This document shows, piece by piece, positions 1 through 64,000 of a stretch of 64,000 nt of DNA. Numbering within the stretch: the first letter of the stretch is position 1; each line of letters opens with the position of its first letter. Position numbers and translations under genes: made by a program. Source of the stretch: Tetraselmis striata (taxonomy: Eukaryota; Chlorophyta; Chlorodendrophyceae; Chlorodendrales; Chlorodendraceae); the NCBI GenBank assembly GCA_006384855.1, contig VCJN01002130.1:1-64000 (forward strand). The letters are read 5' to 3'. The notes beneath the pieces were generated by a model. That model saw nothing but the letters and a program-made list of their open reading frames with translations. It did no database searches and had not been told where the DNA came from.

Positions 1-344
1 TCCGCCGCGGTCGTTAGGCGAGTCCCCGCAACCACTCCGTACGCCGCGCCAAGCCTCGCAGGCCTCGCGAAGGAGAAGCGCCGCGCACGCACACACCGGC
101 CGGAATCCCGCACGCGCAGGCGGCTGCTCGCGGCGCACGCGATTCGTACCGGGACGCCCCAAACGGCCTCGGTAAAAGTGGGACTTACTGCCTAGCTACG
201 CCATGCGCGCGTGGCCACGACGGAAAGCGGACTAACGGTGCCGGAGCAGCGCAGGCAGTCGCGTCTTTGCATGACTGGAGCCCCGTCAGCGAGCCTCGCG
301 CGCGCCCTCATTGCGCACGGTGGCCGCAGCCGGGTGTTGGGGAC

Positions 345-367
345 GGGGGGGGGGGGGGGGGGGGGGG
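345..367. repeat. Poly(G) run, 23 nt (sense poly-C in WD40 gene intron)
   Basis: Uninterrupted G run about 30 nt downstream of the donor of exon 399-533, read on the minus strand as poly-C. Similar runs lie near 1472, 2616, 3420, 4904, 7250, 8465, 9284, 9590, 13533 and 13789, all in introns of the same gene. Confidence 0.9.
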
Positions 368-398
368 AGGAGGTCAGGGACCAGGCGCGCGCTCGCAC

Positions 399-2172
399 CT
401 GTCTTGATGTCCCACAGGTTCATGCGCTCCTCCGCGCTGGTGATCAGCCGCGCGCCGTCGGGGTCAAACACCGCGCCCTGCACCAGGCTGGAGGAGTCCT
501 CCACGCCCGCGCTCAGCGTGTGCAGCAGGGTGCCTGCGGCGGCGGCGGCGGCGGCAGGTGGGGGCGCACCCCGCGTCAGCGCCCGCTCTCCCCTCGCCCC
601 ACATACACACATACATGTACAAATGTTGTCATTGCGGGAGGGCCGCAACTAGAATCAATGGCTGCGACCGCCCTTGAGAGGCGCCGCAATCCAAACGAGG
701 AGGGGGGAGGGGGGGAAGACATCGCTACCACTGATTGCAATGATATACATTTGTGACCACAGGCGCTGCTCCAAAGCGCAGCCGGTGATGCGGTTATTTG
801 TGTTCATGCCTCCAGCGGCGGAGGGCTAATTCACCGTGGTGCCCGATGTCCTGACGTTGTGACAACATTACTAAAACGGCGCACTGCTCCCTCCTCCATT
901 GCATCCACCCACCCACACCCACCCACACCCACTGGGACGTCAAACGAGGCGCCGATGGACCCATGCCATGGTGGCCACGCGAGCGGTGGGGCTTCCCATG
1001 GCGCGCGGCGTCCCTTTGCTCTGTTGCGGAGTACAAAGTGCACGGCGAGGCATTTGGGTGACGATCGGCGCCACGGCTGCGGGGCAGCGCGCCGCTAAGG
1101 GTGCGGCAGGGTGAGACTGGGAACCGCTGTCGGAGGCTTCGGTTCGCTCGATCCGCTCGATTGCTCTGTCGGGTTGGCCACACAGGAAGGAGGGCCGGGC
1201 CCGCCTGCTGCGGTTTCGGGGCGCGATTGTGACCATTACGATGTCGATTTACGCTACGAGTACGAGTACGTGCACGGTGTGTACCTGAGGTTACGACGAG
1301 TATAGTGTATACGATATCACGCGGCCATGCGGCAAGCACTGTGCTCTCGAGACGGATCGATGCCGCCTCGATTGCTACATTGGTTTCGGAGCATGAGTTC
1401 TGATCCAGGAACCTAGAGGTCACCGTTTCGATCCCCACTGATGTCGAGAAGTGATGTCTCGCGGTTGGAGGGGGGGGGGGGGGGGGGGGTAAGTGTGACA
1501 CTTACGATGTCCATATACGAACGCTACGAGTACGAGTACGTGTACGGTGTGCACCTGGGGATACAACGAGTATATTATATACGATGTTACACCGCCGTGG
1601 AAAGCGTTGTGCTTTTGAGACGGATCGATGCCGCCTCGAATGTCACACTACTCATGGGCGCGGCGCCGTGTCGCAACTTGTGTTACAAGTACCGAGCGCG
1701 GCGGTGCTGCCTGCCGAGGCTCTGTCATCAGGTTGCCGGGGCGGCGGCCCGAGCAATGCGAAGAAGAACCTGCCCTCTCGCTATAGTAGTACAGGGTCAA
1801 ATGCGGACGAGACCGTAGCTAGCGGAACTTCTCATAGGTAAATCGCCTGCGGGCCCCAGTTGAGGCTTGTGATAAGGGTTCTGACGGGCGCGCCGGCACC
1901 CGTGGGTGGAACCCTAGCATAACCCTAGTGAAGGAGCAGGTCCATCGATGGCGAATGCTCCCATAGTTGTAGGGTTTAGGTTGTTGGGTTTTATGGTTAT
2001 TAGGGTTCAAAACCCGGTAAAAATCGGTCCTTCTGCAACCCCTAGTTGAGGCATTTTTGTTTGGCCCTTGTGGCTCCGGGGTTTGTACTGCGGGGATCCT
2101 TCGTACGCTAGCAATTGGACGCGCTGGCCCCCGCCAGCAGGGTTTATCCTCTGTTTCCACCGTTTGCCTAAC

Positions 2173-2218
<46 letters not shown>

Positions 2219-5200
2219 CTCTCCGGAACGCGGGCGGCGGGCGGCGGCGCGCACCCGTGGCCGTCTCCCAGATGCGCGCCTGCTGCCCGGAGAGCGTCAC
2301 GGTGGTGGCGCCGTCCGCGGCGAGCTCCACGGCGTGCACCTCCCGCGGGTGGCCGTCCAGCTCCGCGACGCAGGCGCCTGAGTTGAGGTCCCACACGCGC
2401 GCGCTCAGGTCGTAGCTGCCCGTCACCGCGTAGCGGCAGTCCTCGGACAGCGCCGCGCTCAGCACGTCCTCCGAGTGCCCGTCCAGCACGAGGGCGCAGA
2501 CGCCGGCCGCCGTGTCCCACACGCGCGCCGTCCAGTCCTGCGCCACAAGCGACAGCGGAGCCGCGTCAGACGGCTGCAGCGGCCCTCGATGCAACGAACC
2601 GCGCAGATATAAAGGGGGGGGGGGGGGGAGGGGGAAGGCGCAGTGCTTGCAATGGTCCGGCTTGGCGAGAAATTTAGGGTATCATAGGGCTTTTTAGGTT
2701 AATTTGTGAAAGGGTTCAACTGATTAGAACTTGATACATGGAATGGCATGCGACACCGGCAGCCACACCTTGCCATTCAATTGGGTTTGCTTGTCCCCCC
2801 CCCCCCCCCACCCCCGAACAAAAGTGGATCAAGCATTGGAACATTTGTGGCAAGGTGTATTGTGACGCATTTCCATTGATAATATTATTTCAACACATAG
2901 TAGCCACATAAAGATTGAGTACCAGTGACCATGTATTCCTTACTAATTACTATACAGTACACTGCGACGGTGCGGTAAGATACACTTAAAATAATAGCAA
3001 AATCTTAAATGAACATGCACTGATGTGCAGAGCTCAAATTTAGACAAAGTTATAACGGATTTATAACGGAATTGCGAACACTACACTAGCACGTCCACCC
3101 GGGGGTTTTAAATACAGGTTCTTTTAGGTGTGTCGGCGCTGCCGGTAGTTGCCGCCGCGCTGCTGGTCCTGCGTTGTCTCCGCTTGGCAGGCGGGCCGGA
3201 AACGATATGCATGCACGACCCCAGAGGGTGCGGCGGCACGTGCGCCCCTTGAACCACTGAGCCCCAAGTGACGACAGCCCGCAAGAGTGAGCGAGATGAG
3301 CGAGAAGGCGCGAGAGAGGGAGTGAGTGACTGAGCGAGAGCGGGAGGGTTGCTGTCATTCAAGTGCGGTGGCGCATCTATGCTCGCCAGCTAGCGCGGTG
3401 GGCGTCTGATGATGTCAGAGGGGGGGGGGGGGGGGGACCTTGGAGTACGTGAGCACCAGCGCCCCGTCGTGGCTCATCAGGACGCCGTTGATGCCGCCCG
3501 AGTGCACGTACGCCTGGCGGCGCGATGGTGCAGCAGCGGCAGCCCGTCAGATTGGTTCACGCCGAGGCCGACAGAAGATTAGTGATGTAAGCTTGAGGTC
3601 CGTTGGCAAGGCGTGCCAGCAGGGCCGAGAACGGGTCGATGAGGTCTCGCAATAGGGTTATAAACCCTAAAGATAAAACCTAAAACTCGAACTCAAAACC
3701 CGCAATTAAGACCCTAAAACGCAAACCATAAGACCCTGCCCCCTCGTCTGTGGCGGCGCTCACCTTGTTGCGGTCGCCGCGCTGCTGCAGCATCTTCACG
3801 CACTCGCCGCTCACCATGTCCCAGATGGCGAGGCTGCTGTCAAAGAGCACCACCGCCGCCAGCTGCGCGCGCCAGAGCAGCCATCTCTCAGCGCCTGAAC
3901 TAGGGCTTCAAACCTTAGTTCAAATAGGTTTTGTAGCCGGGCGGGGCAGGTGCTGGACAGCGAGAACAAGGGGTCGATCTTTTAGGATCTAAATTAGGGT
4001 TTAGTTTATGATTAGGGTATTGAGGTAAGGGTTGGTTTGTGTGATGGGGATGTACGGTTTATGGTTTAGGGCTAGGTTTAGGTGTGTGGTAAGGTGTATG
4101 GGGGTCGCACATGGGTTAGGGTTAGGGTGTTCACGGCATCAGGGTTTTTGCACTCCGGCATGCTGCTCTGCCTTCATCTGGCCGGCGGGCGCGCGGGCGG
4201 CATACCTTCCCGTCCCAGCCGCATGCGAAGGACTTGACGCGCGAGCCCGCCACGGCCGGCATGCAGCGGCTGGGCGCGACCCCCTCGCTGTCCGGCGCCC
4301 CCAGCCGGCCCAGGTCCCACACGCAGACCTGGCGGTCGCCCGACACGGTGACGACCCCCTCTGTACCCTGTGGGTTTTTAACGTGGCGCATCAACGTTCA
4401 CCGCCGGGCGGCACACACAGCATGTTCAGCGACAGCGCGAGCCGGCAGCTGAGGAGGTCTTAGACTGTTACATACCTGAATTTCAATAACATGTTCGAGA
4501 ATCGATCGGGTTCATGGCGTCGCAAGAACGAGGAACTGTTTTGAACCATCCACCAGGGGATTCTTTGACACATTTGTGACGTAAAAGTGGCGATGGACCA
4601 GGGCCGGAGCCCTGCGTGACCGGTTTGCCGCCTGGCTAGGCACGCGCAATCCCCCACAGACGATATCCGCGTGCCATGGCGCTATCGTCTAGCCAGTTTG
4701 GCCATCGCGTCGCTCGAACCGCGAAGCGATAGTGCACAACCGTGGGGCGCCACGACAGTCGTAATTGGCCGCGATGAAGGGACCAGGATTCGGAAATCTT
4801 CACTCGTGATGCATGTCGGGCGCCGCAGATTCTTCTGATTGAGGGAGAGGCCGAGGGAGCAGATAGCATTCCTCGGAGGGAGGAGGAGGATGGGGACCCC
4901 ACGGGGGGGGGGGGGGGGGGATTCAGCCGGGTGAGAACGCACGTTGAGCTTGGTGAGCCACTTGATGGCGGCGCTGTGGCCGCCGCTCCCCGCCAGCACG
5001 CCCTTGCAGCTGTAGTCCGAGGCGTCCCAGACGTAGGCCGCCCCGTCCTGGCCCGCCGTCACCACCTGCGTGTCCTGGCTCACCACCATCTTGGTGACGG
5101 AGCCGTTGTGCCGCACCAGGCTGCTCGTCCGCCTGTACTCGTTCACTGCGGGGGAAGGGGGGGGGCACGCGGGCGGGTCAGCTCCACCGCGTGGATGCGC

Positions 5201-8200
5201 GGCAATGCTGGGGTGAATGCGCGATTCCAGGGTTTGACCCTGAAACCCTAATAGCTGGCTAGTGTATCCCAATGATGACGACAGATGACATGGACCGAAC
5301 GCCGATTGACGTGAATCAAGCAGCGGCTCGGCGGGAAGCTGCTCCGAAAACATCCACTTGTAGCAGCGCCCCTTGCAGAAGCATTGGTATGTCATGGAGT
5401 TTGGCTCCGAAACCATCCACTTAGCGGCGCCCGTTGTAGAAGCATAGGTAATGTAATGGCTTCGGACTCCGAAACCATCCACTTAAAGCATCGCACTTTG
5501 CAGAAGCATAGTTACGTAATGGCTTAGGGCTCCGAAACCACCCACTTATAGCAGCGCCCCTGGCAGAAGCATGGGTATGTAATGGCTTTGGGCTCCGAAA
5601 CCATGCACTTATAGCAGCATCCCTTGCACAAGCATACAGCCCCCCTCGTAATGTACGTATCTGTCCATATCGCCACGTCAGCACCGGCGGCGCCGACCGC
5701 CGAGTGGTACAGTGGCGCATTTTTATGATATAATTAACTTAGAATATTCACCAACAGCTTGAGATGTGATAGGTGGCGGAGGGGGGGGCCTGTATGTTAC
5801 GCTAGTGATTCCGCTCTGCGCTGGTTCGAACCCTACCGGGGCCCTCGGTGGAAATATAACCGAGGGGTGTAGGGGGGCCCGATGCAAATATTTTTAGGTT
5901 CTTCTACAAACCCTAGTACAGTGGCTTACCGCGCGACCCGCATCCCGATAAAAGGCGATGCACTCGCCCGGCGCGGGCGGATTTCCCCTGCTTAGGGCCC
6001 GCTAGGCGCAGCCCAATAGTAGAATTTGGGAGCGTATTTATGGCCAGCCCTACCACATACCCTGAACGATGCCCTAGCAGGTGACCATATGGCCCACCGG
6101 CTGACTCGGGGGCTGCACCCCTGCGCAGTTTGGGCTGAATCCTGGCTCTACCAAGGGGGCATTGAATGCGGACAACAGCTGTAGGTGGGCTGGTTTTGGA
6201 GCAAGCCTTAATCGCAGTATGGGCCGTTTTGCGGGAACTGCTCACTTGCTTGCATGCCGACGGTGGGGAGAGCACGCCTTTGTGAATGTGCTTTACGATG
6301 GTAGAGCTAACTCTTGGCGTGCATCCGTACAGATAGAACCCATATACGTGCGATATACATATTCGTGCCCACGTGACATTGGGTTATCAAATTCATTACC
6401 AACCCTGAACAATGACACACACACGTATGGCTTTTACAACGAGAGCACAACAGACGCCACTTAGGGCTCCCCCCACGCATGATGTCGTGTTCACGTATGA
6501 CACATGGAAGGGCGCGGCCGGAAACGAAGGTAAGGGCTCATAATGGGCCAATCTACAATTGATGTTTGACAAGTGGGGCAAGACTTTTGTGGGCAGGTGT
6601 AGGTATATGATAGCTTCGGGCTCCGAAACCATCCACTAATAACAGCGTCACTTGCAGAAGCTTAGGTATGTAATGGCTTCGGGCTCCGAAACCATCCACT
6701 AATAACAGCGCCCCTTGCAGAAGCTTAGGTATGTAATGGCTTCGGGCTCCGAAACCACCCACTTATTTCAGCGCCCCTTGCAGAAGCTTAGGTATGTAAT
6801 GGCTTCGGGCTCCGAAACCATCCATGAACACGGAGCGCGGCCTGTCACGGTTTATGGCTCCAAAACCATCCGCCGCCCATGTGGGACAAACAGCGACTGA
6901 GACCAAGCGCGAAACCGAGCCGCCTAGTGATTCCAAGCACTAAGTGAATTCAACCCAACGACAAACCCCAATACTGGACTGACCTCACGATGGCGCAGGC
7001 AGACGCATCAGCAGGTCCGGGTGGCTGACGCCTACTGGATGGAAACTGCCAATTCCGATATACTCGTAGGGCGCCCAAACGTAATGGCTGTGACACACTC
7101 CACTTCGGGGAGTCGCTACCGCAACATTTTATTGGGTTTGCAAGGTCAGAAACCTGCTGGACCGTTTTGCAGCATCGAAACAGAGGTTCCATGTTTTATG
7201 CGGTGTATTCTGATAAATTTTCATGCAAACATAGTATTTTCCTGCCTTGGGGGGGGGGGGGGGGGGGGGGGCAAAAGCATGTATAGCCATGACCCAAAGC
7301 CGCGCTTGCCGCGCTCTGGTGACGGTGTTCGGCGGGTATGGGGTTGGTGTGGTGTGGGGTGGGCAGTCAGGGCAGGCGGGGAGGGGGGATGGGGGGACCT
7401 GCGGCCTTCAGGTCCCACACGCGCGCGGTGTTGTCCCCGCCGGTGGTGACCGCCACGGTTCCGTCCGCGCTCATGACGGACTGCGTCACCTCACTGCTGT
7501 GCCCCTCCAGGACGGCGCTGAGGCTGCTGCTCGCGGTGTCCCACACGCTAACGGAGCAGTCGCTGCCCGCCGTCACGAGCGTGGTGGCCCGATAGGCCAC
7601 GGTGTTGAGCCAGCCCGCGTGGTCCAGCAGCACCTTCAGCGGCTGCCCGTCGCTCAGGCGCCACACACGCGCCGTCTGGTCGTCGCTGGCGGTGGCCACC
7701 AGGTCGCCGTTCACGCTGAGCGAGCTGACGGGCCCAATGTGGCCCTCGAGAATGTGCAGGCACCCCCCGCTGCGGCAGTCCCAGATGCGGGCACTGTGGT
7801 CGTTGGAGCCCGTCACCGCGACGTCAGCAGCTGCGCTAAGACCCACGGCGGTGACCCACCTGCCACGCAACAGGGCGGCCAGTCAGCGTGAAAGGCGGGC
7901 AGGGAGAGGCAATGGGACTGGGAGCAAAGTAGGTCACAGGCATTGACAGGCTGGGTGCGAGAGAATCCGCAACAGCATGGGCTTCCACAAGTGCCGCAAC
8001 GTCTCTCCCAGATATGCCATTGTATTCTTTACGCAGAACTACGGATGGCGGCAACACCGTCAACAGACAGTACAGTACTGCAAGCTTCCCCGCCGGATTT
8101 CTTTGAATCGATTCCAAACACCACTATATACCGCCACTCCAACTAAAGTCTATATTGCGCTGTACCGTCCCTAGAATCGTACTCCACTTGAAGGCACCGC

Positions 8201-11200
8201 CCCTTCCCTGTGCTCCATTAGCGCCCGTCAACAAGTCTTTGCTGCCGGTTCCCGACCCCCACCCCTCCATGTTTGCGTTGTATATTCAAAGGATCGGAGC
8301 AGTATCCACATGCCGGAATGGCCTCTCATCCCTGTCTCGTACATGACAACGACAAACGCAGCAATCCGGACAGAGTGCCACTGAAAATCGCGTCACGGGT
8401 TGTGCATGGGCGGGAAGGTGTAGCAGAGGATACATAAACCGGCGGGGGAGACAATGTTGGTGTTGGGGGGGGGGGGGGGGGGCATGGGCGCCGCCTCACC
8501 CGGTGTGCCCTTCGAACGTGGCGCGGCAGGTGCCATAGCGCAGGTTCCACAGCCGCGCGCTGAAGTCCGCGGAGCCGGTGATGGTCTGGCAATGATCGTC
8601 GGTCCACTCCACGTTGAAGCAAGCGTCCATGCAGAGCACCTCGCCGGTGTGGCCCTGCGGCAGCAAGAGCACACACGGCGGACGAGGGTGGGGCGAGGGT
8701 GCAGCAGGAGAGTAAGGCACAAGGGGCGACAGGGCGCGAAACACGTGGACAAAAATTCACTCGGCGTGGCTTGTTGCATGTAGTTATGGTTTCAGAGCAT
8801 TAGTCACAGGCTGTGTAACCCCGGTACCATCGCTCACCAATCACAAACGTAGTAATACAGGATATACACACTCCACCCTGATCGAAGGGGGAGCAGGGTG
8901 GAAGGGGGGGTATTGAGCTTGTAGTGAGATGCGGTTTCAGAGCATAAACTGCTCCGAAACCACCGCTGCGCTCCATCATTACATGACTCTCAAACCACTA
9001 CTCGGGAATCATCACCATACGCCCTAGATTACTCATTACACAGCCGTGGTCTCCTCGGCACACCGTGGCAGGTTTGCAGTGGTTTCACAAACCAGGCGCA
9101 GGGCAACGCGGGTCTGGGCAGCGTGGGTCTGGGCGGCGCACCGTCATGTGGTGCATGATCTTGTCGGACGCGGGCGCCCAGACGCCCACCGAGCCGTTGA
9201 AGGCGCCCGACACCACGATGCTACCGTTGGTGGCGACCTTCAGGCACTTCACGGCGGTCTTCAGAGGAAAGGAAGGGAATCACGGGGGGGGGGGGGGGGA
9301 AGGGGGGGGGGGGGGGCATCGCCAGGTACACTGTCAGTCACGGAGCATCACCAGGACCCATCGTTCAACCTGGGCGGCGCTCTCGGGACGGCGGGTTGGT
9401 GCCGCCTACCCGGTGCGGACGGAGGACCTTCTTGCAAACGCCGGCCTCCAGGTCCCAGACGTTGATGTGGCCGGTGGTGGTGCCTGCACGGGGAGGGGCA
9501 AGTGCAAAGGGCGCTCAGCGCTCAGCTCTTAGCGCTGCAGTCCGGTGGTGTGGAGACCAGGAGCAAGGGCGGGAAGGAACTGTGTGTGGGGGGGGGGGGG
9601 GGGGGGAGGGGGGGCGCACCGGTGAGGATGAGGCCGGCGTTGAGGGAGAGGCCGACGCAGGTGACGGGGGAGGAGCCCTCCAGCAGCAGCACGCAGTCAC
9701 CGATCTCCATGTCCCACACGCAGGTGGATCCGTCCGCGCTGCACGTCACGAGGTCCATCGCGTCGGGGGAGAGCGCCATGCAGGTGAGGTCCCCGCGGTG
9801 GCCGCGCAGTGCCAGGCGGGCGCCGCGCCCCACCTGCAGCGACAGCCCGGCCGGGGCACAGTCAGCGCATGATGCTGGGTGCCCAAAGGAATCCAGGTTC
9901 TATGAAGCCCTAATACCTAATTGGTCATCACCACTGCATAGATAAACGGTATAAGCAAAGTACAGGATGCTTTAACCCATTTTGCGTCCCGGGCTTTCTA
10001 CGAGTTCAGCCAATGTTGAGGCTGCACGGTCCAGGGGAGGCCCTAGAATCGGCATCAAGAAACATATCCAAGATTCAGGATTCATCCAAAGCCCTAAATC
10101 AAGCTTCTGACAACCGCGTTTAATATTTAGGTTTCAGGAGAAGCTCTAAACTGAGGCTCTAAACCCATATTCAAGCTATAGGGTACGGTTAAAACCCTAA
10201 ATAAGGTTTAAGAACAATGTTAAGAGTAAGGGTACAAGACCCCAAGAGACTGTGAAAACCATGTCCAAGCTTCAGGGTCGGAGTACCCTAAAGCCTAAAA
10301 CAGGCGTCAATAAACTCATTGAAGAGATAGGGTTCAGCATAAGCCCTAGACTGAGACTCTGAAAACCATGTATCAGCTGCAGGGTCCAGGTGAAACCCTA
10401 CAAAAGGCGTCAAGAAACGTATTTCACAATTAGGGTTCAGCATAAGCCCGAAATTGCGCCCCTGAACCCTAAGCAAGACATGGCAGATGTTGCCGTCACG
10501 GCGCACCTGCTCCAGTGTGTGCGTCTCTGGTACCAGCGCCTCGATGGGCTCCGCCTCGCCCGAGCTCTCCATGCTGGCGCGCCCCTCGCCGTCCAACGAC
10601 GACGCGGCGCTGCCCGACACCTTGGCCAGCAGCTCCACGGACCCCTTGCGCGCCAGCTCGCCCGCCGAGCCGGCCGGCTTCCCCTTGCGCAGGTAGCGGT
10701 GCTTCTTGCTCAGCTGGCCCTCCCCGCCCGTGCGCCGCCCGCTGTACTTGCCGCTTGCGATGGCGGCCTTTACATCCTTCACCCACTGCGCGATGCCCGG
10801 GTACTGCGACTGCGGGCGCACGAGGGGCGCGCAAGGCACGAGGGGTTAGCCCTTCCCAGCCCCCAACCCCGGCTCCCCCCCTGCCCGCCCTCCCAACACA
10901 GCATCAAGCCTCCAGCAGCGGGCGCGCACCTGCATGGCCAGCAGGCGGCCGATCATCTGCGCCGGCAGCACGCACGCGTCGATGTGGGACAGGCAGCAGC
11001 CCACGCTCATCTGGAAGGCCTGCGCCACACGCGCCGCGAGCGGCTCGGCTCAGATAGCGCCCGGGGGACAGCCTCTCTAGGGAGGTCCGCAAGGAAGGGT
11101 CAGGGCAAGGGGGCCCCAGGCCTGCCACATCCACGCTGAGGATAAGCCTTACTCAAACCGACAAACTCTGGCCTAGCAAGAAACCCCCCCCCCCCCCCCC

Positions 11201-14200
11201 CCCCTATTCTCCTACGCCCGCTCTTCTTGCCATTTGCCATCCCATCCTATGCTATCCAGTTGCATGCCATGCCCTACCATACCATGCCATGCTGTGACAT
11301 GATGAGATATGCCATGCCATGCCATACCACCACGTCACGCCATGGTCTATGAGGGTGTTTATGAACGAGGGAAGAGGGCATGACACACAACATCAAGAAG
11401 CACCATGCTGCGCCATTCGGTGACATGGAATTACATGACACGACATGACATGACATGGCATGCGATGAGATGACATGAGATGGCATGACATGAGATGGCA
11501 TGACTCAACATCTCATGATTTGGGATGCTCATCTCATCATCATCTCATGATATGCGATGGCATGACATGAGAAAACATGGCATGGCGTAAAATGACATGA
11601 CATGACATGGCATGAGATGGTATGGCATGAGATGACATTACACGGCATGGCGTGGCATGCCATGTCATCTCATGCCCTGCCAATGCCATGCCTTGCCATG
11701 TCATGTCATGGCATGGCATGAGATGAGATGACATGAGAAAACATGGCATGGCGTAGCGTGACATGACATGACATGAGATGGCATGACATGCCATGGCCTG
11801 GCAAAACATGGAATGGCGTAAAATGATATGAGATGACATGACATAACATGGCATGACATGACATGACATGACATGACATGACATGACATGACATGACATG
11901 ACATGACATGACCTGGCCTGGCAAAACATGGAATGGCGTAAAACGACATGAGATGACATGAGATGGCATGACATGGAATGACATGACATGACACGACATG
12001 ACACGACATGACACGACACGACAGGACAGGACAGGACACGACACGATATGACACGACACGACACGACATGACATGACATGACATGACATGACCTGGCCTG
12101 GAATGGCATGGCATGGCATGACATGGCATGGCATGGCATGAGATGACATGACATGACATGGGATGGCAAGGCAAGGCATTGCATGGCATAACATGACATT
12201 CTGCCATGTCATGACATGATATGGCATGGCATGGCATGGCATGACATAAAATGGCATGAGATGACATGACATGGCCTGAGATGATCTGATCTAGCATGAC
12301 ATGACATGGCATAGCATGGCATGAGATGACATGCCATGGCACGACATGGCATGGCATGAGATGGCATGGCATGAGATGGCATGACATGGCATGGTATGAC
12401 ATAGTACGGCATGAGATGTGATGGCATGGCATGAGATGACGTGGCATGGCACGACATGGCATGACATGGTATGGCATGAGATGAGATGGCATGGCATGAC
12501 ATGGCATGGCATGACATGAGATGGCATGACATGACATGGCAAGGCATGACATGACATGGCAAGGCATGACATGACATGGGAAGGCATGACATGACATGAC
12601 ATGACATGACATGACATGACATGACATGACATGACATGACATGACATGACATGACATGACATGACATGACATGACATGACGTGACATGGTATGGCATGAG
12701 ATGACATGGCATGGCATGACATGGTATGGCATGAGATGACATGGCGTGGCATACCATGCCGCCGCGTCTCGTGGCTGTGCATGTGGAGGATCATGGAAGC
12801 GAGGGGGGCAATGGCATTACCTGCAGGAAGAGGCGGACCTCCGGGTCCTGGGATAGCAGCAGGAAGCGGCGGAAGTCCACGACCGTAGAGGCGACGCCGT
12901 ACGAGTGCAGCTTCTCCTCCAGCCAAAAGGGGTCGCTGAGCAGCCCCTTGAGCGCGTCCAGGTTGCCGGACTCGGAGAGGTGGAAGGTGACATTGTGCAT
13001 GAAGTAGCCGTCGTCCGGCACATCCGCGATGTTGCCGCCCTCCTCCGCGTAGCGCTCCAGCAGGAAGCTGTGCATCGCGGGCAGTATGTCGCCCGCCACA
13101 GCCTGCAGGTGCTCCTGCACCTCGGGCGTCACCAGCGCCCACACGCTGTACTCCGACGGCTGCGCCGACAGCACCAGCCCGCACTGCTCCAGCCCGTCCA
13201 CAGTGCGCACCACCTCGTCCGCCCCCATCACTCTGGACCACAGCCGTCTGAGCACCGACATGGGGACCGGCGTATTGGCCGGCACCGTCGCCAGCATCAG
13301 CAGCGGCACGCGCAGCGGCTCGGGCACCGCGGACAGCAACATCGAGCGCTCGCCGAGCTCCTCGACCAGGTCCAGCTCCTCCTCCTCCGACAGCATCTGC
13401 ACCGTTTTGCGAGCCGTCGCCTCCAGGCAGTCCTGCTGCAAAGGTGCAGGCACACAGGCGTAGTCTTGCGCAGGTCAGGTCCACCACCCCGGCATTGCCC
13501 GGCATGCAGGCAAGGAAGGTTGGAAAGGTGGCGGGGGGGGGGGGGGGGGGGGGCTGCAGCCGGCAGGCATCCCCACCTGCGGTGGTTCCCCCAGCTGGAG
13601 CGCCAGCTTGCCCGCCTCCTGCGCTGTGATGCGCGCCTCCGCCATGGACTTGCGCGCCCGGTGGAACTCCGCCGCCGCCTGAAGCGCCAGTCCAGCGATT
13701 GGGGGGGTGTTGCTCAGCGTGGGCACTGGAACAGCGCCAGTGGTGGTCATGACAGCCGGCGGAATGGACCCTCCTTGCGCCCAGAGAGGGGGGGGGGGGG
13801 GGGGTCTCGCCTCGCTGGGCGCCAGCCCCGTGCCCTCGCCCTCGGTGGGCAACGTGACCGACATCCGCGACGACTTGTTGATCCGCAGGCTCCGGTCCTC
13901 CCCGCCCGCGGCCTGCGCCGCCTGCGCCAGTGCGTTCTGCATCGTCGGATCGGAGCTCAAGGAGGCGCGCCGCGTCTCCATGGACTGGCGCGCGCGGCGG
14001 AACTCCTGCGCCGCCTGCCAGTGCCAATGGGGCGCCCCGCACCGTCTCAGTAGGACCACAACAATCAGGGTGACGGCTCGGTAATATCCAGGGTTGGGGA
14101 TAAGTGCCGGACTTATGCTGCCGGCATAACATAAGTGCACAAAACAAGCGCTCATGACATCTGCCTGACCCTGCAACAACAGCGCATCAGCAGCATAAGC

Positions 14201-15782
14201 GACACAAGTTCCTCGTTACAATAGTTTTACACTGGTGAACCACATCGTGAATCCTAGAGGATGCCGGAGCCCCTCTGCCACGCACGGGTCGGACTGCGCA
14301 GGGTATTGCCACTGGTGCCCTCAGGTCAATCACCGAGGGCGAAAGGCCTACCAAGCGGTAGAGCTGTGAACGCGCCCGCATTGGTAGCAGAAACGCAGTA
14401 CCTTGTTGCTACACCGCAGTCCCCGGGGACATTGGGGACTACGTCGCCGAGGTGCTGGGCATTTATTATCCGACGACTACTACAAGATGTACACGGCGAG
14501 GACTTCCCTTACATCAGCGAAACTGCAACGGAGCGCAATGGGTTATGCAAGAGCTCATGGAGGGCGCGAGACGGCACAATCAATGGCCTCAACGCGTGAA
14601 GCAGGGCGCATAATTGCTGCCAGTGCTCAAGATGGTTTTGAGTAGATAGTTGCGATGTTGTAACTGATAACACACTAATGCCGGGTAGTACGGGCAGTGT
14701 ATGGCTGGCTAGCACAAGCGCATATTCAATTTGATTGTAATTCTTTGATGCTCACACGGTCGGCAGCGGACATTACATGTCAACCCTCTTGGCATATTTG
14801 GTCCAATGGCCTATTCTGCAGTTCTTGCAGAATACGTTATGCCCTATATTATGCCATCAACACTGATGGTTGAGCCATAAGTACTTATGTTATGCCTGAT
14901 ACTTATGCACTTGTGATCATGCCCGATATAACGAACTTAAGCCTTATGTCACACATTAGCTGTGTTGTATCAAAAGTACCCCCAAAGGCACTTACAGCCA
15001 GCCCTGGTAATAACAACAACACTGCGAATGATAACTTGCTCTGTCCACCAGAGGTCAAATGTAGAGGAAACTCTAGCACAGCTCTAGAGAATGTTCTTAT
15101 AGGTTGCACGCAGCCCCTGCCAATCGGAGGCTTGAAATAAGGCGCGTAGTCACAGATAGACAGGTAGATAGACATACACACCACCCATGAGGGTTCAGCG
15201 AGGCTCTCACGGCCGCCCTTTGGGGCAACACAGAGCGCCACGGTGTGCGGTTCGGGGAAGGGGTGGGGGTGGGGGTGGGCGGGAAAACCTGGGAGGCTGC
15301 ACCGCCGCTGTCAGCAATCTGCGGCGGCTCCAGCAGCGTCATGGACATACGCTTCTTGCGCAGGTTGAGCACCGCCTGCGCGGCCGCCTCCTCGTCCACC
15401 GCCAGCCCGCCAGTCTCCCATATCTGATCCCCGGAGCCCGAGTTGCAGCGCGACGCGAGCTCCGAGTTGGCCAGGGAGCTGCGCACCGACTTGTGCGACG
15501 CGTTGGAGTTGCGATTGGCCCTGGCTGGTCGGGAGGGGCTTGCTGGAGGGATTGCCTGGGTCGCTTTAGGTGGGGGTGGGGGGGGACAAGCTGCGAGTGG
15601 GTCAGCCTCACAGCCCGGTTTCACGCCTCTTTGGCAAAGACAAACGCATCATTACGGGGTATGAAAGACCAGGAAAAATGGATATAAAAGGGGCGCTGGG
15701 GTCAAGCACGCGGCGGGGTCACTTACTATCTCGCGCTTCATCCTTCAGCGACACTTTGATGCCCGACGTCCGCGCGGATGAG
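399..15782 (-). CDS. Multi-exon WD40-repeat protein with APAF1-like winged-helix/helical module (partial at both ends)
   Basis: Exons in transcript order: 15782-15727, 15524-15289, 14014-13811, 13678-13577, 13435-12821, 11019-10930, 10809-10507, 9833-9620, 9483-9410, 9258-9142, 8654-8500, 7859-7399, 5145-4943, 4358-4206, 3862-3764, 3513-3439, 2573-2255, 533-399. I checked that the phases join, giving about 1,203 open codons. The first exons encode a Ser/Arg-rich coiled region with RRxS-type motifs (RKKRMSM, RRARQSM, RARKSMAE). Exon 12821-13435 resembles the winged-helix and helical segment that follows NB-ARC in APAF1-type proteins (VPMSVLRRLWS; LLSDPFWLEEKLHSYG). Exon 10930-11019 (LPAQMIGRLL) fits the linker before WD repeats. 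From 9.8 kb on, exons carry about 14 WD units (ARVWDLNSG, ARIWDCRSG, VWDASDYSC), enough for two propellers. No P-loop of an NB-ARC ATPase was found. Introns are mostly GT-AG; the 13811 donor is GC. Family knowledge suggests a scaffold or signalling role; function is inferred only. Confidence 0.85.
1231..1655. repeat. Duplicated ~160-bp intronic unit
   Basis: Two related copies, about 1231-1392 and 1498-1655. They share CTACGAGTACGAGTACGTG, the ACGAGTATA stretch and GAGACGGATCGATGCCGCC, and are separated by a poly-G run at 1472-1489. They lie in the intron between the last two WD40 exons. No coding potential is visible. Confidence 0.7.
1755..1960 (+). repeat. Dispersed intronic repeat family R1, copy 1
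   Basis: Contains GAACCTGCCCT, a GGTCAAATG core, a GCCCC...TTGAGGC stretch and ATAAGGGTTCT followed by GGGCGCGCC. The same order of blocks recurs at 15035-15130, 42905-43055 and, inverted, 42310-42470. All copies are in introns. Probably a short non-autonomous transposon; its ends are not defined. Confidence 0.55.
2174..2221. repeat. (CT)n microsatellite
   Basis: Almost pure CT repeat about 45 bp long, immediately downstream of the WD40 exon 2255-2573 in its intron, reading GA on the sense strand. Confidence 0.95.
3655..4130. repeat. Degenerate telomere-like TTTAGGG/CCCTAAA motifs in introns
   Basis: Many scattered copies of TAGGGTT, CCCTAAA, GGTTTAGGG and TTAGGGTTAGGG occur in two introns on either side of exon 3764-3862, in both orientations. 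They do not form a perfect array. Similar motifs occur at 1910-2010 and 9890-10480. Confidence 0.65.
5330..5640. repeat. ~63-bp minisatellite, array 1 (about 5 units)
   Basis: Tandem units share GGCTCCGAAACCATCCACTT, a GCAGCGCCCCTTGCAGAAGC-like block and ATGTAATGGCTT. It lies in the 2.25-kb intron between WD40 exons 4943-5145 and 7399-7859. Because the period is about 63 bp, one minus frame stays open across the units; there are no matching splice sites, so this is not taken as coding. Confidence 0.9.
5900..6595. other. Intron interior without recognisable feature
   Basis: Stretch between the two minisatellite arrays in the same WD40 intron. I see no exon, transposon end or RNA gene here; small open frames have no homology I recognise. 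Confidence 0.5.
6600..6850. repeat. ~63-bp minisatellite, array 2 (about 4 units)
   Basis: Same unit as the array at 5.3-5.6 kb, better conserved (GCTTAGGTATGTAATGGCTT joins each unit). The two arrays are about 1 kb apart in one intron; a weaker relative lies near 8930-9000 (CTGCTCCGAAACCACC). Confidence 0.9.
10040..10470. repeat. ~107-bp minisatellite with telomere-like motifs (about 4 units)
   Basis: The last two units start at GAAAACCATGT, 10254 and 10361, 107 bp apart; each carries GGGTTCAGCATAAGCCC. Two older units precede them from about 10040. It lies in the WD40 intron between exons 9620-9833 and 10507-10809. Each unit contains CCCTAAA- or TAGGGTT-type motifs. Confidence 0.75.
11225..12760. 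repeat. CATGA/CATGG pentanucleotide satellite, ~1.5 kb
   Basis: Almost the whole interval is built from 5-mers of the type CATGA, CATGG and CACGA, with pure (CATGA)n stretches at about 11845-11910 and 12581-12690. It fills the large intron between WD40 exons 10930-11019 and 12821-13435. The minus strand stays open in several frames (repeating Met-Ser-Cys-His), a consequence of a stop-free 5-mer, not evidence of a protein. Confidence 0.95.
14015..15288. other. WD40-gene intron, AT-richer, with R1 repeat copy
   Basis: Intron of about 1.27 kb. It contains a TTATGCCTGATACTTATGC-like low-complexity stretch at about 14840-14960 and an R1 repeat copy at 15035-15130. No exon was supported. Confidence 0.55.
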
Positions 15783-16955
15783 CTGTTGCGTCGGGAGATG
15801 TGCGCACAAGAGGTTAGGCTGGGGCATCAGCCGGGACGCACAAGTCGGAACTGCTCGGGACTGTGGTGACGGAAGCTGCTCGGCGGCTCCGGGGGTCGAG
15901 CCGACTACCGACGAGTGGTCATACGGGTACTTCGCATACGGGTGTTATATCCTTCCATTAAAAACGGGTTGTCACAGCACTGCGCGGGAGTGCAGCGTAT
16001 GCCCGAAGGGTGATGGTCCTGTGATGTCCGTGTCCCGCCAGTAGTGCACGCACGGCTGTTGCTGTACTTATTTTCCTATTGCTGGCGGTGGAGTTCGCTG
16101 CTTAGTACCGGTGCGGGTTGACACGACGCGGCGTGTTGTAGTATTTGTTAGCGAAAACAGCGCGCCTGGATCGACCCGCAAAACCCCGAGTGCCGCCCTC
16201 GCACTTACGGCGGAGGAGGGCCGGATTAGGTGCCGTGCGGTGGGGCTGGGTACATTCGCGGCGCGCACCTGCTTTCCCGCTTCTCTCTCTTGTCCGCCTT
16301 GGACGTGGCGCAGCCCATGGTGGCGTCCCGAGTGGCGCAAGGGGGGCGTCGATGCGGCGATGATGCCACGCGGCAGCAGCGAAGTGCGAGCTGTGAGCTG
16401 CACGCACGCGGTGTTTACTATGGCCGCTCGCCAGCGGTGGCGCAGCTGCCCAAGTACCCGAGCTGGCGTGGTAAGGCAAGCGCGAGCTACCGTTCCGGGT
16501 GTACCCGGCCGTTCACCTGTGCCAAGTATAACGGCCGTGACGATCCGCCAGCAGGCGGTGGACGAGCGGGTAGTTGATCAGGAAAAACGCGTCGTCGTAG
16601 CTTCCCGTACCCGCGACGCGTTTCATGTTACTGGTACCTGATGTAGCATGGCGGGCAGGCGCGGTTGCGCAGTGCACAACCCGCCGAGTAGTAATCCTTG
16701 GCGACCTGGGATTATTGTTTGCGCTCCATTGTGTATCGTCAGCGGTGCGTAGCCATATTAATATGTGTACAGTACCGGTAGTAGCGACGAATCAGTAAGT
16801 CAGTCACTCGGTCAATCGGTACCCTGTATTGTACACGTCCTTTTTTTTTTTTTTTTTTTTTTTCGCCCCCGGGACAGGACTGGCACCAGTCCTTAGAAAC
16901 CCTTGCAGCGTCTCTACGACGGCCGTTTAGGCAGCAATCCAGTCCTATAAATAAA
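15783..16955. other. Upstream of the last supported WD40 exon; no gene supported
   Basis: The exon at 15727-15782 begins inside a codon, so the transcript must continue upstream, but I could not place another exon here. A 23-nt poly(T) run lies at 16841-16863, which could be a poly(A) tail of a minus-strand retroposed copy. Confidence 0.4.
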
Positions 16956-16982
16956 ATTTCAAAGTTGAGTCTAGTTTTGCCA
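16956..16982 (-). repeat. 27-bp split repeat (B2)
   Basis: Starts ATTTCAAAGTTGAGTCTAG; matches 17261-17287 with one difference. It forms the outer 3' end of the recombinase element. Confidence 0.85.
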
Positions 16983-17074
16983 AAAAGGTCGCGCAGGCTG
17001 TTTTACACGGTCAAGAGCCGAAATTGGCAGGATGGTTTAGCGAAAGCGTGGAGGGAAAACGGAGTCAGGGGGGG

Positions 17075-17262
17075 CGCTGCGTGGAACGCAGCGAAAACTG
17101 GAAGATGGCAGGCTCAGCTGTTCTGGCTGCTTTTATGTCTACTCGTGCTGCACCCAACAAGGGCGCAACAACAGTTACTAGTTCCCGTACCACTGAGCAG
17201 CACTTGTAGCTAAAAAAGCGGTTAGGTCAAGGATGGAAACCCCATAAACTAGTTTAGATCAT
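17075..17262 (-). repeat. 188-bp direct repeat (A2) of the recombinase element
   Basis: Near-identical to 19968-20155, from CGCTGCGTGGAACGCAGCG to CTAGTTTAGATCAT. The first 17 bases form a small palindrome. It abuts the inner 27-bp repeat at 17261. Confidence 0.9.
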
Positions 17263-17340
17263 TTCAAAGTTGAGTCTGGTTTTGCCAGTCTTGAGCGAAC
17301 GTAGAGAGCGGTGGATTGACGGAGAAGGGGTAGCGCCAAG

Positions 17341-18963
17341 TCATGAAGGAGGCACTGGGAAGGCCACCGCTGCGGAGTCCTGTTGGACTTGGAAGTGGCG
17401 GAGGGGGGCGATGTGTCCAAAGAAGAACCACGCGCCAGGAGAAGGAAGAACGTTGGGGTCGATGTAGTCCAGAACGACATCAGAGTTAGTGGCCCAACCG
17501 CCTTGGTAGCGGATGTGGGACAGTGGCGCTCCGATGGCGTTTGCTGCAGAGGCTGCGCCCTTGCGTAGACTGTGTGAAGTCAAGGAAGTGCCAGCAGGGG
17601 GGGCAGCGTTGACTAGGTTGACTGCTGTAGACAACCAGTCTGACATCGTAGCCGGAGTCCAAGGTTTTGACTGCTCAGCCACATTGACAGCCCAGAAGTT
17701 GGAGGCAGCCAAGCCAACAGTAACCAGGGGGACAGACTGGACGTTGTCGATGAAGTGGTGCAAGAGACGTGCCACTCGAGGGTGCTCGGACACTGGAAGG
17801 AGAAGTACGCGCAGGTCGCCGGGTCCCCGCCGGCCAGCGCGACCCTTCTCGCGGTAGATCTGCAAGGTGATGTTGTAGGTGTCGACATGCACATCTTGCA
17901 CTCGACAGGAGACGCCAGTAAGGCCCATGGCAAAGAACAGGAAGTTGACAACCGAGGCCAAGAGGGCTCGGTAGTCGAAGTGGGACTCTGGGTAAGGAGC
18001 AGACACAATTAGCTCGGCCTTTGAGACGAAGCGGGAAGCTACATCCGCAGGCAGAGGGACACGCAAAGGGGCAGCGTCCAGTCGGCGCTGACGCAACATT
18101 AACCCACGTCTTGCTGAAGTGAGGTGTAGGCTGTCCTTGGCGATCGGGACGAGGTTGTGCAGCTCGAAGAAGGTGTTGATGGCAGACAGGTAGGGCTGCA
18201 ACGATTTAGCTGCGATGTGCCCTCGCTCCCCGATCCATGCAACGTACCGAACAACAGTAGCAGTAGTCGCTTCCAGCGGGCTGATGTTCTCGGAGTCGTG
18301 GCAGAACTCAGCGAACTGAGACCTGCCGGCGTAGCTCTTGAGGGTCTGAGCGCTGAGGGAGCTGGAGAGCAGGTCGAGCGTCCGCTGGCCTAGCTCGTCT
18401 GAGCCGAACGCGTCCTGCAGTCGAGATCGCAGTGACGCAGCCCATGGAGCGATAGCTGCGGGCTCGTCAATTACGTAAGTGCGTCGTTTTGCTGACAGAG
18501 TTCCACCGGCACGGCTACTGTTCGCAAAGTACTCGGCAGCAACGGTTAGGTTCCCGGCGGTTGGCCGGTAGTTGCTGGACGGGTTTGCAGTAGCTCCAGT
18601 ACGGGTTTGCGGGGCTAGGTTCAGGTAAGAGGGCCGCCCCGCGCGCCCTTCGCGCTCATAGCGCCTGTCACGTGCGTAACGTACACGCGCGAAACTTGGT
18701 CGTTGCGAACCGGTTGTAACACGTAGTGTAACAACCGACGAACGCAGAGATGGGGTTGTAAGAAAGGCGGATGGTTGAGCCGCCATGTGCAGGCGTGCGG
18801 ATGGTTGAGCCGCACTCGGCTGTAGCTGTAAGAAGCGCCGCACTGAGGAAGGTCTAAATGAAGTCTGTAAGGTGGGGGGGTCAGGTCCTGACACAGGGCG
18901 CTCATCCCGCCGTTGAGCTGCAAGGGTGCGTCTTGCGGCGGTCACCGAAAGGTGGCCTCGCAA
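17341..18963 (-). CDS. Tyrosine recombinase (DIRS/Ngaro/TOC-type integrase)
   Basis: Intact 540-residue ORF. The C-terminal half carries the tyrosine recombinase signature: Arg354 in VSCRVQDVHV, His464-x-x-Arg467 in SHSLRKGAAS, then GGWATNSDVV with Trp490 where many relatives have His/Trp, and Tyr500 in LDYIDP as the likely nucleophile. The core-binding region (about residues 190-300) contains KSYAGRSQFAEFC, typical of an N-terminal SAM-like DNA-binding domain. Family members cut and rejoin DNA to insert a circular or linear element copy without making a target duplication. The ORF starts 37 bp after the Gag-like ORF on the same strand. The first ~140 residues are low-complexity and the true start may lie further in. 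Confidence 0.9.
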   Translation of the reverse strand: MRGHLSVTAARRTLAAQRRDERPVSGPDPPTLQTSFRPSSVRRFLQLQPSAAQPSARLHMAAQPSAFLTTPSLRSSVVTLRVTTGSQRPSFARVRYARDRRYEREGRAGRPSYLNLAPQTRTGATANPSSNYRPTAGNLTVAAEYFANSSRAGGTLSAKRRTYVIDEPAAIAPWAASLRSRLQDAFGSDELGQRTLDLLSSSLSAQTLKSYAGRSQFAEFCHDSENISPLEATTATVVRYVAWIGERGHIAAKSLQPYLSAINTFFELHNLVPIAKDSLHLTSARRGLMLRQRRLDAAPLRVPLPADVASRFVSKAELIVSAPYPESHFDYRALLASVVNFLFFAMGLTGVSCRVQDVHVDTYNITLQIYREKGRAGRRGPGDLRVLLLPVSEHPRVARLLHHFIDNVQSVPLVTVGLAASNFWAVNVAEQSKPWTPATMSDWLSTAVNLVNAAPPAGTSLTSHSLRKGAASAANAIGAPLSHIRYQGGWATNSDVVLDYIDPNVLPSPGAWFFFGHIAPLRHFQVQQDSAAVAFPVPPS

Positions 18964-18999
18964 GGCTCCTGCAGCTCCGACGAGCCGCGCCCCACACCG

Positions 19000-19854
19000 T
19001 CACTCGTGCTCACCTTCGCGGCCACGTCCACGTCCGCCGCCCCGTCCTCGCTCACGCCCGCGACCTGCAGCTGCAGCCGCTACTCGAGAAGTAGCGGTCA
19101 CCTTGGCGCTGCTGGCAACGGTCGCCTCGAAGACACGACGCTCGTAGTCCCTCATGAGGTCCCCAAAAATCGCAGAACCCAAATGCTCCGAAGCAGGCTG
19201 AAAATGCTGAGCTCGCAGCACGTCCAGAACACCTTGGTCACCGTGCACCCGCTTGATCTCATTCAGTTTCCGCAGGAAGGCTAGACGAAAACGAAACGCC
19301 TTGTCGATGGCCTCGGCGTGATTCCGAGCTCTCGCGAGGTAGGGGGTGAAGTCCTGGTTAGTGGCGGGGACGTAAGGTAGCAGCTCGTCGAGCGCCACGA
19401 AAAGGGCGGCCATGTGGGCCCCGAAACACGACATCCACAAGTACTCCTCCTGGGCCGGCAGACGCCGGTCATCTTGCTTGAGGTACTCGTTCGTTAGGTC
19501 GGTGCTCAAAGGGAAAAGTCCAGGCACTCGGCTGACCGGTCGAACGGCCTCGTAACCTGACTCTGCTCTCTGCAGTAGCTCTGGCACCGCGAGGTAATCA
19601 TCCTCGTCACTCACGGATTTTGCTCCGACACGGCCGCTCTGGGCTAGCTCTAGCAAGTCGGGGCGCTCTGCGGCTCCCCCGCTGCCTGTCGGCTGTCCCG
19701 CGAAGTGCTGCCCTGAGCCGGAGCCATGTGCCCCTTCTCCATCAACAACACGCTCACGAGCCGTCAATTGAGCTACAGCTGTAGCCAATGCACGCACATC
19801 TGCTTGCAACGACTTGAGCGTCGGCTCAACGACGGGTTCTTCTCCATCTGACAT
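19000..19854 (-). CDS. Gag-like protein of the recombinase element
   Basis: Chosen start is the ATG at 19854 (MSDGEEPVVEP); an upstream ATG at 19887 is in frame. The 284-residue product has a coiled, acidic N-terminus, a helical middle (about residues 130-240, with LRKLNEIKRVHGDQ), and an Arg/Gly-rich tail (GRGRERGRGGGRGRG) that would bind nucleic acid. No zinc knuckle and no enzymatic motif is seen. Position before the recombinase and the RGG tail fit the Gag-like first ORF of DIRS-order elements; the assignment rests on position and composition. Confidence 0.65.
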   Translation of the reverse strand: MSDGEEPVVEPTLKSLQADVRALATAVAQLTARERVVDGEGAHGSGSGQHFAGQPTGSGGAAERPDLLELAQSGRVGAKSVSDEDDYLAVPELLQRAESGYEAVRPVSRVPGLFPLSTDLTNEYLKQDDRRLPAQEEYLWMSCFGAHMAALFVALDELLPYVPATNQDFTPYLARARNHAEAIDKAFRFRLAFLRKLNEIKRVHGDQGVLDVLRAQHFQPASEHLGSAIFGDLMRDYERRVFEATVASSAKVTATSRVAAAAAGRGRERGRGGGRGRGREGEHE

Positions 19855-19967
19855 AGTAACGCACGGACGTACGGACGAGAATATCACACTCGGATGGCGA
19901 GCCGGGTGTGGTCTTGAACAACCTGGGGTGACCTTGCTCGCAACGGGTTACGAGACAGTTTTTACAT

Positions 19968-20155
19968 CGCTGCGTGGAACGCAGCGAAAACTGGAAGATT
20001 GCAGGCTCAGCTGTTCTGGCTGCTTTTATGTCTACTCGTGCTGCACCCAACAAGGGCGCAACAACAGTTTCTAGTTCCCGTACCACTGAGCAGCACTTGT
20101 AGCTAAAAAAGCGGTTAGGTCAAGGATGGAAACCCCATAAACTAGTTTAGATCAT
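19968..20155 (-). repeat. 188-bp direct repeat (A1) of the recombinase element
   Basis: Outer 5' copy of the repeat at 17075-17262, same length, about two differences. It ends at TAGATCAT next to AATCACGG of the flank. Confidence 0.9.
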
Positions 20156-20356
20156 AATCACGGACGATTTAGCATGTAATTAAACACGGATTCTCGGGGT
20201 TTCAAGCAGGGAGGGAGGGGGCCCAGGAACATTGCCGAAAATATTATTTGGCATGCTTACAAGCTTTTGGGAGGGGCCAGAAAGCCTAAGAGGCAAACCC
20301 GCGAAAATGAACGAAGTGAGGGCAGGATGGGTGTGGCTCTCGCGGCGCGACCCCAT

Positions 20357-20700
20357 GAAATTGCAATTGAATTACAACGTGCTACTCCGTTGCCCTCCGC
20401 CGCCCGGATCGAGTTGTTCTTAGGGCCTGCCATCTCTAACCATAGTAGGGACACATATGTGTATTACAGCTCTGGCTACCGGCCTTCCTCTTCTGTTTCC
20501 ATCCCCGCCTCCTTCCGCTGCAGCCTTAGGCTGCCATGGGGTCTATTATCACCGGCTTCGCGGCTTCTCCGTCTTCCGCGCCCAGTTCGGCATAGAGCCC
20601 CAGGCAGTTCGCTGGGTGTTGGTCCGCTAGTCGCAGCATCGACCCGCTGCACAGGAAGGCGTTGGGGGGGGGGGCGGTGCCATGTTACTGTCCATTCCGA
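20357..20700 (-). repeat. LINE 3' tail copy (family L-A)
   Basis: Read on the minus strand it runs through CCCTACTATGGTTAGAGATGG, GCCCTAAGAACAACTCGATCC and ends in GTTGTAATTCAATTGCAATTT. The same tail occurs at 50838-51215, 54661-54850, 56385-56760 and, in plus orientation, 60275-60400. Confidence 0.75.
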
Positions 20701-21088
20701 CTAAGGCATAGGTGCCCCGCAGAGGAGACCTAGTTGGACTAAGACAGCGGGAGCGTCCCACCCGTCTAGGTATCGTACGCGGGTCCCCATCCCGAAGCGG
20801 ACGCCATCGCGGCCGTTGTTAGATGCGTTGCAACTAACGTTCTATACATATCGTCGTATGCCACGCGCCCACGTAGTAGCGTCCGCTGGACCCGCCATCA
20901 CTGAGTTGCAACTGCCCATCGCGACCCCGACGGCACCCGATCCCCTAGGCTCCGAGAGATGTCATCTCCGTATCCGTGCTTTGCGTCTGAGCAGGCCGCT
21001 GCTGGTCGTCGTCACTGCCGCTAGTCGTACAGAACTACAAATAGATGGAGACGTATGTATATAAAGACAGCCCCCGCGCACGCATGTA

Positions 21089-23180
21089 TTGTGGCACGAC
21101 CGCGGTATACTCGTACAATACGGTATGACCTCGCGAGTCATCGCTACCAGTACCAGTGGTCGCCTGAGCAAGCTCCTATCTGCGAAGCCCGGTCGTCGGT
21201 ACACCCACGCCATGCATCATCACGCATGGGCCCTGCTCAAGAATTGCATGCAACACTACAAGGCGGGGTATTGGCTGCGCGACTGCCTCCCGTCCGAGGT
21301 GGAGGCCTTTGCGGAGGCGGCGGATGCCACCGTCCTCGCGGCGGCCGAGCGGGTGCTAGGGGTCTCTTTTGATCCCTCCACGTACGGCACCGAGACCATT
21401 CCGGTGGTCACCGATTTCCTGGCGGAGCTTTTGCACAACCCCGACCCCATGGCAGCAGAGGCGGTGGCTACCTTGAGCGAGGATGCAGTGGCATGGGCGC
21501 GCAGCAGGCTTCACCTCCCCACTCGGTTGAAGGGCGCTGGCACCTGCCGCACGGCTACCGTTCGTGATGCCGCCTTTATCGGCTGCATGAATGACATCCT
21601 CCCAAGATTCCTCACAGGAACTCCGACACCAACACCCCCACCCCTAGTTTCTTTGACCCACAGCTTGGGTCCGTACTTGGTCGAGGCAGCTTCAACGCAA
21701 CTTCTTCCGCCCGCCGGTATGACCACTTCCTCAACGATGCTTGTGAGTCGGGCAGCTACGCCGCGGCGGTGCGCGAGGCGTGAGGCTGCCTCCAAGCGGC
21801 TACTGCTGGCTACCTCAACGCCGCAGATGCGCGCGATATGGAGCGGGAAGCGGAGGCTGCGTCGGACTCGTAAAAGGAGCTGACGACGTTTCTAGACCAG
21901 GCCAACAACTCTCGGCTTCGAAATGAGGTGTGCGCTCTCCCTATCACTTGTAGGGAACGGATCTTGTTCAATGATCCGATAATAATCTAGCTCGATGCGG
22001 CGTCGGGCATGGGGACAGTGGCCATCCCCACCGCGCGGACGGTCATGACTCCGCATGAGCTGCGGGAGTAGGTCGCGCTGCCGGGTACTTCTATCTGCCT
22101 AGCCCGTGCTTGGCCCCGGTGGTTGGGAGCCATATAATTCTGCCCTCGACAGAGCAGCACAACCCGTCATTGTTGACCTATACGGCGACGCGCTCATGAA
22201 CCTCCCGGCATCAGGAGACGCCCACTGGCGTGTACATGACGACGCTATCGCATACGCCTTCCGCGATCATTGTGTTCACAACATATGGGTATCGCTGTAC
22301 GCTGGGAGGTGGATGACTTGCCCCAGCAGGTAGTGCCTCTCGGCAACACCGTACCCAGGTATGAACTCAAGGACCTGGTGCCGGACGCAGAGCTCCCCCT
22401 CCCGGCGTTCAACGTCGTGACCGGGAGCTATGATCCCCGGAGCTTGAAGTCCACGTTATTGTTGGAGTTCAAGAATATGCGGTACGTGGTCAAGTACACT
22501 GCGGTGCCCCGGGCCACGGCTGTGGATCGGTTTGAGCGCTCCCTGTTGGGCGACAAACATGGTTGGCAGTGCGGGATGCGGCGTGGCACAACACGGAGCC
22601 CGGATAGAAGGGCCCTACCTCTTCGAGACATCCTGGATATGTCGGAGTAATACATGGGCATGGTCTTCGGCACAGTGGGTGAGGTGAGCAAGGGGGTGCG
22701 CCGCACCGTGCGTGGTGTCGCATGCTTGGCTGCGGATCGGGGTGTTATCTCATCGCGGGGCACTCGGTGCACCGCCCGGGCTCACCAGGAGGCCTTACTC
22801 GCAAGAGATTTCCTCGGGGTCTGAGCTTGGTGGCGGCTCGAGAGCGCGTGCTCGCTGCCTCATCATACGGCGCAGATTCGTCCGCCATCCCGTTGCCGAA
22901 CCTGCACAACACGTCCGGGGATCACCCTCGCACACGTGCACGCGTGGCCCGGACTCTGAACCGTGCGCGCATCACTCATCCATCCCGCCTCGTGCGGGAT
23001 GTGGGCCGCCTCTAGGCGCATTCCTGTGTGGATCTTTTAGTACTACTTCTAGCAGTGTGTGGATTTGTTACTGCCTTTTTGTAATTCACACCAGTTGTTT
23101 TCCCGCCCCCGGGACTCACCAGTACAGCAGTAGTCGCTGTTATTATACCATTTCTGGTACCGCTGTCGGGGGCAATCTTG
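21089..23180 (+). pseudogene. LINE fragment: reverse-transcriptase C-terminal region and endonuclease-like part
   Basis: Open stretch 21089-21660 contains LHLPTRLKGAGTCRTATVR and DAAFIGCMNDILPRFL, like the segment after the thumb in LINE reverse transcriptases of algae. Frameshifts follow. At 22270-22650 LVPDAELPLPAFN and LLLEFKNMRYVVKYT resemble the PD-(D/E)XK endonuclease region, and 22650-22820 (MVFGTVGEVSKGV) its C-terminal continuation. The end at 22930-23180 matches, in inverted form, 27310-27480 and finishes in CCAGTA-type repeats. There are multiple stops and frame changes, so this is a dead copy. The reverse-transcriptase catalytic core is absent. Confidence 0.55.
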
Positions 23181-23399
23181 CCTGCGGAGCGGGTCCGGAA
23201 TGCACCAGGAATCTCATCCCCACCTCCTGGCGTCCTGTCTTGTGTTGTCCTGTCCTGTCCTGGGCTGTCCTGTTCGACCTGGCCTGCCGGGGGGGGGGGT
23301 GCTCGACGCAGCAGGCAATTAATCGGTTGGTCTCCGCGCGTGATGAGAACACAGCCACGGTACATATCGCCATCCTTTTGCTCCAGCACTTCAAGGAAT

Positions 23400-24560
23400 T
23401 AATTGGCATATAACATGGGAGGAAGTAGTAAAGGATCTTAGGCGTTTAAAACATAAGAAGGCCCATGGGATAGGATGGAATTACTGCGGACAAGGCTTTA
23501 AAATAGGCGATATACGCCCCGAATGTCCACTTTGAATTGTTAGCAAGGAATTGCTGGCCTTAGTTCAGGGGGTATGGACTTATAAGCATACCCCCCAGCA
23601 ATGGCGTAGCTCCGTCATAGTAGTATCGGCACCGAGAAAAGGCGACTCGACCGCGCAAGTCCGTAATAATGAACAATATAGGGGCATTTCCATTATGGCG
23701 GCCGCGGTATGAAACTCCGGATGGCCCAATTACTCAACGCTTGCCTGCCGTCTGCCAAGCTACTAAAGGGATTATCCGCCGTTGGCAAGCGGGTTTTATC
23801 CGGAATGAGGAGGGCCCAAGTCGCCCCCAGCGTTAGGTCTACCGCCCGCCACGTACACGGGATTTAATGACGGCCAAGGAAGGCCTATGACACCGTAACA
23901 CATGAGTTTTTAATCCTATATTTAAAACTACATAAGAGTTATGCGGGACACAAAACCCTAAACCTTCATTAAAACTTTATATAGGGATAGTATCTTACGG
24001 GTTAGGACATGGGCTGCCCCGGAAAGAACACTACGAAACCCCAGACCCATAGAGCATGGCCTCCGACAGGGTTGCCCCGCTTCCCCCATGATCCTACTTA
24101 ACATATTCATTAACGATATATTCGATGGGGTAGAACATCTAGGATATGACTTTTAAGGGTGCACCGACACATTAGCGGCAAGGCAACCACTACGGGTGCT
24201 ACCAGATGATTTATACACGGACGACGCTGCGACACTGGCAACCCGGCGACGCAAACGACGCGCATTGAGACCGACATATTGGTTTGATTTCACATCCTCG
24301 TTCGATACATGCATGTCATGTCCGCTCACTTCTCGCACCGGGCGGAGGACCATTTTATGGGGTTTGGGGTACTTATGTGTGGGGTGATAGCATTACGCGA
24401 CGAGACCGCGTTACACGAACAAGCGCTGCCCGATGGCAACTTGGGGGAGTGGGTATATATCGATTGCAAATGAATATAATCGGTATTTGGGTACGGTACA
24501 ATATTTATGACGGTATCATTTGGGTACAGTCATTAACTCGGATTTACGTATGCGGCAGCA
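23400..24560 (+). pseudogene. Decayed LINE reverse transcriptase
   Basis: Conceptual fragments in shifting frames follow the order of a reverse transcriptase: WEEVVKDLRRLKHKKAHG at 23420; WRSSVIVVSAPRKGDST and RGISIMAA at 23600-23700; KAYDTVTHEFLILYLKLH at 23880; HGLRQGCPASPMILLNIFIN at about 24050-24115; and LYTDDAATLA at about 24210, the YxDD box with Thr in place of Ala. Stops and indels throughout make it inactive. It is less GC-rich than host genes. Confidence 0.75.
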
Positions 24561-24803
24561 CATAGTAAACAACCGGGTAAAGAAGAGAAAGCGCGCCATA
24601 TTGAGGCGCTCGATTCGGTATAAGTCGGTGGACGGGACATAATTCCGATTAATGTGCGTGTGTATGCATGTCTGTAAAACCTTTATTTATACTACCGGTT
24701 CTAACTTACAGGTGTGAAAAATATGGGGAATGGATAGATGAGCTAGCGGCGCAAATAAATTACAAACCGTACTCAATCGTGCTTTGCGGTGCCTTAAAAG
24801 TAA

Positions 24804-25515
24804 GGGGAAATTGTAAAACAGGGTACAATTCTGACTTTATTAGCAGAACATGGTCAAACCCAACTTTGGCAAAACGCGGTGCAATCTTGGGCAGTGGCAG
24901 ACATTGCAAAGCATGGTTTAGTCGCAAAACATGGTGCAAATCGGGTATGGCAAATTGCAGAACAAGATGTACCTAGTAGAAAAATGGTGTACTCGTAGAT
25001 GACGCCCGGCGGCCCGGCGGCCCGGCGGCGGCCCGATCCGTCGTCGCATCATCTTCTGGAAGGGCGACGACTTCGGGGGCACCAACCAACGCTCCGCATA
25101 GACACGTGACAGGTGACAACACATCGGCAATTTGGAAGGCTGAACAACACGCACGCCCATACCTAGGAACCGCCGCACATGCGACTAGTGGGGCGGATCG
25201 GCGATGGTGCGCGACTGTATGCCGCCGCCGATACATAATCCCCATGTATATATTTGCTAGTCGCTATGGGCGCTACGGACAACCTGTACATGTAGCGATT
25301 ACGAGAGCCCTCATCGGCGCGCACATATCTCGATCGGTCGGTCCCGCGAGCCGGTCGCTCCGTCGCACCGCCCGCATGTTTTGCAATTGTCCACGGGCGG
25401 CAAATTCGGGAACGCCATGTTTTGCAATTTGTCATTGCACCTTGTTTTGCAAAAGTCGGGTTTGGCCCGGCTATGCTAATAAAAACAGAATTGTACCTTG
25501 TTTTGCATTTTTCAC
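24804..25515. mobile_element. MULE-like MITE with 9-bp target duplication
   Basis: TAAAAGTAA occurs at 24795-24803 and again at 25516-25524. Between them the ends are inverted repeats: the left end GGGGAAATTGTAAAACAGGG and the reverse of the right end GTGAAAAATGCAAAACAAGG match at about 25 of 30 terminal bases, and similarity continues inward for about 100-150 bp (GGTACAATTCTG, GCAAAAC blocks). A 9-bp duplication is the hallmark of Mutator-like elements. No transposase is encoded in the 712 bp. Confidence 0.75.
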
Positions 25516-25524
25516 TAAAAGTAA

Positions 25525-27140
25525 AGTAAAGTTCGCCCCATGACATCGGCCGAAGCCGCCCCAACACTTGACCTCTTGCGCCAATTGCAGTCTGGAATAG
25601 CCCTTAGACCATTGCCTCATTCGAACCCCGAAGGGCTAATGCATCAACCAAGCAACCCAGGACACGCCGGGCCGATATTGCGCCGAAGTACATCGACCAC
25701 GAATCGAACCCGGGACCTCCCGCATACGAGACGACCGCTCAAACGAGCGGACAAGGAATGTACTTTGTCGGGGCCTAATTGGGGTAGGTAAAGAATCCCC
25801 TTGGGGAGGCCACTGCACCGATGATGCGGGAATTGGATGTTGCGCCTATACAGGCTACGGCCGTTGCGGTACGGGCTCGGGCTTTGAAAGCATCCTACTA
25901 GAATACATGTATAACCAATAACCCATTTAGTGTATCAGCCAAGTCGGACTCGCCCCAATACGTGGACGTCGGGGATTGTGCGAGGTGGTTAGATCGACTA
26001 GCTGAGGGGGCGCGCACTTTCCACTTGAGTGGAGGTCGCTATCCCCACGCGATGCCGCTATATACTAATAAAGGCATCGGTGCGGGCGCGTTAGGAATCG
26101 TCGGCAGCGTTAACCCGTACTAAAACCTGGCATATATACACGTGCTTGAGACTTATTCGTCAAACCCGTTGCCATAGTACGGTGCGGATGTGCCCGTGGG
26201 GGTTGTGGCCGGACTGCACATCGTGATACAATTACGCACCCGAGTATTTCTCATGCCCGCCGATTGTCCCGGATTCATGCCACGCATGAGCGGTTCCTTG
26301 ACAATGAACACTGCCTTGCATGTGGCGGAAGTGAATAGGAGACTATCGAACATATGTCGATGAGTGCCCGCGGTGGGGGTATCACCGTCATACTTTGGGG
26401 TTGTTAGTTCCGAAGTGAAGGGATTTTATTGGTAGGGAGGCTGTTGCGTCAATAACTCCTTAGGACTTGCAAAACAACTGCCTTATTTATTTTGGGCGGG
26501 GTCCCTCCCTCCGTTCACGGTGCCCAGGGTTTTCTGGGAATAGTGGGAAAATTTCCAGTTAATATTATGGTGTCGGGCCCTCCCCCAGTTGAAGCCTTTT
26601 TTGTTGCACTGCTGTATCGCACTCCCGAAATGCTTCGCTCCGCGGGATGGGGCTTGCCTCAATTCGCATTAACTACAGTACTCGAATCGGCCGACGCCCA
26701 CACGGGTGGGCGGGGCGGACCTTTCGTGGTCAGTGCCGGGTACTTTATTGATGGCAGTGTTTCAGACGGTGATACAGCAGTGTTTGAAATTCCATAACTG
26801 AACTTTAATTAAGGATTAGTATTGCAGGATGCTCAGGCAATTTGCTTGTCTATAACGGAGTGTCGTCTCCCCAGGGCTTTCCGGATCGCTGCCTAAACTG
26901 TCGTCGTAGAGATGCTGCAAGGGGTTACTACTAGGGCAGTCCTGTCCCAGGGCGGGGAAATACCCAACTTGTGACCGTCTGAAACGACACAAATCGGAAG
27001 CGGCCTTATTATCCAGCGAAGCGTCGATTGTTCGGCGGTGAGCTTTATTGCCGTACGGGTACCCGGATGGTGCAGCGGATCGGACCTATAAGTGCATGAC
27101 TAAAGCGCTTATCTACTGGTATGTAATACTAAGTACTATA
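25525..27140 (+). pseudogene. LINE debris including zinc-finger-like C-terminal motif
   Basis: Around 26310-26400, in two frames, CLACGGSE and TIEHM then DECPRWGYHRH recall the CxxC...H...C finger at the C-terminus of LINE polyproteins; they would continue the reverse transcriptase remnant at 23.4-24.6 kb across the inserted MITE. A tRNA-like stretch lies at 25680-25770. The remainder shows only stop-filled frames. Confidence 0.4.
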
Positions 27141-27172
27141 ATCCACCCACCCACCCACCCACCCGCCCGCCC
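27141..27172. repeat. (CCCA)n/(CCCG)n microsatellite
   Basis: Seven or more CCAC/CCGC units in a row within LINE debris. Confidence 0.9.
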
Positions 27173-27223
27173 ACGGTCCTTAATTACACAGCCGTCCGAT
27201 TACGATCTCACGGTTGGGAGGCT

Positions 27224-27600
27224 ATGAGCGCGCAGCGCGCAGGGCCGGTACTCGCTACTGGTGCTCGCTACTGGCTACTCGCTACTCGTACTGGCGTGAA
27301 TTACAAAAGGGCAGCTCCCCAGAATTTGAAAATCAACACAGCAAGCCGCCTAAAAGCGGCGCGCATCCCGCATAAGGCGGGATGGATGAGTGATGTGCAC
27401 ACGGTTCAGGGTCGAGGGCCACGCGTGCACCTGTGTACTGCCACGCTGCTGGTACTGGTACTGGTGTGAATTACAAAAAAGGCAGTTCCCCATAATTAGA
27501 AAATCATCAACACAGGTACTGATATTACTCGCTACTACTCGCTGCTGGTACTGGAATAAAAACTCTGGTACTTCTAAGCGCTGGCAATGCAAACGCTCGC
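27224..27600 (-). repeat. LINE tail copies (family L-B), inverted and partly duplicated
   Basis: The reverse strand of 27310-27480 matches 22930-23100 (ATCACTCATCCATCCCGCC, TTTTGTAATTCAC). It carries degenerate CCAGTA/CGAGTAG tails. A short block (AAGCGCTGGCAATGCAA) at about 27573 recurs at about 36463, on the other side of the gypsy insertion. Confidence 0.6.
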
Positions 27601-27660
27601 TGCTGGTAATCCTTATACAGGGTAATACAGGGTAAGGATTACTTCAAGATGTAGGCTTTT

Positions 27661-27874
27661 TGTGAGGATATATCCTATACCCTCACTAACCCTAATCATC
27701 ATAGCACACTAGCATGTGCGCGTAGCGCGCGCCCGTGATGACGGGCTGCGCCCGCGCCCTGTCGGCCACCTCGCGTCGCCTGATATATCAGGCACGGCGC
27801 GTGTCGGCCTGTAATAGATCATACTCGACCACCACCATCGCGGAATAGCCACCACCAGCGCACATTCCCTCACA
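27661..27874 (+). repeat. 5' LTR of the gypsy element
   Basis: 214 bp, TG...CA ends with a terminal TGTGAGG/CCTCACA inverted repeat; an internal palindrome CCTGATATATCAGG lies near 27779. Identical to the 3' LTR. Confidence 0.97.
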
Positions 27875-27895
27875 TTTGGTGCTTCTACCTACTCG
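27875..27895 (+). promoter_or_regulatory. Putative primer-binding site
   Basis: Directly after the 5' LTR comes TTTGGTGCTTCTACC. TGGTGCTTC would pair with a tRNA ending GAAGCACCA; I cannot say which tRNA. Confidence 0.5.
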
Positions 27896-28424
27896 ATCGC
27901 TCTCTCGAGAGCATACAATCAATCCAAACCATACTATAATCGTTTGTCGCATAGCGCTACCTGCGGGTGTCGGCAATTACCCCGCCGGGAAAACTATAAT
28001 AGGCTTCCGAGGTAGCCGACGATACGTTACGATCGGACCAAGACGCAGCATAGACTAGTCGAACCTTTTCGACGATCACTTCCTCGAAGAATATCTTCAC
28101 CTTCCACTTTGTCAAGACTTAGTGGAGTCATTCGGCGCACTCACGCCACTAGAGGACATCGTTCCCTTCGTTTCGAGGCAGTTGATTACCCGGGCGCGAC
28201 AGTTCCTGTACGGCGCAGGTCATCATCGACTTTTCGATATATGAGCCGAATCCAGATTAGTGGCCTATCAGGTGAGCCTCCCCACCTCTACCCTACCCAC
28301 CCCCCCTCAACCATAGCACTGTAACACAGTCGAAATATAATAAGCTGTTGCATCTCGAACCATATTGAGCCCATTGAGGCCTGAAACAACAACAAAGCAT
28401 CATCTGAATCATAGAGTTGCCAAA

Positions 28425-29120
28425 ATGGCAGCAGCGGACGAAACATTGACCAGTCCCCCAATGAGGGTTGATGACAATATCTCCTCCAAGAATGAGGATG
28501 CTGAACAACAACCATATGAATCACCACCAAAATATGTGGCCGTCGTGTGGCACAATACGCCGGCTGACAACATAGACAAGCAACTCGATGTTGCCATTGT
28601 ATCATATTCCCATCAGGGTCACAACTTTTATTGGTTGCCATACATTCGGAGAAATGGCAATGAAACGGCCATGGAGACAGCAGTCGATAGAGTGTGTCGG
28701 CGCCAATTGGGTTTAACAGTTCGAGAATCCCATCTGCGCCTTATAACTGAACAATATGTCGATTTAACGAATGACAACATATCGCAGCATGCACTCGATC
28801 TTCACCCATGGCCTTCCAAGTTTCACATTACGATATTTGACCTGTGTGTCCCATCTAACCATTTTTATCGGTTGGTACCAAGAAGGGCCGACTCGAATTA
28901 TCCTGTGCTCGCAGCGGCCCGTCGACGGGAGCCGATCACAGTGATACGTTACTATATATCGTGGCGAAAGCTGTTTCATACCATCTTCAACAGCTATGAC
29001 AATGAAATATATTTCGATGGTGAAATGCATCAGAAACTGGATCAGATAGTAGAGAGTTGTGGGAATTATCTCTACAAAATCGACCAGTTCTTTTTTTATA
29101 ACTATATGCCTTTCATGTAG
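28425..29120 (+). CDS. Extra ORF 5' of gag, possible Nudix-like fold
   Basis: Start chosen at the ATG at 28425 (MAAADETL); an in-frame ATG at 28365 is also possible. The 231-residue product is not a known Gag. The order VAVVWH - DVAIVSYSHQGHNFYWLP - a RRNGNETAMETAVDRVCRRQ segment - LGLTV - LHPWPSKFHITIFDL resembles a Nudix hydrolase core (strand, LP, G-E-T helix, LGL). The box lacks the REx2EE metal ligands, so a catalytic role is unlikely if the fold is right. It is intact although the pol genes are broken, and is separated from gag by only 42 bp. The Nudix link is my inference from pattern. Confidence 0.5.
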   Translation: MAAADETLTSPPMRVDDNISSKNEDAEQQPYESPPKYVAVVWHNTPADNIDKQLDVAIVSYSHQGHNFYWLPYIRRNGNETAMETAVDRVCRRQLGLTVRESHLRLITEQYVDLTNDNISQHALDLHPWPSKFHITIFDLCVPSNHFYRLVPRRADSNYPVLAAARRREPITVIRYYISWRKLFHTIFNSYDNEIYFDGEMHQKLDQIVESCGNYLYKIDQFFFYNYMPFM

Positions 29121-29162
29121 GCCAAGTGTAGCCTACTGACAACACCTGCTAAATATGCAGGA

Positions 29163-30887
29163 ATGGAACGTAGCGCAATTGACAATGCCCCTCAGTTTCC
29201 TGAGATGGCACAGTTAGGCCATGCTTTGCCTAACCTATACAATATGCAACATAATGCAGGCCAACCTGAGGAACCATCTGGCGAACAAATGCAGCCAGAA
29301 GGGGAGGAGGAGATCACATCACACCCCTCCCAACAACAACATACTGACCATGGTTCAGAGCAGAGCATTGACAGCTCTAGCTCTGATGATCATAATGATA
29401 ATAGAAGGCAGCAGATGCCAACAATACAGACCAATGAGGTGTTCCCATTGGGATACCAAACATACTATGATAGGCTGCGTGATGACAGCAACAATCTCCA
29501 AAACATTATCCTGGGTTTTCAATCCAGTGATTCAAATGATAACATAGATACATTGAGACAGGCGGGCGGACTGGTCCTGCCATATGCGGACTCAGATCTC
29601 GCACCGTATAAAGACATGGCGGTGAACATTGAGCATAACCAAGGCTGGAATCCAGACCTTGTGGATATGATGGCTGACTTTGTTACAGCCTGGACTGACA
29701 ATATCATGACTCAATATCATAGGGTGCATAAACCTGCGGGAGCTGAAGACCCCCAGCAGAGAACTATATTGCACTTGCAGTACATCGATCATGTGCTAGC
29801 ACTTGCTATGCCCAGGCCAGCAAACACTGCTTTCATACCATTTCCAGGGGCATTCACCTTTCAGGTCCCTGTGCTGATATACTGCAAAATATTTTTGATG
29901 GCTCACAAGCCTGGATCCAAGCCCGAGTGGGTTATGGAATACATCTCTCAGCTGTCTCCTCAACTGGAGGCGTGGAAGCTGAGGTACAATATAGAAATGC
30001 AAGAGGGCTTTAAAACTGCCGCTGACATATTCCATGCGGCAACATATCCCAGTAAACAGTATCCTACCCAACCCATGGGATTGCCATCATACTCCATCAT
30101 CAACAGAATGATAGTCCAGGTGGCGTTGCCCCAACATGATGAGAACATAGAAGACAAGGGCAAAGCACCGTTGCAGCCCACTCAGGTGCATCAACATGAT
30201 CCACCTGCAGAACAACATCATGGTAGAGCGGCCAAGCGACCAACATATCCTCCGACTGGAGAGCCAATGAGCAAGTCACCCAGGTTTCAAGCCCCACCTA
30301 CGGTGAGTGGCTGGCCTGGCCTGACTCCAACATATGCCGCCGCAACAATACAACAACCATATCTGCACCTGAAACTGACCCCGTTGGTGGGGCAGGAGAG
30401 GTTGCATGCTAATCATACTGGTCCTCTGTTCTTGACTGAAATCTTGCACTTTCTAGACAGAGTAGGACCCACCGTAACGGCACATGCTTATGACTATATG
30501 TCAGAGCGATATGTGCTTGATTCAATTAACAAGCAGTCCAAATACTATACAACGATAGAAACCATGTTTGCCCAGAAGCGTGGAGCACATGGTACTGCCT
30601 TTGGTGACTTTCACCAATTGGCAAAGAACATAATCTGCTACATTCAAAGCAAAAATTGTAGCTACAATCCTCAGGATGTCTCAGGCATAATGCTCCTTCC
30701 GTCAGGAGTCACCTGCAATGACAGGGCTACCTGGCCGGGGAGCTGGCCGAGGCATCAAACCTCCAAGGCAATCATATACTGCAGGACGTGGCCGTGGCGG
30801 CCGGACTGCAGGCAGGGGGCGTGCTCCAAGGCAGCCGTACCCCCAGCAGTTACCATACAATCCAAGTTATCTTTGGATTCACCCTGA
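29163..30887 (+). CDS. Gag (capsid-like) ORF of the gypsy element
   Basis: 574-residue ORF with an acidic, Gln/Asn-rich N-terminus (about 1-90) and a helical middle (WMV-type segments such as KPEWVMEYISQLSPQLEAWK near residue 260). The last ~55 residues overlap the next ORF in another frame and look non-native, because the alternative frame encodes RGG and zinc-knuckle sequence there. Position after the leader and before the zinc knuckle identifies it as Gag; I see no direct sequence match to the standard retrotransposon Gag motif. Confidence 0.7.
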   Translation: MERSAIDNAPQFPEMAQLGHALPNLYNMQHNAGQPEEPSGEQMQPEGEEEITSHPSQQQHTDHGSEQSIDSSSSDDHNDNRRQQMPTIQTNEVFPLGYQTYYDRLRDDSNNLQNIILGFQSSDSNDNIDTLRQAGGLVLPYADSDLAPYKDMAVNIEHNQGWNPDLVDMMADFVTAWTDNIMTQYHRVHKPAGAEDPQQRTILHLQYIDHVLALAMPRPANTAFIPFPGAFTFQVPVLIYCKIFLMAHKPGSKPEWVMEYISQLSPQLEAWKLRYNIEMQEGFKTAADIFHAATYPSKQYPTQPMGLPSYSIINRMIVQVALPQHDENIEDKGKAPLQPTQVHQHDPPAEQHHGRAAKRPTYPPTGEPMSKSPRFQAPPTVSGWPGLTPTYAAATIQQPYLHLKLTPLVGQERLHANHTGPLFLTEILHFLDRVGPTVTAHAYDYMSERYVLDSINKQSKYYTTIETMFAQKRGAHGTAFGDFHQLAKNIICYIQSKNCSYNPQDVSGIMLLPSGVTCNDRATWPGSWPRHQTSKAIIYCRTWPWRPDCRQGACSKAAVPPAVTIQSKLSLDSP

Positions 30888-31503
30888 TGGTAGACCAGTC
30901 TGCTCATATTGTAATGGGTCTGGTCATAACTTTTTGGCCTGCAAATGGAGGCAACAAGAGGCAGGAGATCCTGCTCAACCATCGAAAAAATATTACAATT
31001 ATCAAATGCTCCAGCGCCAAACAGCCTGGAATCGGTCGTACCCTAACCAGGACTGGACACAGGCATGCCTTGAGGCCTATAATAGCTTGAGCATGCATCT
31101 TGGCTTGCAGCCAAACACAGCAGATTTGCTCAACACAAAGGTAACACCGGACATGCTGCCAAAGCGTGACGGTGGTGGTGGTGGCCGTGGTAGGGGGCGA
31201 GGTCGCCAAGGCGACCGTGGTGGCCGCTCTGGCAGAGGCGGCGGTAGAACCGCTGGCCGCGGCCGGGGTGGTTCGTGGTGGAGAACACCCCTAGATCATA
31301 ATATACCATCATGTCCCACAGAAAGGTGGAGATCATGTTGTCCGCTGTGCTCCAAACAAAGAGCATGTATGCTGAGGCGTAGACCCAGCAACCTGCAAAC
31401 AAACATGCAGCCTAATAGAAGACATTGGCATCTAGCAACCCACTCCATAGAACATGTAATAACTTTTGCTATGTATCGTGCCAATGCATGTCTCCCACTG
31501 TAG
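30718..31503 (+). CDS. RGG-rich zinc-knuckle (nucleocapsid-like) ORF
   Basis: Lies in the +1 frame relative to gag and overlaps it by 170 bp. It contains two RG-rich blocks (GRGAGRG; GRGRGRGRQGDRGG) around a CCHC knuckle CSYCNGSGHNFLAC (C-x2-C-x4-H-x4-C) that would bind element RNA. There is no strong need for its own ATG, so it is probably expressed as a Gag extension by frameshifting, or the frame was broken by an indel. About the last 60 residues look out of frame. Confidence 0.7.
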   Translation: MTGLPGRGAGRGIKPPRQSYTAGRGRGGRTAGRGRAPRQPYPQQLPYNPSYLWIHPDGRPVCSYCNGSGHNFLACKWRQQEAGDPAQPSKKYYNYQMLQRQTAWNRSYPNQDWTQACLEAYNSLSMHLGLQPNTADLLNTKVTPDMLPKRDGGGGGRGRGRGRQGDRGGRSGRGGGRTAGRGRGGSWWRTPLDHNIPSCPTERWRSCCPLCSKQRACMLRRRPSNLQTNMQPNRRHWHLATHSIEHVITFAMYRANACLPL

Positions 31504-31755
31504 TGATTAAATGTTGCCATAGAGTGCATAAGCTCACCGTAGTAATGCACTGAATTGGCAGCAGCTTTGATTTGCGGTGATGTGGATTGTGGCCGTTCAG
31601 TTGATCTGTGCCAGGGGACGCTCTGGAGTGATCCTGAACGTGAGCCTGCTCCTGTCGCTTGCGGCAGGTTCACCAACAATCAGAGTTCATCAAAGTCGGC
31701 CGACGAACACATCTCTCTGACTATATCGCTGTAATAGCTGTTTAAATAATTAACC

Positions 31756-33186
31756 ATGGGCAAAACACCGATTCAAGCCCTTACAGAGGATGTGGGACCA
31801 CTACGTAGGAAGCGTAGGGTCGATGACACTCAGGATCAACCTGTTGTGCATCATGTACTGGAGACACAAAAGCGCAGAAGGCGCAAACACAATAAACATC
31901 ATCTTGCCACTGGTCAAAAAGGCAGCTCATCGCAAGCGCCGCAACTGGAACCAGTTGAGCAATTACTATATCAGCAGAAGCCACCTACTACGGTGGATAA
32001 TGCTGCGCAAACAGACTCTCTTGAGTTTCGAGATATGCAGACTCAAGTTGAGCAGATCATGTCTGATTATAATGACAGCATGGCCAGGGCCTTGAGTCCA
32101 AAATCTGATCATAATGATGCAACAGCCACTATAGCAGCAGTCACAATACCCCAGCATGACACCTACCCATCATTCAATCAGAATGCTTGGGAGGAATTGA
32201 ACATGATATGGGGGCCGTTCACCCTTGATGGGGCGGCAACTGCTGAAACCACAAAAGTGCTAGATAGTTACTGTTCCCCGACTAACTCTTTTTTTGACGC
32301 TGACATTACTAACCATCATGTATGGCTCAATCCGCCATTTGAGAAAATTTCTGATTTTATTGCCAGCTTCGAAAGGAAGCGCAGGCAGAACCCATATAAT
32401 ATCTCTGCAGTAATTGCAGTTCCCAAATGGAAAAACAATAGAAATGTTCAGCACATCCTGAACACATATCGTAAAATCCACCATTATCCAAAGGGTGCAT
32501 ACTTATATGACATCCCTGATCCCAAAAACAATGAAGAGCGGATGCCAATGGGTCCGACTCCGTTTTCGGTGGATGTATATTTGGCTGATCATACTGTAGA
32601 AGATAGAGTGCAAGATAAAGCACACAATAAGAAAACACAATATCAGATCCCTACAGCAAACTTCACCTCTCAGACTGTTGAAACAGATCTGTTGAAGGCA
32701 AAGGCTAAAATTAAAGCCGATGATGGTATTCTGTCTGATCATGTTGATATACTGATTGACAGTGCTGCCCAACGAGAATTCATCTCCTGGGATATTGTAC
32801 AAAAATATGATCTGCCAGTCAAATTGCTAGATCAAGCAATCAAAGTGAAATTGGCAGATGGCACAACATTTAAGATCTCTCGGCATTATGTCACATTAAC
32901 CCTTCATTTTGAGGTTGGTTACACCACGGAGGCTAATTTCATCTGCCTTCCCAGCAACAATAACTGGGATGTCATCTTAGGCATTCCATGGTTGAGAAAA
33001 AATAACCCAGATATCCACTGGGATGATGGCACTATACACGAGAGACAGACAGATGCAACACTGTTTGCCTGTGAGGTCCAACCCAGACTAGCAGTAGTAA
33101 GCATACTGTCAGCAACCAAATGGCTAAGCTGCTACACATCTCTGCAGAACCAATCAAAAGTGCAGAGGCAGCATCATTCTTTATAG
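31756..33186 (+). CDS. Polyprotein segment: Dam-like methyltransferase-like region plus aspartic protease
   Basis: 476-residue ORF. Residues about 145-280 contain FTLDGAATAETTKVLD, then VWLNPPFEKISDFIASF (NPPF at 192-195, the [DN]PP[YF] motif of adenine methyltransferases) and VIAVPKWKNN; the order resembles phage-type Dam methyltransferases. Residues about 325-430 form a retropepsin: ILIDSAAQREFISWDIV, with DSA in place of the usual D[ST]G, and WDVILGIPWL. N-terminus is basic (RRKRR, KRRRRKHNKHH). Methyltransferase domains are known from DIRS-order elements; in a Ty3 element it is unexpected. Activity is not shown. The ORF ends at a stop 5' of the reverse transcriptase. Confidence 0.75.
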   Translation: MGKTPIQALTEDVGPLRRKRRVDDTQDQPVVHHVLETQKRRRRKHNKHHLATGQKGSSSQAPQLEPVEQLLYQQKPPTTVDNAAQTDSLEFRDMQTQVEQIMSDYNDSMARALSPKSDHNDATATIAAVTIPQHDTYPSFNQNAWEELNMIWGPFTLDGAATAETTKVLDSYCSPTNSFFDADITNHHVWLNPPFEKISDFIASFERKRRQNPYNISAVIAVPKWKNNRNVQHILNTYRKIHHYPKGAYLYDIPDPKNNEERMPMGPTPFSVDVYLADHTVEDRVQDKAHNKKTQYQIPTANFTSQTVETDLLKAKAKIKADDGILSDHVDILIDSAAQREFISWDIVQKYDLPVKLLDQAIKVKLADGTTFKISRHYVTLTLHFEVGYTTEANFICLPSNNNWDVILGIPWLRKNNPDIHWDDGTIHERQTDATLFACEVQPRLAVVSILSATKWLSCYTSLQNQSKVQRQHHSL

Positions 33187-33207
33187 CCACTCTGAAAGAG
33201 GATTTTA

Positions 33208-33969
33208 TTGCTACCCAGACATCGCAAAAAACAGCAGATGATCTGCAGGTACACACTGATTTTGGCCAAACAATATGATAAAAAAATATTGAATATAATC
33301 AAACAAAATGGCCATGACAAAGATACGTTAACTGACCTGCCACCGAGCAGAGGTAAATTTGATCATAGTATACCAACTATACCTGATGCTAACCCGCCAA
33401 AAAGGGCACATTTATAAAATGTCTCCTGCGGAGCTAACTGAGCTGAAGAAGCAGCTAACACAGTCCCTGGAGAAAAACTGGATCCGACCCAGTTACTCGC
33501 CATTTGCGGCTCCAGTACTCTTTGCCAGAAAATCTGACGGCACTCTCCGGATGTGCATTGACTATAGATCGCTGAACAAAATAACATTGGGCACGCAATA
33601 TCCCTTGCCCAGAATTGATACTATACTGGACTGTATTGCCACGGGCAAGTGCTGGACATGCTTAGACTTGTCCAAAGCATATCACCAAATCCGGGTGAAA
33701 GAAGAAGATGTCATATCATATTCAGCGACACTCCGGAGCAACATATTGACCATATTGATCAGGTACTTGCGAGATTACGCAAACACCATTTGTACCTGAA
33801 TCCCCGGAAATCACAATGGGGCAAAAAGCAGATAATATATCTGGGTCACCGTATAACGGAAAAGGGTAAATTCCCTGACCCTCAGAAGATAAAAGCAGTC
33901 ACAGAATGGGCCGGTACCAAAATCTGTCACAGATGTCAGAGCCTTCTTGGGCTTTGTGGGATATTATAG
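33208..33969 (+). pseudogene. Reverse transcriptase with active-site deletion
   Basis: Frame 1 to 33417, then frame 2 from about 33418 (MSPAELTELKKQL, VLFARKSDGTLRMCIDYRSL, CLDLSKAYHQIRVKEED). Right after that the sequence jumps to what should follow the YxDD strand (TPEQHIDHIDQVLARLRKHH, then LGHRITEKGKFPDP in frame 1). Roughly 60 codons, including the YxDD catalytic box, are missing at about 33715. Further indels lie near 33930-34000. The enzyme encoded here cannot be active. Confidence 0.85.
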
Positions 33970-34086
33970 ATCATTCATTGAGGACTTGCAGCAATAGCAA
34001 AGCCCCTCTTTGATCTGACAAAGAATAACATATTTCCGGCCTGGACTGACACCCACCAACATGCTTTTGATCGCCTAAAATATAAA

Positions 34087-34593
34087 ATGACACATGCCCC
34101 GGTGTTAATGAATCCCATCACTGGCCCGAACGCAGAGTTCGTGGTTACAACTGATGCCAGCAAATATGCTGTGGGAGCAGTGCTCATGCAGAAAGACCCC
34201 AATGCCGGACAGCTGCGTCCTGTAGCGTACTTGGCAAAGGTCTTGAGGGGTGCGCAACTGCGCTATTCCACCTATGATACTGAATTCCTGGGAGTAGTAA
34301 TTGCTCTCCAGCATTGGCGACATTATTTGGAAGGGTGTAAACATTTCACCGTAGTTACTGACCATACCACCCTCCGGCATCTGCCAACACAAGAAAAGCT
34401 CAGCAGAAAACATGCTGGCTGGTCTCAAATTATATCACCATATATGGACAACATGGATATTGTCTATAGAAAAGGATCTCAAAATATGGCAGATGCACTC
34501 AGCAGGAGGCCAGATCTAAAAGATCTGAAGGCATCATTGGATGCATACTATATCCAAACCTTTGAGGAGGACCTGGAGCACATCACTGAATGA
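34087..34593 (+). pseudogene. RNase H domain of the gypsy pol
   Basis: Open segment with FVVTTDASKYAVGAVLMQ (catalytic Asp), YSTYDTEFLGVVIAL (Glu) and FTVVTDHTTLRHL (Asp), the order of Ty3 RNase H, then GSQNMADALSRRPD at the end. It is cut off from the reverse transcriptase upstream by frame breaks and ends in a stop 5' of the integrase frame, so it survives as part of a broken polyprotein. Confidence 0.85.
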
Positions 34594-35641
34594 CTCAGAT
34601 CTTACCACTGTTTCGATACAGTTGGACAAACAGTTCCTCAACAACATCAAATTAAAATATATGCAGGATCCAAAATTGAACAGGGACAACCTACCCCCTG
34701 GAGTACGATATGATCACCATACTGAACTGTATATGATAGCTGATAAAATATATATTCCTACAGATGATGAGCTCAAACAGAGTATCATCAAAGAACATCA
34801 TGATATTAAGACGGCTGGCCATAATGGTATTCTCAGAACTGAGAAATTGATCAAAAGAAATTTTTGCTGGCCGCACATGCACCAAAACATCAAAACATAT
34901 ATCCGAAACTGTAAAGTCTGTAAGCTGACAAAGCAGCGTACACAGGCTCCTGCAGCGGCATTACAGCCACTGCCAACACCAACCGTACCATGGCAATATT
35001 TCAGTCTTGACTTTATCACAAACCTACCATCAGTGGATGGTTATGATTGTATTGCCACTTTTGTAGATTTGTTCACAAAGCAGGCACACTTTATACCATG
35101 CCAAAAAGCCATCTTGGCTCCTGAATTGGCACAACTGTATATCAAAAATATATACAAACTCCACGGCCTCAGTACCTGCATGGTAGGAGACCGGGACGCA
35201 AAATATACATCATCATATTTCCAAGAACTGTTTAAACAGCTTGGTACAACATTGAACCTCAGCACTGCATATCATCCGCAGACTGATGGACAGACTGAAA
35301 TATTGAACAAAATAATAGAGCAGTTGCTGCGAGCATTCTGCTACAATAACCAGCAGGATTGGGTGAACTACCTATCCCTTGCTGAGTTCAATTACAATAA
35401 CACAGAATCGTCAACAACAAAGTTTACTCCATTCCAGGCAATTTATGGCTTCCACCCTCGGTTGCCCATTGACATTGTAAACCCCAAAACTGAAGTGAGA
35501 GAAACAACAATAGACATTCTGTCGAAAGTACAGGATATACACAATCTGGTGCATGAAAACATTGTAATTGCCAAAGAATATCAAAGGCATTACCATGATA
35601 CAAACAATAGGCAGCCGATCACATTTCAAATCGATCGGTGA
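34541..35641 (+). CDS. Integrase (HHCC zinc-binding and DDE catalytic domains)
   Basis: Long open frame (about 366 codons; the first ~20 overlap RNase H in another frame). Zinc-binding motif: EHHDIKTAGHNG then NCKVCKLTK. Catalytic core: FSLDFITNLP (Asp), MVGDRDAKYTS (Asp) and HPQTDGQTEILNKI (Glu), with the spacing of retroviral-type integrases; then AEFNYNNTESSTTKFTPFQA, typical of Ty3 elements. It would insert the cDNA into the genome. A frame break follows at about 35640, separating it from the chromodomain. The triad itself is intact. Confidence 0.9.
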   Translation: MHTISKPLRRTWSTSLNDSDLTTVSIQLDKQFLNNIKLKYMQDPKLNRDNLPPGVRYDHHTELYMIADKIYIPTDDELKQSIIKEHHDIKTAGHNGILRTEKLIKRNFCWPHMHQNIKTYIRNCKVCKLTKQRTQAPAAALQPLPTPTVPWQYFSLDFITNLPSVDGYDCIATFVDLFTKQAHFIPCQKAILAPELAQLYIKNIYKLHGLSTCMVGDRDAKYTSSYFQELFKQLGTTLNLSTAYHPQTDGQTEILNKIIEQLLRAFCYNNQQDWVNYLSLAEFNYNNTESSTTKFTPFQAIYGFHPRLPIDIVNPKTEVRETTIDILSKVQDIHNLVHENIVIAKEYQRHYHDTNNRQPITFQIDR

Positions 35642-36143
35642 CAAAATCATGATAAAAACTGACGATATGATCATAAGGGGACAGAAGTGTCCTAAGCTCA
35701 AACAACGGTATGTAGGACCATATGAGGTCATCGAGCAGGTGAACCCTTAGGCCTACAAAATACAATTACCACCTGAGCTTGAGTGCCACCCAGTATTTCA
35801 TGTCTCCAAGTTGAGACCCTGGGACACTGCATCTGCACAAACTGATATACCTGATGCCTTGATTGGCAGACAGGCACGCAGAATTGATGATCCAATCATC
35901 GCAGACATAATTGACTGCAAACTGGCACCATACCCCAGACTATATGCAAAGGACAAAGCCTTGCTATTTAAAGTAAGGTTCCATAACTTTCCAGCAACTG
36001 GAGATGACTGGATGCCCTATGAAACGATGCGGTATTCACCGCTGATGCAGCATTATATGCTGTCAAAACGTTTCAAACATATCTCGATCTCGCCAGCATA
36101 CATTGCGGCGAAGGCGAGCCACCCGCAAAGGTTTCCGCAGTGA
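35642..36143 (+). pseudogene. Integrase C-terminal (GPY/F) and chromodomain-like tail
   Basis: Frame 0. RYVGPYEVIEQVNP is the GPY/F module, followed by a TAG at 35748-35750 and then, in the same frame, HPVFHVSKLRPWDT. A chromodomain-like segment closes the protein: IADIIDCKLAPYPRLYAKDK and VRFHNFPATGDDWMPYETM. Chromodomains of this class steer insertion into marked chromatin. The internal stop and the frame change before it prevent fusion to the integrase in this copy. Confidence 0.8.
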
Positions 36144-36167
36144 ATCCGATGACTCAGATTCATCAGA

Positions 36168-36178
36168 GCGGGGTGGAA
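36168..36178 (+). promoter_or_regulatory. Polypurine tract
   Basis: GAGCGGGGTGGAA immediately before the 3' LTR; the same purine stretch precedes the diverged LTR at 50461. Primes plus-strand synthesis in this element class. Confidence 0.7.
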
Positions 36179-36392
36179 TGTGAGGATATATCCTATACCC
36201 TCACTAACCCTAATCATCATAGCACACTAGCATGTGCGCGTAGCGCGCGCCCGTGATGACGGGCTGCGCCCGCGCCCTGTCGGCCACCTCGCGTCGCCTG
36301 ATATATCAGGCACGGCGCGTGTCGGCCTGTAATAGATCATACTCGACCACCACCATCGCGGAATAGCCACCACCAGCGCACATTCCCTCACA
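36179..36392 (+). repeat. 3' LTR of the gypsy element
   Basis: 214 bp, identical to 27661-27874, followed by the CTTTT target duplication. Confidence 0.97.
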
Positions 36393-36397
36393 CTTTT

Positions 36398-37071
36398 TCC
36401 TTCCCCAGTACTTTGCGTGCATTCTCTTGACGCTCTCCCTGTAACCAAAAAGTATTACTGTACTTCAAAGCGCTGGCAATGCAATTCATGGGACTGTAGG
36501 CCAGTGACATAGAACCCGTTCTTTTAAAATTTTCTGAACAATCGACACATCGCTCATTGAATTACATTAGGGACCGCTTTTGCATATACAGTAGTCCTCA
36601 CTTGGTGTATCTGCGCTGTTGCAAAGCTGTAGGTCACCATTTACGATGAAATCCTTAAACATTGTGGATGAAAAGTACAGAGGCTGTATGGTGAAGTCCG
36701 AGGGACGCATCGCTCATTCATTACATGAGCTAGCAGCAGAAGGCGATATCGGAAATCACCAAAATAAAAGGCAATCAGAAAGGTCCTCTACATCGACTGC
36801 GGGGTGGATGCAGTAACACCGCATCGCTCATTCAACTGTCACGTTACTTCATATTCACGGGACGTCTGCCCCTTGCGTAGGCTGTGGAGACGCGCTGCTA
36901 TCGGCGAGGAGCCTCACTGGACGGCAGCGCTGGCAGGGCGAGGCTGGCGAGGCTGAAAGGGGCGGCACAGTTACAGCGCTCGAGGGTACCTGGGGCAGTG
37001 CGGCGGCGGTGCCTCGGAACGCAAGGGGCGAGGGCGCGAAGGAAGGATTGTAACGGCATAGAGTCGACAGG
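36398..37071. other. Intergenic, short repeated CATCGCTCATT motif
   Basis: No gene. ATCGCTCATT followed by GAATTACAT, CATTACATG or CAACTGTCAC occurs three times (about 36549, 36709, 36825). This stretch lies 5' of the coiled-coil gene and may include its promoter. Confidence 0.45.
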
Positions 37072-39600
37072 ATGGCGACGGAGCCGCGGGGCAGCCGGAT
37101 ACCGGGCCCCCGCCGGGCGGCGCGCAGCGAACCACGCGCGGCTCCCGGCGCCTCCGGGCCGAGCCCGGACGCGCACGCCAGCAGCGAGGAGCTGCGCGTG
37201 GAGTATCTGAGCAAGCTGCAGTCGGGCGGGCCGCCGGTGTCCGTGGGTGAGGTGCGATGCACGGGACCCCCCCCCCCCCCCCCCCCCCTAATTTGCCCCT
37301 GTACGATGTAAGCATTACAGAGACAGGCGCCGCATGAACGAGGCATAACACAGGCAGCTATGGCATTTATGGCACAACTGATAAGTACCATAAAACCCCC
37401 TGTATGATTGGGCATGTAAGGCTAGGTTTGATCTCGTCTCGTGCCTTGCCCCCGCGATATCAGCCTGACAACGGATAGCTGCCCCTTGTGTCTGTATCAA
37501 CTCCCTGGTGCTGCCGGTGTGGCGGAGGCAATTTGGTGGCGTTCAGCCACTGAGGTTTCTGCGGACGCTGGCGGCATGTCACCTGCGCCGGGACCACGCT
37601 CAATGTCATTATAACATGTACAGCTGGCTGCATTGTCATGTCACAGACAGGCTGCATACATAGATTGTGCGTATGCTACTTTTTCTTATGACCATGGCTG
37701 TGCCACAACTGTGTTATGCCAATGGTTACATAAGGATTATGCGCTCATGTCGTAGTTGGTGAGATGGTATGATATGACAAACTTGGATCGGGATTATCCA
37801 CCCCCCCCCCCCCCCCTCACACACACCAAGCAGCGCATGGCATGGCGTGCTTGCACCCGAGTTGGGGCACAAGTCCCGGACTCAGGCTGCTGCCATAACA
37901 TACACGCACTGATGTCCAATTATCATTCAGTTAGGGTTCTGTACGGCCTACTTAGCTAGCGGCAAGGTGTTATGGCATGCGGACCCCCCAGGGAGCGCAC
38001 CTTATGCGCCACTCTGGTCCACCCCCCGGCGTGTGCAGGAGATCCGGGGGCTCTTCCACAAGGCGCTCGCCTCCTCAAAGGACAGCAGCCCGGGGGAGCG
38101 GCAGCCGCCACCCGCGGCGCGGGCGGCGGCAATGCACGCGGCGCGCAAGCAGCAGCAGCAGCCGCGGCAGCGGCAGCTCAGGTGCCCATACCTCCTCTGA
38201 CCGGTCTCACCTTGCCAGCCACCGTGATGATCGGGAGGCGTGTCGGGGTGTGATCCGGTCGCTGATGTGACTGTGGCTTCGGGTCGCACGGAGTCCCGGC
38301 GCGCAGCGGGACTGGTTGAGGTCCGCCACTGACACCCGGCGCCGTGCCTGCTGAGCACAGTGGCCGCCCAGCGGTGCCGGTGGCGGCCCCCGAGGCGCAG
38401 CTGGACCAGGAGCTGGCGGCCACGGAGGCGCAGGCGATCAGGCTGGCCATGCAGAAGGAGGCGCGGCGCCTGCAGGGGGAGGCGCAGGCGCGGCTGGCGG
38501 AGTTTGAGGGGGAGCTGCAGGTGCGCGGCGGCGCTCATGCCGCTTGCGGGCCTGCTCGGCGGTGCCTGAGCCGGCTCCCCCCCCCCCCCCCCCCCCAGAG
38601 TAGGGCTCTCTGCGCAGGCGGAGGCTGAAATGGGTCACATAACATTAATGTTACATCTGCGCTTCGGGGGGCCTATATCTCCTTGGTGTTTTAAACCCCT
38701 TGTGGCGCGAGAAGAGCTCGATTCACATTGAAATTTATCAGGACATATTGCGAGCATTCCGGAGAATCCTCGCCCGAATGCCGCGAAATAATTCATAGTT
38801 GTCCGGGCCCGCGGACTCGGGTAATTGGTGGTGTATCTTTTCGGCATTGATATTTTAGATGTGAGTAGACGGGCCTGCTACTGAGCATGCGGCGGCTGCG
38901 CTCCTGCAGGAGGAGCTGGAGCACAAGGTGGCCGGGCTGCTGATGGAGAAGGAGCACAAGGTGGCCGAGGCGGCCAAGCTGAAGGACGACCTGCAGGGGC
39001 GCATATCCCAGCTGCAGCTCATGATGGCGCAGCTGGACGACAAGGTGCCCCCCCGCCCCCATGTTCACCCTTCATCATACCGGTGATGGCGCCGGCGACT
39101 TCCGCAAGGGGGTGGCTGGCAACTGTTAACAGCCGGTTAGGAACACAGAGTGGCTCTCAACTGGCTCCCTGCCGGAAGGCCATGCGCCAGTGTCCTTATT
39201 TTGACCTCGCCAAGAATGCTATTACTGAGCTTCGAAATATGAGGGTTTTGCGCCTTTCCCCAATATTAAAACAAACACTGCAGTGTCTGACGTTCGGCGC
39301 TGTTTTCTGGTTGTGGCCGCATGTCAGGTCACGTCGTACGCGGAGTCGTACGACCACATCCTGTTCGAGCTGCGGAAGGAGTACTCGGCGCTGATCACGG
39401 AGCAGCGCCAGGAGGTTGCCCCCCCCCCCCCCCCGCCCCCATCACGGTCGCATCCACAACTGCAGCTCCGGGCATGCGGATAGATTGACGCGCGCCGCGG
39501 CGGTGTCGGCGCGCAGCTGGAGCAGGAGAACAAGAAGAAGCTGACGGAGCACATGTTTGCGTTGCGCAAGCAGCGGCAGATGCCCATCCCGCACGCGTGA
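37072..39600 (+). CDS. Six-exon coiled-coil protein, 259 residues
   Basis: Exons 37072-37242, 38039-38181, 38361-38520, 38910-39044, 39328-39414 and 39517-39600 join in phase from ATG to TGA (780 nt). The N-terminal ~57 residues are Pro/Arg/Ala-rich and disordered; from exon 2 on the protein is almost wholly heptad-rich coiled coil (LDQELAATEAQAIRLAMQKE; EELEHKVAGLLMEKEHKVAE; YDHILFELRKEYSALITEQ; LEQENKKKLTEHM). All introns are GT-AG, and four have a poly-C run soon after the donor. Small coiled-coil proteins with this look are common in cilia and basal bodies, but I do not recognise the family, so no function is assigned. Confidence 0.85.
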
Positions 39601-40535
39601 CATCGCATTGTGCCGTATCGTCTGCCATGTCCGCGCTCACACGGCGACCGAGGTAGCCCAAGACCAAATGCGCCGCCCATTGAGCTCGTGACAACGCCCT
39701 GCGCGGGACTGTGAGGATGCGACGGCAATAGGCAGCGTGGAATATTCACATTCGTGATGTCAAGCGTGGTCGGGGGGGGGGGGGGGGGGGGGGGCGCAAG
39801 CGGACTTGACCACCGCCCGAGCGGCCAGACCCCGAAGTGAAGAAACTACGCAAACAATGCAACATCACGGCCGCGCCGGGGTGGCGACATGTCCATTTAA
39901 AAATATATCCGGCCGAGAGTTGGCACCCTACCCAAACACCTCCTTCTCTGTAACGAACGCCCGCGCAGCGGCAACGACACATCAGCAACCAACATTCTTC
40001 AGCTGCACCCCCCCCTTCCCCGCCCCCAACCAACGGGGGGGGTGAGGGGGCAATTTGTCAGTGGATACTAAATCATTAAGTGCAGCCAAAAGCCAGAGGC
40101 CGGTGGGGGGGGGGGGGGGGGTATAAGCAACCTGGGGAGAAAAGCTAGTCGATTAATTATTTTAAATCAATCTCGATTTCGTCTTGGTAGGGGCGAGGGT
40201 AAGGGGACGGGGGGTACTGATCCGTAGCGCCCATCAGCATGAGCATTGATCTCCTAAGGATTTGAACTCGTATCAATTTGGCAAAGTGTTATATCTATCT
40301 CTACAAAGATTATATGTCAACGCCTTTGGGATCATCATGGTTGACGCGGAGCAGCCACGCTCTCCTCCTGGTCCGCGCTAGGCCATACCTCCCTACCTCT
40401 TGATCACCGGGGATTGCTTGGTTCAAACCATCAGTACTTGCAGCCTGCCCCCATTACGGGCATCGCTGGTCGCTTCCGTTCGTTCTCAACATAGCACGCC
40501 GCCCTCCACTCTCCGCATCACGTGCAGCTACACCC
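39601..40535. other. Intergenic region between convergent genes
   Basis: 3' ends of the coiled-coil gene and the SNM1 gene face each other here. It holds poly-G runs at about 39775-39794 and 40106-40123 and no supported gene. Confidence 0.6.
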
Positions 40536-41713
40536 TTACCCTCCTGCGTGGAGCAGCTGGAGGCAGTCGCGCTCCGACCTCCCGGAGAAGCTGTGCAGCT
40601 TGATGGCGCTCGGCTGCAGCCAGCTCACAAACTCGCGCAGCTCGCACAGGGTGGAGTGCTCCGAGTAGGGCACCTGGCGCGTCGAGCGGCGGCGCACGTT
40701 GCCGGCCGGTCGTCAGTGACGGCGAGAATGAGGGGAGGGTAGCGGGTGGCGCCATGCGATGGCGCGTGCCTCGCCCGGGTTGGCCGGTACTCGCCGGCGC
40801 ACCTGGTAGGTCACCACCGTCCCGCGCTTCTGCCGCCTCCCGCGCGTGTGGGCCTTGGCGCGCTGCTGCATCGCCCAGCCGGTGGGCCGGAAGACCACCA
40901 CCGTCTTGTAGCGCCCCTGCGGCCACCGTGAGCGTGCAGCTGAGTGTCAGGACATGTCCTGCGGAGGTTAATCATCAATACGTGAATCAAGTTGTTCCAG
41001 TGTAGGAAAACGCGGATGATGTTTGCCTTACGGGCCAAAATAATGGCCCGTTGCCTAATTGACCCGGTGAATATCATATTCAAGCCAGCTCTTTACCGCA
41101 TATAAGGTAGATTTTTGTGCCACCTCAAGCGCGCAAACTCCGAGCAAAACTGAACTTTCACCTGTGCACTACTCGTGCGCTTCCGACGAGGACTTTTTTT
41201 CCGCCTATCCTGGAACAACTCGATACACGTACAGATATACATCTAGGGGCGGCAGCCACGGACCTGTACCTAGGTTCATAGTGACACGCCCCTCAGGTTC
41301 CGCACCCTGGAAACCGGTGAAGGTCGAGCACTGCCCGACAGACGCTGGACTGGGCGTGTGAAACCCTGACTGGTTACTACAACATGACGCGTAAACATGC
41401 AGATACATCTCCAAACATACATCGCATTGAAAGCCCATCCATCTTATAAGAGTGAGTAGAGAACGTGAGATATGATGTGTGACTAAACGAGTCGGACCAT
41501 CAGCGTAACCCACTTGCTGCGCACACCATCCGGGTACCGACGCAGAAGTGGGAACAATCCGACAAAGACCCTACCCCGCCCTGCCAGCGATCAAAGACCG
41601 ACACGTCTATAGCTAAAATGAAGCACATGTTCCCACCATTTGCAGCATGCGATCCCAACTAGAGCCTCGCATCATACGTGGGATATAATATATATATACA
41701 TACAATATATATA

Positions 41714-41751
<38 letters not shown>

Positions 41752-44700
41752 ACATATACATACATGCATACATACATATATAAAACCTGAATCGGTGATG
41801 CATCACCATTGACTCTGAAGGCGTTCACTGTGATACCAACCACTCATAAGCGCGCAGCCATTGGCCATGCGAAACCGGATTCCCCGGGACAGGCCTGAGT
41901 GAGCTTCAATTCACACCATTGCAGGCCGGCTGCGACCCAAAGCGCTACCGCAAAGAAGCCGCCCGGCACTACAGAGTCCTAACGCGACGCCCGCTCAACA
42001 AGAGACGCGCCGCTACGGGGTACTGTGCGTATGGGGCCTTACACGGTAAAACTTGACGGCGCTCTGGACGGCCTTCATGCTCACTTTCTGCATCGGGACC
42101 TGCAAGAGCCATTGCCAGCATTAGGCCCGGCACATGACCAATGTCGCTTCCGCCGCAAATACACCAGTTGGAACATCAAGCACAAAATGCGTAAGTAGTT
42201 CTCCTCGACAATGAAGAGACACATTGAGCTACAGAGTGACACTGCAAAGCAAAAGACTGCGAAGAAAGCTTTTGAAGGAGCCAGGAGATGTCAGTTCATA
42301 TTGACTCACGATATAAATACGGATGCCGGCGCACCTATGCAAAACCTTATCATTAGAAGCCTCAAACTGGGCTTGGATGCAACCTGTAAGAACATCCGCT
42401 GTAATTTCGTCTACATTTGACCTCTGGCAGGCAGGGCGGATTCTTATTCCCAGCGATCTTACTACCGCTTCGGCCCCCGTATTCATATTCCCTGTATATC
42501 GTTCGAATAGTTCGCTGCGATAGGCCTACATATTTTGGTGTAAAATAAATTTTTGCGCAATGCTGCCCAGCGCCTTGCCTAGAGCCTATCACAGCAATTT
42601 CGAGGGCAAGTCGAGCTCGGAAGGCGGCCAATGAACAGCGCACAGGAAAGTGCATCGCTAAGGATTGGGTATGGCAGGCGGCTCGTAGGCGGCGGCGCAC
42701 CACGTGGATGTCCGCCTGCTTGTCGTCCGTCGTCAGCCACTTCATGTGGTCCGGGTCCAGGTTGAGGCACCGCAGCACCTGACGATGAGGGCCGCGGAAT
42801 TCACACGAGAGCCGTTAGCCCCCTTACAGAGCGGTGGATCGCGTACTTGAGAACAATCACATTACTAGGCACTTCCGGTTGCCGACACGGTTGTGAGAGC
42901 AATGCGACTAAGAACCTGCCCTGCCTGTCAGAGGCCAAATATAGACGAAACCATACCGGAATCATAGAGATTGTATTATAGATTGCATGCAAGCCCCATT
43001 CAATGCGTATAACAAGGGTTCTTGCGGGTGCGCCCGCACTCGCACTTAGAAAGGATGTCAGTAGTCTGTAAAACAACAATATATTTAGTACGTCAAAACC
43101 GGTGAGCCTCATGTCCTTGTAGATTGTGCGCCCTGGTGAACCAACGGTCACTATAGAATGATGGCGACAACACCCCAACGCTGGCTCGCCACCTTCATCT
43201 TGGTCTCGCTGACGTACACCTTCCGCTCCAGCTGGCGCCCCACCTGCCGCGCAGGGGACACGGCACCGCAGCCCGGGAGGCTCAGACCAGCGATACAGAG
43301 GCAGGCGGGGGGACAGGGGTGCAGGCGGAGGGTGCCTACGAAGGCGCAGCGCCAGCCACGGCTGCGCACCTCTAGGAAGCACCGCTCCTTGCCGATCTTG
43401 TAGGTGCCGATGAGGAAGAGCGTGTTTGGGTTGAAGGACTCGCTGCGCACCCCATCCACCACCATCTTCACGGCCTCCTCCTGCCCAACACAATAATTGT
43501 CAGGCGGGCCTCGGCCGACGATGGCGCATTTCGATCCCCGAGGAGTGAGGTGCACGTCGTGCCGACACAGAGCATTGAGCCGCGTCATGTGGCCCGCTGG
43601 CAAACATGGCAACTCAGCAAGAGAATAGACGCCGCTTCGGCGCTCTCATGCGCCTTGCAAGGATGCTACCCCATACACCTAGCCAATAAAGAATATAAAA
43701 AGGCACGCGCGGGGTGCTTCTAATGTTAAGCGGCAGCATGCCATGGGCGCATGCCTTTGCACGGGGATACGCGATGTTCGCACTGTGCTATAACATAATA
43801 CAGATACAGGTACAGTATTATATATGAAATTATTGTATTTCGTGTTTTTATCTATTTCTTTACTACATTGTCATTACTTTCACATGGCCAGTGGTGACAG
43901 CGGGCAGGTAGATGCATGCGGGCCTGGGGATGGGCGCGCCGCTGGCTGACCTGGGGCGGGCAGTCGTAGTCCGGCGTGCAGTAGGTGGCATCCAGCACCA
44001 GCCGAACGCGGCCTCGCACAGCCTGCACATGTCACCCCATACATACTCTCAGCCGATTGTCACTTGGGTGACCGCAGGCATGCGAGGGAGGTACCCCCCT
44101 CCCTCCCCCAGCCCCCATGCTCAGCAACGAAGACAGACAGCGATGCCTCACCTGCAGCGCCGCTTGGTCTTGCATGGCTGGGCAGGCACGGCAGTCCCCG
44201 GTGTGCAGCACGGGTGGTGCGCCGTCTGGAGGCTCGAATAGAATCTATTAAAAGTGGCCGGGGGGGAGAGGGGGGGGGGGGGGGGGGGCAAAGTTAGCAA
44301 GCTCACCATGGCAGCCTTGCAGCTGTATACAGGAAAATTATTCAGCGCATCACATTGTGCGTGCAAGCGGCATACAAATGCTGCGTGGAGACTATGCGAG
44401 TTTCCCGTTTCCGGCGAATGTCGCGCATTTACAACACATGTCGCTAAGCAAGAATGCGGTGCTGATTGAAGGAGCAGGTGAGCGCTGTAATATATCACGC
44501 GCTGGCTCATTCACATATCGAAAGGCAATACGACTGTAATAATGACGAAACGATATGCACGAAGTTAAAGAGACTTAAACAATATACGTTTGCAGCATGG
44601 GTCGTTCGGCCATATGATGTGACTGTATTTATATATGGGTGGGCGGCGAACCATCGCGGCGCCGGGGCAGTGATTCGCGTCCAGAAAGGTCACCCGCACG

Positions 44701-47552
44701 CCGTCCACTGTGATCGGTTGGCCAGGGTGCACTCGGAACACACGCTGCGGGCGCACCCGCAGCTCCTGCGCGACGAGCGCCGCGGTGATGGGCGTGCAGT
44801 AGATGGTGCCTCGTTGGAAGGTAGAGCTCAAACCCTGCGGTTTGAGGTCCACAGGAGAGCGAAATAGGGGCGTCAGTGGCTACTGGCCAGCTGTCGGGCA
44901 CGAGGGAATGGGGCACCACAGTTGTCATTGTTGTTCACAACCGTAAGGCAGCTGGCGGTAGATGCGAAGCGTCGTCTTGTCCGATCAGAACTACCGTATC
45001 GTCGGGCAGTATATCTAGCTGTTTGGGGGAAGACAAGCATAGCTGGCACATCGCATGGCGAAGACGCGGCTCTCTCTCCGAATCTAGCACGACAAACACG
45101 GTCTGCGGGTGTGGCTGGGGTGAGTTGGAAGTAAATCGACGAACCTGCTTGGTTGAAAGCTGTAAATCCTCGGCGACATTAATTGAGAGAGCAAACTGGG
45201 CGAATGAATGAAACTAAGATAACATATCAGGGCAGGCGACGTGCTCATTGAGGGGCCGCGTGGTGTGTGTGTGTGTGTGTGTGTGTTGTGTGTGCCGGCA
45301 CGGGGGGGGGGAGGGGGGGGGGGGTTGCAGCTGCTTGCCTGGTAGTGGTCGCTGTGGAAGTGCGTGAGGAACCAGTGCTTGCACTCAGTGGTGGAGAAGT
45401 TGCGCGTGAAGCCGTCCACCACAAAGTTGGTGCCGTGCACAAAGCGGTGGTCGTGCCGGGGCGGCGGGATGCTGGAGCAGCCCGCTGCCGCGCCGGTCGC
45501 GCTCCTACCGCCGCCTGCGCCGGCGACGGAGTACCAGGCACAATATCGGCGTGAGCTGGCAGCTGCGTGGGCGTATCCGAGTAACAATGACTCGCAAACA
45601 GCAGTTTCATGGTTTTGAGGGCGGTCGATGCTCCGAAATCATCATCCTCAGGTCTCTTGCTGCGCCATACTGTATATTTACTACCATACCAATAAAGAGT
45701 AGCGCCATATCCATCTGGCTGGATGATTGTGTATTTCTTGGGCAACCAACTACTGGGATGAATAAGTGTTGCGGACCGCATATCAACTGCAAAACCTCCA
45801 AGGATTCCCCATTTGCCTTTACAGTAGGTGCTGGTTCGTACGTTGTGTCCGTAAATCTGGCGGCACATCTCCTACGCATAGCCTGGGTGCTGTATTTGGC
45901 ACACCTATTTCCATGCTTATGTAAGCAGATTTAAGAAATGGACTAACAGCAGCAGCAGCAGCAGCAGCAGCAGTAATATAATGACACATGATAACGCGAG
46001 CCTGAGATGGCGAGCGTCAAGGCAGCAGGCGATTGTCTAGCTGAAGGGGAGCTGCTATATAATCCTTATATGGAAATAGCAGTCAGTGCGGCACGTCGTG
46101 CGTCGTACGATTGTAACATCAGTATAGTAAACCCGCGGCCTCCACAACGATGGGGTTGCCAAACCCCAACATTTTCAGTATAATATATACATATGCCAGA
46201 TGATACATATATAATATGTATATATATATATCTCAACATAATATAACATATATATGCCATCATACCAACACGTATCCCACTCCACGGATTCCGCGCGGAA
46301 CTCACGCCACCAGCTCTGATGCTGCATACCTGCTCGGCGGTCCCACTGGCTCCCTCCACGCTGCGGCTGCTGCTTCGGCGCTCGGGCGGCCTCCGCACCG
46401 GCTGCTGTCCCTGTCGACGTTGTTGCGGTCGCTATCGTAGACGGCGCCTGCCGAAGTCGCTGGAAAAAGGCCTTGGCCTCCGCCCTACCCACAACGCTAC
46501 TCAAAGTACTACTGCTCGCCGCGCTGGGCTTGTCCCCGGTGGAGGCCGTCGTTGGCTGGCCCTCGTCGGCCTGTCGGCAGCTCTCTGCGCGGTCGCAACG
46601 GCGGAGTGAGGCCAGTGGGCATGCCGGCGGGGGCAGTCGCCGTGTCGGCAGCCGCCGCGCCCACTGACACTGCTTCCACTTGTGCTCCGTAGCCGCACTA
46701 TCATGCAGCGGAAGGTCCCCCCAGGGGAGGGGGATGGGGGTTGATGGGCGCACTTTCACCGCCTAATTCGCGTGCTGCCGCGACAAGTAGCGCGCGGTGC
46801 TCGTGCGAGTTGATGCCAATCTCCTGCAAGCCATTGCAAGATGTCAAAGGAGGGAATATGGGGGGCCGGGAGGGGGGGTGGGGGGGGGGGGGGGGGGGGG
46901 TCCGCTAAGACATGGGGGATGCAGTGATGTTGGATATGCAGGGCAAGGCGTCAAGTGACAGCAGCAGCGCCAAAGAGGTGGGGTGGGGTGAGTTGTGTTG
47001 GGGGGGGGGGGGGGGGGGGTTCGTGCCTCCAGGTCCTTTACGGACAGGTGCTGCACCGCCTCGATGTCTACCTCTTCGCGCTCAAACACCCCAAGGTAGC
47101 ACTGCAGCCTGAGGCTCACCAACCTGAGAGGCCATGCCAGGTCAGCCGCAATCCCACCCTCCCCCGCTCATCACGCAAGGGGCGAAGCACTGCGGCGCCC
47201 ACACACCATGCGGAGATCAGCGAGTCCGGTCCAGGGGAGCACCCCCCTTGTTCCGGGCCACATCCCTCTGCGGCATCGGCATCCATCGCCTCGGGGCAGT
47301 GAGCCGGCCATTCTTCATCCGCCCCCAACCCGCGCTCCTCGTCCTCCCAGCCCCACTCCTCCTCAGCGGCATCGCCCCCCCATCCCCCGTCGCACCGGTC
47401 GCACGCGCCATCATCGCTCGCCGGTGGCGTGGGCTGCGCGGCTTTGCCGGCGCGGAGCTCCTCCTGGCCCCCACGCATCCCTTGATCCTCCACACCACCT
47501 GCCGCTGCGCACAGCATCGTCAACGCTCGGGCCCACGGCCCCGGCATGAGCA

Positions 47553-47584
<32 letters not shown>

Positions 47585-48779
47585 ACACACACACAGATAA
47601 AAGTTATATATGTGTATGTATATAACATATATGGAAAACATATACATCTGTATATACATTTCAGTATCTGTGTGTGTGTGTGTGGGGGGGGGGGGGGGGT
47701 CAGCAGCAGGTCATATTATATGTGTATGTATATAACATATATACATACACATATACATACATGTATATACATGTCAGTATCTGTGTGTGTGTGTGGGGGT
47801 GGGTGTGTGTGTCAGCAGCAGGCCATATTTATACCTGTCATTGAAGACTCATCGCCGCCAATGCTGCGGTCCAGGCAGCTGTTCACGTGTGCCTGTGTGC
47901 CGCAGCGTCGCATGCCCCACTGCTCAGCACCCAGCCGTAGCAGCGGACAGGAACCAGGCGCCCAGGCAGGCGGGGCACGGCAGTCCAGATGGGTGCGGGG
48001 ATGCGGGCTGCGCGCTCACCTCACGCCCCAACGCTGTCTCTGCTACCGCTGAGAGTACGCACCAGCAGACTGGGCAGCAAGAGTCGGCCCCATCAGCGTG
48101 TTCCGTCTGCGGAAAGGGCTGCGGCCGTTCTTTGTCAGACGATATGCCATGATACACGCCACGGCGGCGCCCAGAACAGAATACAAACATACATGCGCCC
48201 AAAATAAACGTAGATAATAAATACGTCCGACAGTCAAAATGCTATATGCGGCCGGTTTGGCGGGCTGTGGTTTATGGACGATCTCACCTGCGCACATGCC
48301 TCCTCGTGCGTCGCTGCCGCCGCAGCGGCCGCCAAATCAGGGCCGTGGCGGAGTATTCCCGCTCTGACTGGCGGCGACGGGGCCCACGAGCGCGCTGCTG
48401 CGTTGTCACCGGCCTGCTGCCCACTACGGTCCGCGGCACTTTTGCCCGTGATACCCCCCCGTATGTTTTCCGCCTGGGCTCCGGCTGCTGAACTATTCGG
48501 CGGCCGAGCTCCAGCCGCCCCGGTCGACCTAGCGATGGCGCCCGCGGTGCCGACCCGCCGACGCGCAGCGTCCACGCCCCGCTTTATCTTGCCACCCGGC
48601 TTTGCCTGGGGCGCCGTTCCGTTGCCGCCGGTGACGGCCCGCGGTGGCCGGTTGCTGCGGTCCGCCAGTGCGCCGTGCCGCTCGTGATGCTTGGCTACTT
48701 TGCGCCGCGGCTGGAAGAGCTCCTCCTCGTCCTCCTCGCTGTCGTCCAGCCTCATCGGTGCCTGTGCTGCGCCGGGCAT
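40536..48779 (-). CDS. SNM1: SNM1/DCLRE1A-type DNA cross-link repair nuclease (UBZ4 - SAM - metallo-beta-lactamase - beta-CASP)
   Basis: Exons in transcript order: 48779-48288, 48106-48059, 47919-47835, 47504-47207, 47123-47027, 46823-46754 (or 46760), 46584-46330, 45514-45339, 44834-44652, 44244-44152, 44022-43951, 43480-43370, 43243-43172, 42778-42701, 42099-42043, 40916-40803, 40673-40536. All phases agree, giving about 810 residues from ATG to TAA. Domains: acidic N-terminus (SEEDEEELFQPRRK); UBZ4 finger split over exons 2-3 (CPVC ... AHVNSCLD), which binds ubiquitin; SAM domain over exons 4-6 (AWLVSLRLQCYLGVFE; LEEIGIN); nuclease core with FLTHFHSDHYQ, LDANHCPGAAM, VLHTGDCRA, LDATYC, LIGTYKIGKER, FRPTGW and PYSEHST, covering the metal ligands and the beta-CASP motifs. 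The SAM insertion is typical of plant SNM1. The family trims DNA 5'-3' in interstrand cross-link repair in the nucleus. The donors after 47027 and 45339 are GC. Confidence 0.95.
41680..41785. repeat. TA/GT/CATA microsatellite
   Basis: Alternating (TA)n, (GT)n of about 13 units and CATA repeats in the intron between SNM1 exons 40916 and 42043. Confidence 0.95.
42310..42470 (-). repeat. Dispersed intronic repeat R1, inverted copy
   Basis: Reverse strand reads CCTGCCAGAGGTCAAATGTAG, AGGTTGCATCCAAGCCC, TTTGAGGC, ATAAGG and TAGGTGCGCC, matching the copies at 1.8, 15.0 and 42.9 kb. Lies in the SNM1 intron before exon 42701. Confidence 0.6.
42905..43055 (+). repeat. Dispersed intronic repeat R1, direct copy
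   Basis: AAGAACCTGCCCTGCCTGTC, AGGCCAAATATAGACGAAAC, TTGCATGCAAGCCCC and ATAACAAGGGTTCTTGCGGG; about 500 bp from the inverted copy but across SNM1 exon 42701-42778, so the two copies flank that exon head to head. Confidence 0.65.
43500..43940. other. SNM1 intron, AT-rich, no feature
   Basis: Intron between exons 43951 and 43370; an AT-rich stretch with TATTATATATG lies at about 43815. Nothing else was recognised. Confidence 0.5.
45943..45973. repeat. (CAG)n microsatellite
   Basis: About ten AGC/CAG units in the SNM1 intron between exons 46330 and 45514; non-coding. Confidence 0.95.
47547..47815. repeat. Compound microsatellite with poly-C, poly-G, GT and TATA tracts
   Basis: A C run of about 30 nt (47552-47581), TATATGTGTATGTATATAAC repeated twice about 110 bp apart, a G run at 47683 and GT repeats. 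The duplicated half includes GGTCAGCAGCAGG/GTCAGCAGCAGG. Located in the SNM1 intron before the exon at 47504. Confidence 0.85.
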
Positions 48780-49865
48780 TGTGCGACCCTGCGCCTGGAC
48801 TGTGAGAATAGCCGGGTGTAGTCCTGGGGTATTCGCTTGACTACTCGCGCCAGCACACTGCGGTTGCGTTGATTTGTGTTGTTTTGATCGCGTGCCGGCG
48901 GGCGGGTCGCCTGATCGTTGACCTGCCTGGCACGCGGCAGTTCATTTTTTTTGGTTATTACAGGGAGAGCGTCAAGATAATCCACGGAAAGTACTGGCTG
49001 GGGAAGGAAAAAGCCTAGAACCATCTTATAACGTGGCAGTTCGAACATCCGTTCAGTGGAGCGCAGTGGCACAGGGGCAGGGCGGACACCCCCCCCCCCC
49101 CCTCCCCAACCCCTCGCCCTCTCCCCACAAAGTCCCATACTATACGAGTCGCGTCTATAATACTTTTGTGTGTCAGTTATGATTTATCATATGTTTTAGG
49201 CCCCCCCCCCCCCCCCCCCCTTCCAAATTTACCCCCCTTCAACAATTATTAGGTCTGACAGTACTTAGTAGAACATGCCCTCAGCTACATAAAAACTGCC
49301 ACTGGGATGACTTTCCTGAACTCTTTTCAATCATCCATGGCTGTATGCAGGATGGTGTTCCCTGACATAAAACGGAGATGGGGTGCTGGGGCACTCTTTG
49401 GAACCATCAGCAAATTACAGTCAGCATCCATGGTGGCCCTAACCACCCCTCTATGTAGTGCTATGCTGCCGCTGGCGTGCCGTATAATTTCGCCGCTACT
49501 TGTTGCTACTGTTGTGGCTGCTCTGCGCTCTACTCACCCATGCTACGCAATGCCGCTTGCCTGTCTAGCTGCTCATGCAACTTCTCAGCACAGTTGGCCT
49601 TGGCGCCCCTCACGAGCACCCGGTACCCGGCACGCTGATAGGTTTTGCATAGGGGCAAAACTATGTTTTAGGCAGTATGTAACTCATCATCAGTGAGGCC
49701 TCCATCTGCATCACATGCCCATCATTCGGCGCAAGGCATCATTAGAGGGCGCAACATAGCAGGGCAGACATTAAGATGAGGCATGTATGGGACAGGTAAT
49801 GAGGCAAGAAAGGTGTGCAGAGATGGCGGCAAGCCCCACATGATGACCCTTCACACGACGCACAA
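48780..49865. other. Upstream of SNM1; no supported gene
   Basis: 5' flank of SNM1, with poly-C runs at about 49089 and 49200. The open stretch at 49307-49696 has no recognisable family or clear splice structure. The sequence from about 49866 is gypsy-derived. Confidence 0.5.
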
Positions 49866-50717
49866 GGTGGGGATCAAAATAATCGGTGACCGATCAAAAT
49901 ATCGGTGACACAATAATGATAAAAACAGATGATATGATTATACGCGCGGACAAAAATGTCCTAAGTTCAAACAACGATATGTAGGACCATATATATGAGG
50001 TCATCGAACATGTGCTGAATCCTCAGGCCTACAAAATACAACTCTCACTTGAGCTTGAGTGCCACCCAGTATTTCATGCAATGTCTCTAAATTGAGACCA
50101 TGGGACACTGTATCCGCGCAAACAGATATTCATGATGCTCTGATCGGTAGACAGAGGCGCATAACTGATGACCCAATTATTGCGGACATCACCGACTGTA
50201 AATTGGCACTATATCCCAGACTATTCACAAGGCAAAACCTTATTGTTCAAAGTCAGGCTCCAGAATTTCCCGGAAACCGGAGATGATTGGATGCCCAATG
50301 AAACTATGCGGTATTCACCGCCGCTTATGCAGCATTTTATGCTGACTGAATGTTTTTAACATACCTCGACCTCACTAGCATACATTGCTGCTAAGGCCAG
50401 CCACCCGCAAAGGTTTCCGCAGTGAATCTGATGACTCAGATTCATCAAAGCGGGGTGGAATGTGAGGATATATCCTATACCCTCACTAACCCTAATCATC
50501 ATAATAATCATCATAGCAAATTGGGCGCATAGCGCGGGCTCATATGATAGCGAGCTGCGCTCGCGCCATGTATAACGACATGGTGCGCCCCTGTCGGCCG
50601 CACCGCGCCTCGTGATATATATCAGGCGAGGCGCATGTCGGTATGTAATCAGATCATACTCCACCATCACATCCATGGAATAGCACTATCTTGCCACCAC
50701 GCGCATCTCCCCTCGCA
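49866..50717 (+). mobile_element. Truncated, older gypsy element 3' end with LTR
   Basis: 49866-50450 is a diverged copy of the chromodomain end of the element at 27.7-36.4 kb (CTAAGTTCAAACAACGATATG; CACCCAGTATTTCATG; GACTCAGATTCATCA), with frameshifts. The purine tract and LTR follow; the LTR spans 50461-50717 (TGTGAGGATATATCC to CCCCTCGCA), about 43 bp longer than the young LTR, with insertions such as AATAATCATCAT. It is 5' truncated and has no second LTR. The three bases after the LTR, TTTGGTATGATACTC, look like a primer site. Confidence 0.85.
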
Positions 50718-50837
50718 TTTGGTATGATACTCCCAAGCGGGGTTGATTCTTGTTGTTGTGGGTGTAGTACTCAATCTCCACGGGGGTAGTAGCATAGGTC
50801 ATACGGTAATCGCAGACAAAGGAAGCATGAAATTGAA

Positions 50838-51215
50838 ATTGAACTTAATTACAACCTACCGCTAGTCTGATGCATCCACTGGCTCAGACTAAGTTGCTCT
50901 TAGGGCATGCTATCTCTAACCATAGTAGGGAACACTAGGTGTAATACACCTCAAGTTGTCGGCCATCCTCCTATATTTCCTAGTCCCTCCTTCGCCCAAC
51001 GGGCTGTAGTTATGACATCAGCGCCCCCTTGCTGTGCCTACCTAAGTTAGACCCATTCCATCCAGAGCTCAACAGGCAAGCAGAGGCAACGAGAGGCGTC
51101 CCGCCTGCTGCTATTGAGGTGTGATGGGAGAGGGGAGCTAACCGGAATAGATGTATAGCGCTCATTATTCATATTATACCGCTGTCTGAGCTGGCTAGCT
51201 TGGTGGGGTGGGAGC
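50838..51215 (-). repeat. LINE 3' tail copy (family L-A), ~375 bp
   Basis: Closely matches 56385-56760 along its length (TCAGACTAAGTTG, GGCATGCTATCTCTAACCAT, CAGCGCCCCC, GAGGCGTCCCGCCT, GCTAACCGGAATAG). Reading on the minus strand it ends in GTTGTAATTAAGTTCAATTTC. Confidence 0.8.
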
Positions 51216-51560
51216 TACAATGCTCTCCATCTCTAAAACTTTTGGCACAATATACTTTATATAATGGCATTCCGATTTCGTCTGGTGCATGTACCAAGCT
51301 TACGGGTCGGGCGATACACTGTCTATTACTGACGGGGATATGTGCGGGTAAGTTTGCAAGTATACATGCAATTTCGGGCGTAGCGGTTAAAAACGTCTGC
51401 AGTTCTTGGATTGGGGCGCCGAGAGTCGCGGTCGCATGGGCAGAACGATCACGTGCGCATGATCACGTGCGTATTTTCCGCTGCCATGTAGCATATTTCT
51501 CGGTTGTGTATCACTTTAGCAGCCAAAGCGACTACCGGCAGCCATAATCCTTGCCACTAT

Positions 51561-53835
51561 ACAAGTATGTAGGACCCCTCCCCCGGAGAACCGGTGTGTT
51601 GACCAAGGTGGACATACAGTCGCCCTCGATTAGCCCACTGACCTCTCTCCTCGTTCCCATCCGCCAAGGGTGGCGGACGACGAGGTCAGCGTGAAGATGA
51701 CAGTGCAATGGGAGGGTCGGGCACTCGGCAAGAGCGTATTTGACTTCGGGCGGGTGTGGCTGGAGGCGCACACCGTTCGTGAGCCCTTGGAGTACCCCAT
51801 CGATGAGTTCGACATCAACTTGATCATCATGCGAGCCGATGCCAATATCTCTGCTTCCTATATCGAGCACGTAGATATCGTCAGCGGCTCCGGAGGGTTG
51901 AGACGCATGCCCCGGGACAAGTACAACATCAATATTCTAGGTTGGGCAAGTTGGTGTGGAAGGTGACGGAAGATGTCTGCCTTACAAGTTCAGTTTCGAC
52001 ATGGCCTTGCATGACGGGCCTGCCCCTCTTAGACGTGTTTGCTGAAATGCGCCGTGCCGGTCGTGCGAGATATTCCGACAGAGCATTCCCACCCCCCATG
52101 CCAAGCTAAAATGCATGCGATAATCTTTACAACGATGTTCTCGTCCACTAGGGCGAGTGGCTGAGAGGGGCATGCCGCTCACACCACAAGCAAGCTGTTC
52201 ACCGGCCGCACTACCGCTCATGGTTTGATCCAACTCGCTACCGAGATATGAAAGCATATGAAGAAGAAAGCAACATGTGAGTCATCCTGCAGCGCGGCCC
52301 TCTCACCCATGCTCCCTCTCCAATTGCCCTCTCAAATGCCAACGTCCTCTCACCAGTGTTTTTTGATGCCTTCACTATTGCCGAATCGAAACCGAATCCG
52401 AAATTCGCCGAACACCTCTCCGCTACATGCCACCGCCGCCGCCCGTGTGCCGTTCTTCCGTTTCGCGCCGTAATTTCCGCGCGTTGCTTTTTATCTCGGT
52501 ACTAACCATGAGTCGAGGCGTCGTGTCACGTCGCGTCCATATGCTCTCGTTGATGCCTCGTTGTGCATGTACTAGCTTCGCAAATGTGCGTGCTTGTTAC
52601 ATGTGCGAATCCCATGCCTTCCGGGCTGGCGCGCTTCCTTGATAAGCTCGATGAACGGGAAGCAAGTCCAACAACGGCTAGAGAGGACGAGCGTGAAGGA
52701 GCTGGATGCCGCCTTCACAAACACCGGCTGCCAGTGGCAGTCGAGCGGCTTCTGGACAAAGGTCGTGAAGGGCTTGAAGTCCCTCGGGCGCAACGTACAC
52801 CGGCACAACGAGACTCTCTATCTACGCGCAGACGAACAAGCGCCAGAAGCAAGCACACGTTATTGCACTCGACGCCCTTCGCAACGCCAACAACGTCCCG
52901 ATATTATGCATCATCGAGCTGCATCCAACCGACAAGATGATCCGTATCGACCTCTTTAGTATCAACAACTGGATGTTGTCGTCAGTCAACTACGACTCCA
53001 TCGACGTGAATTAGTCCATGGTTTCGATGGGTACGCGGAAAAGGCGGACCTTCATGGAGAGCCTCAAGACATGCCTCGGCATGCCGTGCCGCCTGTGGAG
53101 CTAGCAGATGCGAGGCGGCAGCTCGGCAGGGGTCGCCGCCCATTTCATTTGGCGCGAGTCTTAGAACCCGACAACATATATGTCTGAGCACACTACCGAG
53201 GATGCTTACATCACGGGATCGATCACATATGACCAGAAACTCTTACGCCTACAAATGTGTCGTCAAGGAGTGTTCTTGGCATCTGTCATCGACCCAGGCT
53301 TTGCGTCGAGCAAGGTTGCAGCCGCTGCAATCTTCGATTTCGTCACCGGTGACTGCCTCCCATGCGACACCGAGAGTCGGAATGCGCGTGCCACCATTTT
53401 CTTTGCCTTGTCGTCTCAAAGTCCTGACATGCCACTGGATCTGCAGCGTCTAAACGGCCGGCCGGACAACAAAACATTTGAAGCGTTCTGAGATGAGATG
53501 AATGCGCTTATGGACGAGAAGTACAAGCGGGTGCGTGATCGGCGGCATGGTGCGCCTCACCCCCCCCCCCCCCCCCTACCTCCGATATGTCTCCATAGTG
53601 CAAACCTTTGTTTTTTCAATCTTGCTGATTCATGTGCGTGCCAATGCGTTCACCGCAGATGAAAAAATTGTTCATGACCATCGTTGTGTCCATTCGGTCA
53701 ATGGCGGACAAGACAATGAAGCGGTTGCAGGCAAAGCACGCCGATGTTGAGCACCCCGAGCCTGACATGGAGCGGCTGAAAGAACTCGATGTGCACAACG
53801 ATTGCTTGGGTGACGATGCAGATCACCCCCAGTAA
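51561..53835 (+). pseudogene. Unrecognised multi-exon gene, interrupted
   Basis: Plus-strand coding-like segments: 51570-51660 (VLTKVDIQSPSISPLTSLLV), 51670-51945 (FDFGRVWLEAHTVREPLEYP), 52150-52276 ending in AYEEESNM before a GTGAGT donor, 52650-52830 (SGFWTKVVKGLKSLGRNVHR), then after a frame change 52830-53010 (HVIALDALRNANNVPILCII), 53180-53530 (KLLRLQMCRQGVFLASVIDP). A GTGCGT donor at 53531 followed by a poly-C run, and a CACCGCAG acceptor, join in phase to 53659-53835, which ends in TAA. One TGA (53489-53491) and at least two frame changes lie inside. The last intron has the same style as the host genes. I recognise no family; it could be a decayed host gene or a transposon gene. Confidence 0.5.
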
Positions 53836-54660
53836 TTCCTTGGACACGAGGGGGCTGGCGTACACAGGAGAATCCCGTCCCTCTCATTATTTTCCATGTG
53901 TTCTTCGCTTCGTGTGATGATAAGTGCAAGGTGATTGCTGCTAGCCGTGCTGGCAGTTATGACTTGGCGATGTCGCACATGTTTGCATGTACATATAACT
54001 GAGATATGATGTGATTGTTTTGCAGGTCAGCATCGGAGAGCCAAGTTTGCCAATTGCTATGACCGCACGAGGCAAGTCTTGGCGCATGCTGCCAGACAAC
54101 GGCCCACTGGAAGCGGAGGATCATGGGTGCGGCAGGCCCCGCGGCACCACCCCCACCTCCACGTGTTGGGCGTTGGCAACCCCCAAGACCCGTGCCCGGC
54201 TGGGTGCGGCAGGGGGTTAAGCGGGGTGGCGGGTTGTGACGGGTACTTGGGTCCTGCGACGACCGGGGAGCCCTATTGGGGGCTTTTCAAATACTACTCG
54301 TAGTCCATGTAGTGCATGTTGGTGTCAAGGCAGCAACCATGTACAGAGGCCCGCTAAAAATAATTCCTCTACGACCTCGGCCTTGCGCGTAGTCGGCCTC
54401 TCCGATCCGCCTACGCACGGTTGGGGAGGGGGTGTGTACGACTCGGACGGGGGCAGCCTACTCGCGAGTAGGGCTGTTTGAAAAAAAACGTGTTCTCGAA
54501 CCTCGGTACGACCCACGACCGACCTGCATTACCCCCCCCCCCCCCCCACACCTTCCCCTCCACCCGTATTTGTTCCACCAATGAATTACTCGAATCCCGG
54601 CCTAGTACAACGGAGTGCTCGGCGGCGCCATGCGTCCGACCTGTTATTTGGAACACCCGG
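53836..54660. other. No supported gene
   Basis: Contains a poly-C run at about 54533-54547. Short open stretches lack splice context or known motifs. Confidence 0.45.
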
Positions 54661-56384
54661 GAAATTGAAATCGAAATTGATTTACAACATGCATGCTGAC
54701 TTGCTGCTCTCCACTGCTCAAGCCGAGTTGCTTTTAGGACCTGCTTTATCCAACCACTGTGGGAACCATAGGGAGAACGGATGCAGCTTCCGGCCTTCCT
54801 CCTTTATCACCCGCGCCCCTACCTCCTCCTTCCATGCCGCTTGGTATTGTCCTCCCCTACCGTGGCGGGGGTGTTGTGTACGGTGGTCTGCGGAAAGCGT
54901 GTATGTTAACGGTGGGTGTGCGTGCGGGGTTTGTGGGAGGTACTGGGGTTGGACATGGCAGGTTTGAGGGACTGTCGGGATATGCGGAGGAGAGTGTGTA
55001 GCCATCCGATTGAGTGTCGTTGGAGTTCCTACATAGGCGGATTGCAGCTGCGCTAGGAGGCGGAGGGGGTTTCTCCGGGGGTTGCTTACTCTTGGCGGGG
55101 CGGAGGACCGTGAGGCTATGGATGGCTTCTAGTGTGAGTTTGTGCATGGTGCCGCTGCGGCCGAGGGTGACGGGTATGATTTCAATCGGACACTGCCAAC
55201 CTTGTTGACGTAGGGCGCTCACCATGTGTTGGTATTTTTCGCGGATGAGAGCGTGCACGGTGGCATGATTGCGATCAATACAGTCTTTGAATTCGATTAT
55301 CTGTATTTTTGGGACTGCTCTTGGATAGGTGCTGGGAGATATGGTTTCGGTGGCCGGGTCTCAGTCGACCCCGACGATGCAAACTGCGTCCGGCTTGCAG
55401 TGTTTAGGGCGGAGGTGAGGGGGTAGCATGGTCGTGGGGAGCAGGGTGGGTGCTTGGACGGCGGTGGGACCTTCGGTTGCAAAGTGGGTTCTTGGGCGTC
55501 CGCTAGCTAGGCGATCGGGGATGTTGACGCACGGGACTGTGTGTGTGATTATGTCGGTTAGATCGGAGATCAGGGTGTCTCTGTTGGGGGAGGAGAAGTC
55601 AGCCACATGTTTGTTGCCCGCGTCCGTGGATAGTACGTGCCAGCGACCGCCGTTCAGGACTTCCAGCTGGTTGAGGAGGAGTTTAAGCGTGTTATTGTGT
55701 GTGTCTTTAGGCCGGCCATGGAGGGGCAATTGCCTGCCATGTGGCCGTTGCTGAGGTGCTGTCCGCATTTCCCGCATGTGAAGGACGGTTGGCCTTTGCG
55801 TCTCATTCGGCTTGAGTGTGTTCCCCACATGAATTCCAGCCTGTGGATTCTTTCCGAGTTGGTGATGTCCGAGGGGGTGACGAGGTCCGGCATTACACAT
55901 GTGGCCAACGACTGGTCTATGAGGTGGGAGTGTAGGGTTTCGTCGGAGGCGTCGCATCCTACTGTAGCGTTGGCGTGTTTCCGAAGGGCGGCTTTCAAGT
56001 TTTGGGGGGTGTGAGTGGTGGTCGGCGCGCCTTGGCATGGGTTCAGCCACACGTCATCGGTTGGTTCGGGAGTTGCGCCTACTACGGTTACGATAGTGCC
56101 AGGTGGGATTGTCCCGTTGGCTACTTCGCCGGCGATGGTGTCGGCTTGCTCGTTGCCTTTGACCCCAATATGGGCTTTGACTTTCTGGAGGATGGTTCAA
56201 AGTCCCAAATCCGCTCGGTGTCGGAGTTGGCGTATTGTATGTTCGAGTAGTATTTTGTGAGCGTGGCGTCGTAAGGTGACCGGCCGGTACATCATGCGCT
56301 CTATTAGGTGAAGGGAGACTTTGCTATCTGAAAGGATGTGCTTCGGAAGGTCAGACTCGAGTGCCACCGATATGGCGGATTGAA
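54661..56384 (-). pseudogene. LINE remnant: RNase H, zinc knuckle and PD-(D/E)XK endonuclease, with 3' tail
   Basis: Minus strand from 56384. RNase H part: ILSDSKVSLHLIERMM and KVKAHIGVKGNEQADTIAG. Then CGKCGQHLSNGHMAGNC (C-x2-C-x7-H-x4-C). After a frame change, GGRWHVLSTDAG, and at 55370-55240 KPDAVCIVGVD, a TGA, and IQIIEFKDCIDRN, then KYQHMVSALRQQGW; the PD...ExK pattern is that of restriction-like endonucleases that nick the target in LINE insertion. It ends in the L-A tail (54661-54850) with CAATTTCGATTTCAATTTC. Reverse transcriptase is missing: the 5' part was lost or displaced by the element inserted at 56385. Confidence 0.8.
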
Positions 56385-59300
56385 ATTGATTACAACCGCT
56401 AGTATGATGCGTCCACCGGCTCAGACTGGGTTGTTTTTCGGGCATGCTATCTCTGACCATGGTAGGGAACACTAGGTGTAATCACAGCTCAAGCTATCGG
56501 CCGTCCTCTTGTATGTCCTATTAGCCCCTCCTCCTTCCCGCGGGCCGTAGTTGGGACAGCAGCGCCCCCCTATTGCCCTTACCCAAGTCATGCCTATCCC
56601 ATTCATAGCTTAGCATGCATGCATAGGCAGCCAAAGGCGTCCCGCCTACAGCTACAAGGTGAGATGGGGGAAGGGAGCTGACCGGAATAGCTAAGTGTTG
56701 CTCAGTATATATTCACCGCTGAGCTGGCTAGTAGGTTTAGTGGGGGCTGCGATGACCGCCTTCGCTGGAGGAAGTATTTGTTATATGCGGCGGGGAAGAA
56801 CCTGCTGCGGTAATCAGCGATGGGGATGTCTCATGTTTCGGGCGGTTCTGTCATGATTGTGTGATAGCATACTAGCAGCACCGGTTATATTTGGTTTAGT
56901 ACTGGCCGTTGTTCTTGAGTCAGCAAGCCTGCATGTCGCGGCGGTGGATCGCGCGGCCGTTGCTGATGCGATATGCTAGATGGTTGGGCTGCTTCGTCGT
57001 CCGTTTCCCATTCACCGTAGGAATCGCGAGTGCTAGAGAGGCGCGACTTGCTCGTGCTGCGGTTGCGGGCGGCGGCGCCTGAGCGGCTACGCCCCATGGG
57101 TTGCTTCTTCTTGTGCTTGGCAGGTGCGGCTGGCTTGCCCTTGCCTGCTGGGAGGGGTTGGCGAGGGTGGTGTTCGAGCCGGATCGAGTAGTGGCGCTGG
57201 GGGTTACGCAGTTGATATCACTCCGCTGTGAGTCGGGCGAGTTTGGCCGCGAGTGCATGCGCTGATTGGCCGGGGAGGACAAGGCGAGCAGCTTTGTGGT
57301 CTCGGTGGCGAGGTGCTGAGGCTCGACCAGTCTTTTTGGGGTGCCTTCAGGCGTGCCTTCGCGGAATTTGTGTTGCGCTATTGAGCGCTGGGGGGGAGTC
57401 GAGGGTAACGGCGGCCAAACCCGGTACCTCCGCTGCTCCCGGATGGGCAGTGTCCACATCCATGTTGCTGTCGTTCTCCTCGTAGTTCAGTTCAAGCTCG
57501 TCCTCGTCTTCCGCCTGTACTCCCGTCATGGCGGTCGCCGCTAGGGCTGGGGCTGTAAACGCAGGGGCTGGGTGGGCTAGCTGTCTGGGGGCGTGCTCCG
57601 TTGTTGTTCGGCGCTAGTCGATGGCTGCGACGGCAGTAGCGACCGCCCCGCGCCTCGGTATCATGTGCTTGAACCCTGGGAGGGGAGTGTCGTTGACCTG
57701 AGGTTATTTGGTCTAGGCTGTTGGGGTCGCTGGTAGTGTTAGTTGGGTTGGGCCGGCTAGCGGCGGCGGTGGCGGTGTGCTCGCTGGCCGCCCCTCGGCC
57801 GGTGCCGGAGCTGGCGCTGCCTTGATCTTCCCGCTCGCCGTCGATACTGTCTTATGCCGTTGTCCCCTTCTGTTGGTTGCGCGGTTGCCGCCGATGATGC
57901 TGTGGTGGTGGGCGGTCAGCTGCATGGTGAGACTGTAGACCGGCGGTGTTCTGCTCGGAGGGATGCGGGAGGGGTCTTACGGGCCTTCTTACGCAAGCCC
58001 ATCGCTTTGCGTCGGAGCTGATTGTGGCCAGAGTTGCCGCCGAGTTCTCCCGCCTCCCGGACCGTTTGGCTGAAGGGATGTATGAGTAGTTCCGAGAGAT
58101 CGAACTCGGACTCCGTGAGGTAGATGATGATGGTGCGGAGGCGTACCGCCCGCAGTAGTGCGATGGGAGAATTGAGGGCCATTGCCAGGTGCAGGGTGTC
58201 CGCGAACTCCTCGTCCTCTTATTTGCCGAGGGAGATGGCGCGGAGATTGTCGTCTCCCACGCGCGCAGCAGTTTTGGTTCGGTATGGTATTGCTACATGT
58301 CGACGCCGGCAGCCATCATGGTGCCCGTCTGCCACTGGGCGTGTAGCGGCTCCGGGGGCGTGTTGACACGCTGGCTGATGGTGGCTTCGATGGCCTCTGC
58401 TAGCTGCTCGACCGTCGGCAACTCCAGGTTGGCTAGGGGGCCGGTGCATATCGCTCGGGCCGCAAGTGCGCAATGGAAGAACTGCTTGGACAGTGATGGG
58501 GACAGCACTCCCTGGTGTGAGGTAGGGGGCGGGTCCTCGCGTTCTTCACTGTGTTGGACGGTGACCTAGATCACCGCTCGGCCCTGCGTCTGGTCGCCGA
58601 ACGGCAGCGCCAATACGGCGTCGTGGCACACATCCTGTGGTAGGCGCGCCGCTTCGGAATCAAGAAGTTCGAGTCGCACCGAGTCGGCCGAGCGGCGGGC
58701 CTCCCACACCTCGCGCACATGCGGGAGCCTACTTGCATGTGGGTCGGGGGCAGATAACGACGTCGTTTGCGTCTGGGTCGGCCTCATACTCGGCCCAGGC
58801 CCTCACGCCGGCCCGTGCCATATTGTCTGCCGGCGTTGCTGCCGGTTGGTCTACCGCCGCTTCGCCGGGTTGGAGTTGGTCGTACGCCCGGAGGACGCCC
58901 TCCGCCATGTGCTGCCATGTCGGCCTCTGTAAGCCCCATGTACGAGGGGAGCGGAGCCACACATGGTGTACCGGTCGCTCAATGTCGTCGAGGTGCGGCG
59001 CTCCGAGCATCGCGCGGGTGGATTAGCGACGGCCAAGTCGGTCGAGGATCGTTGTGCCCTCTCCTGTCCATTGGGCATGCAGAACGCTAGCGGCTGTTTC
59101 TCGGCGGGCTTTTCGCATGATGACGGACCCAATGGTAGTGGGGAGCTTGGTGCCACTCGATCCGGTTGGGTCAGCGGGTGCGGGTTTGGGGGGGCGGCGG
59201 GTCACCACCCGGACGTCTGCTCGTAGGATCTGGACGCCGATTTCGGGGCAAAGGTTGCGGATCAGATTCGTCACGGTGCGGTCGCGCGACTCTTCGTCCA

Positions 59301-59953
59301 TCGTTTGATTTTGGGCCACCAGGTCGCCGAACAATAAAGCCACGTGGGCGGCATCGTCCGTGCCGGTGGGGAGGCCGGTGACGAGCAAGTGGGATGGGCG
59401 TTGCGGTACGCGTATGTGGCGGCAGGTAGCAGGTGGGATTTGGGTGCTCGCGATTTTCTTGCAGTTGCGACCACCGTGCGGATCGCTGGCTGTTGTACTC
59501 TGCCGCCACGCACGCAGCGCGGCCAGAGAAGTGCCGGCTCCAGCGTCATGTTGCTCCTCAAATCTGTCGGTGTCCATGGTGGCTGTAGTGGTGTCCTCTT
59601 GGAGGGCATGCTCTTTAGGCCACTGAGGGCGCTTGCCGGCAATTGGCATGGTGGTGGGTCGTCCGGTCGTCGGACGGTCCACCGTTTCGCATGAGGATCA
59701 CACTACCACCACCAGTAGGCGCGCCGGCTCGCCCGGATTTAGTACATACATACGCAGTTCTTCGCCCGATGTTAAGGGCCGGCTGGAAAGTGAGAATACC
59801 TAAGAAACCCTCAGCCGTCCCGTGAGAACGGGCGAGGGCGGCGAGCTCGAGGAGACGGGAGCGGGCGGGGCGGGCTGAGAGGCCGGGCATGGCAGCAATT
59901 GAGGGGCCAAGAGACTTGAGCCGGAGTGCCCTACCTGAGGGAGTCGCAGCCAT
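56385..59953 (-). pseudogene. LINE copy with ORF1-like protein and 3' tail, lacking ORF2
   Basis: The tail (56385-56760) ends in GTTGTAATCAATTTCAATC exactly where the RNase H frame of the flanking LINE resumes, so this copy sits inside that element. Upstream, minus-strand pieces between 59953 and 56885 form a broken ORF1-like protein: RSRLLELAALARSHGTAEGF (59953-59700), RPSHLLVTGLPTGTDDAAHV with an RRM-like layout (about 59400), LPTVEQLAEAIEATISQRV (58420), and Ser/Arg/Pro-rich segments to 56885. Several frame changes occur. No reverse transcriptase motif lies between ORF1 and the tail. Compared with complete LINEs the element is ORF1-only, either by deletion or as a non-autonomous form. Confidence 0.6.
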
Positions 59954-60097
59954 ATGCGGCGGGAGGAGTCAGCTGGCAGCCAACTCGGTCTGACCTTGGA
60001 CGGGCGATTACAACGACGAGGCGCGCTGATGAGGCAAGTGGCGCGCGGGCGAGCATGAACGGCTTGCCGACCACGGAGCGACGACACGCGGACGTGT

Positions 60098-60108
<11 letters not shown>

Positions 60109-60128
<20 letters not shown>

Positions 60129-60131
60129 GGT
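60109..60131. repeat. (GT)n then poly(G)
   Basis: GTGTGTGT followed by about 20 G; part of the region upstream of the ORF1-like LINE copy. Confidence 0.9.
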
Positions 60132-60274
60132 TGATAGAGGTAGTCGCTCTTACTGACGATCGCCGGTAGTTATCCGGAAATAACAGAGCTACTGAACACG
60201 TGATGAAAGGAGGCGGGGATTGGAAACGAGCGAGGATCATGGCCGAAAGCTTGAGCTGCAATTACGCTATATGT

Positions 60275-60400
60275 GCCTCGTACTACTATATGGTTAGAGG
60301 CGGCATGCCCTAAGAACAACTCAGCCCGGGCGGTGGAGAGCATCATACTTGCACGTTATTGCAATCAATTCTAATTCAATTTTTAATTTCCAACTAGCAA
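60275..60400 (+). repeat. LINE 3' tail copy (family L-A), plus orientation
   Basis: ACTATATGGTTAGAGGCGGC, ATGCCCTAAGAACAACTCAG and a tail TTCTAATTCAATTTTTAATTTC. Opposite orientation to the other L-A tails, so an independent insertion. Confidence 0.8.
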
Positions 60401-60448
60401 TATTAATGCTTACCACTACTACACCTACCTTCACGGGGACGATGGAAT

Positions 60449-60957
60449 GTGAGGAGATGTTCTCACAATATGTATATGATACACTCTCGCAGTGTTTCAT
60501 GCACAGATCCTCCGCGCATTTGACATAGCGCGGCTATCAATGATACCTCCTTTCAGTAAAGAATGTAGCGAGATGGTCGACTCCCGAGCTGGTGGTGGTG
60601 AAAAGTGAAAGGTGAAATCAGCTAAAGTTCTTAAAGGTAGAGATGAGGCATAGTTGCACGTAGCCAGTAAAGTAGCGAACAACAACACGCTGAAGTGCTG
60701 TAATTTTAGCATTGTGAAACAGCATGGCAAGCCTTATTACCCGTATGACTGTCCCAAATGTGTCAGATCCCTTTGCAGTCATAGGTGGTATGCGCTGCGG
60801 TAAATACCCAACACTCGGCGGGATGCCACGCTGGCGCTGTCAAGCCTCTCTAGTGATCTAGTCAGCATTGCAAATGGTATCATGTAGGAGGGCATTTAGT
60901 AAGGTCGAGAACTAGGTTTGTAACTACCCTAACATGATCTCCTCACTACATGCGGCC
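60449..60957. other. Possible solo LTR or inverted-end element (uncertain)
   Basis: Starts TGTGAGGAGATGTT after GATGGAA and ends ACATGATCTCCTCACTACA; the ends are near-inverted (TGTGAGGAGAT / ATCTCCTCACTACA), like gypsy LTR ends. No clear target duplication and no second copy here. Confidence 0.35.
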
Positions 60958-61488
60958 TGAGCGTTTAAGCGGCGCCCTTCGTACGCGCGCTCGCATGTGC
61001 GCATGTTTGATTCAATCGCCATCGGCACATGTCGTTGTAGTGAGGCGAACCACGGTGCGCGCGCGGACTTAGCGCGGACTTAAAAGTGCGGAATTAACGC
61101 GGCCTTCGTGGGCGCGGGTGCGACCAAGTACCGCGCCCACAGTTGACAACCACACTATGATATTATTACATACTGCGCGCGTACATCGCGATTTCTGCGC
61201 ATTTCATTGCTGACCGGCAATATGTGTTTTCCCAGTGGCTGCGCACTGGCTAGCGGGCGGGAATCGATGATTTAACACATACGCCAAGCGCGGCCAAATG
61301 CCGGCATGGGCTTGCGACGCAAGATACATGTACTGGTAGTCACAACGTCACCGTCCCCACCTGTTTTCAGAATAGGGCATAGATCTACCATAGATAACCC
61401 TAGACGTACACCGCGTACATGCGATGTAACGCACTTACATATGGCACGCAAGGTGCTTGATGTAGCATTTCACCAATGCTAAATGTAA
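60958..61488. other. No supported gene
   Basis: CpG-rich stretch (CGCGCGCTCGC, GCGCGCGGACTTAGCGCG) without open frames of note or transposon ends. Confidence 0.45.
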
Positions 61489-62279
61489 AGCCCGTATTCG
61501 AAAAGCCGCTAGATTTATAGTCGCAGATCCGACTTCCTAGATTATTTTGCCGATCTAGGAGTATGTGCGATTTTACCCCATACTCGAAAAACAACCGTCT
61601 CAAATCGCCATCTCGTTGCGGCCGCGCCGCCCCCCAGATCCCGCCGCCGGGGTTGACCCAAAAGCCGCCGAGACCCGCGTCACTGCTCATTGCTTACTGA
61701 GTGTCCCTACCCGTCGGTACCCAACCTCAGAACCCCCTCCCCGTGCTACTCTACTGCTATGCGTCTCCTCATATCACTTGCGGGTATTTTGTACATGGCC
61801 TTGCTGGCCATCGCCATGCCATCGCCTCGTGTCGCGAGCGTTGGTGGCGGCGACGCGGGGCGCCTGACTACGCAACGATGCAATCCTAGTAGGACGGATG
61901 GATATTCATCACCGATGCCCCGGGATAGGCGCCTATATATACATGGCGCCGGGCGGCGGGGGCATTGGATAGGCGGCGGGACCGGGGCGCGGGTGGTGGA
62001 GCGGTGGAGTTGGCGACAGTCGCGATGTTGTATGACTCGCGGGGTGGCCCGGAAGGCCCATGATACGTACTTTATGGGCCCGAAAGGCCCTCGATGCCAA
62101 TCTAGGACGTGCTAGATTTTTACTCGTTTCGTCCTCAATTTGCGCTAATCTAGGACCTTCGGAGGTCGAATCTACGACGTCCTAGATTGAATCTAGCAGC
62201 GGCTTTTCTAATATGGGTTTCCTAGAGTAGCGGCGATATCGGCTAGTCTACGACTCTAGCGGCTTTTCGAATATGGGCT
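61489..62279. mobile_element. PIF/Harbinger-like MITE, 791 bp
   Basis: Inverted ends of about 25 bp: left AGCCCGTATTCGAAAAGCCG, right (reversed) AGCCCATATTCGAAAAGCCG, one difference. They are flanked on both sides by TAA (61486-61488 and 62280-62282), the 3-bp TWA duplication of PIF/Harbinger elements. Sub-terminal copies of CGGCTTTTCTAATATGGG lie just inside the right end. No transposase ORF. Confidence 0.8.
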
Positions 62280-62282
62280 TAA

Positions 62283-62954
62283 ATGGGTATATGTCCACCA
62301 TACGCCATTGCATTCATTGTGCGAATACTGAAGGCGGCTAGCTCGAGGGAGGATGAGGACATACAGGGTATTTGCCAACAGGGCAGGAATCGGTTTGGCG
62401 ACATGTGGGGTGCAGCCTGCTCACGGCTGCAACCCACCCGTTTCATTACTTTTGACGCCTGTAGTGGTGAGTTTGCAACACGTGCTCCACCCATCACAGT
62501 GAATTACCGTAGCGAATCATGTACATCACAGTTCTTTACCGACCTGACGACCGTCGGACGTACTGTCGACGTACTGGCTAGGAAGCAGTTTATTTATATT
62601 ACTGTGTACTTTTTGGTTACAGGAGTTTACAGGAGTTTACAGGAGTTTATATTACTCCTGGATTAATATTTAAATAATCGCCCTACGCAAGGATTTGATG
62701 GTCGGGCCCCGACCCTGACAACTATAATCCCTGCGCTCCGTCGCCCCGCGCGTTACCTGCCGCCGCCGCCGCCGGAGTCGTCATCGGCGTCACGTAATCC
62801 TTATCCCGGCACTGCCGCACTTCAGGAAACCCTTCTACTGACAACCTCCCCGTTTTATTGCACGCACCACAAGCCGCAAGGCAGCCAGCATCGGCGGCTT
62901 CATAAGCGTACCCCGCCCCCGCCCTCAAAAGGACCCAGCCCTCGCACGTTCGCC
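62283..62954. other. Flank of the last gene; no separate gene supported
   Basis: Contains three GGAGTTTAC units at about 62623-62648. The frame of the following gene is open for a short way upstream of its ATG, so an earlier exon or start is possible. Confidence 0.4.
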
Positions 62955-64000
62955 ATGACTGCTGCGGCTTTTTCAGCGGCGTGGCACGAGTCCATGTGCC
63001 CTCGCCGCCACCTTCATGACGAGGCCGCGCACGCCAAGGAGGCGCACGACCATCACCACCACCACCACGCCGACGGCAACCCCTGCAAAGCCGACAAGGA
63101 GCGCCCCGCGTGCAGCAACCGGGCCTGCAGGGCCTGCAAGCCGGCAACCTGCCCGGTCTGCCTGGTGATGATGTCGATGATGCTGCTTCTCTCGCCGCCG
63201 TCCGCAGCGGCGGCGGCCGGGTGCGGCGGCCACGGCGCTGTGCTCGGCGGTGTCGGCGGCGGCGGTGCGTGCGCGTGTCATCCCGGCTACGCCCCGGCCG
63301 GGGGCACCTGCACCGCGGCGCCCGACGCCCCAGGAAGCTGGCCGCTTCGTTTCGCCGACGGCGCTGAGAGCCCCGAGGAGCATATGTGGGAGCTGATGAG
63401 CAAGCCCGGCGACGCGCCGCTGGACGCTGACGAGGCGGTCCGGATGATGGACATGATGAGGTAGGAATGCTGCGTGTCCAAACGCTTTTACAAGCCCCGT
63501 AAGCTAACCCCCCACCCCCACTCCCCACCCCCCGCCCACACACACACACCCGTCGGGCCCGTTCCCGCTGATCCCATTTCTGTCGGTATATTAGATTTCC
63601 GATCGGTCGTCGGACCGGTAGCCACTTTCCGCCAACCGGCTCGGGAAGCTCGGGAACTCGCCGAGACCAGGCGTCGATATGCTGCTATACGCGGTCGCTG
63701 TCTGACTTGTGCACGATCGCTGCCGCTTCCAGTGGCATTTACATCGAGGAGGAGCACGACGAGCACGACCACGATGCGCGCGACCCTGACGAGAACGCCC
63801 ACGATGAGCACGACCACGATGAGCACGCCCACGAGGAGCCTGGCCATGATGAGGCTGCCCACAATGAGCACGACCACGATGAGCACGCCCAGGAGGAGCC
63901 TGGCCATGACGAGAACGCCCACGATGAGCACGCCCACGATGAGCTTGACCATGACGAACACGCCCACGATGACCCCGACCACGATGAGCACGCTGACGCG
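62955..64000 (+). CDS. His/Asp/Glu-rich protein with Cys-rich and EGF-like segments (3' incomplete)
   Basis: Exon 1 62955-63460 (GTAGGA donor), exon 2 from 63733 after CTTCCAG; the junction is in phase and open to the window edge. Residues 29-38 are HDHHHHHH-rich; 44-69 hold paired cysteines (CSNRACRACKPATCPVC). Residues 70-88 (LVMMSMMLLLSPPSAAAAAG) are hydrophobic; if translation starts at the Met at 63168 this is a good signal peptide, otherwise a membrane segment. Then an EGF-like stretch CGGHGAVLGG...ACACHPGYAPAGGTC. Exon 2 encodes tandem DEHDHDEHAH and EEPGHDE units (unit ~66 bp), a likely metal-binding acidic/His tract. Role unknown; the layout suggests a secreted or surface, metal-binding protein. 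Confidence 0.7.
63761..64000 (+). repeat. Coding tandem repeat, ~66-bp unit
   Basis: Units built from GCCCACGATGAGCACGACC and GAGGAGCCTGGCCATGA, at least three, in frame with the gene above. Runs off the window. Confidence 0.85.

What the first reader, a model, noticed from the sequence alone, without database searches (positions are those of the whole stretch)
16956..20155. Tyrosine-recombinase element with perfect split direct repeats but no reverse transcriptase
A 188-bp and a 27-bp repeat in A1...B1-A2-B2 arrangement bracket only a Gag-like and an intact recombinase ORF. Known DIRS/Ngaro elements also encode RT and RNase H. This could be a distinct minimal lineage, moving as DNA by recombination or borrowing RT in trans.
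Basis: partly seen in the sequence, partly recalled or inferred. Interest (0 to 1): 0.8.

Follow-up and report, generated by a model that had tools for sequence, protein, structure and literature searches.

The report
RT-less tyrosine-recombinase retroelement family in alga
A green alga carries hundreds of copies of a small jumping element that keeps a coat-like protein and its own DNA-integrating enzyme but has no copying enzyme, so it probably borrows one from another element.

Summary
Window 16956-20155 is a 3200-bp element whose coding (minus) strand reads A1(188)-Gag-like ORF-tyrosine recombinase (YR) ORF-B1(27)-A2(188)-B2(27). The repeats are 98.9% and 96.3% identical, not perfect. It is no one-off deletion product: of 20 further loci fetched from the host assembly (a green alga, most likely Tetraselmis striata), 18 hold a complete copy of the same RT-less design. 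Exact patterns occur 715 times (B1-A2 junction) and 1059 times (YR 3' end) in the assembly. Wherever both a Gag and a YR 20-mer were seen, they lay at most 533 bp apart (56 of 100 YR places), leaving no room for RT. YR and Gag show purifying selection (pN/pS 0.22 and 0.16; wrong frames above 1). Both 188-bp repeats of a copy share its private mutations, as if rebuilt at each transposition. An empty site shows integration at AT. The genome also holds PAT/DIRS-type elements with RT, RNase H and Dam and a different YR. Best explanation: a Gag+YR lineage copied through RNA by a borrowed RT and integrated by its own YR. RT source and circles are inferred. A rare RT-bearing master copy is not excluded. 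The window's own YR may be dead.

The parts
16956..20155 (-). whole element, 3200 bp, coding strand minus
   Evidence: repeats; ends by comparison with 18 further complete copies and their flanks
19968..20155 (-). A1, 188-bp repeat at the 5' end of the coding strand
19003..19854 (-). Gag-like ORF, 284 aa, RG-rich C-terminal tail, no zinc knuckle found
   Evidence: pN/pS 0.157 over 12 copies, wrong frames 1.4 and 2.3
19000..19002 (-). TGA between Gag and YR, followed by C; present in 19 of 19 aligned copies; same frame on both sides in the 7 copies with both ORFs open
17344..18999 (-). tyrosine recombinase ORF, 552 codons (first Met at 18786); K385, H476-x-x-R479, W502, Y512; Met358 in place of the predicted Box I Arg
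   Evidence: pN/pS 0.218 over 11 copies (alignment columns 146 to end), wrong frames 1.2 and 1.6
17261..17287 (-). B1, 27-bp repeat
17257..17269 (+). internal B1-A2 (circle-type) junction GATC-AT-TTCAAAG
   Evidence: a 23-bp version occurs 715 times in the assembly
17075..17262 (-). A2, 188-bp repeat
16983..17074 (-). unique 92-bp spacer between A2 and B2
16956..16982 (-). B2, 27-bp repeat at the 3' end of the coding strand

Best explanation
It is one copy of a large, recently active family of split-direct-repeat tyrosine-recombinase elements that encode only a Gag-like protein and a YR. Most likely each new copy is made as follows. (1) The element is transcribed from A1 through to the A2/B2 region (inferred). 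(2) Gag, and a Gag-YR fusion made by UGA readthrough or splicing, is translated; the Gag-like protein packages the RNA (inferred). (3) An RT/RNase H supplied in trans, possibly by the genome's PAT/DIRS elements, makes cDNA, and the internal B1-A2 copy serves as template to rebuild both ends, so that A1 and A2 become identical again (the rebuilding is supported by shared private mutations; the RT and its source are inferred). (4) The product closes into a circle with the junction GATC-AT-TTCAAAG (inferred). (5) The element's own YR integrates the circle at an AT in the target with no other target duplication (ends and one empty site shown; catalysis inferred).
For: RT-less design in 18 of 20 fetched loci and in L066. 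Pattern spacings on contigs C2-C317: gag-YR 374-533 bp in 56 of 56 measurable pairs (44 of 100 YR places had no gag 20-mer within 12 kb), junction-gag 1737-1900 bp in 50 of 50 (29 of 79 junctions without), junction-YR 1129-1382 bp in 60 of 61 (18 of 79 without). Exact counts 715, 554, 942 and 1059. Coding selection with wrong-frame control. A1/A2 concerted evolution in 18 copies: mean 1.28 differences within a copy against 4.94 between copies, 0 of 10,000 random pairings as low; 8 private column changes (five copies) sit in both repeats of their copy; 6 of 7 multi-copy variants are in both repeats of every holder; 7 of 18 copies have no difference. AT at the ends and an unoccupied copy of the host repeat that L021 is inserted into. 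RT-RH-Dam-YR elements exist in the genome.
Against: No transcript, circle or transposition was observed. The YR of the RT-bearing elements is not detectably related (phmmer best E 0.91; hhalign probability 0.6%, shallow alignment), and the roughly 180-210 bp seen after it shows no similarity to this element, so no shared ends tie the two. Ty3-type RTs are also present and could be the source. 21 private repeat changes are in one repeat only, as expected after insertion. Gag identity is unproven. Only the first 100 places per pattern were visible: 79 of 715 junctions were used for spacing. Four junctions without a YR or gag signature in view (C210:122745, C219:9588, C292:46414, C301:27147) were not read.
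Confidence: 0.6

Rival explanations
1. High-copy non-autonomous derivative of a still-existing autonomous element: a rare master copy with the same ends, Gag, RT-RH and YR drives the RT-less copies.
For: A common pattern in transposons (recalled). Spacing was checked for only 79 of 715 junctions. Four junctions without a YR or gag signature in view were not read (for C292:46414 and C301:27147 the YR-3' list did not reach that far).
Against: No RT-bearing copy among 18 complete fetched copies; 0 of 56 measurable gag-YR pairs with room for RT. Only 1 of the 120 listed proteins (of 354 hits) matching the YR carries an RT domain, and that RT reads as Ty3-type, like the Ty3 element nested inside copy L033. 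Of 10 PAT/DIRS-type RT places on contigs C1-C317, five lie 9.2 kb or more from the nearest listed junction or YR place and five are on contigs with none. Selection on YR and Gag would be unexpected if a master supplied them.
Confidence: 0.25
2. DNA-only YR transposon (Crypton-like): the YR excises a circle at the two ATs and re-integrates it; copies multiply through replication timing or circle replication; no RT is involved.
For: Only a YR and one other protein are encoded; ends are AT-bounded without further target duplication; Cryptons are a precedent for RT-less YR elements (PMC3212892, passages).
Against: A DNA circle has no obvious need of an internal B1-A2 copy, and the two repeats should diverge independently; instead they share private mutations, though gene conversion could also do that. 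A Gag-like ORF under strong selection has no known role in Cryptons. Cryptons lack long repeats (PMC3212892, passages).
Confidence: 0.12
3. Dead relics: RT-less debris amplified by segmental duplication or assembly artefact.
For: Many copies carry frameshifts or stops: both ORFs are open in one frame in only 7 of 19 copies.
Against: 20 distinct left-end flanks and 27 distinct right-end flanks, an empty site, no A1/A2 difference in 7 of 18 copies, and purifying selection.
Confidence: 0.03

Closest known systems
PAT-like elements (Pat1, TOC, Kangaroo) of the DIRS order
   Same: YR, split direct repeats, Gag without zinc finger as in TOC and Kangaroo, green-algal hosts (passages of PMC4157794 and PMC3266345); no target-site duplication (recalled)
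   Different: No RT, no RNase H, no Dam-type methyltransferase; 3.2 kb; the PAT/DIRS elements of this same genome have a YR that is not detectably related
Ngaro and VIPER elements
   Same: A1-[ORFs]-B1-A2-B2 order with the internal repeats after YR, no methyltransferase (passages of PMC8547959, PMC6681497, PMC4157794)
   Different: No RT/RNase H ORF between Gag and YR
Crypton DNA transposons
   Same: YR as the main enzyme, no RT
   Different: Cryptons have no long repeats (passages of PMC3212892) and no Gag (recalled)
SIRE, the non-autonomous form of VIPER
   Same: RT-less derivative with YR-element ends (passages of PMC6681497)
   Different: SIRE corresponds to the A2-B2 region only; here Gag and YR are kept and selected
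TR-GAG / BARE-2-type non-autonomous LTR retrotransposons
   Same: Outsource RT; TR-GAG keeps Gag (recalled; only listings and abstract starts seen)
   Different: LTR elements; I recall none that carries its own integrating enzyme without RT

Membership tests
PAT/Ngaro-type YR retrotransposon | split direct repeats in A1-ORFs-B1-A2-B2 order | tested here: met
   kept in 18 further complete copies (A1 of L022 is split by a 479-bp insertion)
PAT/Ngaro-type YR retrotransposon | tyrosine recombinase ORF | tested here: met
   PF00589 in 23 of 24 and PF02899 in 22 of 24 members at E<=0.01; K, HxxR, W, Y conserved; window copy itself below Pfam cut-offs
PAT/Ngaro-type YR retrotransposon | reverse transcriptase and RNase H | tested here: not met
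   no match in the element's two proteins; no room between Gag and YR in 56 of 56 measurable pairs; complete copies have the same 3.2-kb layout (18 of 20 loci)
PAT/Ngaro-type YR retrotransposon | methyltransferase domain (DIRS/PAT only) | tested here: not met
   no Dam match in the element, while Dam is found in the genome's PAT/DIRS elements
PAT/Ngaro-type YR retrotransposon | Gag protein | tested here: inconclusive
   no Pfam match in the window protein apart from EBNA2_Core at E 0.27; low-confidence model, pLDDT 44.7; strong coding selection
PAT/Ngaro-type YR retrotransposon | insertion without target-site duplication beyond the crossover bases | tested here: met
   AT-bounded ends; empty site in L037's flank against L021; L028 differs by one extra AT
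PAT/Ngaro-type YR retrotransposon | RNA intermediate and circular cDNA | not testable with these tools
   only indirect: concerted A1/A2 evolution
Crypton | no long direct repeats; at most short terminal repeats | tested here: not met
   188-bp and 27-bp split repeats
Crypton | YR without RT | tested here: met

The most novel reading that the evidence does not exclude
The lineage uses no reverse transcriptase at all: it is a replicative DNA-circle YR transposon in which a Gag-like protein has a new role and circle or conversion events keep the split repeats identical. A less extreme reading, which I think likelier, is a lineage that has permanently outsourced RT while continuing to evolve its own Gag and, by UGA readthrough, a Gag-YR fusion.
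Probability: 0.12. Interest if true: 0.85.

Novelty: new variant of a known kind. Interest (0 to 1): 0.6.

Why it matters
RT is taken as a defining part of YR retrotransposons. A family of hundreds of copies that keeps and selects a Gag-like protein and its own integrating enzyme but not RT would show that the copying and integrating halves of the cycle can be separated. That makes the incompletely proven DIRS-type replication model testable: which RT copies it, and what the internal A2/B1 copy is for. It also bears on the modular-origin idea that YR retrotransposons are Crypton-like integrators joined to a separate RT (passages of PMC6681497).

Tried and rejected
RT between the ORFs: not found. 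The predicted protein P0079 (YR+RVT_1) looked like a counter-example, but its RT reads as Ty3-type and resembles the Ty3/Gypsy element nested in copy L033, so I take it as a fused gene model. A second class of copies seemed to lack gag (44 of 100 YR places had no gag 20-mer within 12 kb); two such places were read and both (L066, L067) have the usual gag without the exact 20-mer. The other 42 were not read. Other YRs in the genome by PF00589 (7 matches, 150 of 1091 candidates scored): four (L039-L042) lie in bacterial-looking stretches, three (L043-L045) are older members of this family. Profile comparison of this YR with a XerC-like protein and with the PAT/DIRS YRs gave no significance (shallow alignment, Neff 1.26). 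Structure models of Gag and YR were too poor to search with (pLDDT 44.7 and 35.6), so no fold search was made. The predicted RNA fold around the TGA is not unusual (z -0.19). No confirmed relative in viral contigs (records of the host itself may be left out there). No Rfam match in the window at gathering scores.

Gene models in EukProt join Gag and YR in ways that avoid the TGA, as if by introns (P0001, P0002, P0015 and others). I could not tell splicing from readthrough. The 71 codons between TGA and the first Met show in-frame constraint (pN/pS 0.33 against 1.8 and 0.8 in the other frames; 11 copies, alignment columns 1-100), which supports translation in that frame.
Full report
What is there. 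On the minus strand the element reads A1 (20155-19968), Gag-like ORF (19854-19003), TGA (19002-19000), YR ORF (18999-17344), B1 (17287-17261), A2 (17262-17075), a 92-bp spacer, and B2 (16982-16956). The repeats differ at 2 of 188 and 1 of 27 positions. No RT, RNase H, Dam or DDE-integrase family matched the two proteins (Pfam, E up to 1).

Host. The window lies in a 224-Mb assembly of 2903 contigs. Its best protein matches, up to 98% over the whole scored region, are gene models labelled Tetstr1, which I read as Tetraselmis striata; the assembly itself is unnamed. Some contigs look bacterial (judged by eye).

It is a family. A 188-bp query from the left end returned 41 places, 40 of 1889 candidates being scored. 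I fetched 20 loci chosen from those: 18 hold a complete copy covering 3176-3200 of 3200 bp, 92-98% identical, L022 with a 479-bp insertion in A1. L032 matches for 1245 bp only, and L033 gives way to a Ty3/Gypsy element after 494 bp. Two further loci chosen later gave one complete copy and one fetched only in part. Exact counts in the whole assembly: 715 B1-A2 junctions, 554 gag-3' 20-mers, 942 YR-5' 20-mers, 1059 YR-3' 20-mers, reversed-pattern controls 0. Each listing shows only the first 100 places.

No RT seen in between. On contigs C2-C317, 61 of 79 junctions have a YR-5' 20-mer within 12 kb, 60 of them at 1129-1382 bp and one at 9971 bp; 50 of 79 have a gag-3' 20-mer, all at 1737-1900 bp; 56 of 100 YR places have a gag 20-mer, all at 374-533 bp. 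Of 58 junctions on contigs C2-C227, 54 have the YR-3' 20-mer at 99-122 bp. Junctions C210:122745 and C219:9588 had none of these signatures; C292:46414 and C301:27147 had no YR-5' or gag 20-mer and lie beyond the YR-3' list. None of the four was read. A missing 20-mer need not mean a missing ORF: the two places read for that reason had gag in place.

Selection. Over 11 copies with the standard YR frame, pN/pS is 0.218 (alignment columns 146 to end), against 1.2 and 1.6 in the other two frames. Over 12 copies with a full-length Gag frame (L026, frameshifted near its end, dropped) it is 0.157, against 1.4 and 2.3; Gag columns 101-200 give 0.052. Earlier runs gave 0.196 with 15 YR rows (columns 141 to end) and 0.237 with 13 Gag rows including L026. 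Pairs are not independent, so these are descriptive. Both ORFs are open in one frame in 7 of 19 copies; the YR frame is open over at least 552 codons in 12 of 19.

TGA between Gag and YR. It is present in 19 of 19 aligned copies, always followed by C, with the same frame on both sides in the 7 copies with both ORFs open. The 71 codons before the first Met of YR have pN/pS 0.33 in frame against 1.8 and 0.8. That Met is Val in L024. This suggests a Gag-YR fusion by readthrough or splicing. It is a side finding and unproven.

How it copies. In 18 copies (L022 dropped because its A1 is interrupted; the outermost 3 alignment columns left out), the two 188-bp repeats of one copy differ on average at 1.28 positions, against 4.94 between repeats of different copies; 0 of 10,000 random pairings were as low. 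Eight private column changes, from five copies, are in both repeats of that copy; 21 private changes are in one repeat only, as expected for mutations after insertion. Of seven variants shared by several copies, six are in both repeats of every holder and one (L026, L035) is in one repeat each. Both repeats therefore appear to come from one template at each round. This is what the proposed, not fully proven DIRS-1 model predicts, in which internal sequence rebuilds the ends during cDNA synthesis and a circle is integrated (passages of PMC5633606; its extension to split direct repeats is recalled). Gene conversion is a weaker alternative.

How it integrates. All 20 distinct left ends read AT-TTCAAAG, but these loci were chosen for a match there: 12 of the 41 places match only from base 2 on, so the outermost A is not universal. 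Of the 29 right-end rows, two (L033, L044) are altered internal junctions; the other 27 read GATC-A, with T next in 17, A in 6 and G in 4. L037's left flank contains an unoccupied copy of a host repeat that L021 splits at AT; L028 splits the same place with one extra AT. The window copy has Met at the position of the predicted Box I Arg, so its own YR may be dead; 14 of 14 other rows have Arg, and in the wider alignment 20 of 24 do, with Met 2, Gly 1, Lys 1. The motif assignment of Box I is from recalled YR knowledge.

Possible helper. A Dam-domain search (151 matches, 150 of 777 candidates scored) led to an RT-RNase H-Dam ORF followed by a further ORF in L046-L053 and L055. I call that ORF a YR from a weak SAM-domain match (E 0.016, below cut-off) and an H-x-x-R, GHW, Y pattern seen by eye. 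A search with the RT gave 110 matching stretches, 86 of 945 candidates scored; nine places are 94% identical or more, the rest more diverged and mostly broken. Their YR is not detectably related to the family's, and the roughly 180-210 bp seen after it show no likeness to this element. Of 10 such RT places on contigs C1-C317, five lie 9.2 kb or more from the nearest listed junction or YR-5' place and five are on contigs with none. Helper identity is therefore open.

Comparison. The structure matches Ngaro, VIPER and PAT elements in repeat order and in having a YR, but the RT/RNase H test is not met, so I do not file it as a full member. I think it works like them. Cryptons lack the repeats (PMC3212892, passages). 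SIRE, a non-autonomous VIPER, keeps only the A2-B2 region (PMC6681497, passages). Ten full-text searches of a library of openly licensed papers (listings seen, capped at 20 papers; two searches were about the host genome) and passages of ten papers (PMC4157794, PMC6681497, PMC3266345, PMC3212892, PMC5633606, PMC12477816, PMC8226300, PMC3783388, PMC3537659, PMC8547959) showed me no report of an RT-less Gag+YR family with split repeats. I did not see the review by Poulter and Butler 2015.

Verdict. Real, abundant, recently active by the near-identity of its repeats, and a new variant of a known kind. The strongest open point is whether a rare RT-bearing master exists.

Noticed in passing
L033:1596-7099 (host contig C1127): A Ty3/Gypsy-type element with capsid, protease, RT, RNase H and integrase matches has a separate ORF with a Dam-like match (just below cut-off) and a NUDIX domain between gag and pol; it lies inside a copy of the family.
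   Followed up: partly
L046-L053, L055 and the places: PAT/DIRS-type elements (RT-RNase H-Dam with an overlapping YR-like ORF) exist in the host; that ORF has a weak C1-type zinc region match near its start. L054, L056 and L058 match Dam but not this RT.
   Followed up: partly
host contigs C1804, C2009, C396 (L039-L042): Stretches that look bacterial (XerC-like and phage-type integrases beside bacterial-looking genes), perhaps associated bacteria in the assembly.
   Followed up: no
window 19968-19986 and 17075-17093: Each 188-bp repeat ends in a short hairpin CGCTGCGTTCCACGCAGCG on the coding strand, a possible RNA signal.
   Followed up: no
window 18933-18963 (coding-strand 1193-1223): 31 bp about 37 bp after the Gag stop are identical in all 19 aligned copies; a GTGAGC splice-donor-like site just before the TGA is in a 20-mer shared by 18 of 19 copies.
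   Followed up: partly
L021, L028, L026, L037 flanks: A dispersed host repeat (GGTGATTTCCGATATCGCCTTCTGCTGC) is hit at or next to the same position by several copies, hinting at a preferred target.
   Followed up: partly
L024:4015-6916: A second relative of the element, about 86% identical, lies directly beside a young copy.
   Followed up: no
proteins P0004 and P0158: A JGI metagenome source (longest contig 5779 bp for both) encodes a YR (89%) and a Gag-like protein (97%) of this family, so the family is not confined to the one assembly.
   Followed up: no
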